Shown piece by piece: positions 1 through 64,000 of a DNA stretch of 64,000 nt. Numbering within the stretch: the stretch's first letter is position 1; every line of letters begins with the position of its first letter. The translations under genes and the position numbers were made by a program. The notes below the pieces were generated by a model. It did no database searches and was not told the DNA's origin. It saw nothing but the letters and a program-made list of their open reading frames with translations. The DNA comes from Litchfieldella anticariensis FP35 = DSM 16096 (lineage in GTDB: Bacteria > Pseudomonadota > Gammaproteobacteria > Pseudomonadales > Halomonadaceae): positions 196,552-260,551 of the forward strand of contig NZ_KE332388.1 of assembly GCF_000409775.1 (NCBI RefSeq). The letters are read 5' to 3'.

Positions 1-412
1 CGGCGACCTTCTCGATCTCCACGCCACCTTCGGTAGAAGCCATGAACACCACGCGACGGGTGGCGCGATCAACGACAGCCCCCAGATACAGCTCGTTGGC
101 GATATCGGTGCAGTTTTCAACCAGGATCTTGGCCACCGGCTGACCGTTTTCGTCAGTCTGATAAGTCACCAGGTTCTTGCCCAGCCACTGCTCGGCGAAC
201 GCCTTGGCTTCCTCCGGGCTCTTGATCAGCTTGACACCGCCAGCCTTGCCGCGACCACCAGCGTGGACCTGGGCCTTGACGACCCACATGTCGCCACCGA
301 TCTTCTTGCAGGCTTCGGCTGCTTCCTCGGGAGTGTCCACGGCAAAGCCCTTGGACACCGGCAGTCCATAATCGGCAAACAGTTGTTTGCCCTGATACTC
401 GTGAAGGTTCAT
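1..412 (-). CDS. sucC: Succinyl-CoA synthetase beta subunit (partial, N-terminal part)
   Basis: The visible part encodes the first ~137 residues, beginning [19 protein letters not shown], the standard SucC N-terminus and start of the ATP-grasp fold. The ADP-forming succinyl-CoA synthetase makes succinate with substrate-level ATP formation in the TCA cycle. The nucleotide-binding stretch [17 protein letters not shown] is present. The gene runs off the left window edge, so its length and the expected downstream sucD cannot be seen. It lies downstream of lpd on the same strand with a 162-bp gap holding two hairpins, so it may be partly uncoupled from the sucAB-lpd transcript. Confidence 0.95.
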
Positions 413-495
413 CGATTCATGCCATTGGTTGCATGTGACTCGAACGATGACCGCGAGAGGTGCCAGCATGGCATCGCGCTCGGGTCATCCCCGTT

Positions 496-544
496 CGTGC
501 CCGATACTTGGTCGGGCACGCTGCGCGCCACCCGCGGGTGGCGC
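496..544 (-). terminator. Tandem hairpins between lpd and sucC
   Basis: Two perfect 9-bp stems lie back to back: GCGCCACCC/GGGTGGCGC at 525-544 with a 2-nt loop, and CGTGCCCGA/TCGGGCACG at 496-520 with a 7-nt loop. Neither is followed by a clear T run on the minus strand, so they may be attenuating or 3'-end-stabilising hairpins rather than full intrinsic terminators. Confidence 0.5.
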
Positions 545-574
545 TTGTTGTTGCATAAGCGCTTGGCGAAAGAC

Positions 575-2026
<1,452 letters not shown>

Positions 2027-2065
2027 TTAATCCGTTCGCTTGAGAGTTCGCAGACGTGGCAACGC

Positions 2066-3655
2066 TTAGATATCCAGCAGCAGGCGTGCCGGATCTTCGA
2101 GCAGCTCCTTGATAGTCACCAGGAACTGGACCGCGTCCTTACCATCGATCATGCGGTGGTCGTATGACAGTGCCAAGTACATCATCGGGCGGATCTCGAC
2201 CTTACCATTCACCGCCATGGGACGCTCCTGGATCTTGTGCATACCCAGGATCGCGGTCTGCGGCGGGTTGAGGATTGGCGTCGACATCAATGAACCGAAG
2301 ATGCCGCCATTGGTGATGGTGAAGGTTCCACCTTGCATCTCGTCGATGCCCAACTTGCCATCACGAGCACGCTTGCCGAAATCGACGATGCCCTTCTCGA
2401 CATCGGCGATTTTCATGCTGTCGGTATCGCGCAGCACCGGAACCACCAGGCCACGATCGGTGGAAACGGCCACACCAATGTCCTGATAACCGTGGTAGAC
2501 GATATCGGTGCCGTCGATAGAAGCGTTGACATCGGGGAAACGCTTGAGCGCCTCGCTGGCCGCCTTGACGAAGAAGCCCATGAAGCCGAGCTTGATATCG
2601 TGGGCTTTCTGGAAGGTTTCCTTGTACTGGGAACGCAGCTCCATTACCGCACTCATGTCCACCTCGTTGTAGGTGGTCAGCATGGCCGCGGTCTGCTGGG
2701 CCTGCACCAAGCGCTTGGCAATAGTCTGACGCAGCCGGCTCATCGGCACGCGCTTCTCAGGGCGTTCGCCCTCAAAGGCCGGGACAGCGGCAGTAGCCAG
2801 CTGAGGGGCAGCGGCAGGCTTGTTCGCCTTCTTGGCATTGCCAGCATCGACAGCGCGCTGGACGTCTTCCTTGAGGATACGCCCACCCTTGCCGGTACCT
2901 TCGATCTTGCTTACATCGAGGTCGTGCTCGGCGACCAGCTTGCGCGCCGCCGGGGCCAGTATCTTGTCACCGAGTTTTTCATCACTGCCTTCCTCGGCTC
3001 CCTTGGCCTCGACACCCGATTCGGCCTGGGGTTTGCCTGCCTCGGCCTCACCACCGGCATCTTCAGCAAAAAGTGCCAGTACCGCCTCGGATTCCACCTG
3101 CGAGCCTTCCTCGGCGTTGATTTTACTCAGCGCACCATCAGCGGGAGCCACGACTTCCAGCACCACCTTGTCAGTTTCGATGTCAGCCAGCACCTCATCG
3201 CGTTTGACCGGTTCGCCGACCTGCTTGTGCCAAGTCGCCACCGTACCTTCCTGAATGGATTCCGGAAAGGTCGGAGCCTTGACCTCATGGATTTTACCGG
3301 AAGCAGCGGCCTGTTTGTTGCTGACTGTCGACTCGCTGGCCTTGGCGTCGTTCTTGCCTTTGGATGCCGGCTCCACCTTGGTTTCGGCATTGTTGGCGGC
3401 AGCGCTCGCCTTGGCACCGGCTTCACCCAACGTACCCAGTATCTGCTCGGACTGGACGGTATCGCCCTCTTGCGCCTTGATCTCGGACAGCGTGCCGGCT
3501 TCCGGCGCCACTACCTCGAGCACGACCTTGTCGGTCTCGATTTCGACGATCAGTTCGTCGCGCTCAACACTATCACCCGGCTGCTTGTGCCAGGCGGCCA
3601 CGCTACCTTCGGCAACGGATTCCGGAAAGGTTGGCGCTTTGATCTCGGTAGCCAT
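2066..3655 (-). CDS. sucB: Dihydrolipoyl succinyltransferase (E2) with two lipoyl domains
   Basis: 529 residues, much longer than the ~405 of E. coli SucB. It carries succinyl groups from SucA to CoA. Two near-identical lipoyl domains are visible, with target lysines K43 and K163 in the same [12 protein letters not shown] motif, exactly 120 residues apart; each begins KAPTFPES. An Ala/Glu/Lys-rich linker follows each. The peripheral-subunit-binding domain is at about 232-270 ([19 protein letters not shown]). The catalytic domain runs from ~300 to the end, with active-site His500 and Asp504 in [13 protein letters not shown]. The PTFPES start marks an oxoglutarate-type rather than pyruvate-type E2. 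Confidence 0.96.
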
Positions 3656-3696
3656 TTCGTTTCCCTTGTGTATTCTCTCTCGTCCGATGGGACGCC

Positions 3697-6531
3697 TCAG
3701 GCGTTGAAGGCGTCATCCACCAGTTGGCGCTGCTGTTCGACGTGAACGGACATGTAGCCCGACGCGGGGGCGGCCGACGCCGGGCGACCGGCAAACTTGA
3801 GACCATGACCCAAGCCGTCATGCAACATGTCAGCGACGATGCGCATATGATGCTGACTCTGGTACCAGGCCCCCTGGTTGAGCGGTTCTTCCTGACACCA
3901 CACCACCTGCTCCAGGTTGATGTAGTCCTTGAGTGCCTCGTACAGCTCTTCCTTGGGGAAGGGGTAAAGCTGCTCGAGACGCACGACGGCAGTGTCCTCA
4001 CGCTGGTTTTCCGTACGGTAGGCAGCCAGATCGTAGTAGACCTTGCCGGCACACAACACCACACGCTTGACCTTCTCGGCGTCGAGGTTGCCCTGATCCG
4101 GCAACACCATCTGGAACCTGCCATTCGCCAACTCCTCGAGAGTCGAGGTCGCTTCCTTGTGGCGCAACAAGCTCTTGGGCGACATCACCACCAAGGGTTT
4201 TCTCAGCGGGCGAATCACCTGGCGGCGCAGCAGATGGAAAATCTGCGCGGGTGTGGTTGGAACACAAACCTGCATGTTGTGTTCAGCACACAGTTGCAGG
4301 AAACGCTCAAGGCGTGCCGAGGAGTGCTCCGGCCCCTGCCCCTCGTATCCATGCGGCAACAACAACGTCAAACCACACAGACGTCCCCACTTGGTTTCGC
4401 CGGAGGAGATGAACTGGTCGACCACGACCTGGGCGCCGTTGAAGAAGTCGCCGAACTGCGCCTCCCAAACGATCAGCGCGTTGGGCATAGTGGTGGCATA
4501 GCCGTATTCGAAAGCCAGTACTGCCTCTTCCGAAAGGAAGGAGTCATGGATGGTGAAGCGTGGTTGGCCATCCTTGATATGCTCGAGCGGCACATAGGTG
4601 CTGCCGTCCTTCTGATTGTGCACCACGGCATGACGGTGGGAGAAAGTACCACGCCCCGAGTCTTGGCCGGTGATACGAATCGGATGCCCTTGATCGAGCA
4701 GCGTGGCATAGGCCAGGGTTTCGGCAAACCCCCAGTTGAGCGCCATGCCGCCAGCCAGCATCTTGCGGCGATCTTCGTAGATCTTGGCCACTTGCCGCTG
4801 CACCTGGACACCATCAGGGATCTCGCACATCTTGGTAGCCAGTTGCTGCATGCGCTTCAGATCGAAGGTGGTATCGGCATCGCCGGTCCATTCGTGACCG
4901 AGATACGGTGCCCAATCAACGAATAGCGACTTGTTGGGCTCCTTGACCAGCGCGTTGGCCACATGATTGCCAGCTGACAGATCTTCGCGGTAAATCTCAC
5001 TCAGTGACTTGGCTTCCTCTTCGGAAAGCACGCCTTCTTCCACCAGTCTCTGGGCGTAGAATATCCGCGACGAGGGGTGATTCTTGATCTTCTGGTACAT
5101 CATCGGCTGCGTGCCGGATGGCTCATCGGCTTCGTTGTGGCCGCGGCGACGGTAGCAAACCAAGTCGATGACCACGTCACGCTTGAACTGCTGACGGTAG
5201 TCGATAGCCACCTGCGTGGCGTGCAACACGGCATCCGGATCGTCGGCATTGACGTGGAAGATCGGCGCCTGGACCATCTTGGCGATATCGGTGCAGTATT
5301 CGGTGGAACGCGTATCCTGCGGATGCGACGTCGTGAACCCCACCTGGTTGTTGATCACGATATGCAGTGTACCGCCGGTCTTGTAGGCACGGGTCTGGGA
5401 CATCTGGAAAGTTTCCATGACCACACCCTGTCCGGCGAAAGCAGCATCACCGTGGACATTGATCGGCAGAACCTTGTCGCCATCGCTGTCGTCACGGCGA
5501 TCCTGACGGGCCCGCACCGAACCTTCGACCACCGGAGAGACGATCTCCAGATGCGAAGGGTTGAACGCCAGCGCCAAGTGCACTTCCCCGCCTGGGGTCA
5601 TGACGTTGGAACTGAAGCCCTGGTGATACTTGACGTCGCCCGATCCCTGTTCGATCACCTTCTTGCCGTCGAACTCTTCAATCAGCTCGGACGGGCTCTT
5701 GCCAAGGATGTTGACCAGCAGATTGAGACGACCACGGTGGGCCATGCCAATGACCACTTCCTTGGTGCCGTAGCCGCCGGCACGCTGAATGATCTCATCC
5801 ATCATCGGGATGAAGGACTCGCCGCCTTCGAGGCCAAAACGCTTGGTACCCGGGTACTTGGAGGCCAGATAGTTCTCCAGGCCCTCAGCCGCCGTCAGCC
5901 GCTCCAGCACATGCTTGCGCACCTCGTTGCTGAACTTCGGCTTCGAGCGTACCGATTCGAAGCGCTGCTGCAGCCAACGCTTTTCCTCGGTATCGACGAT
6001 GTGCATGATCTCGCAGCCGATGGAGCGGCAGTAGGTCTGCTCCAAGGCTTCGACAATCTCCTTGAGCGGTGCCTTATCCTTGCCCAGGAAGAAGGAACCG
6101 GTCTGGAATTCGGTATCCAGATCAGCGGACGAAAGCTGGTGGAAGGAGAGGTCGAGATCGGGAACCGGTACTTGGGCACGCAGTTTGAGAGGGTCGATAT
6201 CGGCCTTCTGATGGCCACGGAAGCGGTAAGCGTTGATCAACTGGAGAACTCTGACTTGCTTCTTGTTCTCACCGCTGTCGGTGGCCGTTGCGGCCTGAGG
6301 AGAGCGTCGGTTCTTGCCGAGCTGGTAAAACTGATCGCGAATCGGGGTTAGTGGAACATCGTGGGAAGAGCTGCCTTCGGGACGTGGCAATCGATCGAAA
6401 TAATTGCGCCATTCGTCAGGGACAGCATTGGGATCGACGAGGTACTGTTCGTAAAGCGCTTCCACATAGTGAGCATTGCCACCACTCATGTGGGAAGTGC
6501 GCCACATCAACTCCATTATGCCTTCTTGCAT
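3697..6531 (-). CDS. sucA: 2-oxoglutarate dehydrogenase E1 component
   Basis: 944 residues, matching SucA (about 930-945). It is the thiamine-diphosphate enzyme that decarboxylates 2-oxoglutarate and succinylates the E2 lipoyl group. Recognisable parts are the N-terminal E2-binding segment ([19 protein letters not shown]), the TPP region [25 protein letters not shown], and the C-terminal [12 protein letters not shown]. The start at 6531 has a GAGAG upstream; an in-frame ATG at 6516 preceded by AGAAGG is an alternative. It is first in the sucA-sucB-lpd run and 40 bp from sucB. Confidence 0.97.
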
Positions 6532-6694
6532 CTCTCGGTCACCCTACACTGATGGGGGTGTTGTCGGCGCCAGATACGGCATCGCCGCATCGGGCGTTTC
6601 TGTTGCCCTGCCGGAAGGGCGATCATGTTAGCCGGCGACTGCCTGGCCTGGCCGTGGCAAAAATGCCCCGTAAGGCTTGCCACTCATCATCGAA

Positions 6695-6717
6695 AGCCGG
6701 TGCGCAGGGCACCGGCT
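6695..6717 (-). terminator. Hairpin between sdhB and sucA
   Basis: A perfect 9-bp stem AGCCGGTGC/GCACCGGCT with a 5-nt loop lies in the 270-bp gap between sdhB and sucA. There is only a short T run after it on the minus strand, so termination strength is uncertain. It could separate the sdh and suc transcripts. I saw no convincing promoter for sucA in the rest of this gap. Confidence 0.45.
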
Positions 6718-6800
6718 CTCTACAACTGGGCCGGACACGGCTGCGACACTTGGTCACACCCGAAAACCGGCGCCTATGATAGCAAGCCGAGCGCCACGAT

Positions 6801-7511
6801 TTAAGTGGCATTGGCCAATAGCATTTCGCGAATCTTGCCAATCGCGCGTGTCGGGTTGAGTCCCTTGGGGCATACCGCCACGCAATTCATGATGCCACGG
6901 CAGCGGAACACCGAGAACGGATCCTCGAGATCGGCCAGGCGTTCACGTGTCGCGGTATCCCGCGAATCTGCCAAGAAGCGATAGGACTGCAGCAGGCCAG
7001 CCGGACCAACGAACTTCTCTGGATTCCACCAGAACGACGGACACGCGGTCGAACAGCAGGCACACAAGATACATTCGTAGAGGCCGTCAAGCTTGTCGCG
7101 ATCTTCCGGCGACTGCAAACGCTCAATGGCGGGCGCCGGCTCATCGTTCTGGAGATACGGCTGAATACGCTCGTACTGCTTGTAGAAAATCCCCATGTCG
7201 ACTACCAAGTCGCGAATCACCGGCAAGCCAGGCAGCGGTCGCAGTACCAGCTTGTTGTTCTTGACCACGTCGGACAACGCGGTGACACAGGCCAAACCGT
7301 TCTTGCCGTTCATGTTCATGCCGTCGGAGCCGCATACACCTTCGCGGCAGCTACGACGATAGGCCATGGAACTGTCCTGCTCCTTGATCAGTTCAAGAAC
7401 GTTCAGGACCATAAGATCGCGGCCATGAGTCTCTACCTGGAACTCCTGCATGTACGGCGCGGAGTCGGTTTCAGGGTTGTAACGGTATATGGATACCTGA
7501 AGCGTGGACAT
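6801..7511 (-). CDS. sdhB: Succinate dehydrogenase iron-sulfur subunit
   Basis: 236 residues with the second of two adjacent ATGs taken as the start, because AAGGGAG sits 6-7 nt upstream of it (the first ATG at 7514 would be only 3 nt away). SdhB passes electrons from FAD in SdhA to quinone through three Fe-S clusters. The [2Fe-2S] motif region CREGVCGSDG and the cluster cysteines CILCACCSTACPSFWW and CRGIMNCVAVCPKG are all present. It is the last gene of the sdhCDAB operon, starting about 10 bp past the sdhA stop. Confidence 0.97.
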   Translation of the reverse strand: MSTLQVSIYRYNPETDSAPYMQEFQVETHGRDLMVLNVLELIKEQDSSMAYRRSCREGVCGSDGMNMNGKNGLACVTALSDVVKNNKLVLRPLPGLPVIRDLVVDMGIFYKQYERIQPYLQNDEPAPAIERLQSPEDRDKLDGLYECILCACCSTACPSFWWNPEKFVGPAGLLQSYRFLADSRDTATRERLADLEDPFSVFRCRGIMNCVAVCPKGLNPTRAIGKIREMLLANAT

Positions 7512-7522
7512 CATGGACTCCC

Positions 7523-9295
7523 TTAATAAGTACGGACTTTCGGCTCGAAGGTGTCGACGGTCCTTGGCTTGAAGTTGACGTCGCGCTTACCCACCTTCTT
7601 CTCGGCCGGGAAGTACAGCGAGTGCTTCAGCCAGTTGACATCGTCACGATCCGGATAGTCGTAGCGGGAATGGGCGCCACGGCTTTCCTTACGCTCCAGA
7701 GCGGCAATCGCAGTAGCCTCGGCCACTTCCATCAGGTTGTCGAGCTCCAGCGCTTCGACACGAGCGGTATTGAAGGCGTTCGACTTGTCAGCCAGATGTG
7801 CTTCAGCGATGCGGCCACGCAGTTCAGCCAACTTCTGCACACCATCCTTCATGTTGTCTTCCTGACGGAACACGCCAAAGGAATTCTGCATGATGTCCTG
7901 CAACTCGGCCTTGAGCGCCGGTACCGATTCACCACCACCAGATTCATTCCAGCGATTCATGCGCGCCATGGCAGCATCGATGTCGGACTCGGACGCATCC
8001 AGATAGTCGATGCCTTCATTGAGCGCGCCCTCGATAAACATGCCAGCGGCACGCCCGAACACCACCAGGTCGAGCAACGAGTTACCACCCAAGCGGTTAG
8101 CACCATGAACCGAAACGCAAGCCGCCTCACCACAGGCGAACAGACCGTTGACGATCTGGTCGTTACCGTCGGCGTCCTGCATGATGGCCTGCCCATGCAC
8201 GTTGGTGGGAATCCCGCCCATCATGTAGTGACAGGTTGGCACCACCGGGATAGGTTCCTTGGCCGGATCGGCATGGGCAAAAGTCTTGGACAGCTCGACA
8301 ATGCCAGGCAGGCGCTTGCCGAGGACTTCCTCACCCAAGTGATCGAGCTTGAGGAAGACGTGATCGCCCTTCTCGCCACAACCACGCCCTTCGAGGATTT
8401 CCATGACCATGGAGCGAGCCACCACATCACGACCGGCCAAGTCCTTGGCGTTGGGAGCATAACGCTCCATGAAGCGCTCGCCATCCTTGTTGATCAGGTA
8501 GCCACCTTCGCCGCGACAGCCTTCAGTAACCAGGACACCCGCCCCGTAGATGCCGGTGGGATGGAACTGCCACATTTCCATGTCCTGCATCGGGAAGCCG
8601 GCGCGCAGCGCCATGCCGATGCCATCACCGGTATTGATCAAGGCATTGGTGGTAGACGCATAGATACGCCCGGCCCCGCCAGTGGCCAGCACTGTCGCCT
8701 TGGCCTTGACGTGGACCACTTCGCCGGTCTCGATGCTCAATGCGATGCAACCTACCACATCGCCATTGGCGTTCTTGACCAGGTCGACCGCATACCACTC
8801 ATTGAGGAAGGTGGTATTGTTCTTCAGATTGTTCTGATAAAGGGTGTGCAGCAGAGCGTGGCCAGTACGGTCGGCGGCAGCGCAGGTACGCGCGGCCTGA
8901 CCACCCTTACCGTAATCCTTGGACTGACCACCAAAAGGACGCTGATAGATGCGGCCATTGTCGAAACGCGAGAAGGGCAAGCCCATGTGCTCGAGCTCGA
9001 ACACCGATTTGGGGCCTTCAGAACACATGTATTCCGCGGCATCCTGATCGGTGATGTAGTCGCCACCCTTGACGGTGTCATACATGTGCCAGCGCCAATC
9101 GTCATCGGGATCGGCGGAAGCGATGGCGCAGGTGATGCCACCTTGGGCGGAAACGGTGTGCGAGCGAGTCGGGAACACCTTGGACAGGACGGCAGTCTGT
9201 TTGCCGGACTTGGCAAGTTCCAGGGCGGCACGCAGGCCGGAGCCGCCGCCACCAATGATGATTGCGTCGAAGGTTAGACTACGCAGGTTAGACAT
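7523..9295 (-). CDS. sdhA: Succinate dehydrogenase flavoprotein subunit
   Basis: 590 residues, typical for SdhA. It oxidises succinate to fumarate using covalently bound FAD on the cytoplasmic side of the inner membrane. Key signatures are the dinucleotide fold [17 protein letters not shown], the FAD-attachment histidine in [29 protein letters not shown], and the substrate-side arginine region [10 protein letters not shown]. It starts 3 bp after the sdhD stop, consistent with tight translational coupling. Confidence 0.98.
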
Positions 9296-9298
9296 GGA

Positions 9299-9646
9299 TC
9301 AGGCTCCCCACAGGACTTGAATGCCCCACACCAGAAAGACGAAGACGGCCAGGATGATGGCAGTTTGGACGGCGAGACGAATGGCGGTGTGCTTGAGATA
9401 ATCAGTGGTTACCGTCCATAGGCCTACCCACGCATGCGCCGCTATGGAAACGAACGCCAGCAGCGAGAAGATGCGCATCCAAGTCTGAGCAAACAGCCCA
9501 CTCCAGGTGGCGTAATCCAGCCCCGGGTTGATTAGCAGAAAGCCGACGATGAAGAGAGTGTAGAGTGCGAGAATGATCGCCGAGACGCGCTGGATCAGCC
9601 AGTCGGAAAGCCCGCTTCGACCAAGGTTCGTAATATTGGTTACCAT
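9299..9646 (-). CDS. sdhD: Succinate dehydrogenase membrane anchor subunit
   Basis: 115 residues with three hydrophobic segments (about 20-40, 55-75 and 88-112). SdhD anchors SdhAB and forms the quinone and haem b site with SdhC. The histidine in SIAAHAWVGLWTVTTDY is at the position used as a haem ligand or near it in the family, and RVSAIILALY near the N-terminus fits the quinone-pocket helix. It overlaps the end of sdhC by 7 bp. Confidence 0.94.
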   Translation of the reverse strand: MVTNITNLGRSGLSDWLIQRVSAIILALYTLFIVGFLLINPGLDYATWSGLFAQTWMRIFSLLAFVSIAAHAWVGLWTVTTDYLKHTAIRLAVQTAIILAVFVFLVWGIQVLWGA

Positions 9647-10017
9647 ACCCAGACTCCTGCCAGAATCACCAGAACGGCACTAACCACCACCGTGATCTGC
9701 GCCTTGCGCACCCCGCTTTCCAGGGTCACACCGATATCAATGTCCATCAGCAGATGCTTGATACCGGCCACGAAATGAAATCCCAGGGCGGACAGCAGGC
9801 CCCAGGCAATCAGTTTGGCCAGAATATTGCTTGCCAAGACATCGCGTACTGCCGCGAACCCCTGAGCGGAGGAAAGCGACTTATCTAGCGCCCAGAAGGC
9901 GAAGATCAGACCGATGAACAGGATGACGCCGGTGATGCGGTGGGCAATCGACGTTAGTGCCGGGAGAGGAAATTGGATCGTGGTTAGATCGAGGTTTACG
10001 GGTCGTTTGCTATTCAC
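9640..10017 (-). CDS. sdhC: Succinate dehydrogenase cytochrome b556 subunit
   Basis: 125 residues with three membrane helices. The family signatures are SIAHRITGVILF in helix 1 and HFVAGIKHLLMDID in helix 2, the latter supplying the haem-ligand histidine. The N-terminus MNSKRPVNLDLTTIQFPL is typical of gammaproteobacterial SdhC. It is the first gene of sdhCDAB, with a sigma70-like promoter about 130 bp upstream and gltA divergent on the other strand. Confidence 0.95.
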   Translation of the reverse strand: MNSKRPVNLDLTTIQFPLPALTSIAHRITGVILFIGLIFAFWALDKSLSSAQGFAAVRDVLASNILAKLIAWGLLSALGFHFVAGIKHLLMDIDIGVTLESGVRKAQITVVVSAVLVILAGVWVW

Positions 10018-10149
10018 GGCTCTTTACACACTCTCTTGGCCCGCTCGTCTGTAATCGGGCTAGGCCCGAGCGGGCGGTGGTTTTGAGGAAGGGCTCGGCC
10101 GCCTGCCAAGTCGGCACGACCTTGCATTCCAGCCAGTCGCGCGGGGTGG

Positions 10150-10178
10150 ATTATAGGGACTAGGGTCAACCATGACAA
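10150..10178 (-). promoter_or_regulatory. Probable sdhCDAB promoter
   Basis: On the minus strand there is a -35 TTGTCA (10173-10178), a 17-bp spacer and a perfect -10 TATAAT (10150-10155). This would give a leader of ~125 nt before sdhC. A second TATAAT occurs farther upstream at 10258-10263 but has no good -35. Confidence 0.65.
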
Positions 10179-10317
10179 ATCGAAGAGGTCAAAGTACGAC
10201 CTTCGCATTGCCTTGACCGACGCCAGGAAAGGGGGAAAATGATGCAGAGCACCATCAATTATACAAACCTTGTAACAGATGCCCGCCCCTGCATAAGACA
10301 ACTGCCCCATGGGCTAA

Positions 10318-10345
10318 TTGACAATCCCCGGGACACTTCTATAGT
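10318..10345 (+). promoter_or_regulatory. Probable gltA promoter
   Basis: A perfect -35 TTGACA (10318-10323), a 16-bp spacer and a -10 TATAGT (10340-10345) lie ~80 bp upstream of the gltA start. The 406-bp region 10018-10423 separates sdhC and gltA, and I see no gene in it; it appears to hold only the two divergent promoters and leaders. Confidence 0.65.
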
Positions 10346-10423
10346 GGGCGGACCTTTTTCGCCAGCAAGGCAAGCGGGACAACGACTTATCGCCTGACAC
10401 CAGATAATAGAGAGGAGGCCAAC

Positions 10424-11710
<1,287 letters not shown>

Positions 11711-11726
11711 TAGCCACAACCACTGC

Positions 11727-11758
11727 GGAGGCCGCCCATGGGCGGCCTCCGTTGTTTT
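11727..11758 (+). terminator. Intrinsic terminator of gltA
   Basis: A GC-rich perfect inverted repeat GGAGGCCGCCC/GGGCGGCCTCC starts 17 bp after the gltA stop and is followed by GTTGTTTT. This is a standard rho-independent terminator. Confidence 0.85.
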
Positions 11759-11764
11759 CGCTGC

Positions 11765-12282
11765 CATATCTGTGGATGGGGAGCCCTCTTCCCCCTTCAC
11801 ATGGAAAGCACATCCAAGTCTACCGCCAAAGGCTGGTATCACTCATACCTCGCGCCCTTCTGCTCTCATCCCAGAGAAGCGAAATGTATCCTTCTCGGCG
11901 TGATTTCATGTTGCGATACAGCAAATTCCGTACTCACTATCCCGACTCGATCAGACACGTTTTGTTTTCCACACTTTCTGTGGATAACCCTGTTTAAAAC
12001 CATGAGAAAACTGTCATCAGTCACCATGACAAGCGGGTTACGCTTAGATTGATCATTTTTTAATCAAAAATAACTTGTTGATTTTAAAGGATATATTAGC
12101 CAAAGCCCGCAACCATGCGGCTCACATTAGGCTTGTGCACAAGCACCCATCATTTCCACGATCCCGTGGACAACTTGGAAAGCATGTCAAGGGTAACAGG
12201 AGGGAAAATCTACCCATGCGACCATCGTATATGAGGAAAAACGGCGCTACACACGAAGCATGAGAAGACTAATCACAGCAAC
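11765..12282. other. AT-rich noncoding region with DnaA-box-like sites
   Basis: No credible gene is seen between the gltA terminator and the tRNA-Glu terminator. Two inverted DnaA-box matches lie 5 bp apart: TTTTCCACA on plus (11965-11973) and the perfect consensus TTATCCACA on minus (11979-11987). They can also be read as a TCCACA/TGTGGA hairpin. An AT-rich stretch with GATCATTTTTTAATC follows at about 12048-12100. The palindrome TTGTGCACAA lies near 12133. The short open frames here have poor codon use and no ribosome-binding sites. Confidence 0.5.
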
Positions 12283-12307
12283 AAAAAAAGACGCATTGAG
12301 CGTCTTT
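12283..12307 (-). terminator. Intrinsic terminator of the gltX-tRNA transcript
   Basis: On the minus strand, AAAGACGC / GCGTCTTT with a 5-nt loop is followed by a T tract, ~30 nt after the tRNA-Glu 3' end. It is a textbook rho-independent terminator. Confidence 0.9.
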
Positions 12308-12336
12308 GGTAACTCTTCAAAACCGCATTTGATGAG

Positions 12337-12412
12337 TGGCGTCCCATAGGGGGTTCGAACCCCTGTTCCCGCCGTGAAAGGGCGGTGTCCTAGACCACTA
12401 GACGAATGGGAC
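12337..12412 (-). tRNA. tRNA-Glu (anticodon TTC)
   Basis: A 76-nt cloverleaf reads from the minus strand: acceptor GTCCCAT/ATGGGAC, D arm with TAGTGG, anticodon loop CTTTCAC giving TTC, T arm with GGTTCGAACCCC, discriminator G and an encoded CCA. It lies downstream of tRNA-Ala and gltX in the same orientation, so a glutamate tRNA and its synthetase are probably co-transcribed. Confidence 0.97.
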
Positions 12413-12434
12413 GCAGGATGTCAAAAATCGAGAT

Positions 12435-12510
12435 TGGTGGAGCCTAGCGGGATCGAACCGCTGACCTCGACACTGCCAGTGTCGCGCTCTCCCAGCTGAG
12501 CTAAGGCCCC
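12435..12510 (-). tRNA. tRNA-Ala (anticodon GGC)
   Basis: A 76-nt cloverleaf on the minus strand has acceptor GGGGCCT/AGGCTCC (one G-U pair), the D arm TAGCTCAGCTGGGAGAGC, anticodon loop CTGGCAG giving GGC, the T arm GGTTCGATCCC, and an encoded ACCA end. It lies 22 bp upstream of tRNA-Glu in the transcript and 160 bp after gltX. Confidence 0.97.
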
Positions 12511-12573
12511 GCATCTCGTGAAGACGGAGCGCATAGTACTGATTCGCTTCGGGTCCGTCAACAAGAAATTCAG

Positions 12574-12618
12574 CTACGGGCTACGGGCTACGGGCTACGG
12601 GCTACGGGCTACGGGCTA
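12574..12618. repeat. Tandem CTACGGG heptamer repeat
   Basis: Six perfect head-to-tail copies of CTACGGG at 12574-12615 followed by a partial unit lie between the tRNA-Ala gene and the end of gltX. It is a simple microsatellite-like array in noncoding DNA. There are no spacers, so it is not a CRISPR array. Confidence 0.9.
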
Positions 12619-12672
12619 TTCAGTATCCACTGAACAGCTCGTAGCTCAAAGCCCGCAGCACGAGGCTTGGGG

Positions 12673-14151
12673 TCAAAGAGCCCGGTATTCCTTCTCGAAG
12701 CGCTTGGCTTGCTTCTTGGAGACACCACCCAGCACGGCAATGGCGTGGCGCAGCCGTGCGCGGGTCATGTCCGAGCCGAGGATAGCCATCGCGTCCATTA
12801 CCGACGTGGAAGTTGCGGAGCCAGTCACGGCAATGAATACCGGAGCCAGGAAGGCTTTCATTTTCAGCTCGAAGACCTCGGCCAGGGACTTCACCTCGGC
12901 CAGTAGCGCATCCTTATCCCACCGCTGTACCGTTTCCAGACGCCAAGTCAGGAACTGGAGTAGCTTGAGCAGTTCCTCACGTTCGAGCTTGATGCTTTCG
13001 AAACTGCTTTCATCGATCTTGGGCAGGCCAGAGAAAAAGTGGCCAGCAAGCGGTGCCACGTCCGAGAGCGTCTCCACCCGAGGACGCACCTGGGGCAGGA
13101 TCTGGCGCACGTACTCCTCATTGAAGGCCCACTGCTTGAGAGCTTCGAGGAAGGCATCGTCATCCAGATCCTCGCGGATATAGACACCATTGAGCCAAGT
13201 CAATTTGTCGAGATCGAATACCGGTCCTCCCAATGAGACACGGTGCACGTCGAAATGCGCCATCATCTCATCGAGGCTGAACTTCTCGCGCTCATCGGGC
13301 ATCGACCATCCCATACGCCCCAGATAGTTGAGGACAGCCTGAGGCAGGAAACCCATGCGCCGATAGTAATTGATCGATGTCGGATTCTTGCGCTTGGAGA
13401 GTTTGGACTTGTCCGGGTTGCGTAACAACGGCATATGACAGAGCACCGGCATCTGCCAGCCAAAGTACTCATAGAGCAACTGGTGCTTGGGCGCGGAATT
13501 GATCCATTCCTCACCACGCAGCACATGAGTAATGCCCATCAGGTGGTCATCGACCACATTGGCTAGATGATAGGTCGGCATACCATCGGACTTGAGCAGG
13601 ATCTGAGCATCAACCTGAGCCCAGTCCACCTCGATGGTACCGCGCAACATATCCTTTACTACGCAGATACCTTCGTCGGGCACCTGCATACGCACGACAA
13701 AAGGCCACCCTTCGCTTTCACGGCGCGCCACTTCGTCTTCGGGCAGTGCAAGGTCGGCTGGTTTGAGTGCCAGATGCAGCCCTTCCGCCTTACGCGCCTC
13801 GCGCAGTTCATCGAGTTCTTCGCTGGTACGGTAGCATTTGAAGGCATGCCCCGCTTCAATCAACTGGCGTGCATATTCGGCGTAGAGCTCTCCGCGCTCA
13901 CTCTGCCGATAGGGGCCATGAGGGCCGCCTACATCGGGTCCCTCGTCCCATTCCAGCCCGAGCCAACGTAGTGAATCAAGGATCATCTGCTCCGATTCGG
14001 CAGTCGAACGCACCCGGTCGGTGTCCTCGATACGCAGAATGAATTGCCCCCCATGCTGGCGAGCGAAGCACAAGTTGAACAGCGCGATATAGGCAGTGCC
14101 TACGTGGGGATCGCCGGTCGGCGAAGGAGCGATGCGAGTACGTACGGTCAT
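12673..14151 (-). CDS. gltX: Glutamyl-tRNA synthetase
   Basis: 492 residues, within the GltX range. It charges tRNA-Glu with glutamate. Class I aaRS motifs are present: the HIGH-type HVGT in [14 protein letters not shown] near residue 16 and the KMSKS-type KLSKRKNP. The N-terminus [16 protein letters not shown] is a standard start. A -10 TATAAT lies at 14190-14195 on the minus strand, ~40 bp upstream, with a weak -35. The next genes on the transcript are tRNA-Ala and tRNA-Glu. Confidence 0.97.
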
Positions 14152-14317
14152 TATCTTGCCAGATCCGTTGGGTGAATGAACTTGGCGGCATTATACGCAC
14201 TCATGATCCCCCCATCAGCTTTGAGCGATAAGATAGAAGATCGGCACTTCGCGGCTCGAAGGCACAAGAGTGATGTCTCCTTGTTTTAGTCGGCTAATGC
14301 CGACTGTAGCTGGGTAC

Positions 14318-15214
14318 CTATAGCGCCAAGTGCTCGCGGAACCAGTCAGTGATGAAGTCCAGGTAGGCACGGGTCTTGTCGGGCAGATATTTGCGCGAGC
14401 GAAACAACACCAGCATGCTGCCGTGTTCGTTCCAGTAAGGTTGCAGCAACGGCACCAATTCCCCCGTGGCAACAGGTGAGCGTGCCGCAAAGGTCGGCAA
14501 GTAGGCCAGGCCGAAACCAGCCTTGGCCGCTTCCACTACCCCCAACAGATTGTTGATGACCAGCCGCGAATTCGGCTCGATGTCCAGTGGCTGGCCGTTG
14601 AGCGAAAAACGCCAGTGAGCCCCCAGGTCATAGTTGCCATAGAAAATACTGTCATGCTCGCGAATGTCCTGCGGGTGTAATGGCCAATTGACCCGAGCCA
14701 GATATTCCGGGGCGGCGTAGAGGCCATACACCACCTTGCACAATGGCCGCGATACCAGACTCGAAGGTGGCAAGGGCCCCATACGGATGGCTAGGTCTAC
14801 CGCATCATCGATGGGCTCGAAACGCTGATCTTCGAGCAGGATCTCCACCGCCACGTCAGGATAACGGCGCATGAATGCGGTGGTGGGCGCCGCCAGATAC
14901 ATGAAACCGAAACTGACTTGTGCACTGACCTTGAGCTGCCCCCTCGGGCGCGCTGTCACCGACTGTACCTGGGCTTCCGCCGCCGATAGCTCCTCGCGTA
15001 TACGCAACCCATGCTCGTAATAGATCTGCCCAGCCTCAGTGAGATGCAGTGAGCGTGTCGAGCGGTTGAGCAGGCTGACTCCAAGTTCTTCCTCCAAAGC
15101 TGCCACGCGCTTGGAAGCCAACGATTTGGAGATCCCCAGGCGTCGCGCCGCCGCAGTGAAACTGCCGCTGCGCACCACTTCGATGAACACCCGCAGTGCA
15201 TCCAGGGTTGCCAA
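14318..15214 (-). CDS. LysR-family transcriptional regulator
   Basis: 298 residues with an N-terminal winged helix (FIEVVRSGSFTAAARRLGIS, residues ~10-29) and a C-terminal periplasmic-binding-like effector domain from ~90. The sequence resembles the AaeR/CrgA-like LysR subclass. A perfect 19-bp palindrome lies 57 bp upstream of the start and is the likely binding site. No obvious target gene is divergent within 300 bp, so the regulon cannot be read from context. Confidence 0.9.
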   Translation of the reverse strand: MATLDALRVFIEVVRSGSFTAAARRLGISKSLASKRVAALEEELGVSLLNRSTRSLHLTEAGQIYYEHGLRIREELSAAEAQVQSVTARPRGQLKVSAQVSFGFMYLAAPTTAFMRRYPDVAVEILLEDQRFEPIDDAVDLAIRMGPLPPSSLVSRPLCKVVYGLYAAPEYLARVNWPLHPQDIREHDSIFYGNYDLGAHWRFSLNGQPLDIEPNSRLVINNLLGVVEAAKAGFGLAYLPTFAARSPVATGELVPLLQPYWNEHGSMLVLFRSRKYLPDKTRAYLDFITDWFREHLAL

Positions 15215-15270
15215 AAAGCCCTCCTTTTGTACTGTCAGCTATAGGGTAGCGGCTACCATTCGACCGCCCT

Positions 15271-15289
15271 TGTTTCCATAATGGAAACA
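15271..15289. promoter_or_regulatory. Palindromic operator TGTTTCCATAATGGAAACA
   Basis: This 19-bp sequence is perfectly palindromic around a central A and lies just upstream of the LysR gene. It contains a T-N11-A core. TTTCCA-N3-TGGAAA sites are familiar for AaeR-like LysR regulators, which supports autoregulation. Confidence 0.7.
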
Positions 15290-15333
15290 CTAGTTTTCGA
15301 TTGTACCCACTTATTCCGCAAAAGCCGATTCCC

Positions 15334-15496
15334 TATACTGCACCTGCGTTCGGGTCGAACTCGATTGTGAGCTATCCTCCGAACGTCAACGCCATCAGGC
15401 CAAGGCAATGACGCCAACGCCTGGATGACGCCTTCAGTGCATTTCTGCTTGCGCGCGGCCGGTTGTTAGCTGACATCCGGCGCGCTTTTCTTTTTC
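15334..15496 (+). ncRNA. Candidate small structured RNA
   Basis: A -10-like TATACT (15334-15339) precedes a stem CGTTCGG/CCGAACG (15347-15353 with 15379-15385). About 100 nt later comes a GC-rich hairpin (arms near 15451-15462 and 15477-15485) ending in TTTTCTTTTT, a good intrinsic terminator. No open frame of useful size lies between. The transcript would be ~150 nt. This is inference from structure alone; the region 15215-15612 otherwise holds only the LysR operator. Confidence 0.4.
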
Positions 15497-15612
15497 CTCC
15501 TTCTCTTCCCCCATGGGCATTCATGCACCATGCAAGGGCACTCTCGTGAAAGAAAGTTGTCACATCGTTGGATGCGTGATCTTGCACAATACAGGCGGGA
15601 TACTAGAGCATC

Positions 15613-16233
15613 ATGAGCCCATTCAAGAGAGATGCAGCAATGGATGCCCTAGGCCCCCGGATCAAGCGATTGCGACAACAGGCCAACCTCAACAAGGCGG
15701 CTTTGGCACGTTTGGTGGGAGTATCGGACGTCACCATATCCTACTGGGAGTCCGGGGCCATCAAGCAAATCGGCCATGAACGCTTGGTTGCCCTATCGGA
15801 AGCACTCAAATGCCCCCTGAGCGAATTGCTGGCCGATCAGCCTCAATCTTCACCTCAAGTATTACACCTCACTGCCATACCTCCCATACCATGGCATGCC
15901 GCACCGAAACACTGCATCACGCTGCCACGGGAACTACTCATCTCCTCGACCGATTTCGAGACGGATTGTTACCTGGTCACACCGGCTCCCGATCAAACAT
16001 TCGACTTTCTCGCCTATGGCGACTTGGCCGCCATCAGTCCCACTACGACCTTTCAACGCGCCGGGCTCTATGTCATCGAGCATCAGAGCCAGATCAAGAT
16101 CCGACGGCTCCAGCAAAGCCCTACAGGGGAACTGCGTCTAACAGGGGAGTCGGAAGCGGATAATGACACGACTATCGCTGATGCGTCGTTGCGATTACAC
16201 GGCAAGGTTCAAGCACGTTGGCGGTTACAGTGA
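15613..16233 (+). CDS. XRE-family regulator with S24-like C-terminal domain
   Basis: 206 residues. Residues ~13-70 form a Cro/CI-type helix-turn-helix (RIKRLRQQANLNKAALARLV then SDVTISYWESGAIKQIGHERL). The C-terminal half (~85-205) resembles the phage-repressor S24 fold, but I do not see the canonical Ser-Lys cleavage motifs, so it may not self-cleave. The ATG at 15640 has a better ribosome-binding site (AGAGAG, 8 nt) than 15613, so the protein may start MDALGPRIK. Its target is unknown; it could be a resident phage-derived regulator. Confidence 0.75.
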   Translation: MSPFKRDAAMDALGPRIKRLRQQANLNKAALARLVGVSDVTISYWESGAIKQIGHERLVALSEALKCPLSELLADQPQSSPQVLHLTAIPPIPWHAAPKHCITLPRELLISSTDFETDCYLVTPAPDQTFDFLAYGDLAAISPTTTFQRAGLYVIEHQSQIKIRRLQQSPTGELRLTGESEADNDTTIADASLRLHGKVQARWRLQ

Positions 16234-16250
16234 ACGAGCGTTTCACACCG

Positions 16251-16850
16251 TCACGTTCCGATGCCTGGCTCCGTACCGGCGGTGAAGGACGTGGAGTACT
16301 CGGCCGTGGTTCCTCGATGCCTTGACTTGGATGTCAACGGCCCACTCAGGTGCTCTCCCTGCTCACCAATTACCGCACGGACCGACTGAGGTTGGACACT
16401 GGCTGGCTGCACGGATACCGTGATCGAGTACTCCCCATCAGGCAGGCCGCTGCCTGGTCCGAAAGGCTCGGCTGAGAAGTGCCCGCCGTCGACACTGGTA
16501 CGAATACGCCAGCGTACTCCACTGGTCTGGCGCTCAACGACGATCAACAGCTCGGTTTCATCCGGTAGGTTGGTCTGTCCTTCCACCCTTAACCGGCGAT
16601 CCGCCAGTTGGTCACCCTCTGCCGTGATCTCGACTGGCTCGGAGAAAGGTGCCACCTCCGGCTTTTTCTCCTCATTCACCTCAGCACCAGTGGGTTCGCC
16701 CTCATCAGGCAGGTCGTCCATCGATGTTGCGGTCTCTTCTTCCTCGTTGTTGGACGACGAATTCCCTCCATCGCCTCCACAACCGGTAAGCGCCCACGAT
16801 ATCACCAGAACGAAGCTAAAGCTTCGCAGCCAGCTGTCCCACGCTCTCAT
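16251..16850 (-). CDS. Hypothetical lipoprotein
   Basis: 199 residues with a type II signal peptide: basic start MRAWDSWLR, hydrophobic SFSFVLVISWA and lipobox LTGC with Cys24. A low-complexity acidic segment (EEEETATSMDDLPDEGE) typical of halophile surface proteins follows. The rest reads as a beta-rich domain with repeated VSVQPASVQPQSV. GGGGAGG lies 6 nt upstream of the chosen ATG. I do not recognise a family. It is convergent with the XRE gene, with 17 bp between the stops. Confidence 0.75.
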   Translation of the reverse strand: MRAWDSWLRSFSFVLVISWALTGCGGDGGNSSSNNEEEETATSMDDLPDEGEPTGAEVNEEKKPEVAPFSEPVEITAEGDQLADRRLRVEGQTNLPDETELLIVVERQTSGVRWRIRTSVDGGHFSAEPFGPGSGLPDGEYSITVSVQPASVQPQSVRAVIGEQGEHLSGPLTSKSRHRGTTAEYSTSFTAGTEPGIGT

Positions 16851-16934
16851 TCATGTCCTCCCCACGCAAAGCTCTACAGCCATTGAGACCCATTGGTGAT
16901 GGCCCTGTCCAGCACTCTTGCCTACATCACTCCC

Positions 16935-17174
16935 CTATTCGATCCCCAAGGCCGCGTATCCCATAGCGGTAAGTTCGATTTGTTGTGGGTCTTGGCTGTC
17001 CTGGAAACGCTTGACCGTGATCAAGCCTCTGGATTCCAGTTCGCCGATATCTTCCAACACCCTTGATAGCAAGCTGTCCTCGCCTGCGTGGCCAAATGGG
17101 GATGCCAGAACCCCGCCGTGCTGGAGAACGCGGGAAAGGAGTTCCATCTGATGGCTGGTGAGATCGGTACCCAT
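16935..17174 (-). CDS. Small hypothetical protein, possibly winged-helix
   Basis: 79 residues from an ATG preceded by AAGGAGA at 7 nt; a longer upstream reading has no ribosome-binding site and poor composition. The sequence MGTDLTSHQMELLSRVLQ continues into SLLSRVLEDIGELESRGLIT and ends with IELTAMGYAALGIE. The LESRGLI...ELTAMGYAAL pattern resembles the recognition and wing part of small winged-helix proteins, but the assignment is weak. Function unknown. Confidence 0.6.
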   Translation of the reverse strand: MGTDLTSHQMELLSRVLQHGGVLASPFGHAGEDSLLSRVLEDIGELESRGLITVKRFQDSQDPQQIELTAMGYAALGIE

Positions 17175-17472
17175 TGTTCTTCTCCTTGTGAATACGAGCG
17201 TCGGATTTCGTGGTAGTGGCCCAAGCCCCGCCACTCGACGGTCTGGCTTACTGATGCCCCAAAGCAGCCAATTGCCGCTAAGTGATCGCCGGTAGGAGGA
17301 ACACCTGCTCTGCGCCTGCCTCAGAACTCCAGTGCGCCTTGGCAATTTCAATGCAGCAATCGATGCCAAAGCGTGGATCGTCACTAAGGTGACACATGAG
17401 CAGTCACACCCAGCCTATACCACTTCCCTGCAGATGCAGATACATCCATCATCTTCACCACATTGATTTTAT

Positions 17473-17488
17473 TGAATAAATTTATTCA
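17473..17488. promoter_or_regulatory. Palindrome upstream of the toxin-antitoxin pair
   Basis: TGAATAAATTTATTCA is a perfect 16-bp palindrome in the 450-bp gap 17175-17626. It lies just upstream of a candidate promoter (TTGAGC at 17516-17521, 17-bp spacer, TATAGT at 17539-17544) for the antitoxin gene. It could be an operator for the antitoxin. No gene is evident elsewhere in the gap. Confidence 0.45.
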
Positions 17489-17626
17489 CTTTACGTAATC
17501 ACTTCGAAATGGCCATTGAGCTGCCTTCACCTATTCTCTATAGTCCTCCACACTGAAAGATAATCTAAGACAAAAGAACGAACTGGGAATCACCTGGTCA
17601 GAACGCAGGTAGGTCGGGAGGGAGCC

Positions 17627-18310
17627 ATGACGGCACTAGCAGGAATCGGGCTATATAGCCCCAAGCAAGCCGAGAGGTTAATCGGCGTCGACGCAGAGAA
17701 GATCCGCCGTTGGATAGTGCGTGATCGCTCACCTGCAGGCCCTCTTTGGCATCCTGAGCCTGAGTCACTCGGTGCCGAGGATACGCTTAGTTTTAAAGAT
17801 TTACTTGAAGTTCGTGCAGTATCGCGGTTCCGCGAACATGGTGTCTCGATGCATGTCATTAGAGAAGCATTGAGCAGCCTTAGTGACTACCTGCAACGCG
17901 ACTATCCCTTGATCCATCCTCGACTTATGACTGACGGTAAAGACGTCTTTCTGCAAGCACTTGAGGAAAATGGTGAAGAAGGCCTCACTGACCTTGTAAA
18001 GCGTCAAGGAGTGCTTACTGAAGTCATTGGCCCTTCACTTATCTCTGGCATTACCTTCGATGCCAGTGATAATCCGGTACGCTGGACACCAGATCCTGCT
18101 GACCCACAGATTGTTATCGATCCACGCTTTGCGTTTGGTAAGCCCATTGTCTTGCCAAGCCATGTGTCTACCGCAGCCCTATTCGATGCTTTTCAAGCCG
18201 AAGAAGGCGATGCCGACACCGTGGCCAGAAACTTCGATATCACCCTTGATGAGGTGAATCGTGCCGTTAACTTTGAAAAAAGGATAGCGGCAGGTGCACT
18301 TCTTCATTGA
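17627..18310 (+). CDS. Antitoxin with MerR-like HTH and DUF433 domain
   Basis: 227 residues. Residues ~10-35 (YSPKQAERLIGVDAEKIRRW) look like a MerR-type helix-turn-helix. The C-terminal ~60 residues (VIDPRFAFGKPIVLPSHVST then EVNRAVNFEKRI) match the DUF433 pattern found in antitoxins paired with DUF5615 PIN-like proteins. The gene overlaps the next one by 17 bp, the usual antitoxin-first order. The antitoxin would bind the toxin and repress its own promoter. Codon use is less GC-rich than the flanking core genes. Confidence 0.75.
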   Translation: MTALAGIGLYSPKQAERLIGVDAEKIRRWIVRDRSPAGPLWHPEPESLGAEDTLSFKDLLEVRAVSRFREHGVSMHVIREALSSLSDYLQRDYPLIHPRLMTDGKDVFLQALEENGEEGLTDLVKRQGVLTEVIGPSLISGITFDASDNPVRWTPDPADPQIVIDPRFAFGKPIVLPSHVSTAALFDAFQAEEGDADTVARNFDITLDEVNRAVNFEKRIAAGALLH

Positions 18311-18713
18311 CGAAAATATCAGTATTCATCTTGCTCATGCCCTGAATCACCTCTCCAATATCTGTGATGAAAATCATACGGTGGTGCATGCCATTGACTA
18401 CTGCGGGAGAGGAACACCTGACAACGTATGGCTTGAAAGACTCAAGGCTGAATCCAATTGGGTAATCATTTCTAAAGACCGCTTCAAGAAAAGCGATCCT
18501 GAGCGCCTAGCATTCGAGCGTGCAGGGATGACTATTATCAACCTCGGCAAAGACTGGAACAAAAGAAAAGCTTGGGCGACAGCTCTCCAGCTCATCAGAT
18601 GGTGGCCTACAATTTCGAGTGGAGTGACCAAACTCAATTGCCCAATGTTGTATGAATTACCTTGGGGGATATCAGGAAAGCTCTCCGGTAGGCCTCTCCC
18701 GGTCACTCAATAG
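18294..18713 (+). CDS. DUF5615 PIN-like toxin
   Basis: 139 residues starting at a GTG inside the end of the antitoxin gene, with AGGA 9 nt upstream. The N-terminus MHFFIDENISIHLAHALNHL has the FIDEN motif, whose acidic residues belong to the PIN-like active site; NVWLERLKAESNWVIISKDR is the second conserved block. The family (COG4634) is predicted to be an RNase toxin like VapC. The C-terminal ~30 residues (VTKLNCPMLYELPWGISGKL) are longer than the minimal domain. Confidence 0.75.
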   Translation: MHFFIDENISIHLAHALNHLSNICDENHTVVHAIDYCGRGTPDNVWLERLKAESNWVIISKDRFKKSDPERLAFERAGMTIINLGKDWNKRKAWATALQLIRWWPTISSGVTKLNCPMLYELPWGISGKLSGRPLPVTQ

Positions 18714-18840
18714 CATTCAGATCGTCGTTGTGGCACTCGGGCTTCGTCGACTACCAACTGGTCACCCTCGATCAGCGGTCCCTTTACCCCCTGCATCCTG
18801 ACTCACTTCGACCAGGTAGCACGACTACGATGGTGTCTGC

Positions 18841-19656
18841 GTGCTTCCGCCCGGCAGCCCACAGATCAAAGGCATCCTGCAGCGTACCGAGCTCGGCGAT
18901 GTATGGGGTGTCGGTAGCCGCTTAGTAGAGCGGCTTGCCCTCATGGGAATTGCAACAGCATGGGACCTAGTCCAGCAGGACCACGAGCGCATCCGCAGGC
19001 GCTTTTCCGTCACCCTGGCTCGCACCGTGTTGGAGTTGCAGGGTACGCCATGCATTGAGATGAACGACATCCACGAGCCACGCCAGCGCATCATGACCAG
19101 CCGCAGCTTCGGCAAGCTCACCGACGACCTCAACGAAATCCGCGAGGCGATCCGACAACACGGACAGCGTGGCGCCGAGAAGTTGCGCCGACAGAACGGA
19201 CTCGCCAAAGCGGTATTGGTGTTTCTGAAAACGAACCTCTTCCGACAGGATTTGCACCAGTACTCACCGAGCCTGGCGCTCTAACTGCCCCGCCCCACGG
19301 CCGACAGCCGACAGCCGACAGCCGACAGCCGCGAGATCCTTCACGCCGCTGGCCACGCCCTGCAGCGGATCTACCGGCCGCACTATCTCTACCAGAAAGG
19401 CGGTGTAATGCTGCTCGACCTGATCGACGCCGATCGGCAGCAACTCTCGCTGTTGGACGCACCACAAAGCGACGCCGAGCGGCAGCGCAGCCAGAAGCTG
19501 ATGGGTGTGATGGATAACCTGAATAACAGGATGGGGCGCGGCACGGTGAAGTTGGGCACCCCCTGTCCTGGGGCGGCCTGGCACTTACGCTGTGCCAACC
19601 GTACCCCATGTTGGTCGACACGCTGGGAAGAAATTCCCAGAGCAAAAGCACTCTAG
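18841..19656 (+). pseudogene. umuC: Decayed umuC (DNA polymerase V catalytic subunit)
   Basis: The reading frame matches the middle and C-terminal half of UmuC: LGDVWGVGSRLVERLALMGI (helix-hairpin-helix region), RTVLELQGTPCIEMND, SRSFGKL, then YLYQKGGVMLLDL and VMDNLNNRMGRGTVK to the C-terminus. The N-terminal polymerase palm/finger part is absent. An in-frame TAA at 19282-19284 interrupts it, with the same frame continuing on both sides. Just after the stop, a GCCGACA heptamer expansion has added 21 bp in frame (ADSRQPT before ADSREI). It is non-functional as polymerase V and fits a degraded mobile region. Confidence 0.85.
19300..19330. repeat. Tandem GCCGACA heptamer repeat inside umuC remnant
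   Basis: Four consecutive GCCGACA units followed by a partial one. The ancestral coding sequence probably had one unit (Ala-Asp-Ser-Arg), so three extra units (21 bp) were inserted without changing frame. Confidence 0.8.
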
Positions 19657-19857
19657 TAAGTACCCAGCGTTCATGCTGGGCTTCTGCTGCGAAGGCAGCC
19701 GGCCCCGAAGGAAGGGTAGACGGAAAAGGTGGTGACGCACGAAAGATGCAAGCTTAGGATTCCCTTATATATGGCCGGAGAGTTACTAAAGCCAGCGGAA
19801 TATTATGTCTTCCCATTTCACTCTGTGCTAGCTATATGCAACATAAATCCTTTTCAA

Positions 19858-21888
19858 TCAAACAAAAGGATACCCACCATTAGAGAACAAATTATTACGG
19901 TAATCTTCTAGCTCTGAAAAATAACGAATTGATTCTTGAATGCCTTTTTCCTCATACAAGTACTCCTCAGCGCGCACATAAACCCCCTCGCCTATAGGGA
20001 GACACTCTACCCTAGTTGAGAAGTATTCCAATCTCATCTTTACATTAAAAGGATGATTTAACATGAAAAGGAAATCTTCAGGAGAAGGATTACTTGAACT
20101 CCATTGAGAATAAATATTGATTTCACCTTCCGGAGAGTTTAACGTGATTTCATTCCCATTAAAAAATCTTGAAATAGCAGAAATATCTGTTACAAAAACC
20201 TCATCAAGCTTTTTATCAAGCGCGAAAGGCATGCCATTTACTATACAAGGAATAATATACTTAACTCCATGTTTAGGACCAAAATTTTTTTCAACCATGT
20301 CTGGGTACTTGTCCAAACCTGCACAGAGTCTTTTAAGTTGGCCTATATGTTCTTTATAATCATCTATCATATTTCTAGACAGCACAGGACTTCTTGGGAT
20401 CGCTCTATTTTTGCATTCGAAAACAAAAAGAAAATCATTCCACTTTACCAAGAGATCAAACTCGTACTCCTCTTTACCTCGCATCTCTTTAAACTTCTTA
20501 GGATTTAAACCAGCTTCCTTAAAAACATGGAGCAGTCTATACTCAAGAGCATCGCCCTTGTGTGCCAACTTTTCTTTATTCCTCCCAACATTAGAAACTA
20601 CCAACTCATATAAGATGGCGTCTTTTAGAACAGGGCCATAGATCATGTACAAATCTCCAAACCTAATCACAGGAGTGTCATACAAATCAAAAGAACCAGG
20701 ACCAAAAATAACATTATTCAAAAAAGTATCCGCTATTCCTATAGGAATGCCTTTGCTTACGAATAAATCAATTATCTCAACTTTCCCCAATAGCGGGACA
20801 AGAGAAGAAGCATCATCATCATTGTAATTACTCCTAACAAATTCCTGAAGGACTGCATACCCTTCTATCCATTGACTTAAAGTTAATCCAAGGCACTTAT
20901 TTTTTTCATCCCCTGGATCAATAGAAAGAATTCTTTCAATAACAATATTATTTGCAACCCTGTTCAAATAAGCTTCACTATCATTTTCGCGCATCATAGA
21001 AAGATGCTCTAACGTAGTAAAATATATTTCTTTAGCCAGCTGGCGAATTCTTTGCTCAGCAATAATTTCGTATATCCTCCATGCAAGCGGCGAACTAATA
21101 TCGAGATACTCTTTGACATGCTCTTTATGTTCCTCAGGCACATCTTCATTATTGTCCGAGTGGCTCCAACCTCTCTCGCAATGTCTAATATCTTTTTGTA
21201 ATGAGTCAAAAAACTTCCAAGACATGGCATTCAAGTTAAGAGCACCGATTTTATAAATATCATCTTCAGAAGGACAATAAAACCGCTTAAAATCGAAGCA
21301 ATTATTTTCTTTTAAACCCTCAATAAAACCTGTACTCTTCATGATAAGAAATATTGAATCGAAGAGCATCGACATAGCTGAGTCAGGATGAATCCTGTTT
21401 CCTATTGAATCTTCAATCAGATATGATAGGTGCGTATCTATAACCGCCTTGCCCCGAGCACCTTCCCTTAACGCAGCAACAGCTTTTTTTGAAATTACAA
21501 GATAGTCCTCAGCGCCTCGGATAAGAGAAGCCGAAACTAACTCAGGAGCGCTTAAGCTTTTAACCGCCTCAGTTTCAGACCGCCATTCATACAGCTTATT
21601 GAAATAATTATTTATAACAAGCAAAATAGCTATTCGCCGAACCGCACCTGCATGCTCTTTGGGATATTCAGCCTTTATTAACTCAATTAATGAACCTAAG
21701 TAATCTACCACCCACAGTACTTTCTCAACGTTACCATCTTGCACAATTAGGTTTTCATTACGCAAAACAGCATCAACGAAGCTATCTAAAGAAATCTTTC
21801 CTAACATTTTCTTGCTAATTTCCAGGGCTTCATGAATGCTTGTTTTTGGAGATAGCTTTTTAAATTTTTTTTCCACTGACTTAGACAC
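19858..21888 (-). CDS. Large AT-rich protein with PD-(D/E)XK-like nuclease motif
   Basis: 676 residues, in DNA far more AT-rich than its surroundings, so probably acquired by transfer. I do not recognise the family. Residues ~445-494 carry a restriction-endonuclease-like core: Glu449 in GDALEYRLLHVFKEAG, Asp478 in YEFDLLV, and Glu491-x-Lys493 in FLFVFECKN, with predicted strands flanking each. The N-terminal ~400 residues look largely helical and have no motif I know; the C-terminal ~180 residues form another unassigned region. There is no signal peptide or membrane segment. Its setting between a toxin-antitoxin pair and a phage-repressor remnant suggests a single-gene defence nuclease. That role is inference. 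Confidence 0.7.
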   Translation of the reverse strand: MSKSVEKKFKKLSPKTSIHEALEISKKMLGKISLDSFVDAVLRNENLIVQDGNVEKVLWVVDYLGSLIELIKAEYPKEHAGAVRRIAILLVINNYFNKLYEWRSETEAVKSLSAPELVSASLIRGAEDYLVISKKAVAALREGARGKAVIDTHLSYLIEDSIGNRIHPDSAMSMLFDSIFLIMKSTGFIEGLKENNCFDFKRFYCPSEDDIYKIGALNLNAMSWKFFDSLQKDIRHCERGWSHSDNNEDVPEEHKEHVKEYLDISSPLAWRIYEIIAEQRIRQLAKEIYFTTLEHLSMMRENDSEAYLNRVANNIVIERILSIDPGDEKNKCLGLTLSQWIEGYAVLQEFVRSNYNDDDASSLVPLLGKVEIIDLFVSKGIPIGIADTFLNNVIFGPGSFDLYDTPVIRFGDLYMIYGPVLKDAILYELVVSNVGRNKEKLAHKGDALEYRLLHVFKEAGLNPKKFKEMRGKEEYEFDLLVKWNDFLFVFECKNRAIPRSPVLSRNMIDDYKEHIGQLKRLCAGLDKYPDMVEKNFGPKHGVKYIIPCIVNGMPFALDKKLDEVFVTDISAISRFFNGNEITLNSPEGEINIYSQWSSSNPSPEDFLFMLNHPFNVKMRLEYFSTRVECLPIGEGVYVRAEEYLYEEKGIQESIRYFSELEDYRNNLFSNGGYPFV

Positions 21889-21949
21889 ACACGCCCCTAT
21901 TAAAAACAGAAAATTTAAAAGAATAAAAAATTAATAAAAACTTTCAGAA

Positions 21950-22410
21950 CTAGTTTATTTTCCCTAGCCTTACCTCACACCGCCCCAGGATCTCCACATC
22001 CCGCATATCCTCGGGCTTGATCAACTCAGGCTGATAGTGCTCGTTATCGCTTATCAATATCAGCGCCCCTCCCGCCACTCGTTGTACGCGCTTGATGCGC
22101 AGTTCTTCGCCCATACGCAGCAGAAACACACCATCCGTCGTGCGGTGGCTGCGATCGACTAGATCCAGGTCGCCATCACGCAGCGTCTCCCCTATCGAAT
22201 CACCGCGCACCTTGGCTCCGACGATCTGGGTCGGGTCCAGCCCCTCGGGCGCAAGCTGAGCAGTCTCGAATACAGCGTGCTTTCTATATTGTCGGCATCA
22301 AACAGCCGTTCTGAAGCCGCTGCGACTTCAATGTCGTACTCCGGGATACGGATGGGCGAATATTCAGGACTTGGCCCTCCAGAAAGCTCGGCGCTCGCGC
22401 CATCATTGTC
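21950..22410 (-). pseudogene. S24 (LexA/CI-type) repressor remnant, frameshifted
   Basis: The 86-residue frame from 22210 contains the self-cleavage Ser in VRGDSIGETLRDGDLDLVD and the Lys in GEELRIKRVQR, the catalytic pair of phage-repressor S24 peptidases. Upstream, a different frame (about 22265-22400) encodes PEYSPIRIPEYDIEVAA, the usual linker and start of this domain, so one frameshift near 22265 breaks the gene. The N-terminal helix-turn-helix is missing. It is a truncated prophage- or island-type repressor. Confidence 0.7.
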
Positions 22411-22753
22411 TTACCCAACTCTAATACTCACAGGTTAACACAGCGTTTCTTGCCCGTGATCAGGCACGTAAGGAATTCGAATGATGCAGTATCAGTATTG
22501 CTGGATTCGGCCATGCCCATAACTTTCTTGAGAGCAGTCTGGATTCGGAATAGCCAGGTTGTCCCTGACGAGCGATGCGATTGCATGCCCAAGATGGGAG
22601 GCTACCGCCCCGGTAAGTACTTACTAGCCTGACAGACCTGTCACTCGCTGTTTTCCTTGATCTCTTCCAAGTCCCATTGGGCTTTCCAAGGTATCGCGCA
22701 TCAAGCACGCGGGCTGGTAGAATGCTCGACCTCATTAGCTTCTGTGATTCGTT
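22411..22753. other. Noncoding junction upstream of dusA
   Basis: I see no credible gene here. A TAGAAT -10-like element near 22716 could drive dusA. The stretch separates the island remnant from dusA and would contain any right-end junction, but I found no clear direct repeat of the dusA start in the window. Confidence 0.4.
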
Positions 22754-23746
22754 ATGCCCGTGCTTGACCGTACTTTTTCCGTCGCGCCGATGATGGATTG
22801 GACGACCCGCGATTACCGTGCCTTCGCGCGCACGTTGACGCGTCGTGCGTTGCTATATACCGAAATGGTGACGACGGGAGCCATCCTGCACGGTAGCCCG
22901 CGGGAGCGGTTCCTGGGCTACGACGAGGTGGAACATCCGTTGGCGTTGCAGCTTGGCGGCAGCGATGCCGGTGAGTTGGCCGAGTGTGCGGCGATCGCTG
23001 AGGAATGGGGGTATGACGAGGTCAACCTGAATGTCGGTTGTCCCAGTGATCGGGTACAAAACAACCTGATCGGGGCCTGTCTGATGGGTCATCCGGAGAA
23101 GGTCGCAACAGCGGTCCGAGCGATGATCGATGCCGTATCGATCCCGGTAACCGTGAAATGCCGTATCGGTATCGACGATCAGGATGAGGATGCCGACTTG
23201 GAGCGTTTCATCTCCATGGTGGCGGACGCCGGCTGCAAGACGTTCATCGTGCATGCCCGCAAGGCCTGGCTGCAGGGGCTTTCTCCCAAGGAGAACCGCG
23301 ACGTCCCACCGCTCAACTATGCCCGCGTGCATCGTCTGAAAGCCAGCCGCCCTGAGCTACATATCGGCATCAATGGCGGCATCAAGACGTTGGAGGATTG
23401 TCAGACTCAACTCACCCACGTCGACAGTGTGATGGTGGGTCGCGAGGCGTACCAGAATCCCTGGCTGCTGGCCCAGGTGGATGAAGTCCTATACGGAGAA
23501 CCAGGACCTGTCGAGAATCGCCATGCGGCGGCACGGGCCCTACGTCCTTATATCGCTGAACGGTTGGCCGAAGGGGCTCGACTCAACCATATCACCCGCC
23601 ATTTGCTCGGCTTGTTCCAAGGCTGCCCTGGTGGGCGCCGCTTCCGTCGCCATCTGTCGGAAAACGCTCACCGTGACGGCGCTGGTCTTGCCGTGTTCGA
23701 CGACGCGCTGGGCCTGGTTGCCGAGCGAGAGGCGGAGCCTGCCTGA
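22754..23746 (+). CDS. dusA: tRNA-dihydrouridine(20/20a) synthase DusA
   Basis: 330 residues. It is the FMN/NADPH enzyme that reduces U20/U20a in the tRNA D loop. Signatures are RTFSVAPMMDWTTRD (FMN site), LLYTEMVTTGAILHG, LNVGCPSDRVQ with the catalytic Cys, HARKAWLQGLSPKENR and GINGGI. The RKAWLxGLSPKENR block points to DusA rather than DusB or DusC. The 5' end of dusA is a known integration hot spot for islands, and here it directly faces the accessory region at 17.4-22.4 kb. Confidence 0.95.
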   Translation: MPVLDRTFSVAPMMDWTTRDYRAFARTLTRRALLYTEMVTTGAILHGSPRERFLGYDEVEHPLALQLGGSDAGELAECAAIAEEWGYDEVNLNVGCPSDRVQNNLIGACLMGHPEKVATAVRAMIDAVSIPVTVKCRIGIDDQDEDADLERFISMVADAGCKTFIVHARKAWLQGLSPKENRDVPPLNYARVHRLKASRPELHIGINGGIKTLEDCQTQLTHVDSVMVGREAYQNPWLLAQVDEVLYGEPGPVENRHAAARALRPYIAERLAEGARLNHITRHLLGLFQGCPGGRRFRRHLSENAHRDGAGLAVFDDALGLVAEREAEPA

Positions 23747-23759
23747 CCCCGCCTTGAAA

Positions 23760-24962
23760 TCACACCAGCGGCAGATGCTCCGACGTGCCACCCAATTGCC
23801 TGGCAACCAATCGCCCGAGGCGTCGAACTCCTTCCTCGATACGTGCCGGTTCGACAGTGACGAAGGAAAGCCTGAGTGTATTGGCCTGGGGCGCCGTGGC
23901 ATAGAACGGTGCCCCGGGTACGAATGCCACTCGCTCCCGAATCGCTTCGGTCAATAGCTCAGTACTGTCCAATGATTCAGGCAACGTTACCCAGATGAAC
24001 ATCCCCCCTTCAGGCCGGTTCCAATGCACACCCTCGGGCATGTGTTTCTCCAATGCGGCGAGCATGGCCTGGCAGCGTTCAGCGTAGAGCGTGCGAATTT
24101 CCGGAATATGCCCTTTCAAAAACCCTTGGCTGACGATCTCGTAGACCACCTGCTGGGTGAAACTCGGGGTATGCAGGTCGGCCGCCTGCTTGATCTGTAC
24201 CAGCTTGGCGATCAAGGCGTCATCGGCAATGACGTAACCGAGCCGCAGCCCCGGTGCCAGTACCTTGGAAAACGACCCTAGATGAATCACCTGCTTCGGG
24301 GCCAGCGAGCGCAAGCTGGCCAATCGCTCTCCTTGGTAGTCGAGGTCACCATAGGGGTCGTCCTCGACGATCGGCAAATCATGCTCACGGGCAATGGCCG
24401 CGAGTGCTTCACGCCGAGAAAGCGGCAGCCTTCGCCCGGTTGGATTCTGGAAATTAGGCAGAGCATACAGGAAACGCGCACCCTCGATGACCTCAGGAGT
24501 CAGCGTCTCGGGTAGCAGTCCCTGATCATCGCTGGCAACCGATACGTACTCCGGCTCGAACAGCGAGAATGCCTGCAGTGCACCAAGATAGGTCGGTGTT
24601 TCCACCAATACACGACTGCCGGGATCGATCAATGCCTTGGCAATCAAATCCAACGCCTGCTGCGATCCGGTGGTCAACAACACTTGGGAAGGCCGTACTT
24701 CAGCACCGTCGCGGGAATACTCCGCGGCAATCCACTCGCGCAGCTTGCCAAGCCCTTCGCTCGGACCATATTGCAGTGCGCTTTCCGCGTGTTCTTCCAG
24801 TACCTTCCTGGTCGCCACTTGCATTGCCTCTACCGGAAACGTAGCCGCTGACGGCAAGCCTCCAGCGAACGAAATCACGTCCGGTTGCTCGGTCACTTTC
24901 AGAATTTCACGGATGGCGGAACTGGTCAGCGCGTTGGCGCGCCGGGAAAACGGCCACTGCAT
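23760..24962 (-). CDS. PLP-dependent class I aminotransferase (2-aminoadipate/MocR-like)
   Basis: 400 residues with no HTH extension. It is a fold-type I aminotransferase of the aminoadipate/valine-pyruvate/LysN kind. Motifs: ISFAGGLPS at the substrate entry, YGPSEGLGKLR, LPNFQNPTGRR, VEDDPYGDLDY with the PLP ring Asp, and the Schiff-base Lys in GSFSKVLAPGLRLGY. Substrate cannot be fixed from sequence; 2-oxoglutarate as amino acceptor is likely. It is convergent with dusA, with 13 bp between stops. Confidence 0.9.
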   Translation of the reverse strand: MQWPFSRRANALTSSAIREILKVTEQPDVISFAGGLPSAATFPVEAMQVATRKVLEEHAESALQYGPSEGLGKLREWIAAEYSRDGAEVRPSQVLLTTGSQQALDLIAKALIDPGSRVLVETPTYLGALQAFSLFEPEYVSVASDDQGLLPETLTPEVIEGARFLYALPNFQNPTGRRLPLSRREALAAIAREHDLPIVEDDPYGDLDYQGERLASLRSLAPKQVIHLGSFSKVLAPGLRLGYVIADDALIAKLVQIKQAADLHTPSFTQQVVYEIVSQGFLKGHIPEIRTLYAERCQAMLAALEKHMPEGVHWNRPEGGMFIWVTLPESLDSTELLTEAIRERVAFVPGAPFYATAPQANTLRLSFVTVEPARIEEGVRRLGRLVARQLGGTSEHLPLV

Positions 24963-25054
24963 GGAAGCCTCTCATCGGAGCAAGGTAATAAGTAACGTAA
25001 TAGCGAACTGCCCATCATAGGCCCGTTTACCGCCAGACGCAGCTATCGGAATCA

Positions 25055-26083
25055 TCAAGCCGGCTCAAAACCGGTATCGAACCGCGACTGGAATGACTCC
25101 ACGGCATTCTCGGCTTCCTCGATAGCCTCGAAACGCGCGACATGGAACAAGGCTTCACCTTCATTGGCGAGCGGCAGGTTGCTCATGCCGATGACGATGC
25201 CATCGGCGTTGGCCTTCACCTCCCCTTCGGCATTGCCGAAGGGATCGGCCACCAAGCCCAACACTTCGCCACTCGCTACCCGTGCCCCCAAGCGCACCTT
25301 GGGACGCAAGATACCGTCGATCGGCGCCCTAGCCCAGCTCGACCCTTCGGCCACTTCGGCAGGCCTAGGGGTGCGTCGACGCCGATCGGCGGACAGCATG
25401 CCAAGTGTACGCATCACGCGCAGTATCCCGCGTACTCCCGGCGCGATCGCCCACTCGTCGAAGCGTAGCGCCTCGCCTGCTTCATAGGTCAGCACCGGAA
25501 CACCACGCGTTTGAGCGTAATGACGAATGCTGCCCTCGCGCAGCTCAGCATTGAGAATCACCGGTGCGCCAAAGGCCGTAGCCATGGCATTGGTTTCGCT
25601 ATCGGTGACCAGTTGCGCCCTGATCTGCGGCAGGTTGGTGCGGTGGATGGCCCCGGTATGCAGGTCGATGATATGGGTGGCCTGATCGACAATCTGCTCG
25701 CGAAACAGCGCTGCCACCCTCGAGCCCAGTGAACCCGCCTCGCTGCCAGGGAAACAACGATTGAGGTCGCGTCGGTCGGGCAGATAGCGAGTGTGTTGCA
25801 CGAAACCGAAGACATTGACGATGGGTACGGCGATCAATGTTCCACGCAAGGGCCGGATCGCCTTGGAACGCAACAAGCGGCGCACGATTTCCACGCCGTT
25901 GATCTCATCGCCATGGATGGCCCCGCAGACCAACAAAACCGGACCATTCTGGCGCCCATGCACCACTTCTACCGGAATATGCAATGGAGCATGCGTGTAT
26001 AGCTTGGCGACAGGGACGTCAATCTGAGCACGCGAACCAGGAGATACACGGGTGCCGGCAAGTTCGAATGGAGCACGAGCCAT
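25055..26083 (-). CDS. Succinylglutamate desuccinylase/aspartoacylase family protein
   Basis: 342 residues. The M14-like metallo-deacylase motifs are visible: HGDEINGVEIVRRLL supplies the zinc His and Glu, and IIDLHTGA the second His. The LNRCFPG motif follows the substrate Arg. The C-terminal ~100 residues (APIDGILRPKVRLGARVASG) form a barrel-sandwich domain seen in the AstE-like subset. It hydrolyses an N-acyl amide, but the substrate is unknown. The gene is single and divergent from the TetR gene. Confidence 0.88.
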   Translation of the reverse strand: MARAPFELAGTRVSPGSRAQIDVPVAKLYTHAPLHIPVEVVHGRQNGPVLLVCGAIHGDEINGVEIVRRLLRSKAIRPLRGTLIAVPIVNVFGFVQHTRYLPDRRDLNRCFPGSEAGSLGSRVAALFREQIVDQATHIIDLHTGAIHRTNLPQIRAQLVTDSETNAMATAFGAPVILNAELREGSIRHYAQTRGVPVLTYEAGEALRFDEWAIAPGVRGILRVMRTLGMLSADRRRRTPRPAEVAEGSSWARAPIDGILRPKVRLGARVASGEVLGLVADPFGNAEGEVKANADGIVIGMSNLPLANEGEALFHVARFEAIEEAENAVESFQSRFDTGFEPA

Positions 26084-26189
26084 GAAACGAAATCCTGAGA
26101 ATGAACAGTGTTTCCTTTATACCTTTCCACCACGATAATGACGAGCCTTGCTCAATCACTGCTCCCTCTATGGAGAGGTCGCTTAATTA

Positions 26190-26210
26190 TACAGTCGCGA
26201 ATGTAAGTAT
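26190..26210. promoter_or_regulatory. Candidate AcrR/TtgR-type operator upstream of tetR
   Basis: TACA-GTCGCGAA-TGTA followed by AGTAT; the GAATGTAAGTAT half is the same as in TtgR-type operators. It lies 56 bp upstream of the TetR gene and fits autoregulation. Confidence 0.6.
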
Positions 26211-26265
26211 CCTGGTTTTGCGGTAGAATGGCTAAAACGAAAGGCGACTCGAGGTCTTTGTACCC

Positions 26266-26877
26266 ATGGCCAGAAAAACCAAGGCGGAAGCCGCTGCGAC
26301 TCGTGAAGCCCTGCTGGATGCCGCCGAGGAAGTCTTCTACGAAAAGGGCGTGGCGCGCACCTCCTTGGAACAGATCGCACGTCACGCCGGCATGACCCGT
26401 GGCGCCGTGTACTGGCACTTCAAGAACAAAGCCGACCTGTTCACGGCCTTGCTGGAACGGGTACGCATGCCCTTCCAGGAATTGGTCGAGGAGATCAACG
26501 ACCCGACCCTTACCGACTCTCCCTTGGAGGCCATCCGACTGACGTGTCACAAGGCCCTGGCCAGGCTGGAGCAACCTCACTACCGACGCATCCACTCCAT
26601 TGTATTGCATCGCTGTGAATTCTTCAGCGATATCAACCCCCTGGAAATGCAGGACCAATTGGCACGTGAATGCGACGAAGAGCTGCGCGAGCACTTCCAG
26701 CTGGCTCATGAGCACAACCTGCTCAAACCCGGCCTGTCTCCGGAAATTGCCGCCCGGTTGCTGCAATCGACTCTGGGCGGCCTGGTACATGACTGGCATC
26801 GCAATCCCGAGAGCTTTTCCATCAGCAAGGACGGTCGCGAATTGATCGACGCCCTATTCGATCTGATGCGGCGGTGA
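26266..26877 (+). CDS. TetR-family efflux regulator (AcrR/TtgR-like)
   Basis: 203 residues with an N-terminal TetR HTH (TSLEQIARHAGMTRGAVYWHFKNK region, about 32-55) closely matching AcrR, TtgR and MexZ. The C-terminal domain is the ligand pocket. A TtgR-like operator precedes it, and a similar one sits in the promoter of the tolC-mfp-rnd operon 8 kb away, so it probably represses that pump and itself until a hydrophobic ligand binds. Confidence 0.9.
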   Translation: MARKTKAEAAATREALLDAAEEVFYEKGVARTSLEQIARHAGMTRGAVYWHFKNKADLFTALLERVRMPFQELVEEINDPTLTDSPLEAIRLTCHKALARLEQPHYRRIHSIVLHRCEFFSDINPLEMQDQLARECDEELREHFQLAHEHNLLKPGLSPEIAARLLQSTLGGLVHDWHRNPESFSISKDGRELIDALFDLMRR

Positions 26878-26963
26878 GCCCCAGATTCGAAGATTCCAGC
26901 TTTTGCTGCAATGCAATAAAAACACGCTACACTCAAGCCAATGCAGACAAGAGAGTGATGACC

Positions 26964-27890
26964 ATGGATGACCTGGAACTCGTCCGCGTTCGCGAATTGG
27001 AAGTGGCCGTGCGTGTCTGGCACCCGAACGCTCCTCGTACCCTTGTCGCCTGGCATGGTCTGGCGCGTCATGGTGGGGACTTCGCCGCTCTGGCCCGAGA
27101 ACTGGGGCCAAGCTGGCGAATCCTGGCCCCTGACACTCCTGGCCGCGGGCTCTCGAGCTGGTCGCTGTTTCCTGCCCATGATTATCTATACAGCCACTAC
27201 GTGACGGTGGCGGTGGCGATTCTCGATCACTTCGATCTGGAGCAGGTGGCTTGGCTAGGTACTTCGATGGGAGGGCTGTTGGGCATGCTGCTGGCCTCCC
27301 ACGAAGAGCACCATTCTCGCATCGAGCGCCTGATTCTCAATGACGTGGGGCCAGAACTGGAGCAGGAGGGATTGATCGGGCTGAGTAGCTATTTTACGGC
27401 TCCCCACCGATTCTCCACCTTCAGCGAGCTAGCGCGAGAACTCGAGCGACACTATGTGGGCTTCGGCATCGACAACGAGGCAGCTTGGCGAGAACTGGCC
27501 CTGAACAGTGCACGCCGCCTCCCCGACGGCAGTTGGACCTTCCACTACGATCCGCGCATTGCCGAGCAGTTCATTCATGACAGGCCCCGCGATATGTGGG
27601 CCGACTGGCGAGCCATCATCTGTCCGACGATGGTCATTCGTGGCGCGGACTCCACGTTGCTCAGTACCGAGGTTGTCCAACGTATGCACGAAGATCAGCC
27701 AGGTCTGATCAGCATCGAGGTGCCAGGATGCGGCCACGCTCCCATGCTCGACCGACCAAGCCAGGTCGAACCGATACGTGCCTTTCTCACCAAACTCCGC
27801 GCCGTTCCCATCCCCGTCAGCCGCGAAGATGCGCCATTCTGGATTCGCGGTTGGTACTGGTTGCGCCGGCTGCTGACGCCCTCTTCCTGA
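26964..27890 (+). CDS. Alpha/beta hydrolase
   Basis: 308 residues from an ATG with GAGAGTG 7-8 nt upstream (an ATG at 26958 is also possible). The fold is that of an alpha/beta hydrolase: oxyanion region WHGLARHGGDFAALA, nucleophile elbow GTSMGGLLG (Ser), RGADSTLLS near the acid, and the catalytic His in VPGCGHAPML. Substrate unknown; haloalkane- or ester-type hydrolysis is possible. It follows tetR by 86 bp on the same strand. Confidence 0.88.
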   Translation: MDDLELVRVRELEVAVRVWHPNAPRTLVAWHGLARHGGDFAALARELGPSWRILAPDTPGRGLSSWSLFPAHDYLYSHYVTVAVAILDHFDLEQVAWLGTSMGGLLGMLLASHEEHHSRIERLILNDVGPELEQEGLIGLSSYFTAPHRFSTFSELARELERHYVGFGIDNEAAWRELALNSARRLPDGSWTFHYDPRIAEQFIHDRPRDMWADWRAIICPTMVIRGADSTLLSTEVVQRMHEDQPGLISIEVPGCGHAPMLDRPSQVEPIRAFLTKLRAVPIPVSREDAPFWIRGWYWLRRLLTPSS

Positions 27891-27905
27891 CATCCTCTGT
27901 CAATT

Positions 27906-28580
27906 TCAATGGGCCGTATGTCCCTTATGACGCTGCAGCATGCGCAGCTTGCGAAGCCGGGTTCGTGCATCCATGAACTTGGCCTTGGGCACGGCCCGAT
28001 AGGCTTCTTCGTCAGCCAGATACTTGACCAGCACCCAACGCTCCCCTGGTCCGGGGACGGCACCACGCTTGGCATGCAAGACCACATCGACATCGGGATC
28101 CTCTTCCAGGGTGGCATGATACAGATTGCCCTCCTGCTCCGTGGCCCGGACGATCACCGTCTGCCCCAACAGCGAACACTGGCAGGCGGAACGATGACGG
28201 TGCAAGCTGGGCTGCAGCTTATAGCACAGTGAGACGCTAAGCGGTGCGGCCAACGCCAGAGAGCCCCACAGCACTACCAAGCCCAGCGGCAATCGCAACA
28301 TTCCCAAAGGCAGAAAGCGTAATACCAGCAGTTCCACGGCCGCCGCCACGAGTGTTCCCAACCCCAGCAGTACCGTCAGCGCCACCGATACCGGCACACC
28401 AGCGAAGCCAAGCGATACCATGGCACTGGCAAGATGGTCATCGCGCAGGCTGTCGTGCTCAAGAAACTCGATCGGTGCCAACCCAATGGCTACCAGCAAC
28501 CAGTAGATGACCATCAGGCCCAACAAGACCATGAAAATAACGACAGGAAAGCTCAATGCGGTCTGGATCAGCACTTCCAT
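27906..28580 (-). CDS. YqiJ-like inner membrane protein
   Basis: 224 residues from the ATG with GGGGAGG 8 nt upstream; the longer reading is unlikely. Three or four membrane helices occupy residues ~1-125 (LSFPVVIFMVLLGLMVIYW, VSVALTVLLGLGTLVAAAVE). A soluble C-terminal OB-like domain (~130-200, GQTVIVRATEQEGNLYHATL) follows and ends in a basic RTRLRKLRMLQRHKGHTAH tail. This matches the YqiJ/NfeD-like architecture, which usually sits beside the flotillin YqiK, but no flotillin gene is adjacent. Role in envelope organisation is inferred from the family. Confidence 0.7.
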   Translation of the reverse strand: MEVLIQTALSFPVVIFMVLLGLMVIYWLLVAIGLAPIEFLEHDSLRDDHLASAMVSLGFAGVPVSVALTVLLGLGTLVAAAVELLVLRFLPLGMLRLPLGLVVLWGSLALAAPLSVSLCYKLQPSLHRHRSACQCSLLGQTVIVRATEQEGNLYHATLEEDPDVDVVLHAKRGAVPGPGERWVLVKYLADEEAYRAVPKAKFMDARTRLRKLRMLQRHKGHTAH

Positions 28581-28731
28581 AACAGGCCCTCCCCACAGTT
28601 CACCAGGCGTCGGGCCGACGTACTGCACAGCATATCAAGCGTTGACGGCAGCGGGTCGATACCGGCGATAAGCCTCTTGCACCTTTCCAGTGTAGTAGGT
28701 CTTGCTCATGCACCTCCAGAAAGCCTCCACA

Positions 28732-28765
28732 AGAAAAAGGCCGCTCCCGATACCGGAAGCGGCCT
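28732..28765 (-). terminator. Intrinsic terminator of the efflux operon
   Basis: On the minus strand AGGCCGCT/AGCGGCCT pairs around a smaller CCGG stem and is followed by TTTTTCTTG, 22 bp after the RND stop codon. Confidence 0.88.
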
Positions 28766-28786
28766 AGCGCACGGCTTGTCGAGGCG

Positions 28787-31700
28787 TCAGGTAGAAACCT
28801 CCTGAGTCGTCTTGCCGCGTTTCTCAGCCAACCACTGCTGGACATGCGCGATCATGGCGTAGAAAGACGGCACGAAGAAGCTGGCCAGCACCGCCACCGA
28901 CGCCATGCCCATGGCCACCGTTGTGCCGATGTGGTGACTACTGGTGTCACTGGCTCCTGTCGCCAACGCCAGTGGCAAGGTACCGAAGATGAACGCCAGC
29001 GAGGTCATGACAATCGGCCGGAAACGTAGTTCCGACGCGATCACGGCGGCTTCGCGGATTGACTTGCCCATCTCACGACGCTGCAGTTCGGCGAACTCGA
29101 CGATCAGGATGGCGTTCTTGGCCGCCAACCCTACCACCACCAACATACCGACCTCGACATAGACACTGGAGTCCAGACCTCGCAGCACGACACCACCGAT
29201 CGCACCGAGGAAGGCAAACGGCACTGCCGTCACCACCGCCAACGGCAAGGACCAGCTCTCGTACTGGGCGGCCAGGATCAGGAAGATCATGACGATACCG
29301 AACACGATAGCGATGGTGGCCGCGTTACCCGTACTCACCTCTTGATAGGAAGTGCCGGTCCAGCCCATACCCCAGCCGGAGCCCAGGGTTTCGTTGACCA
29401 CTTCCTCCATGGCGGCAATTGCCTGACCCGAGCTGTAGCCAGGCGCCGCTCCGCCTTGGAACTGGGCAGCCGTATAGACATTGAAGCGTGTCATGACCGC
29501 CGGTACCGCCTGACGCTCCAAGGTGACGAATTCCGACAAGGGAATACGTTCACCATCGCTACCACGAACGAAGATCCCATTCAGATCCTCCGGCGTCTGG
29601 CGGAATTCCTCGTCGTTCTGCAGGTAGACCTGGAAGTTGCGGCTACGATACGTGAAGTAGTTGACGAAACCAGTACCCAAGGTATTCGACAAGGTCGTAT
29701 TCAGATCGTCCAACGACACACCGTAACTGAGCGCCTTCTCTCGGTCGATGTTGGCACGATACGACGGCACATTGGCACTGAAGGTGGTGAAGACCTGACT
29801 CAGCTCAGGGCGCTGGTTGGCCGCCTGCATGACCTTGAAGGCGGCCTGCTGCAGCTCCTGCGGCGTGGCACCGGCATACGACTGCAAGAAACCGGTAAAA
29901 CCGCCAGTCGTAGACAGCCCGATGATCGGCGGCATATTGAAGGCCATTGCCGACCCCCCGTCGATCATGGCACCGGCCTGCATGACCTTGCCGATCAATT
30001 GCTGGACCGTGAGGTCGCGCTCATCCCACGGCACCATGCTGATGAATATCACGCCACGCGCGGTATTGACCGAACTGGTCAACATGTCGTAGCCCGCTAC
30101 CGCTGTGGAATAAGCCACGCCTGGGGTCTGCTCGATCTCGTGACTGAGTTTCTCCATGTAGGCTTCGGTACGCGCCAGCGAAGCCGCGTCAGGTAACGAG
30201 ATGCTGGCAATCACGATCCCCTGATCGGTTTCCGGCACCAGGGTCGAGGGCGTGTTCTCATACATCCAGTAGGAAGCACCAAGAGTGGCCGCCGTCAGGA
30301 GCAAGGTCAGCCCCCAATACCTGACCATTACACGCACCACCCATAGATAAAAGCTCGTCACCCCGGCAAAGCCACGATCGAACAGGCGCAGTGGCGTATT
30401 CAAGGCACGCAGCAATTTCGAATCGGTAATCTGCCGTTTGTGCTTGACGAACAACGCACACATCGCCGGCGTGAAGGTCAGGGCAACCACTGCCGAGATC
30501 GCCACCGATACCGCGATGGTCAAGGCGAATTGCTGATAGACCTGCCCGGTAAAGCCACCCAGGAACGCCACGGGGACGAAGACAGCCGCCATGATGAAGG
30601 ACGTGGCGATGATGGGGCCGCCAACCTCCTTCATGGCCTGCATCGCGGCCTGGAGTATCGGGATTTCGTCGTCTTCCTCCATAAGACGCTCGATGTTCTC
30701 CACTACCAGTATCGCATCGTCCACCACGATGCCGATGGCCAGTATCATGGCGAACAGGGTCAGCAGATTGATCGAAAAGCCGAATAGATAGAGGCCGGCA
30801 AAGGTTCCCACTACCGAGACCGGTACCACCGACATGGCGATCAGCGTCGTGCGCCAGTTCTGCAAGAACACGAAAACGATCACCGCAACGATCAGGAACG
30901 CCTCGATGAAGGTATGGGTGACGGTCTCCACCGATGCACCAATGAACAGCGTGGTGTCATAGGGCACCACATAGTCCAGGCCTGCCGGGAAGCGCTCCGA
31001 CAGCCGTTCCATGGTCTCCTTGACCTCTTCGGCAGTGGCCAACGCATTGGCACCCGGCTGCTGGTTGATGAGAATCGGCGCCATGGAACTGCCGTTGAGG
31101 CGCGCCTCGACCCCATAGCTCGATGCCCCCAGTTCAACACGTGAGACATCATCCAAACGCAATGTCGAGCCATCGGGGTTGGTACGCAGAATGATGTTGC
31201 GGAACTCTTCCGCACTCGTCAGGCGCCCGGGAGCCGTAACGGTATAGCTATAGGCCCGCGGGTTGCTGTTCGGCACCTGGGCCAGACCGCCCGCCGGTAT
31301 CTCAGTGTTCTGCGAACGTATCGTATTGGCCACTTCGGCGGGCGTCAGGTCGTATTGCGCCAACTTGTCCGGATTGAGCCAGATACGCATGGCAAATTCG
31401 CCACCGCCCAACACCTGTGCATTGCCCACACCCGGAACTTGGCGTAGCTCGTCGAGAATGTTGAGCGTGGCATAGTTCTGCATGTAGATGTTGTCGTACT
31501 CACCGGTGGGCGAGATCAATGCGGCAAACATCAGAATGCTGCTGGAGCTCAACTCGACCGTCACCCCTTGAGCCTGCACGGCCTCCGGCAACGTCGACAA
31601 TGTCTGCTGTACCCGGTTGTTGACGTTGATGGTATTGGTATCGCCATCGGAATCGATGCTGAAGGCGATCTCCATGTTCATCGTGCCGTTGTCCGAACTG

Positions 31701-31948
31701 GTCGAGGTCATGTACAGCATGTTCTCAACCCCGTTGATCGCCTCGGCCAGAGGGGCAGCCACCGTTTGCGATACCGTTTCGGCGTCGGCGCCTGGATAGG
31801 TGGCCTCCACCGTGACTGTCGGTGGCACCACCTCCGGATATTGCTCGATAGGCAGGATACGCATCGCCATCAAGCCAACCAGCACGACAATGATCGAAAT
31901 GACGGTGGCGAATACCGGCCGCTTGATAAAGAAATTGGAAATAACCAT
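28787..31948 (-). CDS. RND efflux transporter, HAE1 family (AcrB/MexB-like)
   Basis: 1053 residues, the standard HAE1 length. It exports hydrophobic drugs by proton antiport across the inner membrane. The N-terminus MVISNFFIKRPVFATVISII is canonical, the Asp-Asp proton relay is in GIVVDDAILVVENIERLM, and the relay Lys lies in GLAAKNAILIVEFAEL. The two large periplasmic loops and twelve membrane helices fit. It is the last gene of a tolC-mfp-rnd operon, 3 bp after the mfp stop, and ends at an intrinsic terminator. Confidence 0.97.
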   Translation of the reverse strand: MVISNFFIKRPVFATVISIIVVLVGLMAMRILPIEQYPEVVPPTVTVEATYPGADAETVSQTVAAPLAEAINGVENMLYMTSTSSDNGTMNMEIAFSIDSDGDTNTINVNNRVQQTLSTLPEAVQAQGVTVELSSSSILMFAALISPTGEYDNIYMQNYATLNILDELRQVPGVGNAQVLGGGEFAMRIWLNPDKLAQYDLTPAEVANTIRSQNTEIPAGGLAQVPNSNPRAYSYTVTAPGRLTSAEEFRNIILRTNPDGSTLRLDDVSRVELGASSYGVEARLNGSSMAPILINQQPGANALATAEEVKETMERLSERFPAGLDYVVPYDTTLFIGASVETVTHTFIEAFLIVAVIVFVFLQNWRTTLIAMSVVPVSVVGTFAGLYLFGFSINLLTLFAMILAIGIVVDDAILVVENIERLMEEDDEIPILQAAMQAMKEVGGPIIATSFIMAAVFVPVAFLGGFTGQVYQQFALTIAVSVAISAVVALTFTPAMCALFVKHKRQITDSKLLRALNTPLRLFDRGFAGVTSFYLWVVRVMVRYWGLTLLLTAATLGASYWMYENTPSTLVPETDQGIVIASISLPDAASLARTEAYMEKLSHEIEQTPGVAYSTAVAGYDMLTSSVNTARGVIFISMVPWDERDLTVQQLIGKVMQAGAMIDGGSAMAFNMPPIIGLSTTGGFTGFLQSYAGATPQELQQAAFKVMQAANQRPELSQVFTTFSANVPSYRANIDREKALSYGVSLDDLNTTLSNTLGTGFVNYFTYRSRNFQVYLQNDEEFRQTPEDLNGIFVRGSDGERIPLSEFVTLERQAVPAVMTRFNVYTAAQFQGGAAPGYSSGQAIAAMEEVVNETLGSGWGMGWTGTSYQEVSTGNAATIAIVFGIVMIFLILAAQYESWSLPLAVVTAVPFAFLGAIGGVVLRGLDSSVYVEVGMLVVVGLAAKNAILIVEFAELQRREMGKSIREAAVIASELRFRPIVMTSLAFIFGTLPLALATGASDTSSHHIGTTVAMGMASVAVLASFFVPSFYAMIAHVQQWLAEKRGKTTQEVST

Positions 31949-31951
31949 TGA

Positions 31952-33184
31952 TCAGGCCCCGTTTGCCTCGTCGGTTTGCCGGTTCCCTTCGGCTCCGGCC
32001 TGGGTCGCCTGTGGTGACGTCCCGTTCTCGGCAACCTTCTCCGCTTCGCCATCGAAAGGCTGCGGATCGATGACCCTGCCCGGCTCGAGACCCGCCGGAT
32101 CACTGACCACCACACGATCACCGGGCTCGATCCCAGAAGCGATGATCAGCCAAGGACCAGCAGTTTCCGCCGGTTCCACATTACGGGCACGCACCTTGTT
32201 TTCTTCATCGAGCACGAAGACTTGGGGGCCCATCAAACCTTCGGTCACCGCGATCTCCGGCACTGCCAGCACATCGAAACGCTGAAGCCCCGTGAGCCTC
32301 ACGCGCACGAACTGACCAGGCAGGAAGAGACCGTCCGGGTTATCGAAGGTAGCACTGGCTTCCACGGTACTGGTGCTCTCACTGACTCGCGCTCCCAGAA
32401 AATCGAGTCTTCCCTGAAGTGTCTCGGGCTGACTGCTGTTGGAGGCGGGAAACACCAATTGAGCAGCGATCTCACTGTTGCCTTGCTCACGTTGACGGCG
32501 GAGTTCCAAGGCATCCGCCTGAGGCAATTGGAAACGTACCTCGAGCGGATCCAGTGGCGTGATGGTAGCAAGCTCCGTGCCGGCATCGACCAGATTGCCG
32601 ACATTGACTTCACTGAGACCGATCATGCCCCCCACCGGCGCCTCGACATTGGTGTAGTCAAGATCGATCCGAGCACTGTCGAGCGCTGCCTGAGCCTGGG
32701 CCACATTAGCACGTGCAACTCCCAAGTCGGCTTGGGCCTGATCGTATTGCTGCCGGCTGATGGAGTTCTGCCCTAGCAGCCGCTCGTACCGGCTGGCATC
32801 TCGCTGGGCCCGGTTCAACTCGGCCTCGGCACTCTGCAGATCGGCCTCGCGCTGACGTACCGTCGCTCGATACAACGGAGGCTCGATGGTATAGAGACTT
32901 TCCCCCTCCTCTACCAGGTCGCCGGGCTCGAAGAGTCGCTCCTCGAGAGTGCCTCTAACGCGCGCTACCACCGTGACTTCATTGTCGCTACGCAGCATGG
33001 ACGGATAGGACTTGTCGAGCGAGATATTCCGTGGCGCCATCTCCATCACCTGAGCCGGTGTGGGCGGCGGCGCCTGCTGCTCGGACGAAGACGCCTGCTG
33101 CTCATTGCCGCAACCTGCCAGCAACAAGCCGAGTCCCAGCAACGCCGACATCAACCGAATTCGCTCATGTTTCATGATTAGCAT
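31952..33184 (-). CDS. Membrane fusion protein of RND efflux system
   Basis: 410 residues, an AcrA/MexA-type adaptor. A lipoprotein signal ends in LLLAGC (Cys about 25). Barrel-sandwich halves (NEVTVVARVRGTLEERLFEP and YTNVEAPVGGMIGLSEVNVG) flank an alpha-hairpin of ~70 residues rich in Ala, Glu, Gln and Arg. The C-terminal beta-barrel follows (VRVRLTGLQRFDVLAVPEIA). The acidic/proline-rich tail is typical of halophiles. Both start codons (33184 and 33175) have weak ribosome-binding sites. It links the pump to the outer-membrane channel. Confidence 0.95.
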   Translation of the reverse strand: MLIMKHERIRLMSALLGLGLLLAGCGNEQQASSSEQQAPPPTPAQVMEMAPRNISLDKSYPSMLRSDNEVTVVARVRGTLEERLFEPGDLVEEGESLYTIEPPLYRATVRQREADLQSAEAELNRAQRDASRYERLLGQNSISRQQYDQAQADLGVARANVAQAQAALDSARIDLDYTNVEAPVGGMIGLSEVNVGNLVDAGTELATITPLDPLEVRFQLPQADALELRRQREQGNSEIAAQLVFPASNSSQPETLQGRLDFLGARVSESTSTVEASATFDNPDGLFLPGQFVRVRLTGLQRFDVLAVPEIAVTEGLMGPQVFVLDEENKVRARNVEPAETAGPWLIIASGIEPGDRVVVSDPAGLEPGRVIDPQPFDGEAEKVAENGTSPQATQAGAEGNRQTDEANGA

Positions 33185-33301
33185 CTATCTCAGTCCCTGT
33201 GGATCGCATGGAGCAGCGATGACGCCCCAAGCTTGACTATCTCCTTGCCGACTCAGCCGAATAGCCGTTGCGGACAAGACATAACGCATCGGACACTGCC
33301 G

Positions 33302-34804
33302 TCAGCGACTAGGCGGCTCACCGATGTCCATGGCATCGCCATAGGCATCTCCCGCCCCATTGAGCTCCAGAAAAACCTGTTCATCGGCCTTCAACTGCGT
33401 ATTCAGGACACGAATGACCTCGGCATCGAGCGTCCCGGCCTGCTGGCGCAACGCCAACCGGTCCAAGACGAAGTCATAGCGTGCTTCGGCTAGCGCGGAG
33501 ACAGCATCGTAGAAGTTTTGCTCGGCATTCAGCACATCGACGATATTGCGCGTACCGACCTCGTAGCCGGAACGCGTCGCTTCCAAGGCACTGCGAGTGG
33601 ACACGACCGCCTGACGCCGAGCCTCGACGGTGGCAACATCATTCTGCACACGCGTGAAAAGCGATCGCACCTGCTGGATCGTGTCACGGCGCTGAGCCTC
33701 GGCATCGTACTGGCTGGCCTCCAGGTCATAGGTGTTCTGACGAATCTGACTGCTGGTGGTGCCGCCGGTGTAGAGTGGCATGCTGGCTCGCACCCCCACT
33801 TGACTGGACGAGTCGTAGCCACTGAGAGTCTCGCTGTCGCTATCCCCATAATCGTAGCTGGCGAAGGCCTCCAGCACCGGCAAACGTGCCGCACGCGCCA
33901 CTTCAACGGCACTGCGCGACACCTCGACCCCCGCTTGCGCCCCCTTGAGCACAGGACTATTGGCCAACGCCAGTTCCACCCAGGCATCACGTTCGACTGG
34001 CGCAGGCACTTCGACCGGCATGTCTTCGGATAGGCTCTCGATGCTGTCGTAACGCTGTCCGGTCAACCTTTCCAGCGCTTCGAAACTGACCTGCAAATCG
34101 CTCTGCGCGGCAATTCTATCGGCTCTAGCCTGGTCGAAACTGGCCACGGCCTCCTCGACATCGGTGATGGCAACCAAACCGACTTCGAATTGTTCGCGGA
34201 CCTGTTCAAGCTGACGCTCAATGGCACGTTCTTGGGCTTCACGCGCCGCCAGAATGTCGTTGGCGCGCAGAATCTCGAAATAAGCGTTAGCCACATCGGA
34301 TAGCAGTTGCTGCTCACTGGCCGCCAGACTGAAAGCTTCCTGGTCGATTTCCCGCTCGGCCTGCGTCACCTCTCGACTGCTGACAGCGTCGTACAATGAC
34401 TGAGTAGCCTCCAGGCCAATGCTGGCACTGTTGTAGACATCGTCCTCCTCAAAGAGGGAACTCAGCCCTTCCAGGCCACCTGGAGCTGAGCCGCCCAGCC
34501 CCTCCAAAGATGAAGACGACGATTGGGAGTCGTAGGTGCGATTGTGCGCCGCCTGGGCCGAAGCACTGATCTGCGGCAACAGGCTGCCACGGACGACATC
34601 CCGGCCAGCCTGTGTGCTCGACAGACGCGCTCGCGCTGCCGCGAGATCGGCATCGTTTTCCAGCGCATCGCGGGTAATGGTCAGTAAATCCGCAGCCTGC
34701 GCCTGACCGGCCAGCAACATGGTCATCAAGAGCGGTAGAACGGCGCGGCGCCTCGCCAGGGTCCGAGCCCTGCCGTTGGAGAAGGAGTCGTGCTTGTATG
34801 ACAT
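33302..34804 (-). CDS. TolC-family outer membrane channel protein
   Basis: 500 residues from the ATG with AAGGAAT 4-5 nt upstream; a longer in-frame reading crosses the promoter and is not used. The Sec signal peptide has a basic start (RARTLARRRAV), the core LPLLMTMLLAG and the end AQA-ADL. Two homologous coiled-coil repeats typical of TolC are visible (ANDILAAREAQERAIERQLE near the middle and VRSLFTRVQNDVATVEARRQ later). As first gene of the operon it would form the outer-membrane duct for this pump. Confidence 0.93.
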   Translation of the reverse strand: MSYKHDSFSNGRARTLARRRAVLPLLMTMLLAGQAQAADLLTITRDALENDADLAAARARLSSTQAGRDVVRGSLLPQISASAQAAHNRTYDSQSSSSSLEGLGGSAPGGLEGLSSLFEEDDVYNSASIGLEATQSLYDAVSSREVTQAEREIDQEAFSLAASEQQLLSDVANAYFEILRANDILAAREAQERAIERQLEQVREQFEVGLVAITDVEEAVASFDQARADRIAAQSDLQVSFEALERLTGQRYDSIESLSEDMPVEVPAPVERDAWVELALANSPVLKGAQAGVEVSRSAVEVARAARLPVLEAFASYDYGDSDSETLSGYDSSSQVGVRASMPLYTGGTTSSQIRQNTYDLEASQYDAEAQRRDTIQQVRSLFTRVQNDVATVEARRQAVVSTRSALEATRSGYEVGTRNIVDVLNAEQNFYDAVSALAEARYDFVLDRLALRQQAGTLDAEVIRVLNTQLKADEQVFLELNGAGDAYGDAMDIGEPPSR

Positions 34805-34852
34805 CGGAATTCCTTGCAGGAGAAGGTGATTCGTCATCGCGAGAACGTGACG

Positions 34853-34876
34853 ATTATAGCTACATTCATGTATGTA
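34853..34876 (-). promoter_or_regulatory. Efflux operon promoter with overlapping AcrR-like operator
   Basis: On the minus strand TACATACATGAATGTA (34861-34876) ends 2 bp before a -10 TATAAT (34853-34858), placing the operator in the promoter spacer. It is nearly the E. coli AcrR operator and shares TACA-N8-TGTA with the site upstream of the tetR gene at 26190. The start codon is ~50 bp downstream. Confidence 0.7.
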
Positions 34877-35247
34877 TACTACCTTTGCACAGTCACATTC
34901 CCTTTTCTTTGCATAGCCTTGCCTTTTTCCGATCACAGGAAAAAGAGCGAAATGGGCCAGCATGGGCACCCAAGGCTAATTCCTCAACCTAGATTAAGGT
35001 CAAGATACCCTGTCTTTTGTGACAGCTACCTGCACTCTTGCAGATCGATGTGCCATTTGTGTCGCCATGAGGACATAGGCTTGCACCCAGTAGTTCGGAG
35101 GTACCGTTTCTCCGGATACTTTGTTGGCACTACGTTGCAGGGCAACGACATCGTTATCCCGCAGGGCGTCGCTGACACTCATGTTCCGAGAGTAGCTCAT
35201 GCATCTCAGGGATGAGGATTGTCGTCGTTGCAGTGTTATGGGGGAGC
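34877..35247. other. Intergenic region, possible small ORF
   Basis: Between the efflux promoter and the kinase gene, a 66-residue minus-strand frame (35000-35200) begins MSYSRNMSVSDALRDNDVVA and has fairly normal codon use but no ribosome-binding site. It is not listed as a gene. Nothing else is evident in the stretch. Confidence 0.3.
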
Positions 35248-36096
35248 CTATAAAGCTTGGTAAGCCTCTAACCTCGATACCGTGCTTTCGACCCCACTGT
35301 GGTAGGCACCACCGAACAGCAACAGGTGGTTGAGTAGCGGATACAACTGGAATAGCGCCTGCCGTCGCGGCCAGTCGTCTGGGCGAGGGCCGTTCCAGTA
35401 GGCGTCGAAGAACGTCTCGGACGGAGAACCGAACAGGGTCAACATGGCCAGATCGACCTCAGGGTAGTGACGATAGACGGCTGGGTCGATGATCGCGGGA
35501 CCACGTGCCGTGTGCAATACATTGCCCCCCCACAGGTCGCCATGCACCAGGCTCGCCGGGACATCCGGCAACCAGTCGTCCAACGAGGTAGCCACCGCCT
35601 CGAGACGCCCCCGCAAGCGGGAATCTATCAATCCACGCTGGTAACACGCCGCCGTCATGGGCAACAGGCGTCGCTCACGCTGAAAAGCGCGCCCATCGGC
35701 AAGTGAGGTATTAGGCTGCGGCGTACGCCCACAGGCATTGTCGCGATACCAGCCATGAGTCTCAGCCGTCACAGCATGCAGTTCGCGCAGCCCCTCACCC
35801 AGCACCTCGTCGTTCCCGGTAGTTGCCAGCCCGCTATCGAGGGCTTCCATTACCAACCAGCCATCCGCTTCACCTAGCACTTCCGGTACTACCAGGCGAG
35901 TGCCGGCATCGCGCAGCGCTCGCAAGCCATCGGCCTCACCAGCAAGGCGCTCCGCCGTATCACACTTGACCACTACCATGCCCTGGTCGGTATCGAGTCG
36001 ATAAACAGCAGCGATATCGCCACCGGACAACGGTCGCGGCTCCCCTTGTGGCGTCAGCCCCAGTGTCGATAGTAGTTCCTGCAGATGACGCTCCAT
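35248..36096 (-). CDS. Fructosamine kinase family protein
   Basis: 282 residues from an ATG with GGAGGAGG upstream; a longer reading lacks support. The APH-like kinase fold is visible: glycine-rich GGDIAAVYRLDTDQGMVVVK with the ATP Lys, catalytic loop LVHGDLWGGNVL (HGDxxxxN) and metal Asp in PAIIDPAVYRHYPEVDLAML. The family phosphorylates fructosamines or ribulosamines on glycated proteins so they break down, a repair function; bacterial homologues are mostly untested. The gene stands alone. Confidence 0.9.
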   Translation of the reverse strand: MERHLQELLSTLGLTPQGEPRPLSGGDIAAVYRLDTDQGMVVVKCDTAERLAGEADGLRALRDAGTRLVVPEVLGEADGWLVMEALDSGLATTGNDEVLGEGLRELHAVTAETHGWYRDNACGRTPQPNTSLADGRAFQRERRLLPMTAACYQRGLIDSRLRGRLEAVATSLDDWLPDVPASLVHGDLWGGNVLHTARGPAIIDPAVYRHYPEVDLAMLTLFGSPSETFFDAYWNGPRPDDWPRRQALFQLYPLLNHLLLFGGAYHSGVESTVSRLEAYQAL

Positions 36097-36200
36097 CTCC
36101 GACCTCCTCCCACTTCTTATTGCACGTACAGAAGCCATACTGACACGATAGATCCCTATCACTATGGCAAAATTTCAGGATTCGCATATAGGAGTGCCCC

Positions 36201-36512
36201 ATGTACAAGCTGGCCTTCTTCGTCCCCCTAAAGAATGCCGAAAGCGTCAAGGAAGCCATCTTCGCCACAGGTGCGGGACGTATCGGCGACTACGAGGCCT
36301 GTTGCTTCCAGACCCCTGGTACTGGGCAGTTCCGTCCGCTCGACGGTGCCACTCCACATATCGGTAAGATCGGCGACCTGGAGCGCGTCGAGGAGCTCAA
36401 AGTGGAATTGGTATGCGAGGACTCACTGATTCGCGACGCTGTCGCGGCTCTGAAGGCCGCCCACCCTTACGAGGAACCCGCCTACGACGTGTGGCGTCTG
36501 GATGATATTTGA
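36201..36512 (+). CDS. NIF3/YqfO C-terminal-domain protein (CutA/PII-like fold)
   Basis: 103 residues: MYKLAFFVPLKNAESVKEAI, GAGRIGDYEACCFQTPGTGQ, then HPYEEPAYDVWRL at the end. This is the standalone form of the middle domain of NIF3-like proteins (YqfO/YbgI), a ferredoxin-like PII/CutA relative. The conserved His and Glu in AHPYEEPAYD could bind metal. Cellular role is unknown. It is divergent from the kinase gene. Confidence 0.88.
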   Translation: MYKLAFFVPLKNAESVKEAIFATGAGRIGDYEACCFQTPGTGQFRPLDGATPHIGKIGDLERVEELKVELVCEDSLIRDAVAALKAAHPYEEPAYDVWRLDDI

Positions 36513-36707
36513 ACAGAAGTCCCATCGCAGCGAAGCTGCGTTCCCACCCGGACCGCGATAGCTCCAACCTTCGTGGAAGTTCAATTCACTGCGCGATGCC
36601 ACCAGCGGGTTGCTGGAGCTAGCCTGCAATGCGCTGTAGGGTACGTGACCTAGCCGGCTCGAGCGTGGCAATCTGGAGCTCTTGCCGCCATTCATCAACG
36701 AGTGTAG

Positions 36708-37475
<768 letters not shown>

Positions 37476-37478
37476 TCA

Positions 37479-37619
37479 GGAAGCGCTGAATAAATCGACG
37501 AGCAGCTCAAGCATAAGGCGCCCGGAGCGCAGCAACCGGAGCATATGGGGTATATGTGAGGCTTGCGAGCACCGCGTAACGCAGTGATTGAGCTGCACAG
37601 GCATTTATTGAGTGCTTCC
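37479..37619. mobile_element. MITE-like element, copy 1
   Basis: 141 bp with imperfect terminal inverted repeats GGAAGCGCTGAATAAAT (37479-37495) and ATTTATTGAGTGCTTCC (37603-37619). Internal blocks GGAGCATATGGGGTATATG and AACGCAGTGATTGAG recur in copy 2 at 53531. It carries no gene. TCA lies on both sides and may be a target duplication. It fills the space between the ydfG and Nudix stop codons. Confidence 0.75.
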
Positions 37620-38177
37620 TCAGGCGCTGCCGAAATAACGTTCCCTATCTTCCGGCGTAATGTCACTGATATGCAGCGGGAAAGCACCTTCATCGCGGTC
37701 AGCGTAGAAGTGGTGCAGGGTACGCTCGATGGTGGGAAAAGCCAGCTCGTCCCAGGGAATCTCATGTTCCTCGAACAACGCCACTTCGAGACTTTCCGGG
37801 CCGGCATCGAAGCTGCCCTCGAGATCGGCCAGGAAGATCATGTAGACCTGGTTGATGTGAGGCAAGTTGATCAGGGTATAAAGCCCATGGATCGACACTT
37901 CGGCGCAAGCTTCTTCGAGCGTCTCTCGGGCCGCGGCTTCCAAGGTAGTCTCGGCGTTCTCCATGAAACCGGCCGGCAGCGTCCAATAGCCCTTGCGCGG
38001 TGCAATAGCGCGCCGACACAGTAGGATCTTGCTACCCTTCACCGGTAGCGTGCCGGCGACGATGCGCGGATTCTGGTAGTGGATGGTGCCGCAGGCCTCG
38101 CATATATAACGCGGACGGTCGTCGCCATCGGGAATCGCGAAGTGGACGCTATGCCCACAGTGACTACAGAAATTCAT
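37620..38177 (-). CDS. Nudix hydrolase with zinc ribbon
   Basis: 185 residues from the ATG preceded by AAGGAG at 4-5 nt. A zinc ribbon (CSHCGHSVH then [16 protein letters not shown]) opens the protein. The Nudix box follows: [12 protein letters not shown] and [11 protein letters not shown]. It lacks the N-terminal domain of NudC, so the substrate (perhaps NADH, ADP-ribose or another nucleotide) is open. It ends at the border of the MITE-like element. Confidence 0.9.
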
Positions 38178-38254
38178 GGGACTCCTTACATGGCCTGGCC
38201 GGCACACCTGGGAACATCGACTCTTGACGCTCTTTAAAGGGCTGGGTACAAGAG

Positions 38255-38926
38255 ATGAAACCCAGTGGATCTCCCATGTTAGAGAATCTTCGCGAGCGCC
38301 TGCAAGCGCACACCCCTCGCCGACTCGTTACCGAGTTGCCCCAGGCAGCGGTTTTGATGCCGATCGTCGCACGGTCCGAGCCCACGCTACTGTTCACCCG
38401 GCGTGCCGATCACCTCAAGCAGCACAGCGGGCAGGTCGCTTTTCCCGGAGGAAAACGCGAACCAGGAGACATCGACTTGCTGGCCACCGCACTACGCGAG
38501 GCCGAAGAGGAGATCGCCTTACCTTCTAGAGAAGTCGAACTGCTCGGCCAGCTCGGCGACCTGATCTCGTTACACGGAATCGCGGTCACCCCCTATGTGG
38601 GGCTGATACCCCCTGACTTGCCACTACGTCCTGATCCTGGTGAGATCAATGCGATCTTCGAGGTTCCGCTGCATCACTTTCTTGACGACCGTCGTAGCCA
38701 TACCGATGTCATCCCGATGGATGATCGCGCCCTTTATGTCCCCAGCTATCGTGCAGGCAAGCATGTGATCTGGGGACTTTCGGCGATGATGCTGGTGGAG
38801 TTGCTTGCCGAAGGCTTCGGCTGCCGAATCAGCCTCGACCACGCCCCCACAGCAGGCTGGCTATGCTACTTTCCGCCTCGTAGAACGACAGCCAGTGCAT
38901 TTCCGTCTTCGACCCGAACCGACTGA
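38255..38926 (+). CDS. Nudix hydrolase, CoA pyrophosphatase (NudL-like)
   Basis: 223 residues. The NudL/YeaB signature [14 protein letters not shown] precedes the Nudix box REAEEEIAL, and the UPF0035-type block [15 protein letters not shown] is present. The family cleaves CoA into 3',5'-ADP and phosphopantetheine. An ATG at 38276 may be the real start, because a promoter-like TTGACG lies close upstream of 38255. The dioxygenase gene starts 7 bp past its stop. Confidence 0.88.
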
Positions 38927-38932
38927 ATCACT

Positions 38933-39604
38933 ATGCAACCTCTCAATCACGTGCTCGACCATGAACTTGTACTCCGCGACAAGCTGGCTCAGTTGGTCGA
39001 CGCCTTGGTGGCGCACGGCTGGTTCGTCGGCGAAAACTTCGTCGATGCTGGACTTTGCCAAGCACTGTATGTCGAGCTGATGACGCTAGCCGAGCACGAT
39101 GCACTGAACGCCGCCGGTATCGGGCGCGGCAAGCAGCACAGCCTGCGGCGCGATATCCGTGGCGACGCCATCCATTGGCTGGACCGCAAAACCTTGGCCC
39201 AGCGCCAGTATCTCACCGCCATGGGCACACTGCAGCGCGAACTCAACCACGCGCTCTACCTCGGACTGTTCGAATTCGAGGCCCACTTCGCCCACTACCC
39301 GCCCGGCGCCTTCTACAAGAAGCACGTCGATAGCTTTCAGGGGCGCGCCAATCGTGTGGTTTCCACAGTGCTCTACCTCAACCCCGACTGGCCGATGGAT
39401 GGTGGCGGCGAAATGGCACTGTTCGATGCCGACCAACCCAAGTGCGAAGTGGCACGCATTCTTCCACGCGCCGGCACCTTCGCCTGCTTCTTCTCCGAAA
39501 GCGTGCCTCACGAAGTGCTGCCTACCCGATTGCCGCGCGCCAGCATCGCCGGCTGGTTCCGTCGCAATGCCTCGCTGGGTGGACTGATCGACCCAGCTAG
39601 ATAA
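38933..39604 (+). CDS. 2OG-Fe(II) dioxygenase
   Basis: 223 residues of the prolyl-4-hydroxylase-like clan. The Fe ligands are His and Asp in FYKKHVDSFQGR and the distal His in SESVPHEVLPT; Arg in RASIAGWFRRN would bind 2-oxoglutarate. The family hydroxylates protein or small-molecule substrates. It follows the CoA pyrophosphatase gene by 6 bp, so the two are likely co-transcribed. The substrate is unknown. Confidence 0.87.
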   Translation: MQPLNHVLDHELVLRDKLAQLVDALVAHGWFVGENFVDAGLCQALYVELMTLAEHDALNAAGIGRGKQHSLRRDIRGDAIHWLDRKTLAQRQYLTAMGTLQRELNHALYLGLFEFEAHFAHYPPGAFYKKHVDSFQGRANRVVSTVLYLNPDWPMDGGGEMALFDADQPKCEVARILPRAGTFACFFSESVPHEVLPTRLPRASIAGWFRRNASLGGLIDPAR

Positions 39605-39625
39605 GTTCCGCTTGATCCTCATGCG

Positions 39626-39782
39626 ATATAGCTGAATTACACCTTTGCCGGCATGTGCCACATCCTGATGCGCGACACCCAGGTCGAGAATCTGGAGAAC
39701 GTAAGCAACCAGAAGATCCGCATCATCCCCATCACTGCCATGCATACCTGGTGGCGCGCCGAAGACACTCCACCGCAGTGGT
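39626..39782 (+). pseudogene. Truncated coding remnant
   Basis: The open frame LNYTFAGMCHILMRDTQVEN...NQKIRIIPITAMHTWWRAED has a strong GC3 codon bias, typical of real genes here. It starts right after an in-frame TAG and has no ribosome-binding site, and it runs into the end of the PLP-enzyme gene on the other strand. It looks like the 3' end of a gene whose front was lost. I do not recognise the family. Confidence 0.4.
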
Positions 39783-39790
39783 TCGGTGCG

Positions 39791-41104
39791 TCACGACCGC
39801 GGCAGCACCTCAGCCAAGGCCACCAGGCAGGCGTCGACCTCGTCGGCACTATTGTAGTGCGCCAGCGAGACGCGGGTGACCGCTTTCAGCCCGAGCGGGC
39901 GCAGGATGTTGCCGGAGAAGACGTCGTCGCTTCGCGCGTGGACGCGTATGCCCCGCGCACCGAGTTCGGCGACGACATGTTTGGCCTCGACCCCCTCGAC
40001 GGCGAACGACACCACTCCCTCGCGGTACGGTGAATCCGCCGGCCCAATCAGATGCAGCCCGGGATAGTCGCACAACCCCGGCAGGTCCGCGTCGCCGTGC
40101 AGCAACCGATGCACCAGGGCACGCTCGTGGGCTTGCATTGCCCGACCAGCGGCAACCAGACAGGCGCGGCGTGACGACTCCTCGGTGAAGTGTCCGCCCA
40201 GCCAGGTGAGGTAATCGATCACCGCACTGAAGCCGGCAAAGGCCGAGGGGTCACGGCTGCCCAATTCCCAGGCATCGGCGGGCTTGCCCAACAGCCGGTC
40301 GTGGTCAACGACACTCAGGCGATCAGAAACCCAAGCGTAACCGTTATTGAGGCGGCAAAATGCTTTATAAGGAGAAATGACATAGGCATCGACATCATAG
40401 TCGTCGACGGCCAGAGCCCCGTGTGGTGCATGCTGGATGCCGTCGACGATGATCACGCACTCGGGGGCCACGGCGCGGATGGTTCGTACGATCTCGGTGA
40501 TGTCCATGCTCATGCCGGTTATCGGGCTGGTATGCAGGATGGTTGTGATACGGGTGTCCGGACGCACGCAGTCGGCGTAATGTGCTGCTGTCACCTGACC
40601 AGTCTCAACATCGAAGGGAACCTCGATCCAGTCGCGCCCGGTGCGCTGCGCCCACTGGGCGGTAGCATCATAGGTCGCGGGGTGCTCTACCGAGCTTGCG
40701 ACGATACTGCCGCCCTCCTCGGCGGAAAGCGCCGCTGCACGGATCACACGAAATAGACACTCTGTGCCAGTCTCACCACCAAAGATGATGCCGCTGCTAG
40801 CACCCATGAAGCTGGCCAGATCATTTCGGCCGGCAGAAACGATCTGCGACATCGCGTGGGAGGCGGGATTGTCGCGGTGCTCATTATCGGGAATGCCGGC
40901 GACTTCGGCGCTGCGCTCAACTACCGACTTGAGTGTCAATGAACCGCCTGCGTTCTCGAAGAATACTCGCTTGCCAGTGAAGGGGCAGGAATCAACGTGC
41001 AGGAAGGACTCCCGTACCTGGCACAGTAGTTCTTGGGGCAAGAAAATACCCTCTGCAGGGATGGCCTGGGGGGTGGACATAATATGGGCCGAAGTCGTCG
41101 TCAT
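39791..41104 (-). CDS. Class V PLP enzyme, cysteine desulfurase/isopenicillin-N-epimerase-like
   Basis: 437 residues from the ATG with GGAG about 9 nt upstream. Fold-type I, class V: VFFENAGGSLTLKSV, FGGETGTECLFRVIRA, SVEHPATYDAT, VDGIQHAPHGALAV (PLP Asp) and the Schiff-base Lys in YVISPYKAFCRLNNGYAW. Cysteine desulfurase, selenocysteine lyase and C-S lyase are all possible. It lies 62 bp after tctA on the same strand, suggesting that it processes the substrate of the tctCBA transporter. Confidence 0.85.
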   Translation of the reverse strand: MTTTSAHIMSTPQAIPAEGIFLPQELLCQVRESFLHVDSCPFTGKRVFFENAGGSLTLKSVVERSAEVAGIPDNEHRDNPASHAMSQIVSAGRNDLASFMGASSGIIFGGETGTECLFRVIRAAALSAEEGGSIVASSVEHPATYDATAQWAQRTGRDWIEVPFDVETGQVTAAHYADCVRPDTRITTILHTSPITGMSMDITEIVRTIRAVAPECVIIVDGIQHAPHGALAVDDYDVDAYVISPYKAFCRLNNGYAWVSDRLSVVDHDRLLGKPADAWELGSRDPSAFAGFSAVIDYLTWLGGHFTEESSRRACLVAAGRAMQAHERALVHRLLHGDADLPGLCDYPGLHLIGPADSPYREGVVSFAVEGVEAKHVVAELGARGIRVHARSDDVFSGNILRPLGLKAVTRVSLAHYNSADEVDACLVALAEVLPRS

Positions 41105-41166
41105 GATTGATATCTCCATCGATCAGGCACAGGAATGCCTGACCTTCCTAGAAAACGCAGTGGGAA

Positions 41167-42663
41167 TCAGTGCTGGACGCTGCTATGGCGTCGACGCCAC
41201 TGGTTCCAGAGCGGATATGCGAGTGCCAACACCACCAGCAAGCAAAGCGTTAGTGACAGTGGCCGAGTGAAGAAGGTGGTCAGGTCCCAGTGAGAGATCT
41301 GCATCGAGCGGCGGAAGTTGACCTCGAGGATGGGCCCAAGGATCAGGGCAATAACCAAGGGCGCGGCAGGGTAACGCCAGCGCTCCATGAAAAAGCCCAC
41401 CACGCCGAAGGCCACCGCCAGCCAGACGTCGAAGACCTCGTTGCGCAGCGCATAGGTACCGATCACGCTGAACACTAGGATCATCGGCCCCAGCACCGCA
41501 CCCGGTACCTTGGTCACCACCACCAGGTAACGACACAGCCACAGTCCCAGCACTGCAAACAGGATGTTGGCCAGAAAGAGGGACAGGATTAGGGTGTAGG
41601 TCGTCTCGGCATGTTGGGTGAACAGGCTCGGCCCCGGAATCATGCCGTGGATGGTCAAGCCACCGACAAACACCGCCGTGACCGCATTGCCGGGAATGCC
41701 CAGCGTCAAAGTAGGGATCAGCGTGCCGCCGGTCACGGCGTTGTTGGCCGACTCCGAGGCCGCCACCCCTTCCAGTTCTCCCTTGCCGAAGCGTTCGGGC
41801 GTCGGGGAATGACGACGCGCCTCGCTGTAGGAGATAAAGGAGGCAATGCTGGTACCGGCCCCGGGCAGAATGCCCACTACCGAACCGATGACCGAGGAGC
41901 GCAGCAGGGTACGCAAGCTGCGCCGGATGTCGTGCCACAGCGGCAGGCGGCGCCCCTTGAGCTGCTGCCCCTTGCCCGCCAGCACGCCACCGCCTTCGGG
42001 CACGCAGAGGTTGAAGGCCTGGGAAACTGAAAACAGCCCGATCAGCACCGGCAGCAGCGGCACTCCCTCGAACAACTCGCTGTGGCCGAAGGTGAAGCGC
42101 TGCATGCCGGTGAAGGTGTCCAATCCCACACAGGCCAGTACCAGTCCCACCGCAGCCGAGAGTACGCCCTTGAGAGGACGGTCCGACGCCACGCCGACGA
42201 TGGTTACCAGCCCGAAGATCGCCAGCACGGTGTACTCCTGGGGGCCGAAGGCCAGCGCGACCGTCGACAGCGGCGGAGCGATGGCGATCAGCACGACCAC
42301 GCTGAACAGCCCGCCGAACAGCGAGGCGAGGGTCGCCATGCCCAGCGCCTCGCCGCCTCGCCCGGCCGCGGCCAACGGATAGCCGTCGAGCGCAGTGGCG
42401 ATGGAGGCATCCGTGCCCGGGGTGCGCAACAGGATCGCTGTCACCGACCCGCCATAGACCGAGCTGACGTAAACCGCCCCGAGCAGCATAAGCGCCAGGT
42501 CCGGCGGCATGTTGAAGGTGATGGGGATACACAGCGCCACGCCCATCGTCGAGGAGAGCCCCGGCAGCGAGCCGATCGTCATGCCGGCCAGTGTGCCGAG
42601 AAACAGCGTAAGCAGGGCCATCGGCGTCAGCACATTGCCGAGGGCAGGAAGCAACACATCCAT
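41167..42663 (-). CDS. tctA: Tripartite tricarboxylate transporter large membrane subunit (TctA)
   Basis: 498 residues with about 12 membrane helices, the size of TctA. It forms the translocation pore of a solute-binding-protein-dependent secondary transporter. Family motifs are GTLAGMTIGSLPGLSSTMGV near the N-terminus, LPGAGTSIASFISYSEARR in the middle, and IPGNAVTAVFVGGLTIHGMI. A long antisense frame covers most of it and is a shadow. Confidence 0.95.
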   Translation of the reverse strand: MDVLLPALGNVLTPMALLTLFLGTLAGMTIGSLPGLSSTMGVALCIPITFNMPPDLALMLLGAVYVSSVYGGSVTAILLRTPGTDASIATALDGYPLAAAGRGGEALGMATLASLFGGLFSVVVLIAIAPPLSTVALAFGPQEYTVLAIFGLVTIVGVASDRPLKGVLSAAVGLVLACVGLDTFTGMQRFTFGHSELFEGVPLLPVLIGLFSVSQAFNLCVPEGGGVLAGKGQQLKGRRLPLWHDIRRSLRTLLRSSVIGSVVGILPGAGTSIASFISYSEARRHSPTPERFGKGELEGVAASESANNAVTGGTLIPTLTLGIPGNAVTAVFVGGLTIHGMIPGPSLFTQHAETTYTLILSLFLANILFAVLGLWLCRYLVVVTKVPGAVLGPMILVFSVIGTYALRNEVFDVWLAVAFGVVGFFMERWRYPAAPLVIALILGPILEVNFRRSMQISHWDLTTFFTRPLSLTLCLLVVLALAYPLWNQWRRRHSSVQH

Positions 42664-42696
42664 AGGAAGCCTCTTGAGGGAGGTCGCAGGCCGCCG

Positions 42697-43131
42697 TTAG
42701 GCCACCAGCCAGCCGGCAGGCAGTGGCACGGACAGCAGGTACACGAAGACCACGTAGATCACGGCAGAGAACACCACGGCAATTGCCAGGGCCGCCGGCC
42801 ATCGCAAGTGGCCCAGCCAGCGAAGGCTGGCCAGCAGGAACAGCGGCAGCGCGACGAAAGCACCGGCGGTCACCATCAGTCCCAGCAGCCCCAACACGCA
42901 CAGGCACCAGAGGAGGAAACGCGGCCAGGGCAACGAAGGTGGCAGATCGTCGGGGGCGCGACCGCGCAGGGTACCCAGAGCGATCCCTGCGCTGGCCAGT
43001 AACCCCAGCGTGCCGGTGATCACGGGGAAGACCCCCGCGTCGCCAGGCATGCCCAGGCCCGTGACCACCGCAGCCGCACAGAGCGCTCCCACCAGCACGG
43101 CTACGCAACGATCGATAGTGTCGAGAGTCAT
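42697..43131 (-). CDS. tctB: Tripartite tricarboxylate transporter small membrane subunit (TctB)
   Basis: 144 residues with four hydrophobic helices (about 10-29, 37-54, 75-95, 110-138), as in TctB. The sequence is divergent, as usual for the family, so the call rests on size, topology and position between tctC and tctA. Confidence 0.85.
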   Translation of the reverse strand: MTLDTIDRCVAVLVGALCAAAVVTGLGMPGDAGVFPVITGTLGLLASAGIALGTLRGRAPDDLPPSLPWPRFLLWCLCVLGLLGLMVTAGAFVALPLFLLASLRWLGHLRWPAALAIAVVFSAVIYVVFVYLLSVPLPAGWLVA

Positions 43132-43155
43132 GGAATTATCTCTCCAAGCGTCGGA

Positions 43156-44145
43156 TCACTGCTCGACCCAGGGATCTTTTTCCCAGAGCGCCTTCAACCG
43201 ATCATGGCTGTCGTGGATGAATTCGACGTACTCCTCCCCGTAGATGGGGTTGACCGGCATGTTGAGCTGCTCCATCTCGGCGCGGAATTCCGGGTTGTCG
43301 ACGACATCGCGGGTAACGGCCAAAAGGGTGTCATAGACCTCCTGGGGCACGTCCGCCGGCACGGCGAATCCGCGCGATGCGGCGGACTGGACGTCATAGC
43401 CCTGTTCCTTCCCGGTGGGGACGTCGGCGATGGCCTCGACCCGCTCGTCGGCCCATACCGCCAGCCCACGCGCCTTACCTTCCTGGATCTGGGCCGCCGC
43501 TTCCGACATGTTGCCCTCGAAGGCGGTAATGTGGCCGCCCAGCAGCGCGGCGGTCGCCTCGGCATTGCCGTTGTAGGACACGAAACTCAGGCCGATGTCC
43601 GCTTCCTCGGCGAAGTTGAGCGCGGCGAGGTGGTCGTCACCCCCAACGCCCTCGTGGGAGATGATCACCGATTCCGGATCGTCTTTTACCGCTGCGACCA
43701 AGTCATCCAGGGACTGGTAGGGGCTGTCGGCAACAACCGCCAACACGCCCGGGTCGGTGATCACGTTGGCCAGCGGGCGGATCTCATCGAGGGAGTAGCC
43801 GACGGTATCCTCGCGGGTGAAAGGGTAAACCTCCACTGCGGGTGAGTTGATCAGGCCAATGGTGTAGCCGTCGGGGTCAGCGTTGGCCAGGTGAACCCAG
43901 CCCAGTTCGCCACCGGCGCCAGGCCGGTTGACCACCACCACCCGCTGGCCGAGTTCCTCCTCGGCGTACTTGGCGAAAATCCGCGCCATGGTATCGGTGC
44001 TGCCCCCAGCACCGAATGCGACGATCATTTGAATCGGCTTGTTGGGGTAGTCCGCTGCCAGGGTTGCCGTACTCAGACCACCTGTCAGAATCGTCGCCAT
44101 CGCTCCCAGCACCACCTTTCGCGCCAGCCTGGATTGAGTCTTCAT
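43156..44145 (-). CDS. tctC: Tripartite tricarboxylate transporter substrate-binding protein (TctC)
   Basis: 329 residues from an ATG preceded by AAGGAATAAGG. The Sec signal peptide (KTQSRLARKVVLGAMATILT then ATLAADYP) is followed by the TctC/BugT fold start YPNKPIQMIVAFGAGGSTDT, including the loop VAFGAGGSTD. Further motifs are VVVNRPGAGGELGWVHLANA and DPDGYTIGLINSPA. It binds a carboxylate in the periplasm, and the ligand is unknown. The LysR gene is divergent, and the operon order is tctC-tctB-tctA-PLP enzyme. Confidence 0.93.
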   Translation of the reverse strand: MKTQSRLARKVVLGAMATILTGGLSTATLAADYPNKPIQMIVAFGAGGSTDTMARIFAKYAEEELGQRVVVVNRPGAGGELGWVHLANADPDGYTIGLINSPAVEVYPFTREDTVGYSLDEIRPLANVITDPGVLAVVADSPYQSLDDLVAAVKDDPESVIISHEGVGGDDHLAALNFAEEADIGLSFVSYNGNAEATAALLGGHITAFEGNMSEAAAQIQEGKARGLAVWADERVEAIADVPTGKEQGYDVQSAASRGFAVPADVPQEVYDTLLAVTRDVVDNPEFRAEMEQLNMPVNPIYGEEYVEFIHDSHDRLKALWEKDPWVEQ

Positions 44146-44275
44146 CGCCTTATTCCTTGTTACTGTTGTGGTTTCAGAACCATGCAGGTCGCTCGCCAGG
44201 AGCCGCCTCCTAGCCTGACGCTGCAGAGAACCCTGCCCAATACTTAAAAACATTCCACACTTTCAAAAAAGCGAA

Positions 44276-44292
44276 TTAATTGCATATATTAA
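44276..44292. promoter_or_regulatory. TTAAT-N7-ATTAA operator between tctC and lysR
   Basis: A 17-bp dyad TTAAT TGCATAT ATTAA lies between the divergent tctC and lysR genes and contains T-N11-A spacing, the LysR-type box. It is the likely site for control of the tct operon by the adjacent LysR. Confidence 0.6.
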
Positions 44293-44322
44293 GAGTCGAA
44301 AATTTCATTATTCGGCGATGCC

Positions 44323-45252
44323 ATGTTGACCCTCAAGCAGCTCGAAACTTTCGTCCAAGTGGTCGAGCTCGGTACGTTCGAGCGCGCCTCGCAGCGCCTC
44401 AACGCGACGCAGTCCACCGTCTCCAAGCGCATCTCCGAGCTGGAGCAGGCCAGTGGCCTGCGCCTCTTCGACCGCTCGCGCCGCAACGCGCGTCTGACCG
44501 AAGAGGGCGAACGAATGCTGGAGCTGGCCTACGCGACGCTCGATGGTGCGAAGCGGATCCTCGAGCTCAACGAGCAACCCGAGCGCGTGCTGCATCGTGT
44601 GCGTATCGGCTTCACCGATCTGGCCGCCCTTACCTGGCTACCGGGCTTTCTGCGGGATTACACCATCGAACGGCCCGATATCCGGCTGGACATCACCATC
44701 GACATGAGCCGTACCCTGTACCAGCAGTTTCAGGATGGTGAGTTGGACCTGGTGGTGATACCACAGGTCCCCGAGGCCTTCGCCCAGCCGGGTGTGGAAA
44801 CCCGGCTGCTGGAGGAGGTGGAGATGGCCTTCATGGCCAGAGAGGGCCTGGTGGACGGCCCCCGCCCCATCCCCATAGGGGCGCTCGAACGCTACACCCT
44901 GATCAGCCAGGGCAAGCGCTCCGGGTTCGCGCAGGATATCAATCGCTGGCTTTCCCACCAGGGCATGGCCGCCGCCAACCTGACTGCCGATAACCTGCTG
45001 GCACTCGTTGGTCTGGTGGCGGCGGGACGTGGCATCAGCGTATTGCCAAAACTCTGTGTCCAGCGTTTCGCCCGCGAGCAGGGGCTGGAGATCCTCAAGA
45101 CCATCCCCCGTCTGCCCACGATCGGTTACTACGCCCTGTACCATGGCGGGGTGCGTATCCGGCTGCTTGAAGAGCTCGCCCACCGCCTCGTCAACGCAGC
45201 CGACTTCACCCGCCCCTTCTTCTTCTCCGAGAAGAGCTCTGCTCGTAGCTGA
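44323..45252 (+). CDS. LysR-family regulator, divergent from tctCBA
   Basis: 309 residues. The N-terminal HTH reads VELGTFERASQRLNATQSTV (~15-34) and the effector domain runs ~90-300. The DNA-binding part resembles GltC/GbpR-type regulators. Divergence from tctC with a shared LysR box suggests it senses the transported compound or a product. Confidence 0.9.
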   Translation: MLTLKQLETFVQVVELGTFERASQRLNATQSTVSKRISELEQASGLRLFDRSRRNARLTEEGERMLELAYATLDGAKRILELNEQPERVLHRVRIGFTDLAALTWLPGFLRDYTIERPDIRLDITIDMSRTLYQQFQDGELDLVVIPQVPEAFAQPGVETRLLEEVEMAFMAREGLVDGPRPIPIGALERYTLISQGKRSGFAQDINRWLSHQGMAAANLTADNLLALVGLVAAGRGISVLPKLCVQRFAREQGLEILKTIPRLPTIGYYALYHGGVRIRLLEELAHRLVNAADFTRPFFFSEKSSARS

Positions 45253-45380
45253 CAAGGCACTTGCATCGACCCCACCTCACCGCCCGAGACTCTATCGAAT
45301 GGGTATTGAAGCAACTGGAGCTGGGGCACCGGTGGTAATGGAGCATGGCGGAGTTGTCGGTGCAGCGCGTTGTTATGGGG

Positions 45381-45941
45381 TTAAGCATCCTTACGCATGA
45401 CTGGCCGATCCTTCTTCCGGCGAGCCACTTCCCTAAAGCCGGCGTCTTCAAAAGCTTTCGCAAATCCGACAAGCGAGGTGGTGGAATCGAGGCGCCTGCC
45501 TCCCGGTTCGACAGGATACCCCTCAATTACCTTGTAACCCTGCTTCTTTGCGAAACGAGAAACTTCATGGAGAAACGCGAGCTGAATATTCTTTCCTCGG
45601 GCTGAGCGATCTACGAAGAAACAATTCACCGATAACACTCGCTGATCGTCTACCGGCTTGGTAACCAGTGACTTGTTCAGGCGTGGATACCATTCACGCG
45701 GCCCACACCCACACCAAGCGACGGGGCGCTCCTCCTCATAAGCGAGGATGCCCGGCACGTCTCCGGAATCCACGCAAGTTTTCATTGCGCGGCGATTACC
45801 CTCGCCTTGTTGCTTCTTCCAGTCGGCAAATGACAGGCGCCAGTGCATGCACCAGCAACCCTTGCAACCATCGTAGGTGCCCAGTAGCACATCGAAATCG
45901 CGCCAAGTAGTCTTGGTTAGCGGTTTGAACGACAGGGCCAT
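45381..45941 (-). CDS. GNAT-family acetyltransferase
   Basis: 186 residues. The N-terminal part has a Cys-rich stretch (YDGCKGCWCMHWRL, then AWCGCGPREWYPRL) typical of a GNAT subgroup that carries Cys/Trp-rich entries. The acetyl-CoA core is VNCFFVDRSARGKNIQLAFL, where RSARGKNI takes the place of the Q/RxxGxG/A loop. The substrate is unknown. It stands alone between a LysR gene and an SDR gene. Confidence 0.75.
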   Translation of the reverse strand: MALSFKPLTKTTWRDFDVLLGTYDGCKGCWCMHWRLSFADWKKQQGEGNRRAMKTCVDSGDVPGILAYEEERPVAWCGCGPREWYPRLNKSLVTKPVDDQRVLSVNCFFVDRSARGKNIQLAFLHEVSRFAKKQGYKVIEGYPVEPGGRRLDSTTSLVGFAKAFEDAGFREVARRKKDRPVMRKDA

Positions 45942-46092
45942 TGGTACCTCCTTATTCTATTCTCATAACAGAAATTAGACTGTCCGTTCTGTTATCGGCT
46001 TATCGCGCCGCCAGCGCGCTCTCAAAGCTAAAGCCGAAGGAGCCAAGCTGCAGCGCCCCCGGTCGGGCTATGCAACAGCGGGTCCCTGAAAA

Positions 46093-46866
46093 TCACTTCA
46101 CTGAGTAGCCTCCGTCGACAACCAAATTGTGTCCGGTAACATAGCTTGAGGCATCACTGGCCAAGAAGATGGCTGTATTGGCAAACTCCTCTACACGCCC
46201 TCGACGCTCTAACGGTGTGGTGGCTCTAATATCATCATCTAGATCACCGTCACCTGCGGCGACGTCTGCCCCGTCCTCGGGAACGTGTTCAGTCCAGCCA
46301 GGATTGATCGTATTGACTCTAATACCGTCCTTCCCCCACTCAACGGCAAGATTACGAGCCATCATATCAACACCACCTTTTGCTGTAGCCACACCGATCA
46401 AGCCGGTATAGCCGACAGAACTGGAATTGGCAGAGATCATGATGATCGACCCACGTCTCTGTTTGGCCATTGGCTTATAAGCCGCCTGGCTCAAATAAAA
46501 ACAACCCGACATTTCGGTATCGATGACTCGGCACCAGTCCGAAGGTGTCATATCTGCCGCAGGCCCCTGGATATTGGTGGCTGCATTACACACCAGGATA
46601 TCCAGTTGCCCAAACTCTTCCTCTGCTTTCGCCACCAGTGCGGTACAGGACGTAGGATCCGAGATATCAACGGACGCACGTAAAGCTGTTCCACCTGAAT
46701 TTTCAATTGCCGTAGCGGTATCGGATAGATGTTCAGGATTCCTGGAGCCCAGAAGGACTTTAGCTCCAGCAGAAGCCAGTCCAAGAGCGATCGCTTTACC
46801 AAGCCCGCGACCTGAGCCAGTGACGATAGCGACCTTTCCGTCCAAGCTGAATGCCTCAAGTAGCAT
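46093..46866 (-). CDS. SDR-family protein lacking the catalytic tyrosine
   Basis: 257 residues with a full SDR fold: cofactor motif TGSGRGLGKAIALGL (16-30), CNAATN (93-98), Ser in MISANSSSVG (143-152) and C-terminal SDASSYVTGHNLVVDGGYSV. The YxxxK motif is altered: Lys163 in VATAKGGVDM is present but the Tyr position (159) is Val. A nearby Tyr153 is not at the usual spacing. It may be inactive, use a different residue, or bind ligand only. The gene is divergent from a MerR regulator with a 19-bp-spaced promoter. Confidence 0.88.
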   Translation of the reverse strand: MLLEAFSLDGKVAIVTGSGRGLGKAIALGLASAGAKVLLGSRNPEHLSDTATAIENSGGTALRASVDISDPTSCTALVAKAEEEFGQLDILVCNAATNIQGPAADMTPSDWCRVIDTEMSGCFYLSQAAYKPMAKQRRGSIIMISANSSSVGYTGLIGVATAKGGVDMMARNLAVEWGKDGIRVNTINPGWTEHVPEDGADVAAGDGDLDDDIRATTPLERRGRVEEFANTAIFLASDASSYVTGHNLVVDGGYSVK

Positions 46867-46908
46867 ATTCTCCTCCTCGTTAGGTGGGTTGTTCCATCCA
46901 CGAGGAAA

Positions 46909-46939
46909 TGCTAAACCCTGACAGCACTGTCAAAGTCAA
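46909..46939 (-). promoter_or_regulatory. MerR-type promoter of the SDR gene
   Basis: On the minus strand, -35 TTGACT (46934-46939), a 19-bp spacer and -10 TTAGCA (46909-46914). The spacer holds the dyad TGACAG-TG-CTGTCA. A 19-bp spacing with a central dyad is the mark of MerR-controlled promoters, here facing the merR gene. Confidence 0.7.
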
Positions 46940-46964
46940 CACGTCAATCGAGAGTGGGGAAGTC

Positions 46965-47330
46965 ATGAAGATTGGAGAGCTGTCACAACGTCTGGGTATT
47001 AGCGAACGTATGCTGCGTTACTACGAGCAAGAAGGTCTCCTGAAACCCGCTAGAACAGAATCGGGCTATCGCGACTACGATGAAAACGCGATGTTGGTGG
47101 CCAAGCGTATTGGCATGCTCAGCGCTGCTGGTCTGAAGCTGGAATCCATTCGTACTCTACTGCCATGCATATTGGATGATCAGCCGATCTTTGATCCTTG
47201 CCTGGAAGTTAGGGCAGCACTTCACAAGGAAGTTGAGAATCTGGATCGAAAACTACGCGACTTGAAGGAAAGCCGAAAAATAATAGCGGGATACCTTAGG
47301 AGTCTGGATCAGCACCCTCCAGCGGCCTGA
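46965..47330 (+). CDS. MerR-family regulator
   Basis: 121 residues from an ATG with GGGGA 4 nt upstream. The N-terminal winged helix is MKIGELSQRLGISERMLRYY followed by EQEGLLKPARTESGYRDYDE. A coiled-coil dimer helix (~78-112) and a short tail follow. Two cysteines (CILDDQPIFDPC, ~67-78) might bind metal but are not the CueR/SoxR pattern. It probably activates the divergent SDR gene through a 19-bp promoter. Confidence 0.88.
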   Translation: MKIGELSQRLGISERMLRYYEQEGLLKPARTESGYRDYDENAMLVAKRIGMLSAAGLKLESIRTLLPCILDDQPIFDPCLEVRAALHKEVENLDRKLRDLKESRKIIAGYLRSLDQHPPAA

Positions 47331-47439
47331 GTCGCATAACTCTGACCATCTCCTGGTTAGGGTTAGGTGAACAAGGCTGCCCAGCATCCCGTATGGCACC
47401 ATTGAGATCATCATTGGCCTACTACATTTCCGATCTCGA

Positions 47440-47646
47440 GTGACCCGTTCGATGCTGGTCACACTGACGGCAGCAGGCGAGAGGCTACGTAACGCCGCCG
47501 AGTCGGCGGTTGCCGAAACCCAAGCGGACATACTTGCGCCACTGGATGAACGCGAGCGTCAGCTACTGTGTCAGTTATTGAAGAAGGTCGCCGATGAGAA
47601 CAACAGCCTGAGTCGCGTTCCCATTCGTCAGGAAGCAGGAATCTGA
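47440..47646 (+). pseudogene. MarR-family regulator C-terminal remnant
   Basis: The ~68-residue frame (MLVTLTAAGERLRNAAESAV, then DILAPLDERERQLLCQLLKK) matches the wing and C-terminal dimer helix of MarR-type regulators. No HTH lies upstream in the same frame. It is a truncated gene between MerR and aconitase, and the region 47331-47439 has no other gene. Confidence 0.65.
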
Positions 47647-47713
47647 GCACCGGCCCCGACTGCTAGACTGGGCATACATTTCATCGGGGAATACATTGAG
47701 ACAGGAGTTCGTC

Positions 47714-49651
47714 ATGGCTCGACTCAACGTGACCCAAAAGCTGATCGAATCCCACCTGGTGTCCGGCCAAATGACGCCGGGCGAAGAAATCGGGCTGGCC
47801 ATCGATCAAACACTGACCCAGGACGCTACCGGCACGCTGGTCATGCAAGAATTCGAGGCCATGCGGATCGACCGTGTGCGTACCGAGCTCTCGGCTCAAT
47901 ACGTCGATCACAACCTGTTCCAGGAAGATTTCAAGAACCCCGACGATCACCTGTTCCTACAAAGTGCCTGCCGCAAATTCGGGGTATGGTTCAGCCCGGC
48001 GGGCAATGGGGTCAGCCACCCTGTCCATCAGGAACGTTTCGGTATCCCCGGCAAGACACTGGTGGGCTCGGACAGCCACACCCCAGCGGCCGGAGCGCTG
48101 GGCATGCTGGCCATCGGCGCCGGCGGCCTGGAAGTTGCGCTAGCCATGGCCGGTAAGCCGCTATACCTGAAAATGCCTCAAGTGGTGGGCGTGGAACTGA
48201 CCGGCGAACTCCCTGACTGGATCAGTGCCAAGGACGTGGTGCTGGAAATGCTGCGCCGTTACGACGTCAAGGGTGGCACCGGCAAGATCTTCGAGTACTA
48301 CGGGCCTGGACTCGAGGCGTTGAGCGCCATGGACCGCCACGTGATCGCCAACATGGGCACCGAAATGGGCGCCACCACCACGGTATTCCCTTCCGATGGC
48401 GAGGTGCGGCGCTTCCTGGCCCAGCAGGAGCGAGGCGACGATTGGCACGAATTGCTTGCCGACGATGGCGCCGACTATGACGAACGTATCAGCTTGGATC
48501 TCACTTCACTCGAGCCGTTGATCGCGCTGCCCAGCAGCCCCGGCAACATCAAGCCGGTGCGTGAAGTGGCCGGCGAGGAGATTTATCAGGCCTATATCGG
48601 TTCCTCGGCTAACCCCGGCTTTCGCGACTTCGCCGTGCCGGCGATGATGGTCGAGGGCCGCCGCATACCACCAGGCGTGTCGTTCGATATCAATCCGACG
48701 TCGCGCCAGATCCTCGAAAACCTCACCAACCAGAGCTACCTGTCGCGCCTGATTCACGCCGGCGCTCGCCTGCACCAGGCCGGCTGCAACGGCTGTATTG
48801 GCATGGGCCAGGCGCCAGCCACCGGCCGCAACAGCCTGCGCACCGTGCCACGTAACTTCCCAGGTCGTTCCGGTACTCCAGAGGACCGGGTATTCCTGTG
48901 CAGCCCGGAAACCGCCACTGCTGCCGCCCTGACCGGCAAGATCATCGATCCCCGTGACCTGGACATGGACTACCCACACTTCCAGGAACCCAAAACGTTG
49001 ACGATCAACCGAGAGATGCTCGTCGCCCCCCTCGACGACGGCGGGCTGGTGGAACTGGTCAAAGGCCCCAACGTGAAGAGCCTACCCGAGTTCGATCCCA
49101 TTCCAGCCGAGTTCAGCGGCCCGGTGCTGTTGAAAGTCGGCGACGACGTTTCCACCGACGAGATCATGCCGGCCGGTGCTGAGGTGCTGCCGCTGCGCAG
49201 CAACATCCCAGCCATTGCCAAGCACGTATTCAAGGCCATCGACCGCGACTTCAACCAGCGAGCCAGGGACTTGGATAGTGATGGTTTCTTTATCGTCGCC
49301 GGCCGCAACTATGGTCAGGGTTCCAGTCGCGAGCACGCTGCCATTGCTCCGCGATATCTGGGACTGCGGGCGGTGTGTGCTATCTCCTACGGTCGGATCC
49401 ACTGGCAGAACCTTGCCAATTTCGGCGTCGTCCCACTGACCTTTGCCGACCCGGATGACCTCGATGCCATCGAACAGGGCGACGAACTGGCACTGGACGA
49501 CATCGTTGACGCTCTCGAAAGCAGTGAAGAGATCACCCTCTACAACAAGACCAAGGACCGGCACTACACCATGCGCCACGGCCTGTCGCCACGCCAGATC
49601 GGCATGATTCGCCATGGCAGCCTGATCAACCTGGTGCGTACGGAATCGTAG
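47714..49651 (+). CDS. Aconitate hydratase, monomeric type
   Basis: 645 residues from the ATG with GGAG 6 nt upstream. It isomerises citrate and isocitrate using a [4Fe-4S] cluster. The family pattern is that of the short bacterial aconitase (Aquifex type): GSDSHTPAAGALGMLAIGAG, the cysteines in GCNGCIGMGQAP (Cys358, Cys361) and, in the C-terminal domain, RNYGQGSSREHAAIAPRYLG. At the place where LeuC/aconitase proteins usually have the first cluster cysteine (IGSCTN) it has IGSSAN (Ser298). It is separate from the sdh/gltA cluster. Confidence 0.9.
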   Translation: MARLNVTQKLIESHLVSGQMTPGEEIGLAIDQTLTQDATGTLVMQEFEAMRIDRVRTELSAQYVDHNLFQEDFKNPDDHLFLQSACRKFGVWFSPAGNGVSHPVHQERFGIPGKTLVGSDSHTPAAGALGMLAIGAGGLEVALAMAGKPLYLKMPQVVGVELTGELPDWISAKDVVLEMLRRYDVKGGTGKIFEYYGPGLEALSAMDRHVIANMGTEMGATTTVFPSDGEVRRFLAQQERGDDWHELLADDGADYDERISLDLTSLEPLIALPSSPGNIKPVREVAGEEIYQAYIGSSANPGFRDFAVPAMMVEGRRIPPGVSFDINPTSRQILENLTNQSYLSRLIHAGARLHQAGCNGCIGMGQAPATGRNSLRTVPRNFPGRSGTPEDRVFLCSPETATAAALTGKIIDPRDLDMDYPHFQEPKTLTINREMLVAPLDDGGLVELVKGPNVKSLPEFDPIPAEFSGPVLLKVGDDVSTDEIMPAGAEVLPLRSNIPAIAKHVFKAIDRDFNQRARDLDSDGFFIVAGRNYGQGSSREHAAIAPRYLGLRAVCAISYGRIHWQNLANFGVVPLTFADPDDLDAIEQGDELALDDIVDALESSEEITLYNKTKDRHYTMRHGLSPRQIGMIRHGSLINLVRTES

Positions 49652-49661
49652 TGCTGGACGC

Positions 49662-51239
49662 TTAGAAACGCGAGGCCGGCAGCCACACGTCGGCCCGCTG
49701 CCAGACCAATTCGAACGCCCGCTCGACACGCTCGGCCCCCCCGTCCCGACCTTGGGCGGCAAGACTCTGCGCCAAACCTTTCAGCGACCAGCCGTTACCC
49801 GGATGGATCTCCAGTGCCTCATAATAGATGGCCTCCGCCTCCCATGCCTCGCCGGCATCGAGCAGGATCGCGCCCAGGAAATGACGTGCGGGGAGGGGCC
49901 AGGGTTCGGGCTCGCTGTAGGGCAACCCGTCTTCCAGTGCGATGGCCTTGCGCAGTTGTTCCCGAGCGGCATCGATACGACCCTCTCCCGCAGCGATCTC
50001 GCCGGCCAGGATATGCTCTGCGATACCCATCAAGTCGTGATGACGGGAGGACATGTCCTTGGCACCATCCCCACGGAGGTCGTGCAACTTACTCAACGCC
50101 ATCTCCGCTGCCGAGGTATTCCCGGTGCGCAGTTGCGCCAGGCCATGCGCGAAGTGCCACATCCCGGTCTGAAACGATCCTTCAGGCGAAGTCTGCTGTT
50201 CGAGCAGTTCGTCCCAGCGGCCGAAGCGAACGAGTTGCAGATGGACCTGGAAAGCCTCACTGGGCTGTTCACGGGCGATGTCGCGCGCGGCTGATAACGC
50301 CACGCCGCTTTGCCCGTCCATCCAAGCGGCGAAAAGCAGCATCAGGGTATTGTGCGAGGCATAGACACTCACCCCTTCACCGAATCGTGCCGATTGATCG
50401 ATCATGCGGGCTTTCTGATTGACACGAACGGCGTCGCCATAACGGCCGATGTTCATGTAAATGTGCGAGGGCATGTGCTGGATATGACTCACTCCAGGGA
50501 CCTCATCGGCCAGCACGTCGGCGCAAGCCTCGGCGCGTCTCGGTCGGGAAGCCTCCACAGCATGAATATAGTGATGGCAGGCGCCGGCATGACGGATATC
50601 CTCGGCGAGCACCGCCTCGAGTTCCTCGATCAATGTGAGGGTCTGCGGATACGGCTCCCCGTCCGTGCGATAGAGGTCCCAAGGGCGGAACATCATCAAC
50701 GCTTCGGCATGCAGCGTGCGCACATCGTGGTCATCGGGATGCGCCGTTGCCGCCTCGGCCATCACCTCGGCATAGCGCTGGGTGGCTATTTCCTGATCGG
50801 CATCACTGTCGGGGGTGGGATAGCGTACGCTCATGGCCTCGATCAGTGCACGCTCCCAAGGCGCAGCGGCATCGGCCAACTCGAGGGCTTGGCTGGCGGC
50901 GACATGGGCATCGCGCGGATCCCCCACGCCGTGAGGGTCGTTTAGATACGGACCCAATGCCCAGGCCTCGCCCCAATAACACATGGCGCAGCTCGGATCA
51001 TGTACCTGCGCCGCACGGAACGAGCGAGTGGCTTCCTCTCTGGCGAACCCATAGGCCAAGCGCAGGCCCTGGTCGAAATAGGCCTGGGCCTGTGTCGAGT
51101 CAGTGGTGATGGAACGACCGTAATCCCCCAGATTCTCATACAGTGGGATACCCGAGTCGGCATGGCTCAGCATGGGAAGGAACGCGCCAGCCACGGCACA
51201 GCCAACCATGGCCGACGCAATATAAGAGGTGGATGGCAT
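49662..51239 (-). CDS. Secreted tetratricopeptide-repeat protein
   Basis: 525 residues. The signal peptide is MPSTSYIASAMVGCAVAGAF ending at SHADS. TPR-like helices run through most of the protein (STQAQAYFDQGLRLAYGFAR, EEATRSFRAAQVHDPSCAMC). There are conserved motifs in this family of periplasmic TPR proteins: CYWGEAWALGP, CHHYIHAVEAS and HIQHMPSHIYMNIGRYGDA. The many His and Cys residues suggest metal or redox contacts, but the function is unknown. It is convergent with the aconitase gene. Confidence 0.8.
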   Translation of the reverse strand: MPSTSYIASAMVGCAVAGAFLPMLSHADSGIPLYENLGDYGRSITTDSTQAQAYFDQGLRLAYGFAREEATRSFRAAQVHDPSCAMCYWGEAWALGPYLNDPHGVGDPRDAHVAASQALELADAAAPWERALIEAMSVRYPTPDSDADQEIATQRYAEVMAEAATAHPDDHDVRTLHAEALMMFRPWDLYRTDGEPYPQTLTLIEELEAVLAEDIRHAGACHHYIHAVEASRPRRAEACADVLADEVPGVSHIQHMPSHIYMNIGRYGDAVRVNQKARMIDQSARFGEGVSVYASHNTLMLLFAAWMDGQSGVALSAARDIAREQPSEAFQVHLQLVRFGRWDELLEQQTSPEGSFQTGMWHFAHGLAQLRTGNTSAAEMALSKLHDLRGDGAKDMSSRHHDLMGIAEHILAGEIAAGEGRIDAAREQLRKAIALEDGLPYSEPEPWPLPARHFLGAILLDAGEAWEAEAIYYEALEIHPGNGWSLKGLAQSLAAQGRDGGAERVERAFELVWQRADVWLPASRF

Positions 51240-51293
51240 GGCGCTACCTCCCGGTCAAGACGGGGCTTCACAGGACAGTGTCGCCGGGAGGAA

Positions 51294-51321
51294 CCCAGGA
51301 CGCTATCCATGACGTCCTGGG
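51294..51321. other. 9-bp hairpin downstream of homocysteine methyltransferase gene
   Basis: CCCAGGACG and CGTCCTGGG pair around a 10-nt loop in the 195-bp gap 51240-51433. It has no T run, so it could be a weak terminator or an operator. Confidence 0.4.
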
Positions 51322-51433
51322 TGATCGCTTGCATCCGGACGGAAGTCAGAAGTACCGGCAATGATCGGCCCGTGCGGCGATACCGTCCAGAGGTACCGGT
51401 ACAGTTGCTTGAGCCGTCTGTTCAGCCCACTCC

Positions 51434-52372
51434 TTACACACGGCAAGCGGCGGCGATTTGGGCAATATGGCGGTGGTCCGTACCACAACAGCCGCCAAGT
51501 ACATTGATCCATGGATAACGCTGGCGCAGTGCCGCATATTGCCCCCCTAGTTCCACGGGATCCCCTTCATCGAGCACTTCAGCTTCGTCGAGCTCGGCAT
51601 GGCTGCAGCGCGAGGCATTGGCACGAATGCCTCGCAAGCGTCGTCCCCAGCCTGTGTCGGCAAGCACGCCTTCGAAATGAGTGGGATGCGCGCAGTTGAT
51701 CATGTAGTAAGCGGGAGCGTTGCCGGTGACCTCATCCACTTCGCCAATCGCTTCACCGAACGGCTGACCGGTCGGCAGCCGCCCGTCGGTTTCGACCGTG
51801 AACGAGATCACAGAGGGTAGACCTGCCGCTTTGGCCGCACGAGCAATGCCGATCGCCTCGGCACTATTGGTCATGGTGATGGCCGTCACCTGATCGACAT
51901 CCGATTCCGCGAACACACGAACTTGCCCCGAGTGATAATCGGCAGCTTGTTCAGGCGTCATCAAGGTACCAGGATCGTAGCCATCACCACGCGGCCCGAT
52001 GCAGCCACTGATGACCATTGGCGAGCGCCTTGTTTCCAACGCTTCGCGAAGCTCGTGCAGTATGGTGATGGCCTTGCGATTGGCATCATCGAGTTCTCGC
52101 GCTGAATAGCCGAGCTTATCGCCCCAATCCGGACTGGCACGCCAGGTCGCGCTCTCGAGTATGAAGCCCATGGCGCTGTCCCGAGCGATCTCGGCATGCT
52201 GCCAGTGATAGCGGCGCAGCGCTTCTGTGCCTTGCTCATTCTTGAGCAGATGGAAAGCCGCGAAATAGGGAAGCTCCAGCTTCTCGTGAAAGATGAGCGT
52301 GGTCTCGATTCCTGCATCAGTGAGGAACGGTTCCCCAGAAAGTTGGGGCAATTGAGTCCGGTATTTAGCCAT
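51434..52372 (-). CDS. Homocysteine S-methyltransferase family protein
   Basis: 312 residues from the ATG with GAGAGA 7 nt upstream. The Zn-thiolate residues are visible: Cys in NCAHPTHFEG and Cys-Cys in GGCCGTDHRH near the end. The barrel begins FLTDAGIETTLIFHE. Such enzymes use a methyl donor such as S-methylmethionine or a betaine. The gene is divergent from an AraC regulator, which may control it. Confidence 0.88.
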   Translation of the reverse strand: MAKYRTQLPQLSGEPFLTDAGIETTLIFHEKLELPYFAAFHLLKNEQGTEALRRYHWQHAEIARDSAMGFILESATWRASPDWGDKLGYSARELDDANRKAITILHELREALETRRSPMVISGCIGPRGDGYDPGTLMTPEQAADYHSGQVRVFAESDVDQVTAITMTNSAEAIGIARAAKAAGLPSVISFTVETDGRLPTGQPFGEAIGEVDEVTGNAPAYYMINCAHPTHFEGVLADTGWGRRLRGIRANASRCSHAELDEAEVLDEGDPVELGGQYAALRQRYPWINVLGGCCGTDHRHIAQIAAACRV

Positions 52373-52532
52373 GTTCACTTCTCTCTTGTTGTCGAAATAT
52401 CTGCTTCAGGAAACATCCGCCACACCATGGCTGGGATGTGAGGCTAAATTACTGGGAGGATCGAACGAACCATATGGCCGCGCTACCGGATTTCTTGTCC
52501 AGGCTGCCAGCAAACGCGGAGGCCGTACGAAT

Positions 52533-53492
52533 GTGGACACATTGGCAGAAATTCTACGAGCGATGAGGCTGTCGGGTGGTGTGTTCCTCGATGCGGAATT
52601 CACGGAGCCTTGGTGCATCAGATCCCAAGTGGAGCCGGAAGACTGCCACCAGTTCATGCGCATGCCGCCCCGGCTGATTGCCTATCACTATGTTGTCGAG
52701 GGACGTTTGACACTTTCTCTCGATGGGCAGCCACCCATGGAGGCCCACGAGAAGCAACTGCTCGTCCTGCCACGCAACGATGCCCACCTCCTGGGAAGCA
52801 CCCTGAATGCGGCTCCAGCCGATGCTGGCGCGCTTATCGAACCCGCCGGAGAGGATGGCCTGGGGCGAATTCGTTTCGGAGGCGGCGGTACGCGCACTCG
52901 CATCCTGTGCGGCTTTCTCGGCAGCGAAAATAGCAACGACCCACTGGTCGCTAGCCTTCCGCCCATCGTGAAGCTCGACCTGCACGACCGTCTGACCGGC
53001 CCCTGGATCGAAGGCTCCATGCGCTACGCGGCAAGCGAGGTCACGTCCGGCGGTGAAGGTGCTTCAGCAAACCTTGCCCGACTTGCCGAACTCCTGTTCG
53101 CCGAAGCGATACGCGAATACCTGAAAGCGCTCCCACCGCAACAGATGGGCTGGCTGGCCGGCCTGCGCGATCCCTACGTGGCACGTGCCCTCGCCTTGAT
53201 GCACGGGCACCCGGGGCAGCCCTGGACACTGGACGAATTGGCGCAACACGCCGGCCTCTCTCGCTCAGCCTTTTCAGAGCATTTCGTGCGCCTGGTCCGC
53301 GTCTCGCCAGTACGCTACCTGACCCGCCAGCGGCTGCAACGTGCTGCCGACCGGCTGCGTCAGAGTGGCGTGCCGATCAGCCGGATCGCCGATGAAGCCG
53401 GTTACGAATCCGAGGCATCATTCACCCGCGCCTTCAAGCGGGAATTCGGCACGGCACCGGGGGCTTTTCGCAGGCAGCAAGGGCACGTCTAG
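52533..53492 (+). CDS. AraC-family regulator with cupin_6 domain
   Basis: 319 residues from a GTG with GGAGG ~10 nt upstream; the family normally begins with (M/V)DxLAExLRAxRLSGG, as here. The N-terminal cupin_6-type domain (RLSGGVFLDAEFTEPWCIRS to ~200) is followed by a C-terminal AraC double HTH (LDELAQHAGLSRSAFSEHFV and VPISRIADEAGYESEASFTR). It is divergent from the S-methyltransferase gene. Confidence 0.9.
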   Translation: MDTLAEILRAMRLSGGVFLDAEFTEPWCIRSQVEPEDCHQFMRMPPRLIAYHYVVEGRLTLSLDGQPPMEAHEKQLLVLPRNDAHLLGSTLNAAPADAGALIEPAGEDGLGRIRFGGGGTRTRILCGFLGSENSNDPLVASLPPIVKLDLHDRLTGPWIEGSMRYAASEVTSGGEGASANLARLAELLFAEAIREYLKALPPQQMGWLAGLRDPYVARALALMHGHPGQPWTLDELAQHAGLSRSAFSEHFVRLVRVSPVRYLTRQRLQRAADRLRQSGVPISRIADEAGYESEASFTRAFKREFGTAPGAFRRQQGHV

Positions 53493-53530
53493 ACATTGGC
53501 CTCACGTGCCAGCTCCAGCAGCGGTGTTAG

Positions 53531-53701
53531 GGAAACGCTGAATAAACCGACGAGCATGCTCAAGCGCAAGGCGCACGGAGCACGGAGCACCGAGCACAGG
53601 AACCGGAGCATATGGGGGTATATGTGAGGATCCGCCGGTCCGACGCTTCGGCACCGCGCAACGCAGCGATTGAGTAGCGCAGGCATTTATTCAGTGTTTC
53701 C
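53531..53701. mobile_element. MITE-like element, copy 2
   Basis: 171 bp with terminal inverted repeats GGAAACGCTGAATAAA and TTTATTCAGTGTTTCC (16 bp, one mismatch). The internal sequence is largely that of copy 1 at 37479, plus a short GGAGCAC-type duplication. TTAG is present on both sides (53527-53530 and 53702-53705), a likely target duplication. It has no gene. Confidence 0.8.
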
Positions 53702-53733
53702 TTAGCTTCTCGCCTGAATAGGCCATGCCTTTA

Positions 53734-53769
53734 CCTGATAAAGGATGACGGTATTATTCCTTTATCAGG
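53734..53769. promoter_or_regulatory. 12-bp inverted repeat upstream of E1 gene
   Basis: CCTGATAAAGGA (53734-53745) and TCCTTTATCAGG (53758-53769) are perfect inverted repeats with centres 24 bp apart, ~50 bp upstream of the start. It could be an operator or a leader hairpin. Confidence 0.5.
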
Positions 53770-53817
53770 CAGGCACGCTACGCTCTAGGCAACACCACAA
53801 TAATGCCTGGAGTCGCC

Positions 53818-56052
53818 ATGCCGATTGATCCCTTGCCCCAGGAAGCGCTTTTTCTCACCGCCCTGCGTGACGATGATTGGCCTGAGCCTGCATCCGACTG
53901 GACACTCGACGCGGTCGGTCTCGATGCACCTGCGTTGGTCGAGTTGTTCGAGTCGCAATTGATGAGCCGCCACCTGGATTTGCACGCCCGACGCCTGCAA
54001 GCGCGTGGAGAGGCCTTCTACACTATCGGCAGTGCCGGGCATGAGGGTAACGCCGCCATTGCCCATGCCTTGCGACCGACGGATCCGGCCTTCCTGCACT
54101 ATCGTGATGCCGCTTTCCTGATCCAACGCAGCCGCGCCGTACCGGGCCAAACACCGTTGCGGGACCTGTTGCTGAGCTTTGCCGCGTCGGCAGAAGACCC
54201 GATCTCCGGCGGCCGACACAAGGTACTGGGGTCGAAGACGCTCAACATCCCGCCGCAGACCAGCACCATCGCCTCGCATCTGCCCAAAGCGATGGGTGCC
54301 GCCTATGGCCTGGGACTCTGGCGGCGTGTGAAGGACGGCGGCGAGTGGCCCGCCGACAGCGTGGTGCTATGCAGCTTCGGCGACGCCTCCTTCAACCACT
54401 CCACTGCACAAGGCGCACTCAACGCTGCCGGCTGGGCGGCCTACCAAGGCTCACCGATGCCGCTGGTGATGGTCTGCGAAGACAATGGCATCGGTATTTC
54501 CACTCCCACCCCAAGCGGCTGGATCGAGGCCAGCATGCGCTCGCGTCCCGGCTTCCATTACTTGAGCTGCAATGGACTCGACCTGCTCGATACCTGGTGC
54601 GCCTCCTGCGAGGCGGCCCGTATCGCACGCACCCGCAAGCAACCCGTGTTCCTGCACATGCACTGCGTACGGCTATTCGGCCATGCTGGCTCCGATGCCC
54701 AACAGGCCTACCTTACGCCACAGCAGATCAAGACCGACGAGGCGCGTGACCCGCTGCTGTTCAGCGCCGGTCTGCTGCGCCGCCACGGCGTACTCGACAA
54801 CGACGCCATCGCCACGCTCTACCACGCAACCAGCGAGCGCGTGGCCCGAGTGGCCGAAGAGGCGATTCGCCGGCCCAAGCTGGAAACTGCCGAGCAGGTC
54901 ATGGCCAGTATCGTGCCACCGTCCCGCCCTGGCCGTCGCCGCCTCTGGCAAGGCGAGGTGGACACTACTCCCGCGCCCATGGCCAAACTACTCAACCAAG
55001 CCCTGCAGCGCTTGATGAGTTGCTATCCGCACCTGGTAATGGCCGGCGAAGACATCGGCCGCAAGGGAGGCGTCTACGGAGTCACCCAAAAGTTGCAAGC
55101 CAATTTTGGGCTACATCGGGTGATCGATACCCTGCTCGACGAGCAAAGTATCCTCGGGCTTGGCATCGGCCTGGCCCAGAACGGCTTGATTCCGATCCTG
55201 GAGATTCAGTTTTTAGCCTATCTGCACAACGCCGAGGATCAATTACGCGGCGAGGCTGCCACACTCAGCTTCTTTTCCAATGGTCAGTACACCAACCCGA
55301 TGGTGGTGCGCATCGCCGGGCTCGGCTATCAGAAAGGCTTCGGCGGTCACTTCCACAACGACAACGCCATCGCCGTGCTACGCGACATCCCCGGCTTGCT
55401 GGTGGCCTGTCCGTCGAACGCCGCCGACGCGGTGGGCCTGCTGCAGGAGGCAGTGCGCTTGGCCGATGAAGAACAGCGCGTGGTGGTGTTACTCGAACCC
55501 ATCGCGCTCTACCACAACCGCGACCTGCTCGAGACAGACGACCAGAAGTGGTGTTTCGCCGACCCTGGGCCGGACTACCGCTTGCCGGTGGGCGAACTCG
55601 GCCAGTGGGGTGAAGGAAAGGAACTCGCCATTCTCACCTATGGCAACGGAGTCCATCTCTCGCGCCAAGCCGCCGTCCGTCTGGAGGCTGATGGTATCGC
55701 CCTTCGCATCATCGACCTGCGCTGGCTCACCGCCATCGATCATGATGCGGTACATCGCCGAGTGAGCGACTGTACGCAGATCCTGGTGGTGGGCGAGTGC
55801 CGCCGTAGCGGCTCCGTCAGCGAAGAATTGATCACCGCCCTGGTCGAGCGCGGCGTAGCAAGCGAGCGACTACACCGGCTCACTGCCGAGGACAGCTTCA
55901 TTCCACTGGGCCGGGCAGCGACGGCGACCCTGCCTTCGGTAGCCTCCATTATCGAATATGCCCAGCGTGCAGTGGGTACGGCCAGCAAACGAATCGGTAA
56001 GCCGGATGAGACGATGAGCGACAAGACATTAGCAGGGAGCGACAAGGTATGA
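53818..56052 (+). CDS. Fused alpha/beta 2-oxoacid dehydrogenase E1
   Basis: 744 residues from the ATG with GGAG 5 nt upstream. The first ~350 residues match the E1 alpha subunit of branched-chain or acetoin/pyruvate-type complexes, with the TPP motif in SFGDASFNHSTAQGALNAAG and DNGIGIST. The rest (~380-720) matches the E1 beta subunit, with GEDIGRKGGVYGVTQ and EIQFLAYLHNAEDQL. Fusing alpha and beta is known but less common. No E2 or E3 gene is adjacent, so the partner is elsewhere or the enzyme acts alone. Confidence 0.88.
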   Translation: MPIDPLPQEALFLTALRDDDWPEPASDWTLDAVGLDAPALVELFESQLMSRHLDLHARRLQARGEAFYTIGSAGHEGNAAIAHALRPTDPAFLHYRDAAFLIQRSRAVPGQTPLRDLLLSFAASAEDPISGGRHKVLGSKTLNIPPQTSTIASHLPKAMGAAYGLGLWRRVKDGGEWPADSVVLCSFGDASFNHSTAQGALNAAGWAAYQGSPMPLVMVCEDNGIGISTPTPSGWIEASMRSRPGFHYLSCNGLDLLDTWCASCEAARIARTRKQPVFLHMHCVRLFGHAGSDAQQAYLTPQQIKTDEARDPLLFSAGLLRRHGVLDNDAIATLYHATSERVARVAEEAIRRPKLETAEQVMASIVPPSRPGRRRLWQGEVDTTPAPMAKLLNQALQRLMSCYPHLVMAGEDIGRKGGVYGVTQKLQANFGLHRVIDTLLDEQSILGLGIGLAQNGLIPILEIQFLAYLHNAEDQLRGEAATLSFFSNGQYTNPMVVRIAGLGYQKGFGGHFHNDNAIAVLRDIPGLLVACPSNAADAVGLLQEAVRLADEEQRVVVLLEPIALYHNRDLLETDDQKWCFADPGPDYRLPVGELGQWGEGKELAILTYGNGVHLSRQAAVRLEADGIALRIIDLRWLTAIDHDAVHRRVSDCTQILVVGECRRSGSVSEELITALVERGVASERLHRLTAEDSFIPLGRAATATLPSVASIIEYAQRAVGTASKRIGKPDETMSDKTLAGSDKV

Positions 56053-56123
56053 GCCAAGACACCATCGCACTGTTGCTCAGCATGGGCATCGAAGAGCAGC
56101 GGAATATGCTGGTGAAGGCATGA
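56049..56123 (+). other. 24-codon overlapping ORF after E1
   Basis: ATG overlaps the E1 stop (ATGA) and encodes MSQDTIALLLSMGIEEQRNM plus four residues. The overlap suggests translational coupling. It is either a tiny protein or the front of a deleted downstream gene. Confidence 0.3.
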
Positions 56124-56156
56124 CCGCCAACCGAGGCATCAACATTGTAACGGTGG

Positions 56157-57209
56157 TTAATCCATTGAGTGGCGGTGACCACTGGTGAGTATATGGTGCA
56201 GACCATCGCACTCCACCATGGGGTCGTCACAATTGATGACCGTGTCCGAACGGGCCAACACGTGCCCTTTGCCGGTAATGGTGTTTTCCACCACTTGATG
56301 AGTACCTTCCTGCCGTGAACCAGTAAACTCGCCGATGAAGCCGGAATCGCGCAGAGACACGGTTTCCAACTTGTCGCCTGGCTGGATAGTACCTTCGTAA
56401 TGCATCAAGGCCAGCCGCGCCGAGGTACCGGTACCGGTGGTACTGCGACAGATCACTCCTTGATGCACATAAGTGGCCGAACGCGAGCGATAGAAACCAT
56501 CCGCCACATGCTCGACCGGCCCCATGAAGTGTAGAAACGGCAGCGGTCCCACATCGCCCAGCGTGTAATGGGAGAAACCGCTATGCGCCTGGATCGCTTC
56601 CACGATCGCGTGGGCACACGTCGCCAGGCGCCTTTCCTCGTCCGGGGTCAGGGCGAACCCTAGATCGGCGGCCTCCACCAGGGCATAGAAACCGCCACTG
56701 TAGGCGACGCTATAGGTCACATCGCCGATCGACGGAACATGAATACTGGCCTTGTAGGTGTCGATGTAGGTGGGCAGTCCTTCACAGGTGATGGCCTCCA
56801 CCACGCCGTTTTCCACCAGCGCCTCGATATGCACCAAGCCGGCCGGCGACTCCAATATGAAGCGCTGACGACCTTCCCGTTTCTCGATCATGCCGGTTTG
56901 CAATAGCGCCGTGGCCGTGCAGATGGTGTTGGAGCCGGAATAGATCGGATAGCCCATCACCTCCATGATGATGTAGCCCATGTCGGCCTCGGGGTCGGTA
57001 GCGGGAACGATCAGATTCACCGACATCTCGGGCATACCATACGGTTCATGCAGCAGAAGCTTACGCAGGCCATCGGCATCGTCGCGCAGATATTCCATCT
57101 GCTCCCTGACTGTAGCGCCAGGCAATGGGTCGATACCCCCGATCACGATGCGGCTGACATCGCCGCCAGCATGGGTATCGATCAGCCGTATGCTCAGCTC
57201 GTGACTCAT
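56157..57209 (-). CDS. Proline racemase family protein with altered active site
   Basis: 350 residues of the proline racemase/hydroxyproline epimerase/trans-3-hydroxyproline dehydratase superfamily: IDTHAGGDVSRIVIGG at the start, GFYALVEAADLG and RSTTGTGTSARLALMH. The first catalytic Cys position is Ser91 (YSGSNTI) and the second is Thr258 (CRSTTGTG instead of DRSPCGTG). A Cys/Thr pair is known for dehydratases, but Ser/Thr is unusual, so the reaction is uncertain. The gene overlaps the oxidoreductase gene by 4 bp (ATGA), so the two are one operon. Confidence 0.85.
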   Translation of the reverse strand: MSHELSIRLIDTHAGGDVSRIVIGGIDPLPGATVREQMEYLRDDADGLRKLLLHEPYGMPEMSVNLIVPATDPEADMGYIIMEVMGYPIYSGSNTICTATALLQTGMIEKREGRQRFILESPAGLVHIEALVENGVVEAITCEGLPTYIDTYKASIHVPSIGDVTYSVAYSGGFYALVEAADLGFALTPDEERRLATCAHAIVEAIQAHSGFSHYTLGDVGPLPFLHFMGPVEHVADGFYRSRSATYVHQGVICRSTTGTGTSARLALMHYEGTIQPGDKLETVSLRDSGFIGEFTGSRQEGTHQVVENTITGKGHVLARSDTVINCDDPMVECDGLHHILTSGHRHSMD

Positions 57210-58381
57210 CCTGTCGTCTCCAACGCGTAAGGCACGCCATGCTCTTGCCACTGTGAGTCCGGGACGATCACGATCTTGCCCAGAAAGTTGCTGCTGCGAT
57301 TGACGAAGTAGGTTTCGGCTTCATGCAAGTCGGACAGTTTGAATGCCGCATGCAGTACCGGCTTCAACTGACCAGAGCGAATCCATTCCACCAGTTGCTT
57401 GGCCTCTTCGCGGGTGCCGTGGGATACCCCAAAGATCTGCACCTGATACAGATAGATACGGGTCCACATGATCTCGCTGACGTTGCCAGCGCTAGCCCCG
57501 GCAATACTAAGGCGCGGGTAGGTCGTGCGGCGCTTCATGTCGAAAATCATGGTGTCGATGAAGTGATTGGTCATCTCGCCACCGGCAAGGTCCATCACCG
57601 CATCGATAGGCTGGTCCCCGGTCACCGCACGCACCTTGTCGGTGAAATCCTGCATGTTTGAGCGGTCCAACACAGCTTCTGCCCCCAGCTCGAGCAGTGC
57701 CTGGGCCTTGTCCTGCTTGCTGAGAGCATATGGAATCGCGCCCATGATGCGGCACAACTGAATCAATGCCGTACCCACGCCTCCACTGGCACCGGTGACC
57801 AGCACACGTTCGCCGGCTTTCACGTTGGCGGCGTTCAGCATGTGCAGGGCGGTCTGGTAGGAACACATTCCCATCGCGGCAAGCTCTGCATCGGCAAGTT
57901 CGGGGTTGCCTACCGTATGGAACTGATTCGACGGCACGGCGATGTACTCGGCGAAACCACCGTCAGCACCGTGGCCGTAGTAATCCGGTGTCAGATTGAT
58001 GTCGGGACGCTCATCGGCGTACAGATTGAAATCCAGCAGCCCGCGCTGCCCAATGCGCTCGGCATCCACGCCTTCACCCACGGCAACCACGCGACCGGCC
58101 ACATCGGCACCCTGGATACGCGGGAAGGTCAAGGTCGGTGATCCACCGATCTGGAATGAGGTCACATCGCCCTTGTCTTGCGTAGGATAGAGCCCCTCTC
58201 GTGCCTTGCGGTCGGTATTGTTCTTCGCCGTGGCCGTAACCTTCACCAGCACCTCACCCTTGGCAGGCTTAGGGGTGGGCACATCCTGACGATAGACCAG
58301 CTTGTCGATATCACCATGCCCGGTCAGCAGCATAGCCGACATGGTGTCGGGAACGTTCTCCGGGAGAGTATCGGAAACCAT
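57206..58381 (-). CDS. MDR-family zinc/quinone oxidoreductase
   Basis: 391 residues from the ATG with AGGAGG 7 nt upstream. Medium-chain dehydrogenase/reductase: GADVAGRVVAVGEG, the Rossmann motif VTGASGGVGTALIQLCRIMG, and SYQTALHMLNAANVKAGERV. Structural-zinc cysteines are absent and the catalytic site is quinone-reductase-like, so an NADPH reductase is more likely than an alcohol dehydrogenase. It is upstream of and overlaps the racemase-family gene. Confidence 0.85.
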   Translation of the reverse strand: MVSDTLPENVPDTMSAMLLTGHGDIDKLVYRQDVPTPKPAKGEVLVKVTATAKNNTDRKAREGLYPTQDKGDVTSFQIGGSPTLTFPRIQGADVAGRVVAVGEGVDAERIGQRGLLDFNLYADERPDINLTPDYYGHGADGGFAEYIAVPSNQFHTVGNPELADAELAAMGMCSYQTALHMLNAANVKAGERVLVTGASGGVGTALIQLCRIMGAIPYALSKQDKAQALLELGAEAVLDRSNMQDFTDKVRAVTGDQPIDAVMDLAGGEMTNHFIDTMIFDMKRRTTYPRLSIAGASAGNVSEIMWTRIYLYQVQIFGVSHGTREEAKQLVEWIRSGQLKPVLHAAFKLSDLHEAETYFVNRSSNFLGKIVIVPDSQWQEHGVPYALETTG

Positions 58382-58474
58382 GTGCTGCCTCCTTGCGTTG
58401 ATCGCTACGTCATAGCGCGACCATAACAAATTTGCTCTTGCACCCGAAAACACGTTAGAGATGGGAGGTGCTCA

Positions 58475-58789
58475 TCAAGTGTAGTGAACTGCTAGCCATA
58501 TTGTTTCCTGATCAGGGGCCGTCCATTTCACCCTATGTTTTTCATGGGCTGGTATATTGACATGGTCACCAGGTTTGAGGGTCACCTCACCGCCCTGCTC
58601 AAACGCAAGAATAGCCGCTCCCTTCAGCACTATGACCCACTCGTTCCGGTCCTGATCATACCAACCAGTATCCGGGGAACTGTGGCCCTTGGAAACGATA
58701 CGCTCGACTCTGACGTCCTTGCCTTCAACGATGATGTCGAATACCTCTTCATCGATATTTTCCGTTATTGACTCAAACAGATTCTGCAT
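58475..58789 (-). CDS. Small cupin-domain protein
   Basis: 104 residues from an ATG with GGAG 10 nt upstream. The conserved cupin strands are visible: NEWVIVLKGAAILAF and LKPGDHVNIPAHEKHRVKWT, with His in PAHEKHR. The N-terminal acidic part (MQNLFESITENIDEEVFDII) is typical of small single-domain cupins. It precedes the oxidoreductase gene by 93 bp on the same strand and may belong to the same operon. Function unknown. Confidence 0.85.
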   Translation of the reverse strand: MQNLFESITENIDEEVFDIIVEGKDVRVERIVSKGHSSPDTGWYDQDRNEWVIVLKGAAILAFEQGGEVTLKPGDHVNIPAHEKHRVKWTAPDQETIWLAVHYT

Positions 58790-58841
58790 ACTGCTTTGCT
58801 CCAAATACCATGCAGGAAGTGCCGCCAAGGCATGGTTGATA

Positions 58842-59819
58842 TCAATGAGGAATTGCTGATTGCACCATGCACAGTGACAAGCGCTGGCTAAGTACGCGAT
58901 GACGGGCCTGCAAACCGTGAAAGAGCCGATCGCGTAGCCAGACATGACCGGCATCGGCCTGATAACGTTCATGCCATACCAGCCAATAGGAAAACGGCGC
59001 CACCTCCAAGGGCAACGATCGTACTGCCAACGGCCAGCAGTCAGCCACGCTAGCAGCCAGGCAACCAGGTATGCACAACAACAGATCGCTATGCTGGGCA
59101 ATCGAAAAACCGGCTAGAAAATGTGGCTGGCGCAGACTGACACGTCGTTTGAGCCCGAGCTTGGCCAGTGCCAGATCTACCACTCCGCGATCGTCGCCTC
59201 CCATACTGATCAGCTGATGGTCGGCTTCGATAAAGGCCTCCAATGTCAAGGCATTGCTGTCAGGAGCGGCCAACGGATGCTCTCGGCGCATCACGCATAC
59301 GAAATGATCGTCGCCAATCTCACGACCATGCACAGAGGCCGGTACCCGGCCAGTGGGTGAGCATATTGCCAATTCCGGCCCGCCTTCGTCGAGTTGGTGC
59401 TCGATATTGCCGCCATGGGCTTGAATATCCAACCGCATTTGAGGCGCTTCGGCCTTGAGTGTCTCCCACTGCGGCGCCAAGAAAGCATGCATGCTGTAGT
59501 CGGTGCTGGCCACCCTGAAACGCCGAGTGGTGCTGGCCGGCTGGAACTCGGGCGGCGCCAGTAAGGTATCCAGCTCCTGCAACAAACGCTCCAGAGGTGG
59601 CCCTAGTGCCACGGCCCGGGCGGTAGGGCGCAAACCACGATGCGTGCGCACGAATAGCGGGTCATTGAATGCACGACGCAGCCGCGCCAAGGTACGAGAT
59701 ACCGCAGGCTGGCTGAGATTGAGACGTTCGGCGGCACGTGACACGCTGTGAGAATCAAGCAGTGCGTGCAGCGTCACCAAGGCATTGAGGTCGTGGCGGG
59801 CAAGTTCGGCCAAATGCAT
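58842..59819 (-). CDS. LysR-family regulator, divergent from CurA-like gene
   Basis: 325 residues. The HTH is SHSVSRAAERLNLSQPAVSR (~23-42) followed by RAFNDPLFVRTHRGLRPTAR, characteristic of the PA0477/NodD-like LysR branch. The effector domain follows from ~95. Two CATGATATC repeats lie in the divergent region to the NADP oxidoreductase gene, which it probably regulates. Confidence 0.88.
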   Translation of the reverse strand: MHLAELARHDLNALVTLHALLDSHSVSRAAERLNLSQPAVSRTLARLRRAFNDPLFVRTHRGLRPTARAVALGPPLERLLQELDTLLAPPEFQPASTTRRFRVASTDYSMHAFLAPQWETLKAEAPQMRLDIQAHGGNIEHQLDEGGPELAICSPTGRVPASVHGREIGDDHFVCVMRREHPLAAPDSNALTLEAFIEADHQLISMGGDDRGVVDLALAKLGLKRRVSLRQPHFLAGFSIAQHSDLLLCIPGCLAASVADCWPLAVRSLPLEVAPFSYWLVWHERYQADAGHVWLRDRLFHGLQARHRVLSQRLSLCMVQSAIPH

Positions 59820-59864
59820 ACAACCCTCATCGATATGGGGAATATGGGCAGAATATCAATGACC

Positions 59865-59919
59865 CATGATATCAGCTTCATGCATATCACTTTTGAGTCA
59901 CTTGCATTGGCATGATATC
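59865..59919. promoter_or_regulatory. Two CATGATATC direct repeats
   Basis: Identical 9-mers at 59865-59873 and 59911-59919 (46 bp apart) lie in the 152-bp gap between the LysR gene and the oxidoreductase gene. They are possible regulator-binding sites. Confidence 0.45.
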
Positions 59920-59971
59920 GCAGAACTACTGTAGCCTGAGTGCATTCCTATCCGCGAGAAGGAACCCAACC

Positions 59972-60970
59972 ATGCAGTCACGCTATTTCGTCATCAATGA
60001 CCGCCCCCAAGGCATGCCGGAACGTGGATTGTTCGAACTACATACGATCGAATTGCCATCACTGAAAGACGGAGAAGTAAGGGTCCGCAACACCTGGCTC
60101 TCGGTCGATCCCTATATGCGTGGTCGCATGAACGGGATAAAGACCTATGTCGAGCCTTTCGAACTCAACGCCCCTCTCGAAGGTGGAGCCATCGGTGAAG
60201 TCATCGAGTCGCGCAACTCGCGCTTTCCTGAAGGAAGCAAGGTGCTACATAACGCCGGATGGCGCGATGTCGCTCAATTGACGGGAGAAGCCTTGGATCC
60301 GCTACCCAAACTCGAGGTACCGGAGCAAGCCTATCTAGGTGTACTCGGCATGCCGGGCATGACCGCCTGGACTGGTCTCAACCTGATTGCCGAAATGCGC
60401 GAAGGTGACAATGTCCTGGTCAGTGCCGCCAGTGGTGCGGTGGGCTCCTTGGTAGTCCAATTGGCCAAGGCCAAAGGTGGCACCGTGGTCGGCATCGCCG
60501 GCTCGCAAGAGAAGCTCGACTGGCTGGAATCACACGGCATCAAGGCAATCAGCTACCGTGACAAGAATGCCGAGCAATTGAGCGCCGACCTCAAGCAGGC
60601 TTGCCCCGAGGGTTTCGATGTTTATTTCGAGAACGTTGGTGATATATGCCTGGAGGCGGCATTGACCAATCTTCGTCTAGGAGCGCGGATCGCCATTTGC
60701 GGCCTGATCGCTCGCTACAATGATGAAACTCCGGGTCATGGCCCAAGCAACTTGGACATGGTCCTGATCCAACGAGCACACATACAAGGCTTCATCGTTC
60801 TCGATCACTGGTCACAGTACCCACGTTTCCTGGAGGAAGTTGGCCCACAGGTGGCCAACGGCGAGATCGACTACGAGGAAACCATCGAGGACGGTCTGGA
60901 ACGTATGCCAGATGCTTTCTTGAAACTGTTCGAAGGGAGCAACCGAGGCAAGATGCTGGTGCGATTGTAA
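59972..60970 (+). CDS. NADP-dependent oxidoreductase (CurA/YncB-like)
   Basis: 332 residues. Leukotriene-B4-dehydrogenase-like MDR: the start MQSRYFVINDRPQGMPERG, the typical substrate-side block LSVDPYMRGRMN, GMPGMTAWTGL, then the cofactor motif SAASGAVGSLVVQLAKAKG and YFENVG. It reduces the double bond of enones with NADPH; curcumin reductase is the model. AAGGAA precedes the ATG at 7 nt. It ends at a terminator. Confidence 0.93.
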   Translation: MQSRYFVINDRPQGMPERGLFELHTIELPSLKDGEVRVRNTWLSVDPYMRGRMNGIKTYVEPFELNAPLEGGAIGEVIESRNSRFPEGSKVLHNAGWRDVAQLTGEALDPLPKLEVPEQAYLGVLGMPGMTAWTGLNLIAEMREGDNVLVSAASGAVGSLVVQLAKAKGGTVVGIAGSQEKLDWLESHGIKAISYRDKNAEQLSADLKQACPEGFDVYFENVGDICLEAALTNLRLGARIAICGLIARYNDETPGHGPSNLDMVLIQRAHIQGFIVLDHWSQYPRFLEEVGPQVANGEIDYEETIEDGLERMPDAFLKLFEGSNRGKMLVRL

Positions 60971-60988
60971 GCCACGTGGGCATCAAGA

Positions 60989-61019
60989 AGCCGGCAGCAG
61001 CGTAAGTGTGCTGCCGGCT
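60989..61019 (+). terminator. Terminator of the CurA-like gene
   Basis: AGCCGGCAGCA and TGCTGCCGGCT pair around a 9-nt loop and are followed by CCCTTCCTT. The T run is imperfect; it may act in both directions, since the next gene is convergent. Confidence 0.75.
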
Positions 61020-61066
61020 CCCTTCCTTATAGACGAGCCAACCAGTTTCCCGTCAAAACTATTGGC

Positions 61067-61822
61067 TCAGGACTTCTGCCACTCCGCATCGACAAGGCCG
61101 TTCAGATATCGTGCCGGCAGGTGTGGCCACTGCAGAAGCCTCAAGCCCGCCCACAGGCTCACCTGGTTGGCCGTGAGCACGACCCGCCCAGCCTGTCGAT
61201 TCATCGTGTCGACCAGTTCCAGAGTATTGATTGCCGTATCGGGAACGAGCAGCGGGATCTCTTCATCGTGATTCACCTCGCAGAAGGCACGCACTTCCTG
61301 CACGATATCGACTTGATGAGAGTCCGCCGCATATGGGCAATCGAGCACCTTGATGTTGCCCACTGTCACACCGCTATCATGCAGGAAAGCGACCAGTTGC
61401 TCGGTCACGTCTGCCGGATAGGGACTGAGCAGATCGACGCATCGGTAGCCGAGTGCCAACACTGCTTCACGGAAAGCGAGCGCGGTGCTGATGACCGGCA
61501 CACCCAACCGCTTCTCCAGATCGCTGGCCTGAGCTTGGGCCCATTCAAGGCCGCCAATGAAACTCCCACTGGTACACGCCCAAATCACGGCTTGAGCTCT
61601 GCCTTCACGCACCAACACTTCGCCGACAGGGGCCAGACGTTCTGTTGCCCCAAGCGCCAATAGCGCCTCCGAAGCATGATGGCCATCACTCTTGATCTGC
61701 CCCACTTCGATCCTGGGCGCCCCCCCCTCCTGAAAGGCTGGACTGCGGTCAAGCCCATACCACTCATAATCAGGTGGCCCATCTTCGGGAAGAAGAATTC
61801 CCAAGCATTTTTCGACCGGCAT
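61067..61822 (-). CDS. Asp/Glu racemase superfamily protein, maleate-isomerase/AMDase-like
   Basis: 251 residues from an ATG with GGGGAG 7 nt upstream; a longer start is less supported. It has the tandem-domain fold of arylmalonate decarboxylase and maleate isomerase: GILLPEDGPPDYEWY at the N-terminus and VIWACTSGSFIGG with Cys83. The second catalytic Cys position has Asp195 (LLVPDTAINT), so a two-Cys racemization is unlikely; decarboxylation or isomerization using one Cys is possible. The substrate is unknown. No transporter is adjacent. Confidence 0.8.
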   Translation of the reverse strand: MPVEKCLGILLPEDGPPDYEWYGLDRSPAFQEGGAPRIEVGQIKSDGHHASEALLALGATERLAPVGEVLVREGRAQAVIWACTSGSFIGGLEWAQAQASDLEKRLGVPVISTALAFREAVLALGYRCVDLLSPYPADVTEQLVAFLHDSGVTVGNIKVLDCPYAADSHQVDIVQEVRAFCEVNHDEEIPLLVPDTAINTLELVDTMNRQAGRVVLTANQVSLWAGLRLLQWPHLPARYLNGLVDAEWQKS

Positions 61823-61872
61823 ATCATGACTCCCCGCCATTCAGCGATATCGAAAAGCTAACATATGGCAAC

Positions 61873-62811
61873 TCACTCTACCCATACGAACTTCCCGGCA
61901 TCCAGTTCGGTTTCGCCGTCCCAGCGGTAGGCGCATAGCTTGCCATTATTGCCATTGTGGGTATGACCGGCAGCTATGCTGTAGTCCAGGCAGGCGATAT
62001 GAGGCGTTAATGGCTCGGGGATCCCGGTAAGCCAGTAGTGACCGACGAATAGCGGTTTGTCCCCCTCGTAACCGGGCAACACATCATCTGGAATCGGTTC
62101 ATGAGGGATCTCTCCGATGACTTCCGGCGGTACCATTGCCAAGTCGCGATAGGTGATGCCTTCCAGTTCCCACCAACGGGTACGGATGTGCCCACGAGGG
62201 TTGCCATCCTTATCAAGGAACTCGGTACCCGCGGGCAGTGGAACCTCAAGGCCCTTGAGTAGGGTTTCCAGAGCATCGAAAGCCGGAGTGTCCTCGCGAG
62301 TGAGGGCCGGCCAGGCATCGGGCAGGATTCGCTGATGTGCATCGAGATAGTCGACCAGCATGTCGAGAGATGGCCGATGCCAGCATGCATGCACTACCCT
62401 CAGCCCTTCGAGATCGAGATACAGCGGTAGGGTCTTGAACCAGTCGATATGCTCTTGGTGCAGTGGGCTTCCCTCCCCCACTTGATCCAGATAGGCCTGA
62501 TGCTGACGCCGATTTCTGTCACTGTGGTGACGCAGGCGCCCGCCAGGAATATCGGGATCTTCACTAGCCCACGCTACGGCATTGAACTCATGGTTGCCCA
62601 TGACCGCCAAGGCCTGGCCACTCTCGACCATGGTCTGCGCGATGTGTACGGTCGCCATCTGCTCGGGGCCACGATCAATGAAATCACCTAAAAAGACTAC
62701 TTGGCGTTTAGGATGTGACCAGACGCCTTTACGTTCGCGATAACCGAGCCTGTCGAGCAGGAGTTTAAGTGGCGTGGCATAGCCATGGATATCGCCGATG
62801 AGATCAAACAT
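61873..62811 (-). CDS. Metallophosphoesterase (PrpE/ApaH-like)
   Basis: 312 residues. Calcineurin-like motifs in order: GDIHGYATPL, FLGDFIDRGPEQ, VMGNHEFNAVAWA, VVHACWHRP and AGHTHNGNNGKL. It hydrolyses phosphomonoesters or diadenosine polyphosphates with two metal ions. The sequence is closer to bacterial phosphoprotein or Ap4A phosphatases than to exonucleases. It stands alone. Confidence 0.9.
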   Translation of the reverse strand: MFDLIGDIHGYATPLKLLLDRLGYRERKGVWSHPKRQVVFLGDFIDRGPEQMATVHIAQTMVESGQALAVMGNHEFNAVAWASEDPDIPGGRLRHHSDRNRRQHQAYLDQVGEGSPLHQEHIDWFKTLPLYLDLEGLRVVHACWHRPSLDMLVDYLDAHQRILPDAWPALTREDTPAFDALETLLKGLEVPLPAGTEFLDKDGNPRGHIRTRWWELEGITYRDLAMVPPEVIGEIPHEPIPDDVLPGYEGDKPLFVGHYWLTGIPEPLTPHIACLDYSIAAGHTHNGNNGKLCAYRWDGETELDAGKFVWVE

Positions 62812-62905
62812 GCGTATTTCTTTTCCCTGCGAATGTGTCTGCCCTGCTCGATGCGACGCAGGAGAATGTCAAAGCGGACTCGATTATATCCTCGGATGCC
62901 ACACC

Positions 62906-63235
62906 CTAGAGACGCTGGACTTCGATGACGTGTCCAATGATGGGAAAGCCGGCCTGCCTGGCAGCTTTTTCAGCTTCCAGTTGCGCTTCAAGCTTGGAAA
63001 TACTGGATGAACGATGCTCGAAGACGGTATCCAGTTCAAGGCGCTTGGTTCGCACGGCTAGTTTGACGATGTAGCCGGTCTTGTGGGACGTAGCTGCCTG
63101 TCTGGTCGGGCGAGACGTTGTGGTGCGTTTGGGTGCCGGAGTTCGAGCTTTCTGCTCAGCTTCCTTTTTCGGGTTCAGAAAAGCGTTGATCTCACGCTGC
63201 ATGTTCTGCTCGAACTCATCCAACTCTTTGCTCAT
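62906..63235 (-). CDS. Hypothetical protein
   Basis: 109 residues from an ATG with GGAGGTGAA upstream. The N-terminal part (MSKELDEFEQNMQREINAFL) is helical, the centre (KARTPAPKRTTTSRPTRQ) is basic and disordered, and the C-terminal part (SISKLEAQLEAEKAARQAGF) is helical followed by PIIGHVIEVQRL. No family is recognised. The strong ribosome-binding site and codon use support a real gene. Confidence 0.7.
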   Translation of the reverse strand: MSKELDEFEQNMQREINAFLNPKKEAEQKARTPAPKRTTTSRPTRQAATSHKTGYIVKLAVRTKRLELDTVFEHRSSSISKLEAQLEAEKAARQAGFPIIGHVIEVQRL

Positions 63236-63422
63236 TTCACCTCCACCAATCACATTTTGAATGATCGAGTATAACAAATTCCTTCACAGAACCTCCTATG
63301 TATTGTTAAAAGCCATTGATAAATGATAGTTATCGAATAAAAGAAAATCCTTACCAATTGTAAAACTTTTCTTTCACTTCTCTCTGTAGCGCAATAGTGA
63401 GAAGCCATTACATCAATTTGAC

Positions 63423-64000
63423 TCAAGATATCTGTGGTAGTTCCAAATGCTCCTCATTTATCACGGAGAAAAGCCAATCACGGAAAGCTTCCATCGCAGG
63501 TGTCGAAGAACGCGATTTGAGGCTGGTAAGCCAATAGCTTCCCATTGAAGTATATAGATCGAAAGGCTGTTTGATAGCCCCGGTGGAAAGTTGGCGAGAA
63601 AACATGAGAGGAGGAGAAAGAGCAACTCCGGCGCCCTGAAGAGCGGCTTCCATCATGGCGAGCGATGAATCGAAGACGATACCCTTCAAGAGTGGGGCAG
63701 GACAAGCGATTCCGGCAGCGGCAAACCAGTTGCTCCACTCGTCTTCCCGATAGGAGCGTAACAACGTCTGATTCATCAGATCACTTGGCTCACGTAGCCT
63801 ATCGGCAATCTTCGGAATGCATAAAACCGAAAGAGGCGCTTCGAACAGACGCATGGCCTCAATGCTGTGCCAAGCACCATTTCCAAACCGGATGGCGTAA
63901 TCCAGGCCTTCAGCCGCCATGTCGACACGGTTATTGTTTGTCGAAAGGCGAACATCGATGAACGGGTACTGCTGCTGAAAGTCTGGCAACCGCGGCAGTA
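63423..64000 (-). CDS. LysR-family regulator (partial, effector domain)
   Basis: The visible C-terminal ~192 residues match the LysR substrate-binding domain of the GcvA-like group: LPDFQQQYPFIDVRLS, VDMAAEGLDYAIRFGNGAWH, and MMEAALQGAGVALSPPLMFS. The HTH lies beyond the right window edge. The codon use is less GC-rich than average here. The region 63236-63422 is AT-rich with no gene. Confidence 0.88.
   Translation of the reverse strand, partial: LPRLPDFQQQYPFIDVRLSTNNNRVDMAAEGLDYAIRFGNGAWHSIEAMRLFEAPLSVLCIPKIADRLREPSDLMNQTLLRSYREDEWSNWFAAAGIACPAPLLKGIVFDSSLAMMEAALQGAGVALSPPLMFSRQLSTGAIKQPFDLYTSMGSYWLTSLKSRSSTPAMEAFRDWLFSVINEEHLELPQIS

Follow-up and report, generated by a model that had tools for sequence, protein, structure and literature searches.

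Two overlapping genes occupy positions 56157 to 58381 on the minus strand of the 64,000-nucleotide stretch analyzed here (the window). The upstream gene encodes an MDR-family reductase, and the downstream gene encodes a protein of the proline racemase superfamily (PRS). Papers are cited below by PMC number. The features of the locus are as follows:

56157..57209, minus strand: PRS gene, an intact open reading frame (ORF) of 350 amino acids from its ATG; proposed 5-hydroxyectoine dehydratase
57206..58381, minus strand: MDR-family reductase gene, an intact ORF of 391 amino acids; proposed reductase giving ectoine
57206..57209, minus strand: 4-bp stop/start overlap of the MDR and PRS genes, ATGA (sequence)
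58388..58394, minus strand: AAGGAGG, a ribosome-binding-like sequence before the MDR start (sequence)
56937..56939, minus strand: codon of Ser91, the predicted general base, equivalent to the catalytic Ser90 of the Ser/Thr trans-3-hydroxyproline dehydratase (alignment; PMC4113996)
56928..56930, minus strand: codon of Asn94, equivalent to Asn93, which positions the catalytic Ser (alignment; PMC4113996)
56448..56450, minus strand: codon of Cys254, at the position where relatives have an Asp coordinating the prolyl nitrogen (Asp 232 in Q4KGU2) (alignment; PMC4113996)
56436..56438, minus strand: codon of Thr258, the second dyad position, equivalent to Thr256 of the Ser/Thr trans-3-hydroxyproline dehydratase (alignment; PMC4113996)

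The PRS protein belongs to its superfamily by a 275.9-bit match to PF05544 (cut-off, 27), and all six NCBIfam PRS equivalogs that matched it (E ≤0.001) scored it far below their own cut-offs. The trans-3-hydroxyproline dehydratase models gave 258.2 of 550 bits (NF047722, the best of the six) and 149.2 of 540 bits (NF045511), and the proline racemase/4-hydroxyproline epimerase models gave 191.7 of 556 bits (NF010576) and 156.9 of 376 bits (NF010578); the EutB model TIGR02991 was not among the six. The reductase exceeded the Pfam cut-offs of PF00107, PF08240, and PF13602 (ADH_N, 51.9 bits against 23.5; ADH_zinc_N, 57.5 against 31.8), which places it in the MDR superfamily, and its best NCBIfam matches were quinone- and crotonyl-CoA-reductase models, all below cut-off. 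Judging from its sequence and the zinc-ligand motif, the reductase presumably lacks the catalytic zinc ligands. A promoter scan returned no promoter-like site and one terminator-like site, with no excess over shuffled sequences.

When the PRS protein was aligned to solved structures with HMMER, its YSGSN motif fell on MSGSN of the structure 4K7G and its CRSTTGTG motif fell on DRSPTGTG, so that S91 and T258 occupy the catalytic columns. An earlier note on this DNA had claimed that both catalytic cysteines are replaced and that the Asp before the second site has become Cys254, and both claims are borne out. The note named C97 or C254 in a catalytic column as the finding that would refute it, and neither stands there: the residue opposite C97 is a Cys that does not belong to the dyad, and the one opposite C254 is the Asp. 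Across 81 of 81 rows (the window and the best 80 of 266 relatives), there is no variation at S91, S93, N94, C97, C254, R255, and T258. The S91/T258 pair corresponds to the Ser or Cys base with an opposing Thr that is characteristic of trans-3-hydroxyproline dehydratases, the acid/base Cys that racemases and epimerases carry at the second position is Thr258, and the nitrogen-coordinating Asp of the PF05544 superfamily is Cys254 in every row. According to PMC4113996 (eLife 2014), Ser90 is the dehydration residue and is held by Asn93, Thr256 is oriented noncatalytically, the prolyl nitrogen is coordinated by Asp and His, with Ser replacing His in Ser types, and some PRS clusters lack one or both Cys. 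The earlier note's list of known dyads (Cys/Cys, Ser/Cys, and Cys/Thr) was incomplete, since a trans-3-hydroxyproline dehydratase with Ser90/Thr256 is already described there and the residues of 4K7G show the same arrangement; we rejected novelty of the Ser/Thr dyad itself on these grounds. No description of a Cys at the Asp position was found in the available portions of PMC4113996. Judged from these alignments, the unusual residue is Cys254 rather than the Ser/Thr dyad.

The Cys254 rows also differ in the first motif, where they have GGD and the Asp rows have GE (GN in a few). A tree was built from 71 rows, with eight of the 80 close loci picked by hand and with duplicates and rows that were short or interrupted by a stop left out; in it, a 100/100 branch has the 30 Cys254 rows on one side and all others on the other. 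The close proteins on this side come from Halomonadaceae, Marinobacter, Alloalcanivorax, and Alkalilimnicola, and the remoter ones are 51 to 52% homologues in Tsukamurella and in genome G105, a 38% paralogue in the source genome (G000), and two Sinorhizobium proteins with Ser/Ala; long-branch joining was flagged for the paralogue and the two Sinorhizobium proteins. Three other PRS genes in the source genome, which measures 5.07 Mb and is placed in the Halomonadaceae by its named close relatives, keep the Asp. A degenerate DNA pattern for CRxxTGTGT matched 50 of 369 genomes, mostly by chance, and brought to light carriers in two more families.

Among solved structures, 4K7G ranks first for the PRS protein by sequence (32 to 34% identity). 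An AlphaFold2 model computed from 21 rows (the window and 20 related proteins) had a mean pLDDT of 75.8 and a pTM of 0.81; the remaining four models had mean pLDDTs of 56.7 to 73.0. The best match of this predicted fold with Foldseek and VIA-align was again 4K7G (Z 34.4; rmsd 2.9; 321 residues), and the other listed PRS structures scored Z 27.8 to 33.2, so the fold identifies the superfamily and not the substrate. We take 4K7G, a trans-3-hydroxyproline dehydratase of Agrobacterium vitis, to be the B9K4G4 protein of PMC4113996 based on its title and ligand. B9K4G4 is labeled inconsistently in the text of that paper.

The pairing of the two genes, for which the earlier note had pointed to the 4-bp overlap, is both real and conserved: ATGA is common to the two intact ORFs, and in all 80 loci (the best 80 of 266 relatives) a co-oriented MDR gene, whose product is 76 to 87% identical, lies directly upstream of PRS. 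(At locus L031, the MDR gene is cut by the contig end.) Given this conservation, the dehydration-then-reduction pathway that the note had suggested is a sensible reading. In Tsukamurella, the MDR gene, whose product is 45% identical, likewise overlaps PRS. A close MDR (>600 bits) was present in 9 of the 398 genomes of a phylum sample; seven of these have an adjoining close PRS (split in G010), G105 has only a 51% PRS homologue elsewhere, and G001, from the same genus as the window, has no close PRS. In G001, a 71% homologue of the protein encoded at 61067-61840 of the window adjoins MDR in place of PRS.

Neighbors other than MDR were considered as general clues and rejected, as each is limited to some lineages among the 86 loci examined. 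Eight further window proteins (51434-61840 and the TPR-like ORF at 49662-51239) had no match in the 80 loci save two, L015 and L073, where the matches were 30 to 32%. Neither doeA, doeB, eutA, eutB, eutC, nor ehuD matched in the 80 PRS loci, searched up to 7 kb on each side.

We compared the distribution of PRS with that of ectoine and hydroxyectoine genes in 101 Halomonadaceae genomes, of which 46 carry PRS, 79 the ectoine hydroxylase gene ectD, 83 the ectoine hydrolase gene eutD, and 56 eutB, plus 6 with weaker eutB matches. PRS was counted at E ≤1e-90, ectD at E ≤1e-78, a threshold that drops weak matches, and eutD over its curated cut-off (at E 1e-100 outside the family). For eutB we required at least 366 bits and added six genomes of genus g6 at 313 to 330 bits; none passes the curated 413, and the weak matches checked in three of the six genomes lie in doeC-doeD-eutB-eutC stretches. 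A single in-frame stop interrupts the match in six of the 46 PRS genes (five keep an open frame of at least 352 amino acids, and the G010 gene is split), and that of G830 is partial.

ectD was present in 45 of the 46 PRS-positive genomes versus 34 of the 55 PRS-negative ones (Fisher 5e-6, relatedness ignored). Shuffling within genera gave 0.036, a value carried by genus g3 alone, in which PRS occurs in 2/2 ectD-positive and 0/6 ectD-negative genomes. Over all 101 genomes, PRS showed no association with eutB (p 0.23). Within the 75 genomes that have both eutD and ectD, 28 carry PRS and eutB, 15 PRS only, 32 eutB only, and none lacks both (p 8e-5, relatedness ignored). Six of the eight genomes with eutD and no ectD have neither PRS nor eutB, one has both, and one has eutB; the ectD-positive genomes G795 and G828, which lack eutD, have neither. 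Counting genomes inside and outside the family, five PRS carriers (G780, G804, G172, G208, and G589) have ectD and no eutD at the thresholds used, an observation that favors the intact ring as the substrate. Three groups lacking eutB keep PRS and ectD (g10, g12, and part of g20), and three lack all of these genes (g7, g16, and G847). eutBC are reported to be absent from all Vreelandella species and a third of Halomonas species (PMC13188858), and the named Vreelandella loci L075 and L084 carry the PRS-MDR pair. Since independent events are few, the profile is suggestive and not proof.

Outside the family, eight carriers were compared with 58 hand-picked noncarriers (25 order rows and 33 genomes from the pattern search). 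G105 was counted as a carrier despite its 51% PRS homologue and an MDR on another contig. Five noncarriers matched the pattern; G439 and G482 gave no PRS match, and G437, G443, and G524 were placed by the letters of their matches, none of which reads CRSTT. Full-length ectC was found in 8/8 carriers versus 14/58 noncarriers (Fisher 5.6e-5; a fragment in G271 was not counted), ectD in 4/8 versus 6/58 (p 0.015), and ectD or eutD in 7/8 versus 9/58 (p 1e-4). The exception, G693, has the pair and ectC without ectD or eutD. The three carriers of family f246 lack ectD and have an ectoine hydrolase homologue at 485 to 494 bits, below the curated cut-off of 613; eutBC are present in two of these carriers and eutC, at a contig end, in the other.

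Hydroxyectoine contains a ring carbon that bears a hydrogen, the carboxylate, and a nitrogen and that adjoins a carbon bearing a hydroxyl. This alpha-hydrogen, beta-hydroxyl arrangement is common to hydroxyectoine and trans-3-hydroxyproline. Our leading, still tentative reading, to which we give a probability of roughly 0.4, is that the PRS-MDR pair takes the 5-hydroxyl off 5-hydroxyectoine in two steps. With somewhat greater reserve, we suggest that it consists of a cofactor-free dehydratase and an NAD(P)H-dependent reductase that convert 5-hydroxyectoine to ectoine. The observations are a conserved gene pair, the PRS residues and fold, and the co-occurrences, and from them we infer the substrate, the order of the steps, the cofactor, and the direction. 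PRS would use the Ser-type mechanism described for Ser/Thr trans-3-hydroxyproline dehydratases, in which Asn94 would hold Ser91 in place to abstract the alpha proton at ring C4, and the beta hydroxyl at C5 would depart as water in a syn elimination. This should yield 2-methyl-1,6-dihydropyrimidine-4-carboxylate, which the quinone-reductase/crotonyl-CoA-reductase type MDR would reduce with NAD(P)H to ectoine, for reuse as an osmolyte or as feed for DoeA. Schulz and coworkers proposed the same product for EutB, followed by its conversion to ectoine by EutC (PMC5924519). The pair would thus fill the role proposed for EutB and EutC with unrelated proteins and without EutA, which is reportedly missing from Halomonadaceae (PMC13188858).

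Halomonas salifodinae IM328 without doeA had 1 of 2 g/L hydroxyectoine left in its cells after 48 h, and the authors inferred further hydroxyectoine pathways (PMC11142988); the pair is present in this strain (locus L073, NZ_JADOTW010000002.1). Against the hydroxyectoine reading, the ΔdoeA strain also has eutBC, and it lost ectoine to an equal extent (PMC11142988). In addition, DoeA/EutD opens hydroxyectoine directly (PMC13188858 and PMC8739950), so prior dehydration is not needed, and the amidinium ring nitrogen offers no obvious explanation for the change from Asp to Cys. G693, the f246 carriers, G001, the eut-free flanks, the PRS/eutB result (p 0.23), and the small number of independent contrasts count against it as well. 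No open-access paper was found that joins a proline racemase with ectoine, hydroxyectoine, or Marinobacter, and none of the matches listed for hydroxyectoine, racemase, and Halomonas was about a proline racemase. We know of no assay of a close PRS member.

The first alternative follows the earlier note in making PRS a trans-3-hydroxyproline dehydratase and MDR a new kind of pyrroline-2-carboxylate reductase in place of OCD or MLD2. We consider this unlikely, even though the closest solved structure is such a dehydratase and S91, N94, and T258 are kept. Proline and the hydroxyprolines are made less likely by the loss of the nitrogen-binding residue in all 81 rows, by scores far below cut-off (258 of 550 bits for NF047722), and by co-occurrences that point to hydroxyectoine; moreover, the described partners are OCD or MLD2 (PMC4113996), and the source genome has the three Asp-bearing PRS genes besides. 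On this evidence, the substrate is probably not hydroxyproline. An equally unlikely alternative is that the substrate is a betaine, for example a proline betaine carrying a hydroxyl; such a quaternary amine has no N-H for the Asp to bind, which could account for the Cys. The genes of the two Sinorhizobium Cys254 proteins lie within ~5 to 8 kb of genes for betaine/proline ABC transporters, and one of the two adjoins an enolase-like gene. In four Chromohalobacter loci the pair is preceded by a choline-sulfatase-type gene (Pfam for one), and in two Alloalcanivorax loci it is followed by an MFS transporter gene (Pfam for one). However, the Sinorhizobium proteins are only 35 to 37% identical and have Ser/Ala rather than Ser/Thr with no MDR annotated nearby, and the sulfatase and transporter clusters occur in 4 and 6 of 86 loci, respectively.

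A slightly more doubtful possibility is that the ring is opened first and the pair then works on hydroxy-alpha-ADABA or hydroxy-DABA, the position newly proposed for EutABC (PMC13188858). The way PRS complements eutB among eutD- and ectD-positive genomes would suit this order, but ring-opened compounds are not expected in the five ectD-positive carriers without eutD at the thresholds used, and the PRS activities in PMC4113996 act on cyclic proline derivatives. Least probable is a racemase/epimerase, or a dehydratase that acts on a branched-chain hydroxy acid in connection with valine catabolism, as would be suggested by Marinobacter L034, where the pair is flanked by a 3-hydroxyisobutyrate-dehydrogenase-type gene and an acyl-CoA synthetase gene, since the dehydrogenase and synthetase clusters occur in 4 and 10 of 86 loci and the Ser/Thr dyad has no second acid/base Cys, Thr256 of the trans-3-hydroxyproline dehydratase being noncatalytically oriented (PMC4113996).

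Homologues of the reductase also occur in ectoine clusters. We opened five MDR homologue regions in plasmid records: the Paracoccus yeei homologue (63.7%) stands in the series ehuCD-eutABC-doeA-doeB-doeC-doeD-MDR, those of Sinorhizobium meliloti and Phyllobacterium (46 to 47%) have ehu and eut genes nearby and adjoin doeD, that of Rhizobium N324 (46%) follows doeC and doeD homologues only, and that of Nitratireductor (49%) has no ehu/eut or doeC-doeD annotated nearby. A doeD homologue (67 to 71% to that of Paracoccus) adjoins MDR in 11/11 loci of family f64 (L188 to L198), which are all of the other MDR matches at E 1e-80 in the phylum sample of 398 genomes. In S. meliloti, the genes induced by ectoine include one for a COG604 oxidoreductase, which is under EutR control in several Rhizobiales (PMC5320631), and an adh gene of ectoine clusters is listed as having an undefined role (PMC5924519); based on position, we infer that this adh/COG604 gene is the MDR homologue found here. 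Since MDR stands alongside eut genes in Paracoccus, S. meliloti, and Phyllobacterium, it may catalyze a different step in these organisms.

Hydroxyectoine dehydroxylation in bacteria is unsettled, the precise steps of EutABC having been called uncertain in 2021 (PMC8739950), and a two-gene candidate makes the question directly testable. If the hydroxyectoine reading is true, the pair would be a nonhomologous alternative to EutABC that provides the reverse of EctD in halophiles without EutBC or even DoeA. It would also extend the proline racemase superfamily outside proline chemistry, with Cys254 marking a subfamily that binds a substrate without a secondary amine, and it would matter for engineered hydroxyectoine producers, in which doeA deletion leaves a partial loss (PMC11142988).

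Among known systems, 4K7G resembles PRS in its fold, its Ser base with Asn, and the Thr on the opposite face, and its beta-hydroxyl dehydration beside a carboxylate is the chemistry proposed for PRS. In contrast to 4K7G, PRS has Cys254 for Asp and GD for GE in the first motif, and its partner is MDR, whereas the reported partners of trans-3-hydroxyproline dehydratases are OCD or MLD2 reductases (PMC4113996). Proline racemase and 4-hydroxyproline epimerase have the superfamily fold in common with PRS but combine Cys/Cys or Ser/Cys with Asp for two-base epimerization (PMC4113996). The best solved relative of MDR is 4J6F (324 bits over residues 8 to 375; 46% identity), which the MDR gene in the doeC-doeD-MDR stretch of S. 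meliloti 1021 matches over its whole length; that ectoine-region gene follows doeC-doeD homologues, and no PRS match was found in the 17-kb S. meliloti stretch. The same overall step as for PRS and MDR has been proposed for EutB and EutC, as hydroxyectoine dehydratase and reductase (PMC5924519). However, EutB is of the threonine dehydratase type and EutC of the ornithine cyclodeaminase type, and the PRS protein does not match EutB; the EutB route first inverts C5 by means of EutA, whereas the route proposed for PRS would need no inversion.

Genes near the proline-racemase-superfamily (PRS) gene and its overlapping MDR reductase gene in the window include:

53803-56052 (+), a fused E1 alpha/beta dehydrogenase gene that faces the PRS gene
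58842-59819 (-), a LysR-type regulator gene, with BsrA as the top NCBIfam match (183 of 480 bits)
61067-61840 (-), a gene encoding an arylmalonate-decarboxylase-type protein

G001, a genome of the same genus, also carries a 90% homologue of the dehydrogenase, located upstream of its MDR region, and a 71% homologue of the arylmalonate-decarboxylase-type protein directly adjoins the MDR gene there (L204). When the window protein was compared with the EutA (hydroxyectoine utilization) model TIGR02990 in a profile search, the match was weak (50.5 of 318 bits).

The window's own genome encodes a second Cys-type PRS, a 38% identical paralogue (G000:C1:284665-285681; L104, L145), whose motif ICRGPTGTG places a Cys at the usual Asp column there too. 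No MDR match was found in the 20 kb surrounding this gene.

In another Halomonadaceae genome the PRS gene (G010:C1:3272926-3273944) is split, with both a stop and a shift of reading frame interrupting it, and a single in-frame stop falls within the matched PRS stretch in five further genomes of this family. Outside the Halomonadaceae, G693 is the sole carrier that lacks both ectD (ectoine hydroxylase) and eutD (ectoine hydrolase); it has three ectoine-synthase-family genes (C16, C56, and C69).

The Cys254 branch of the tree also includes two Sinorhizobium proteins (L143 and L144) with a Ser/Ala dyad. Betaine/proline ABC transporter genes lie near both of their genes, and the L144 locus additionally contains an FAD oxidoreductase gene that is 78% identical to one adjoining the Paracoccus ectoine cluster.
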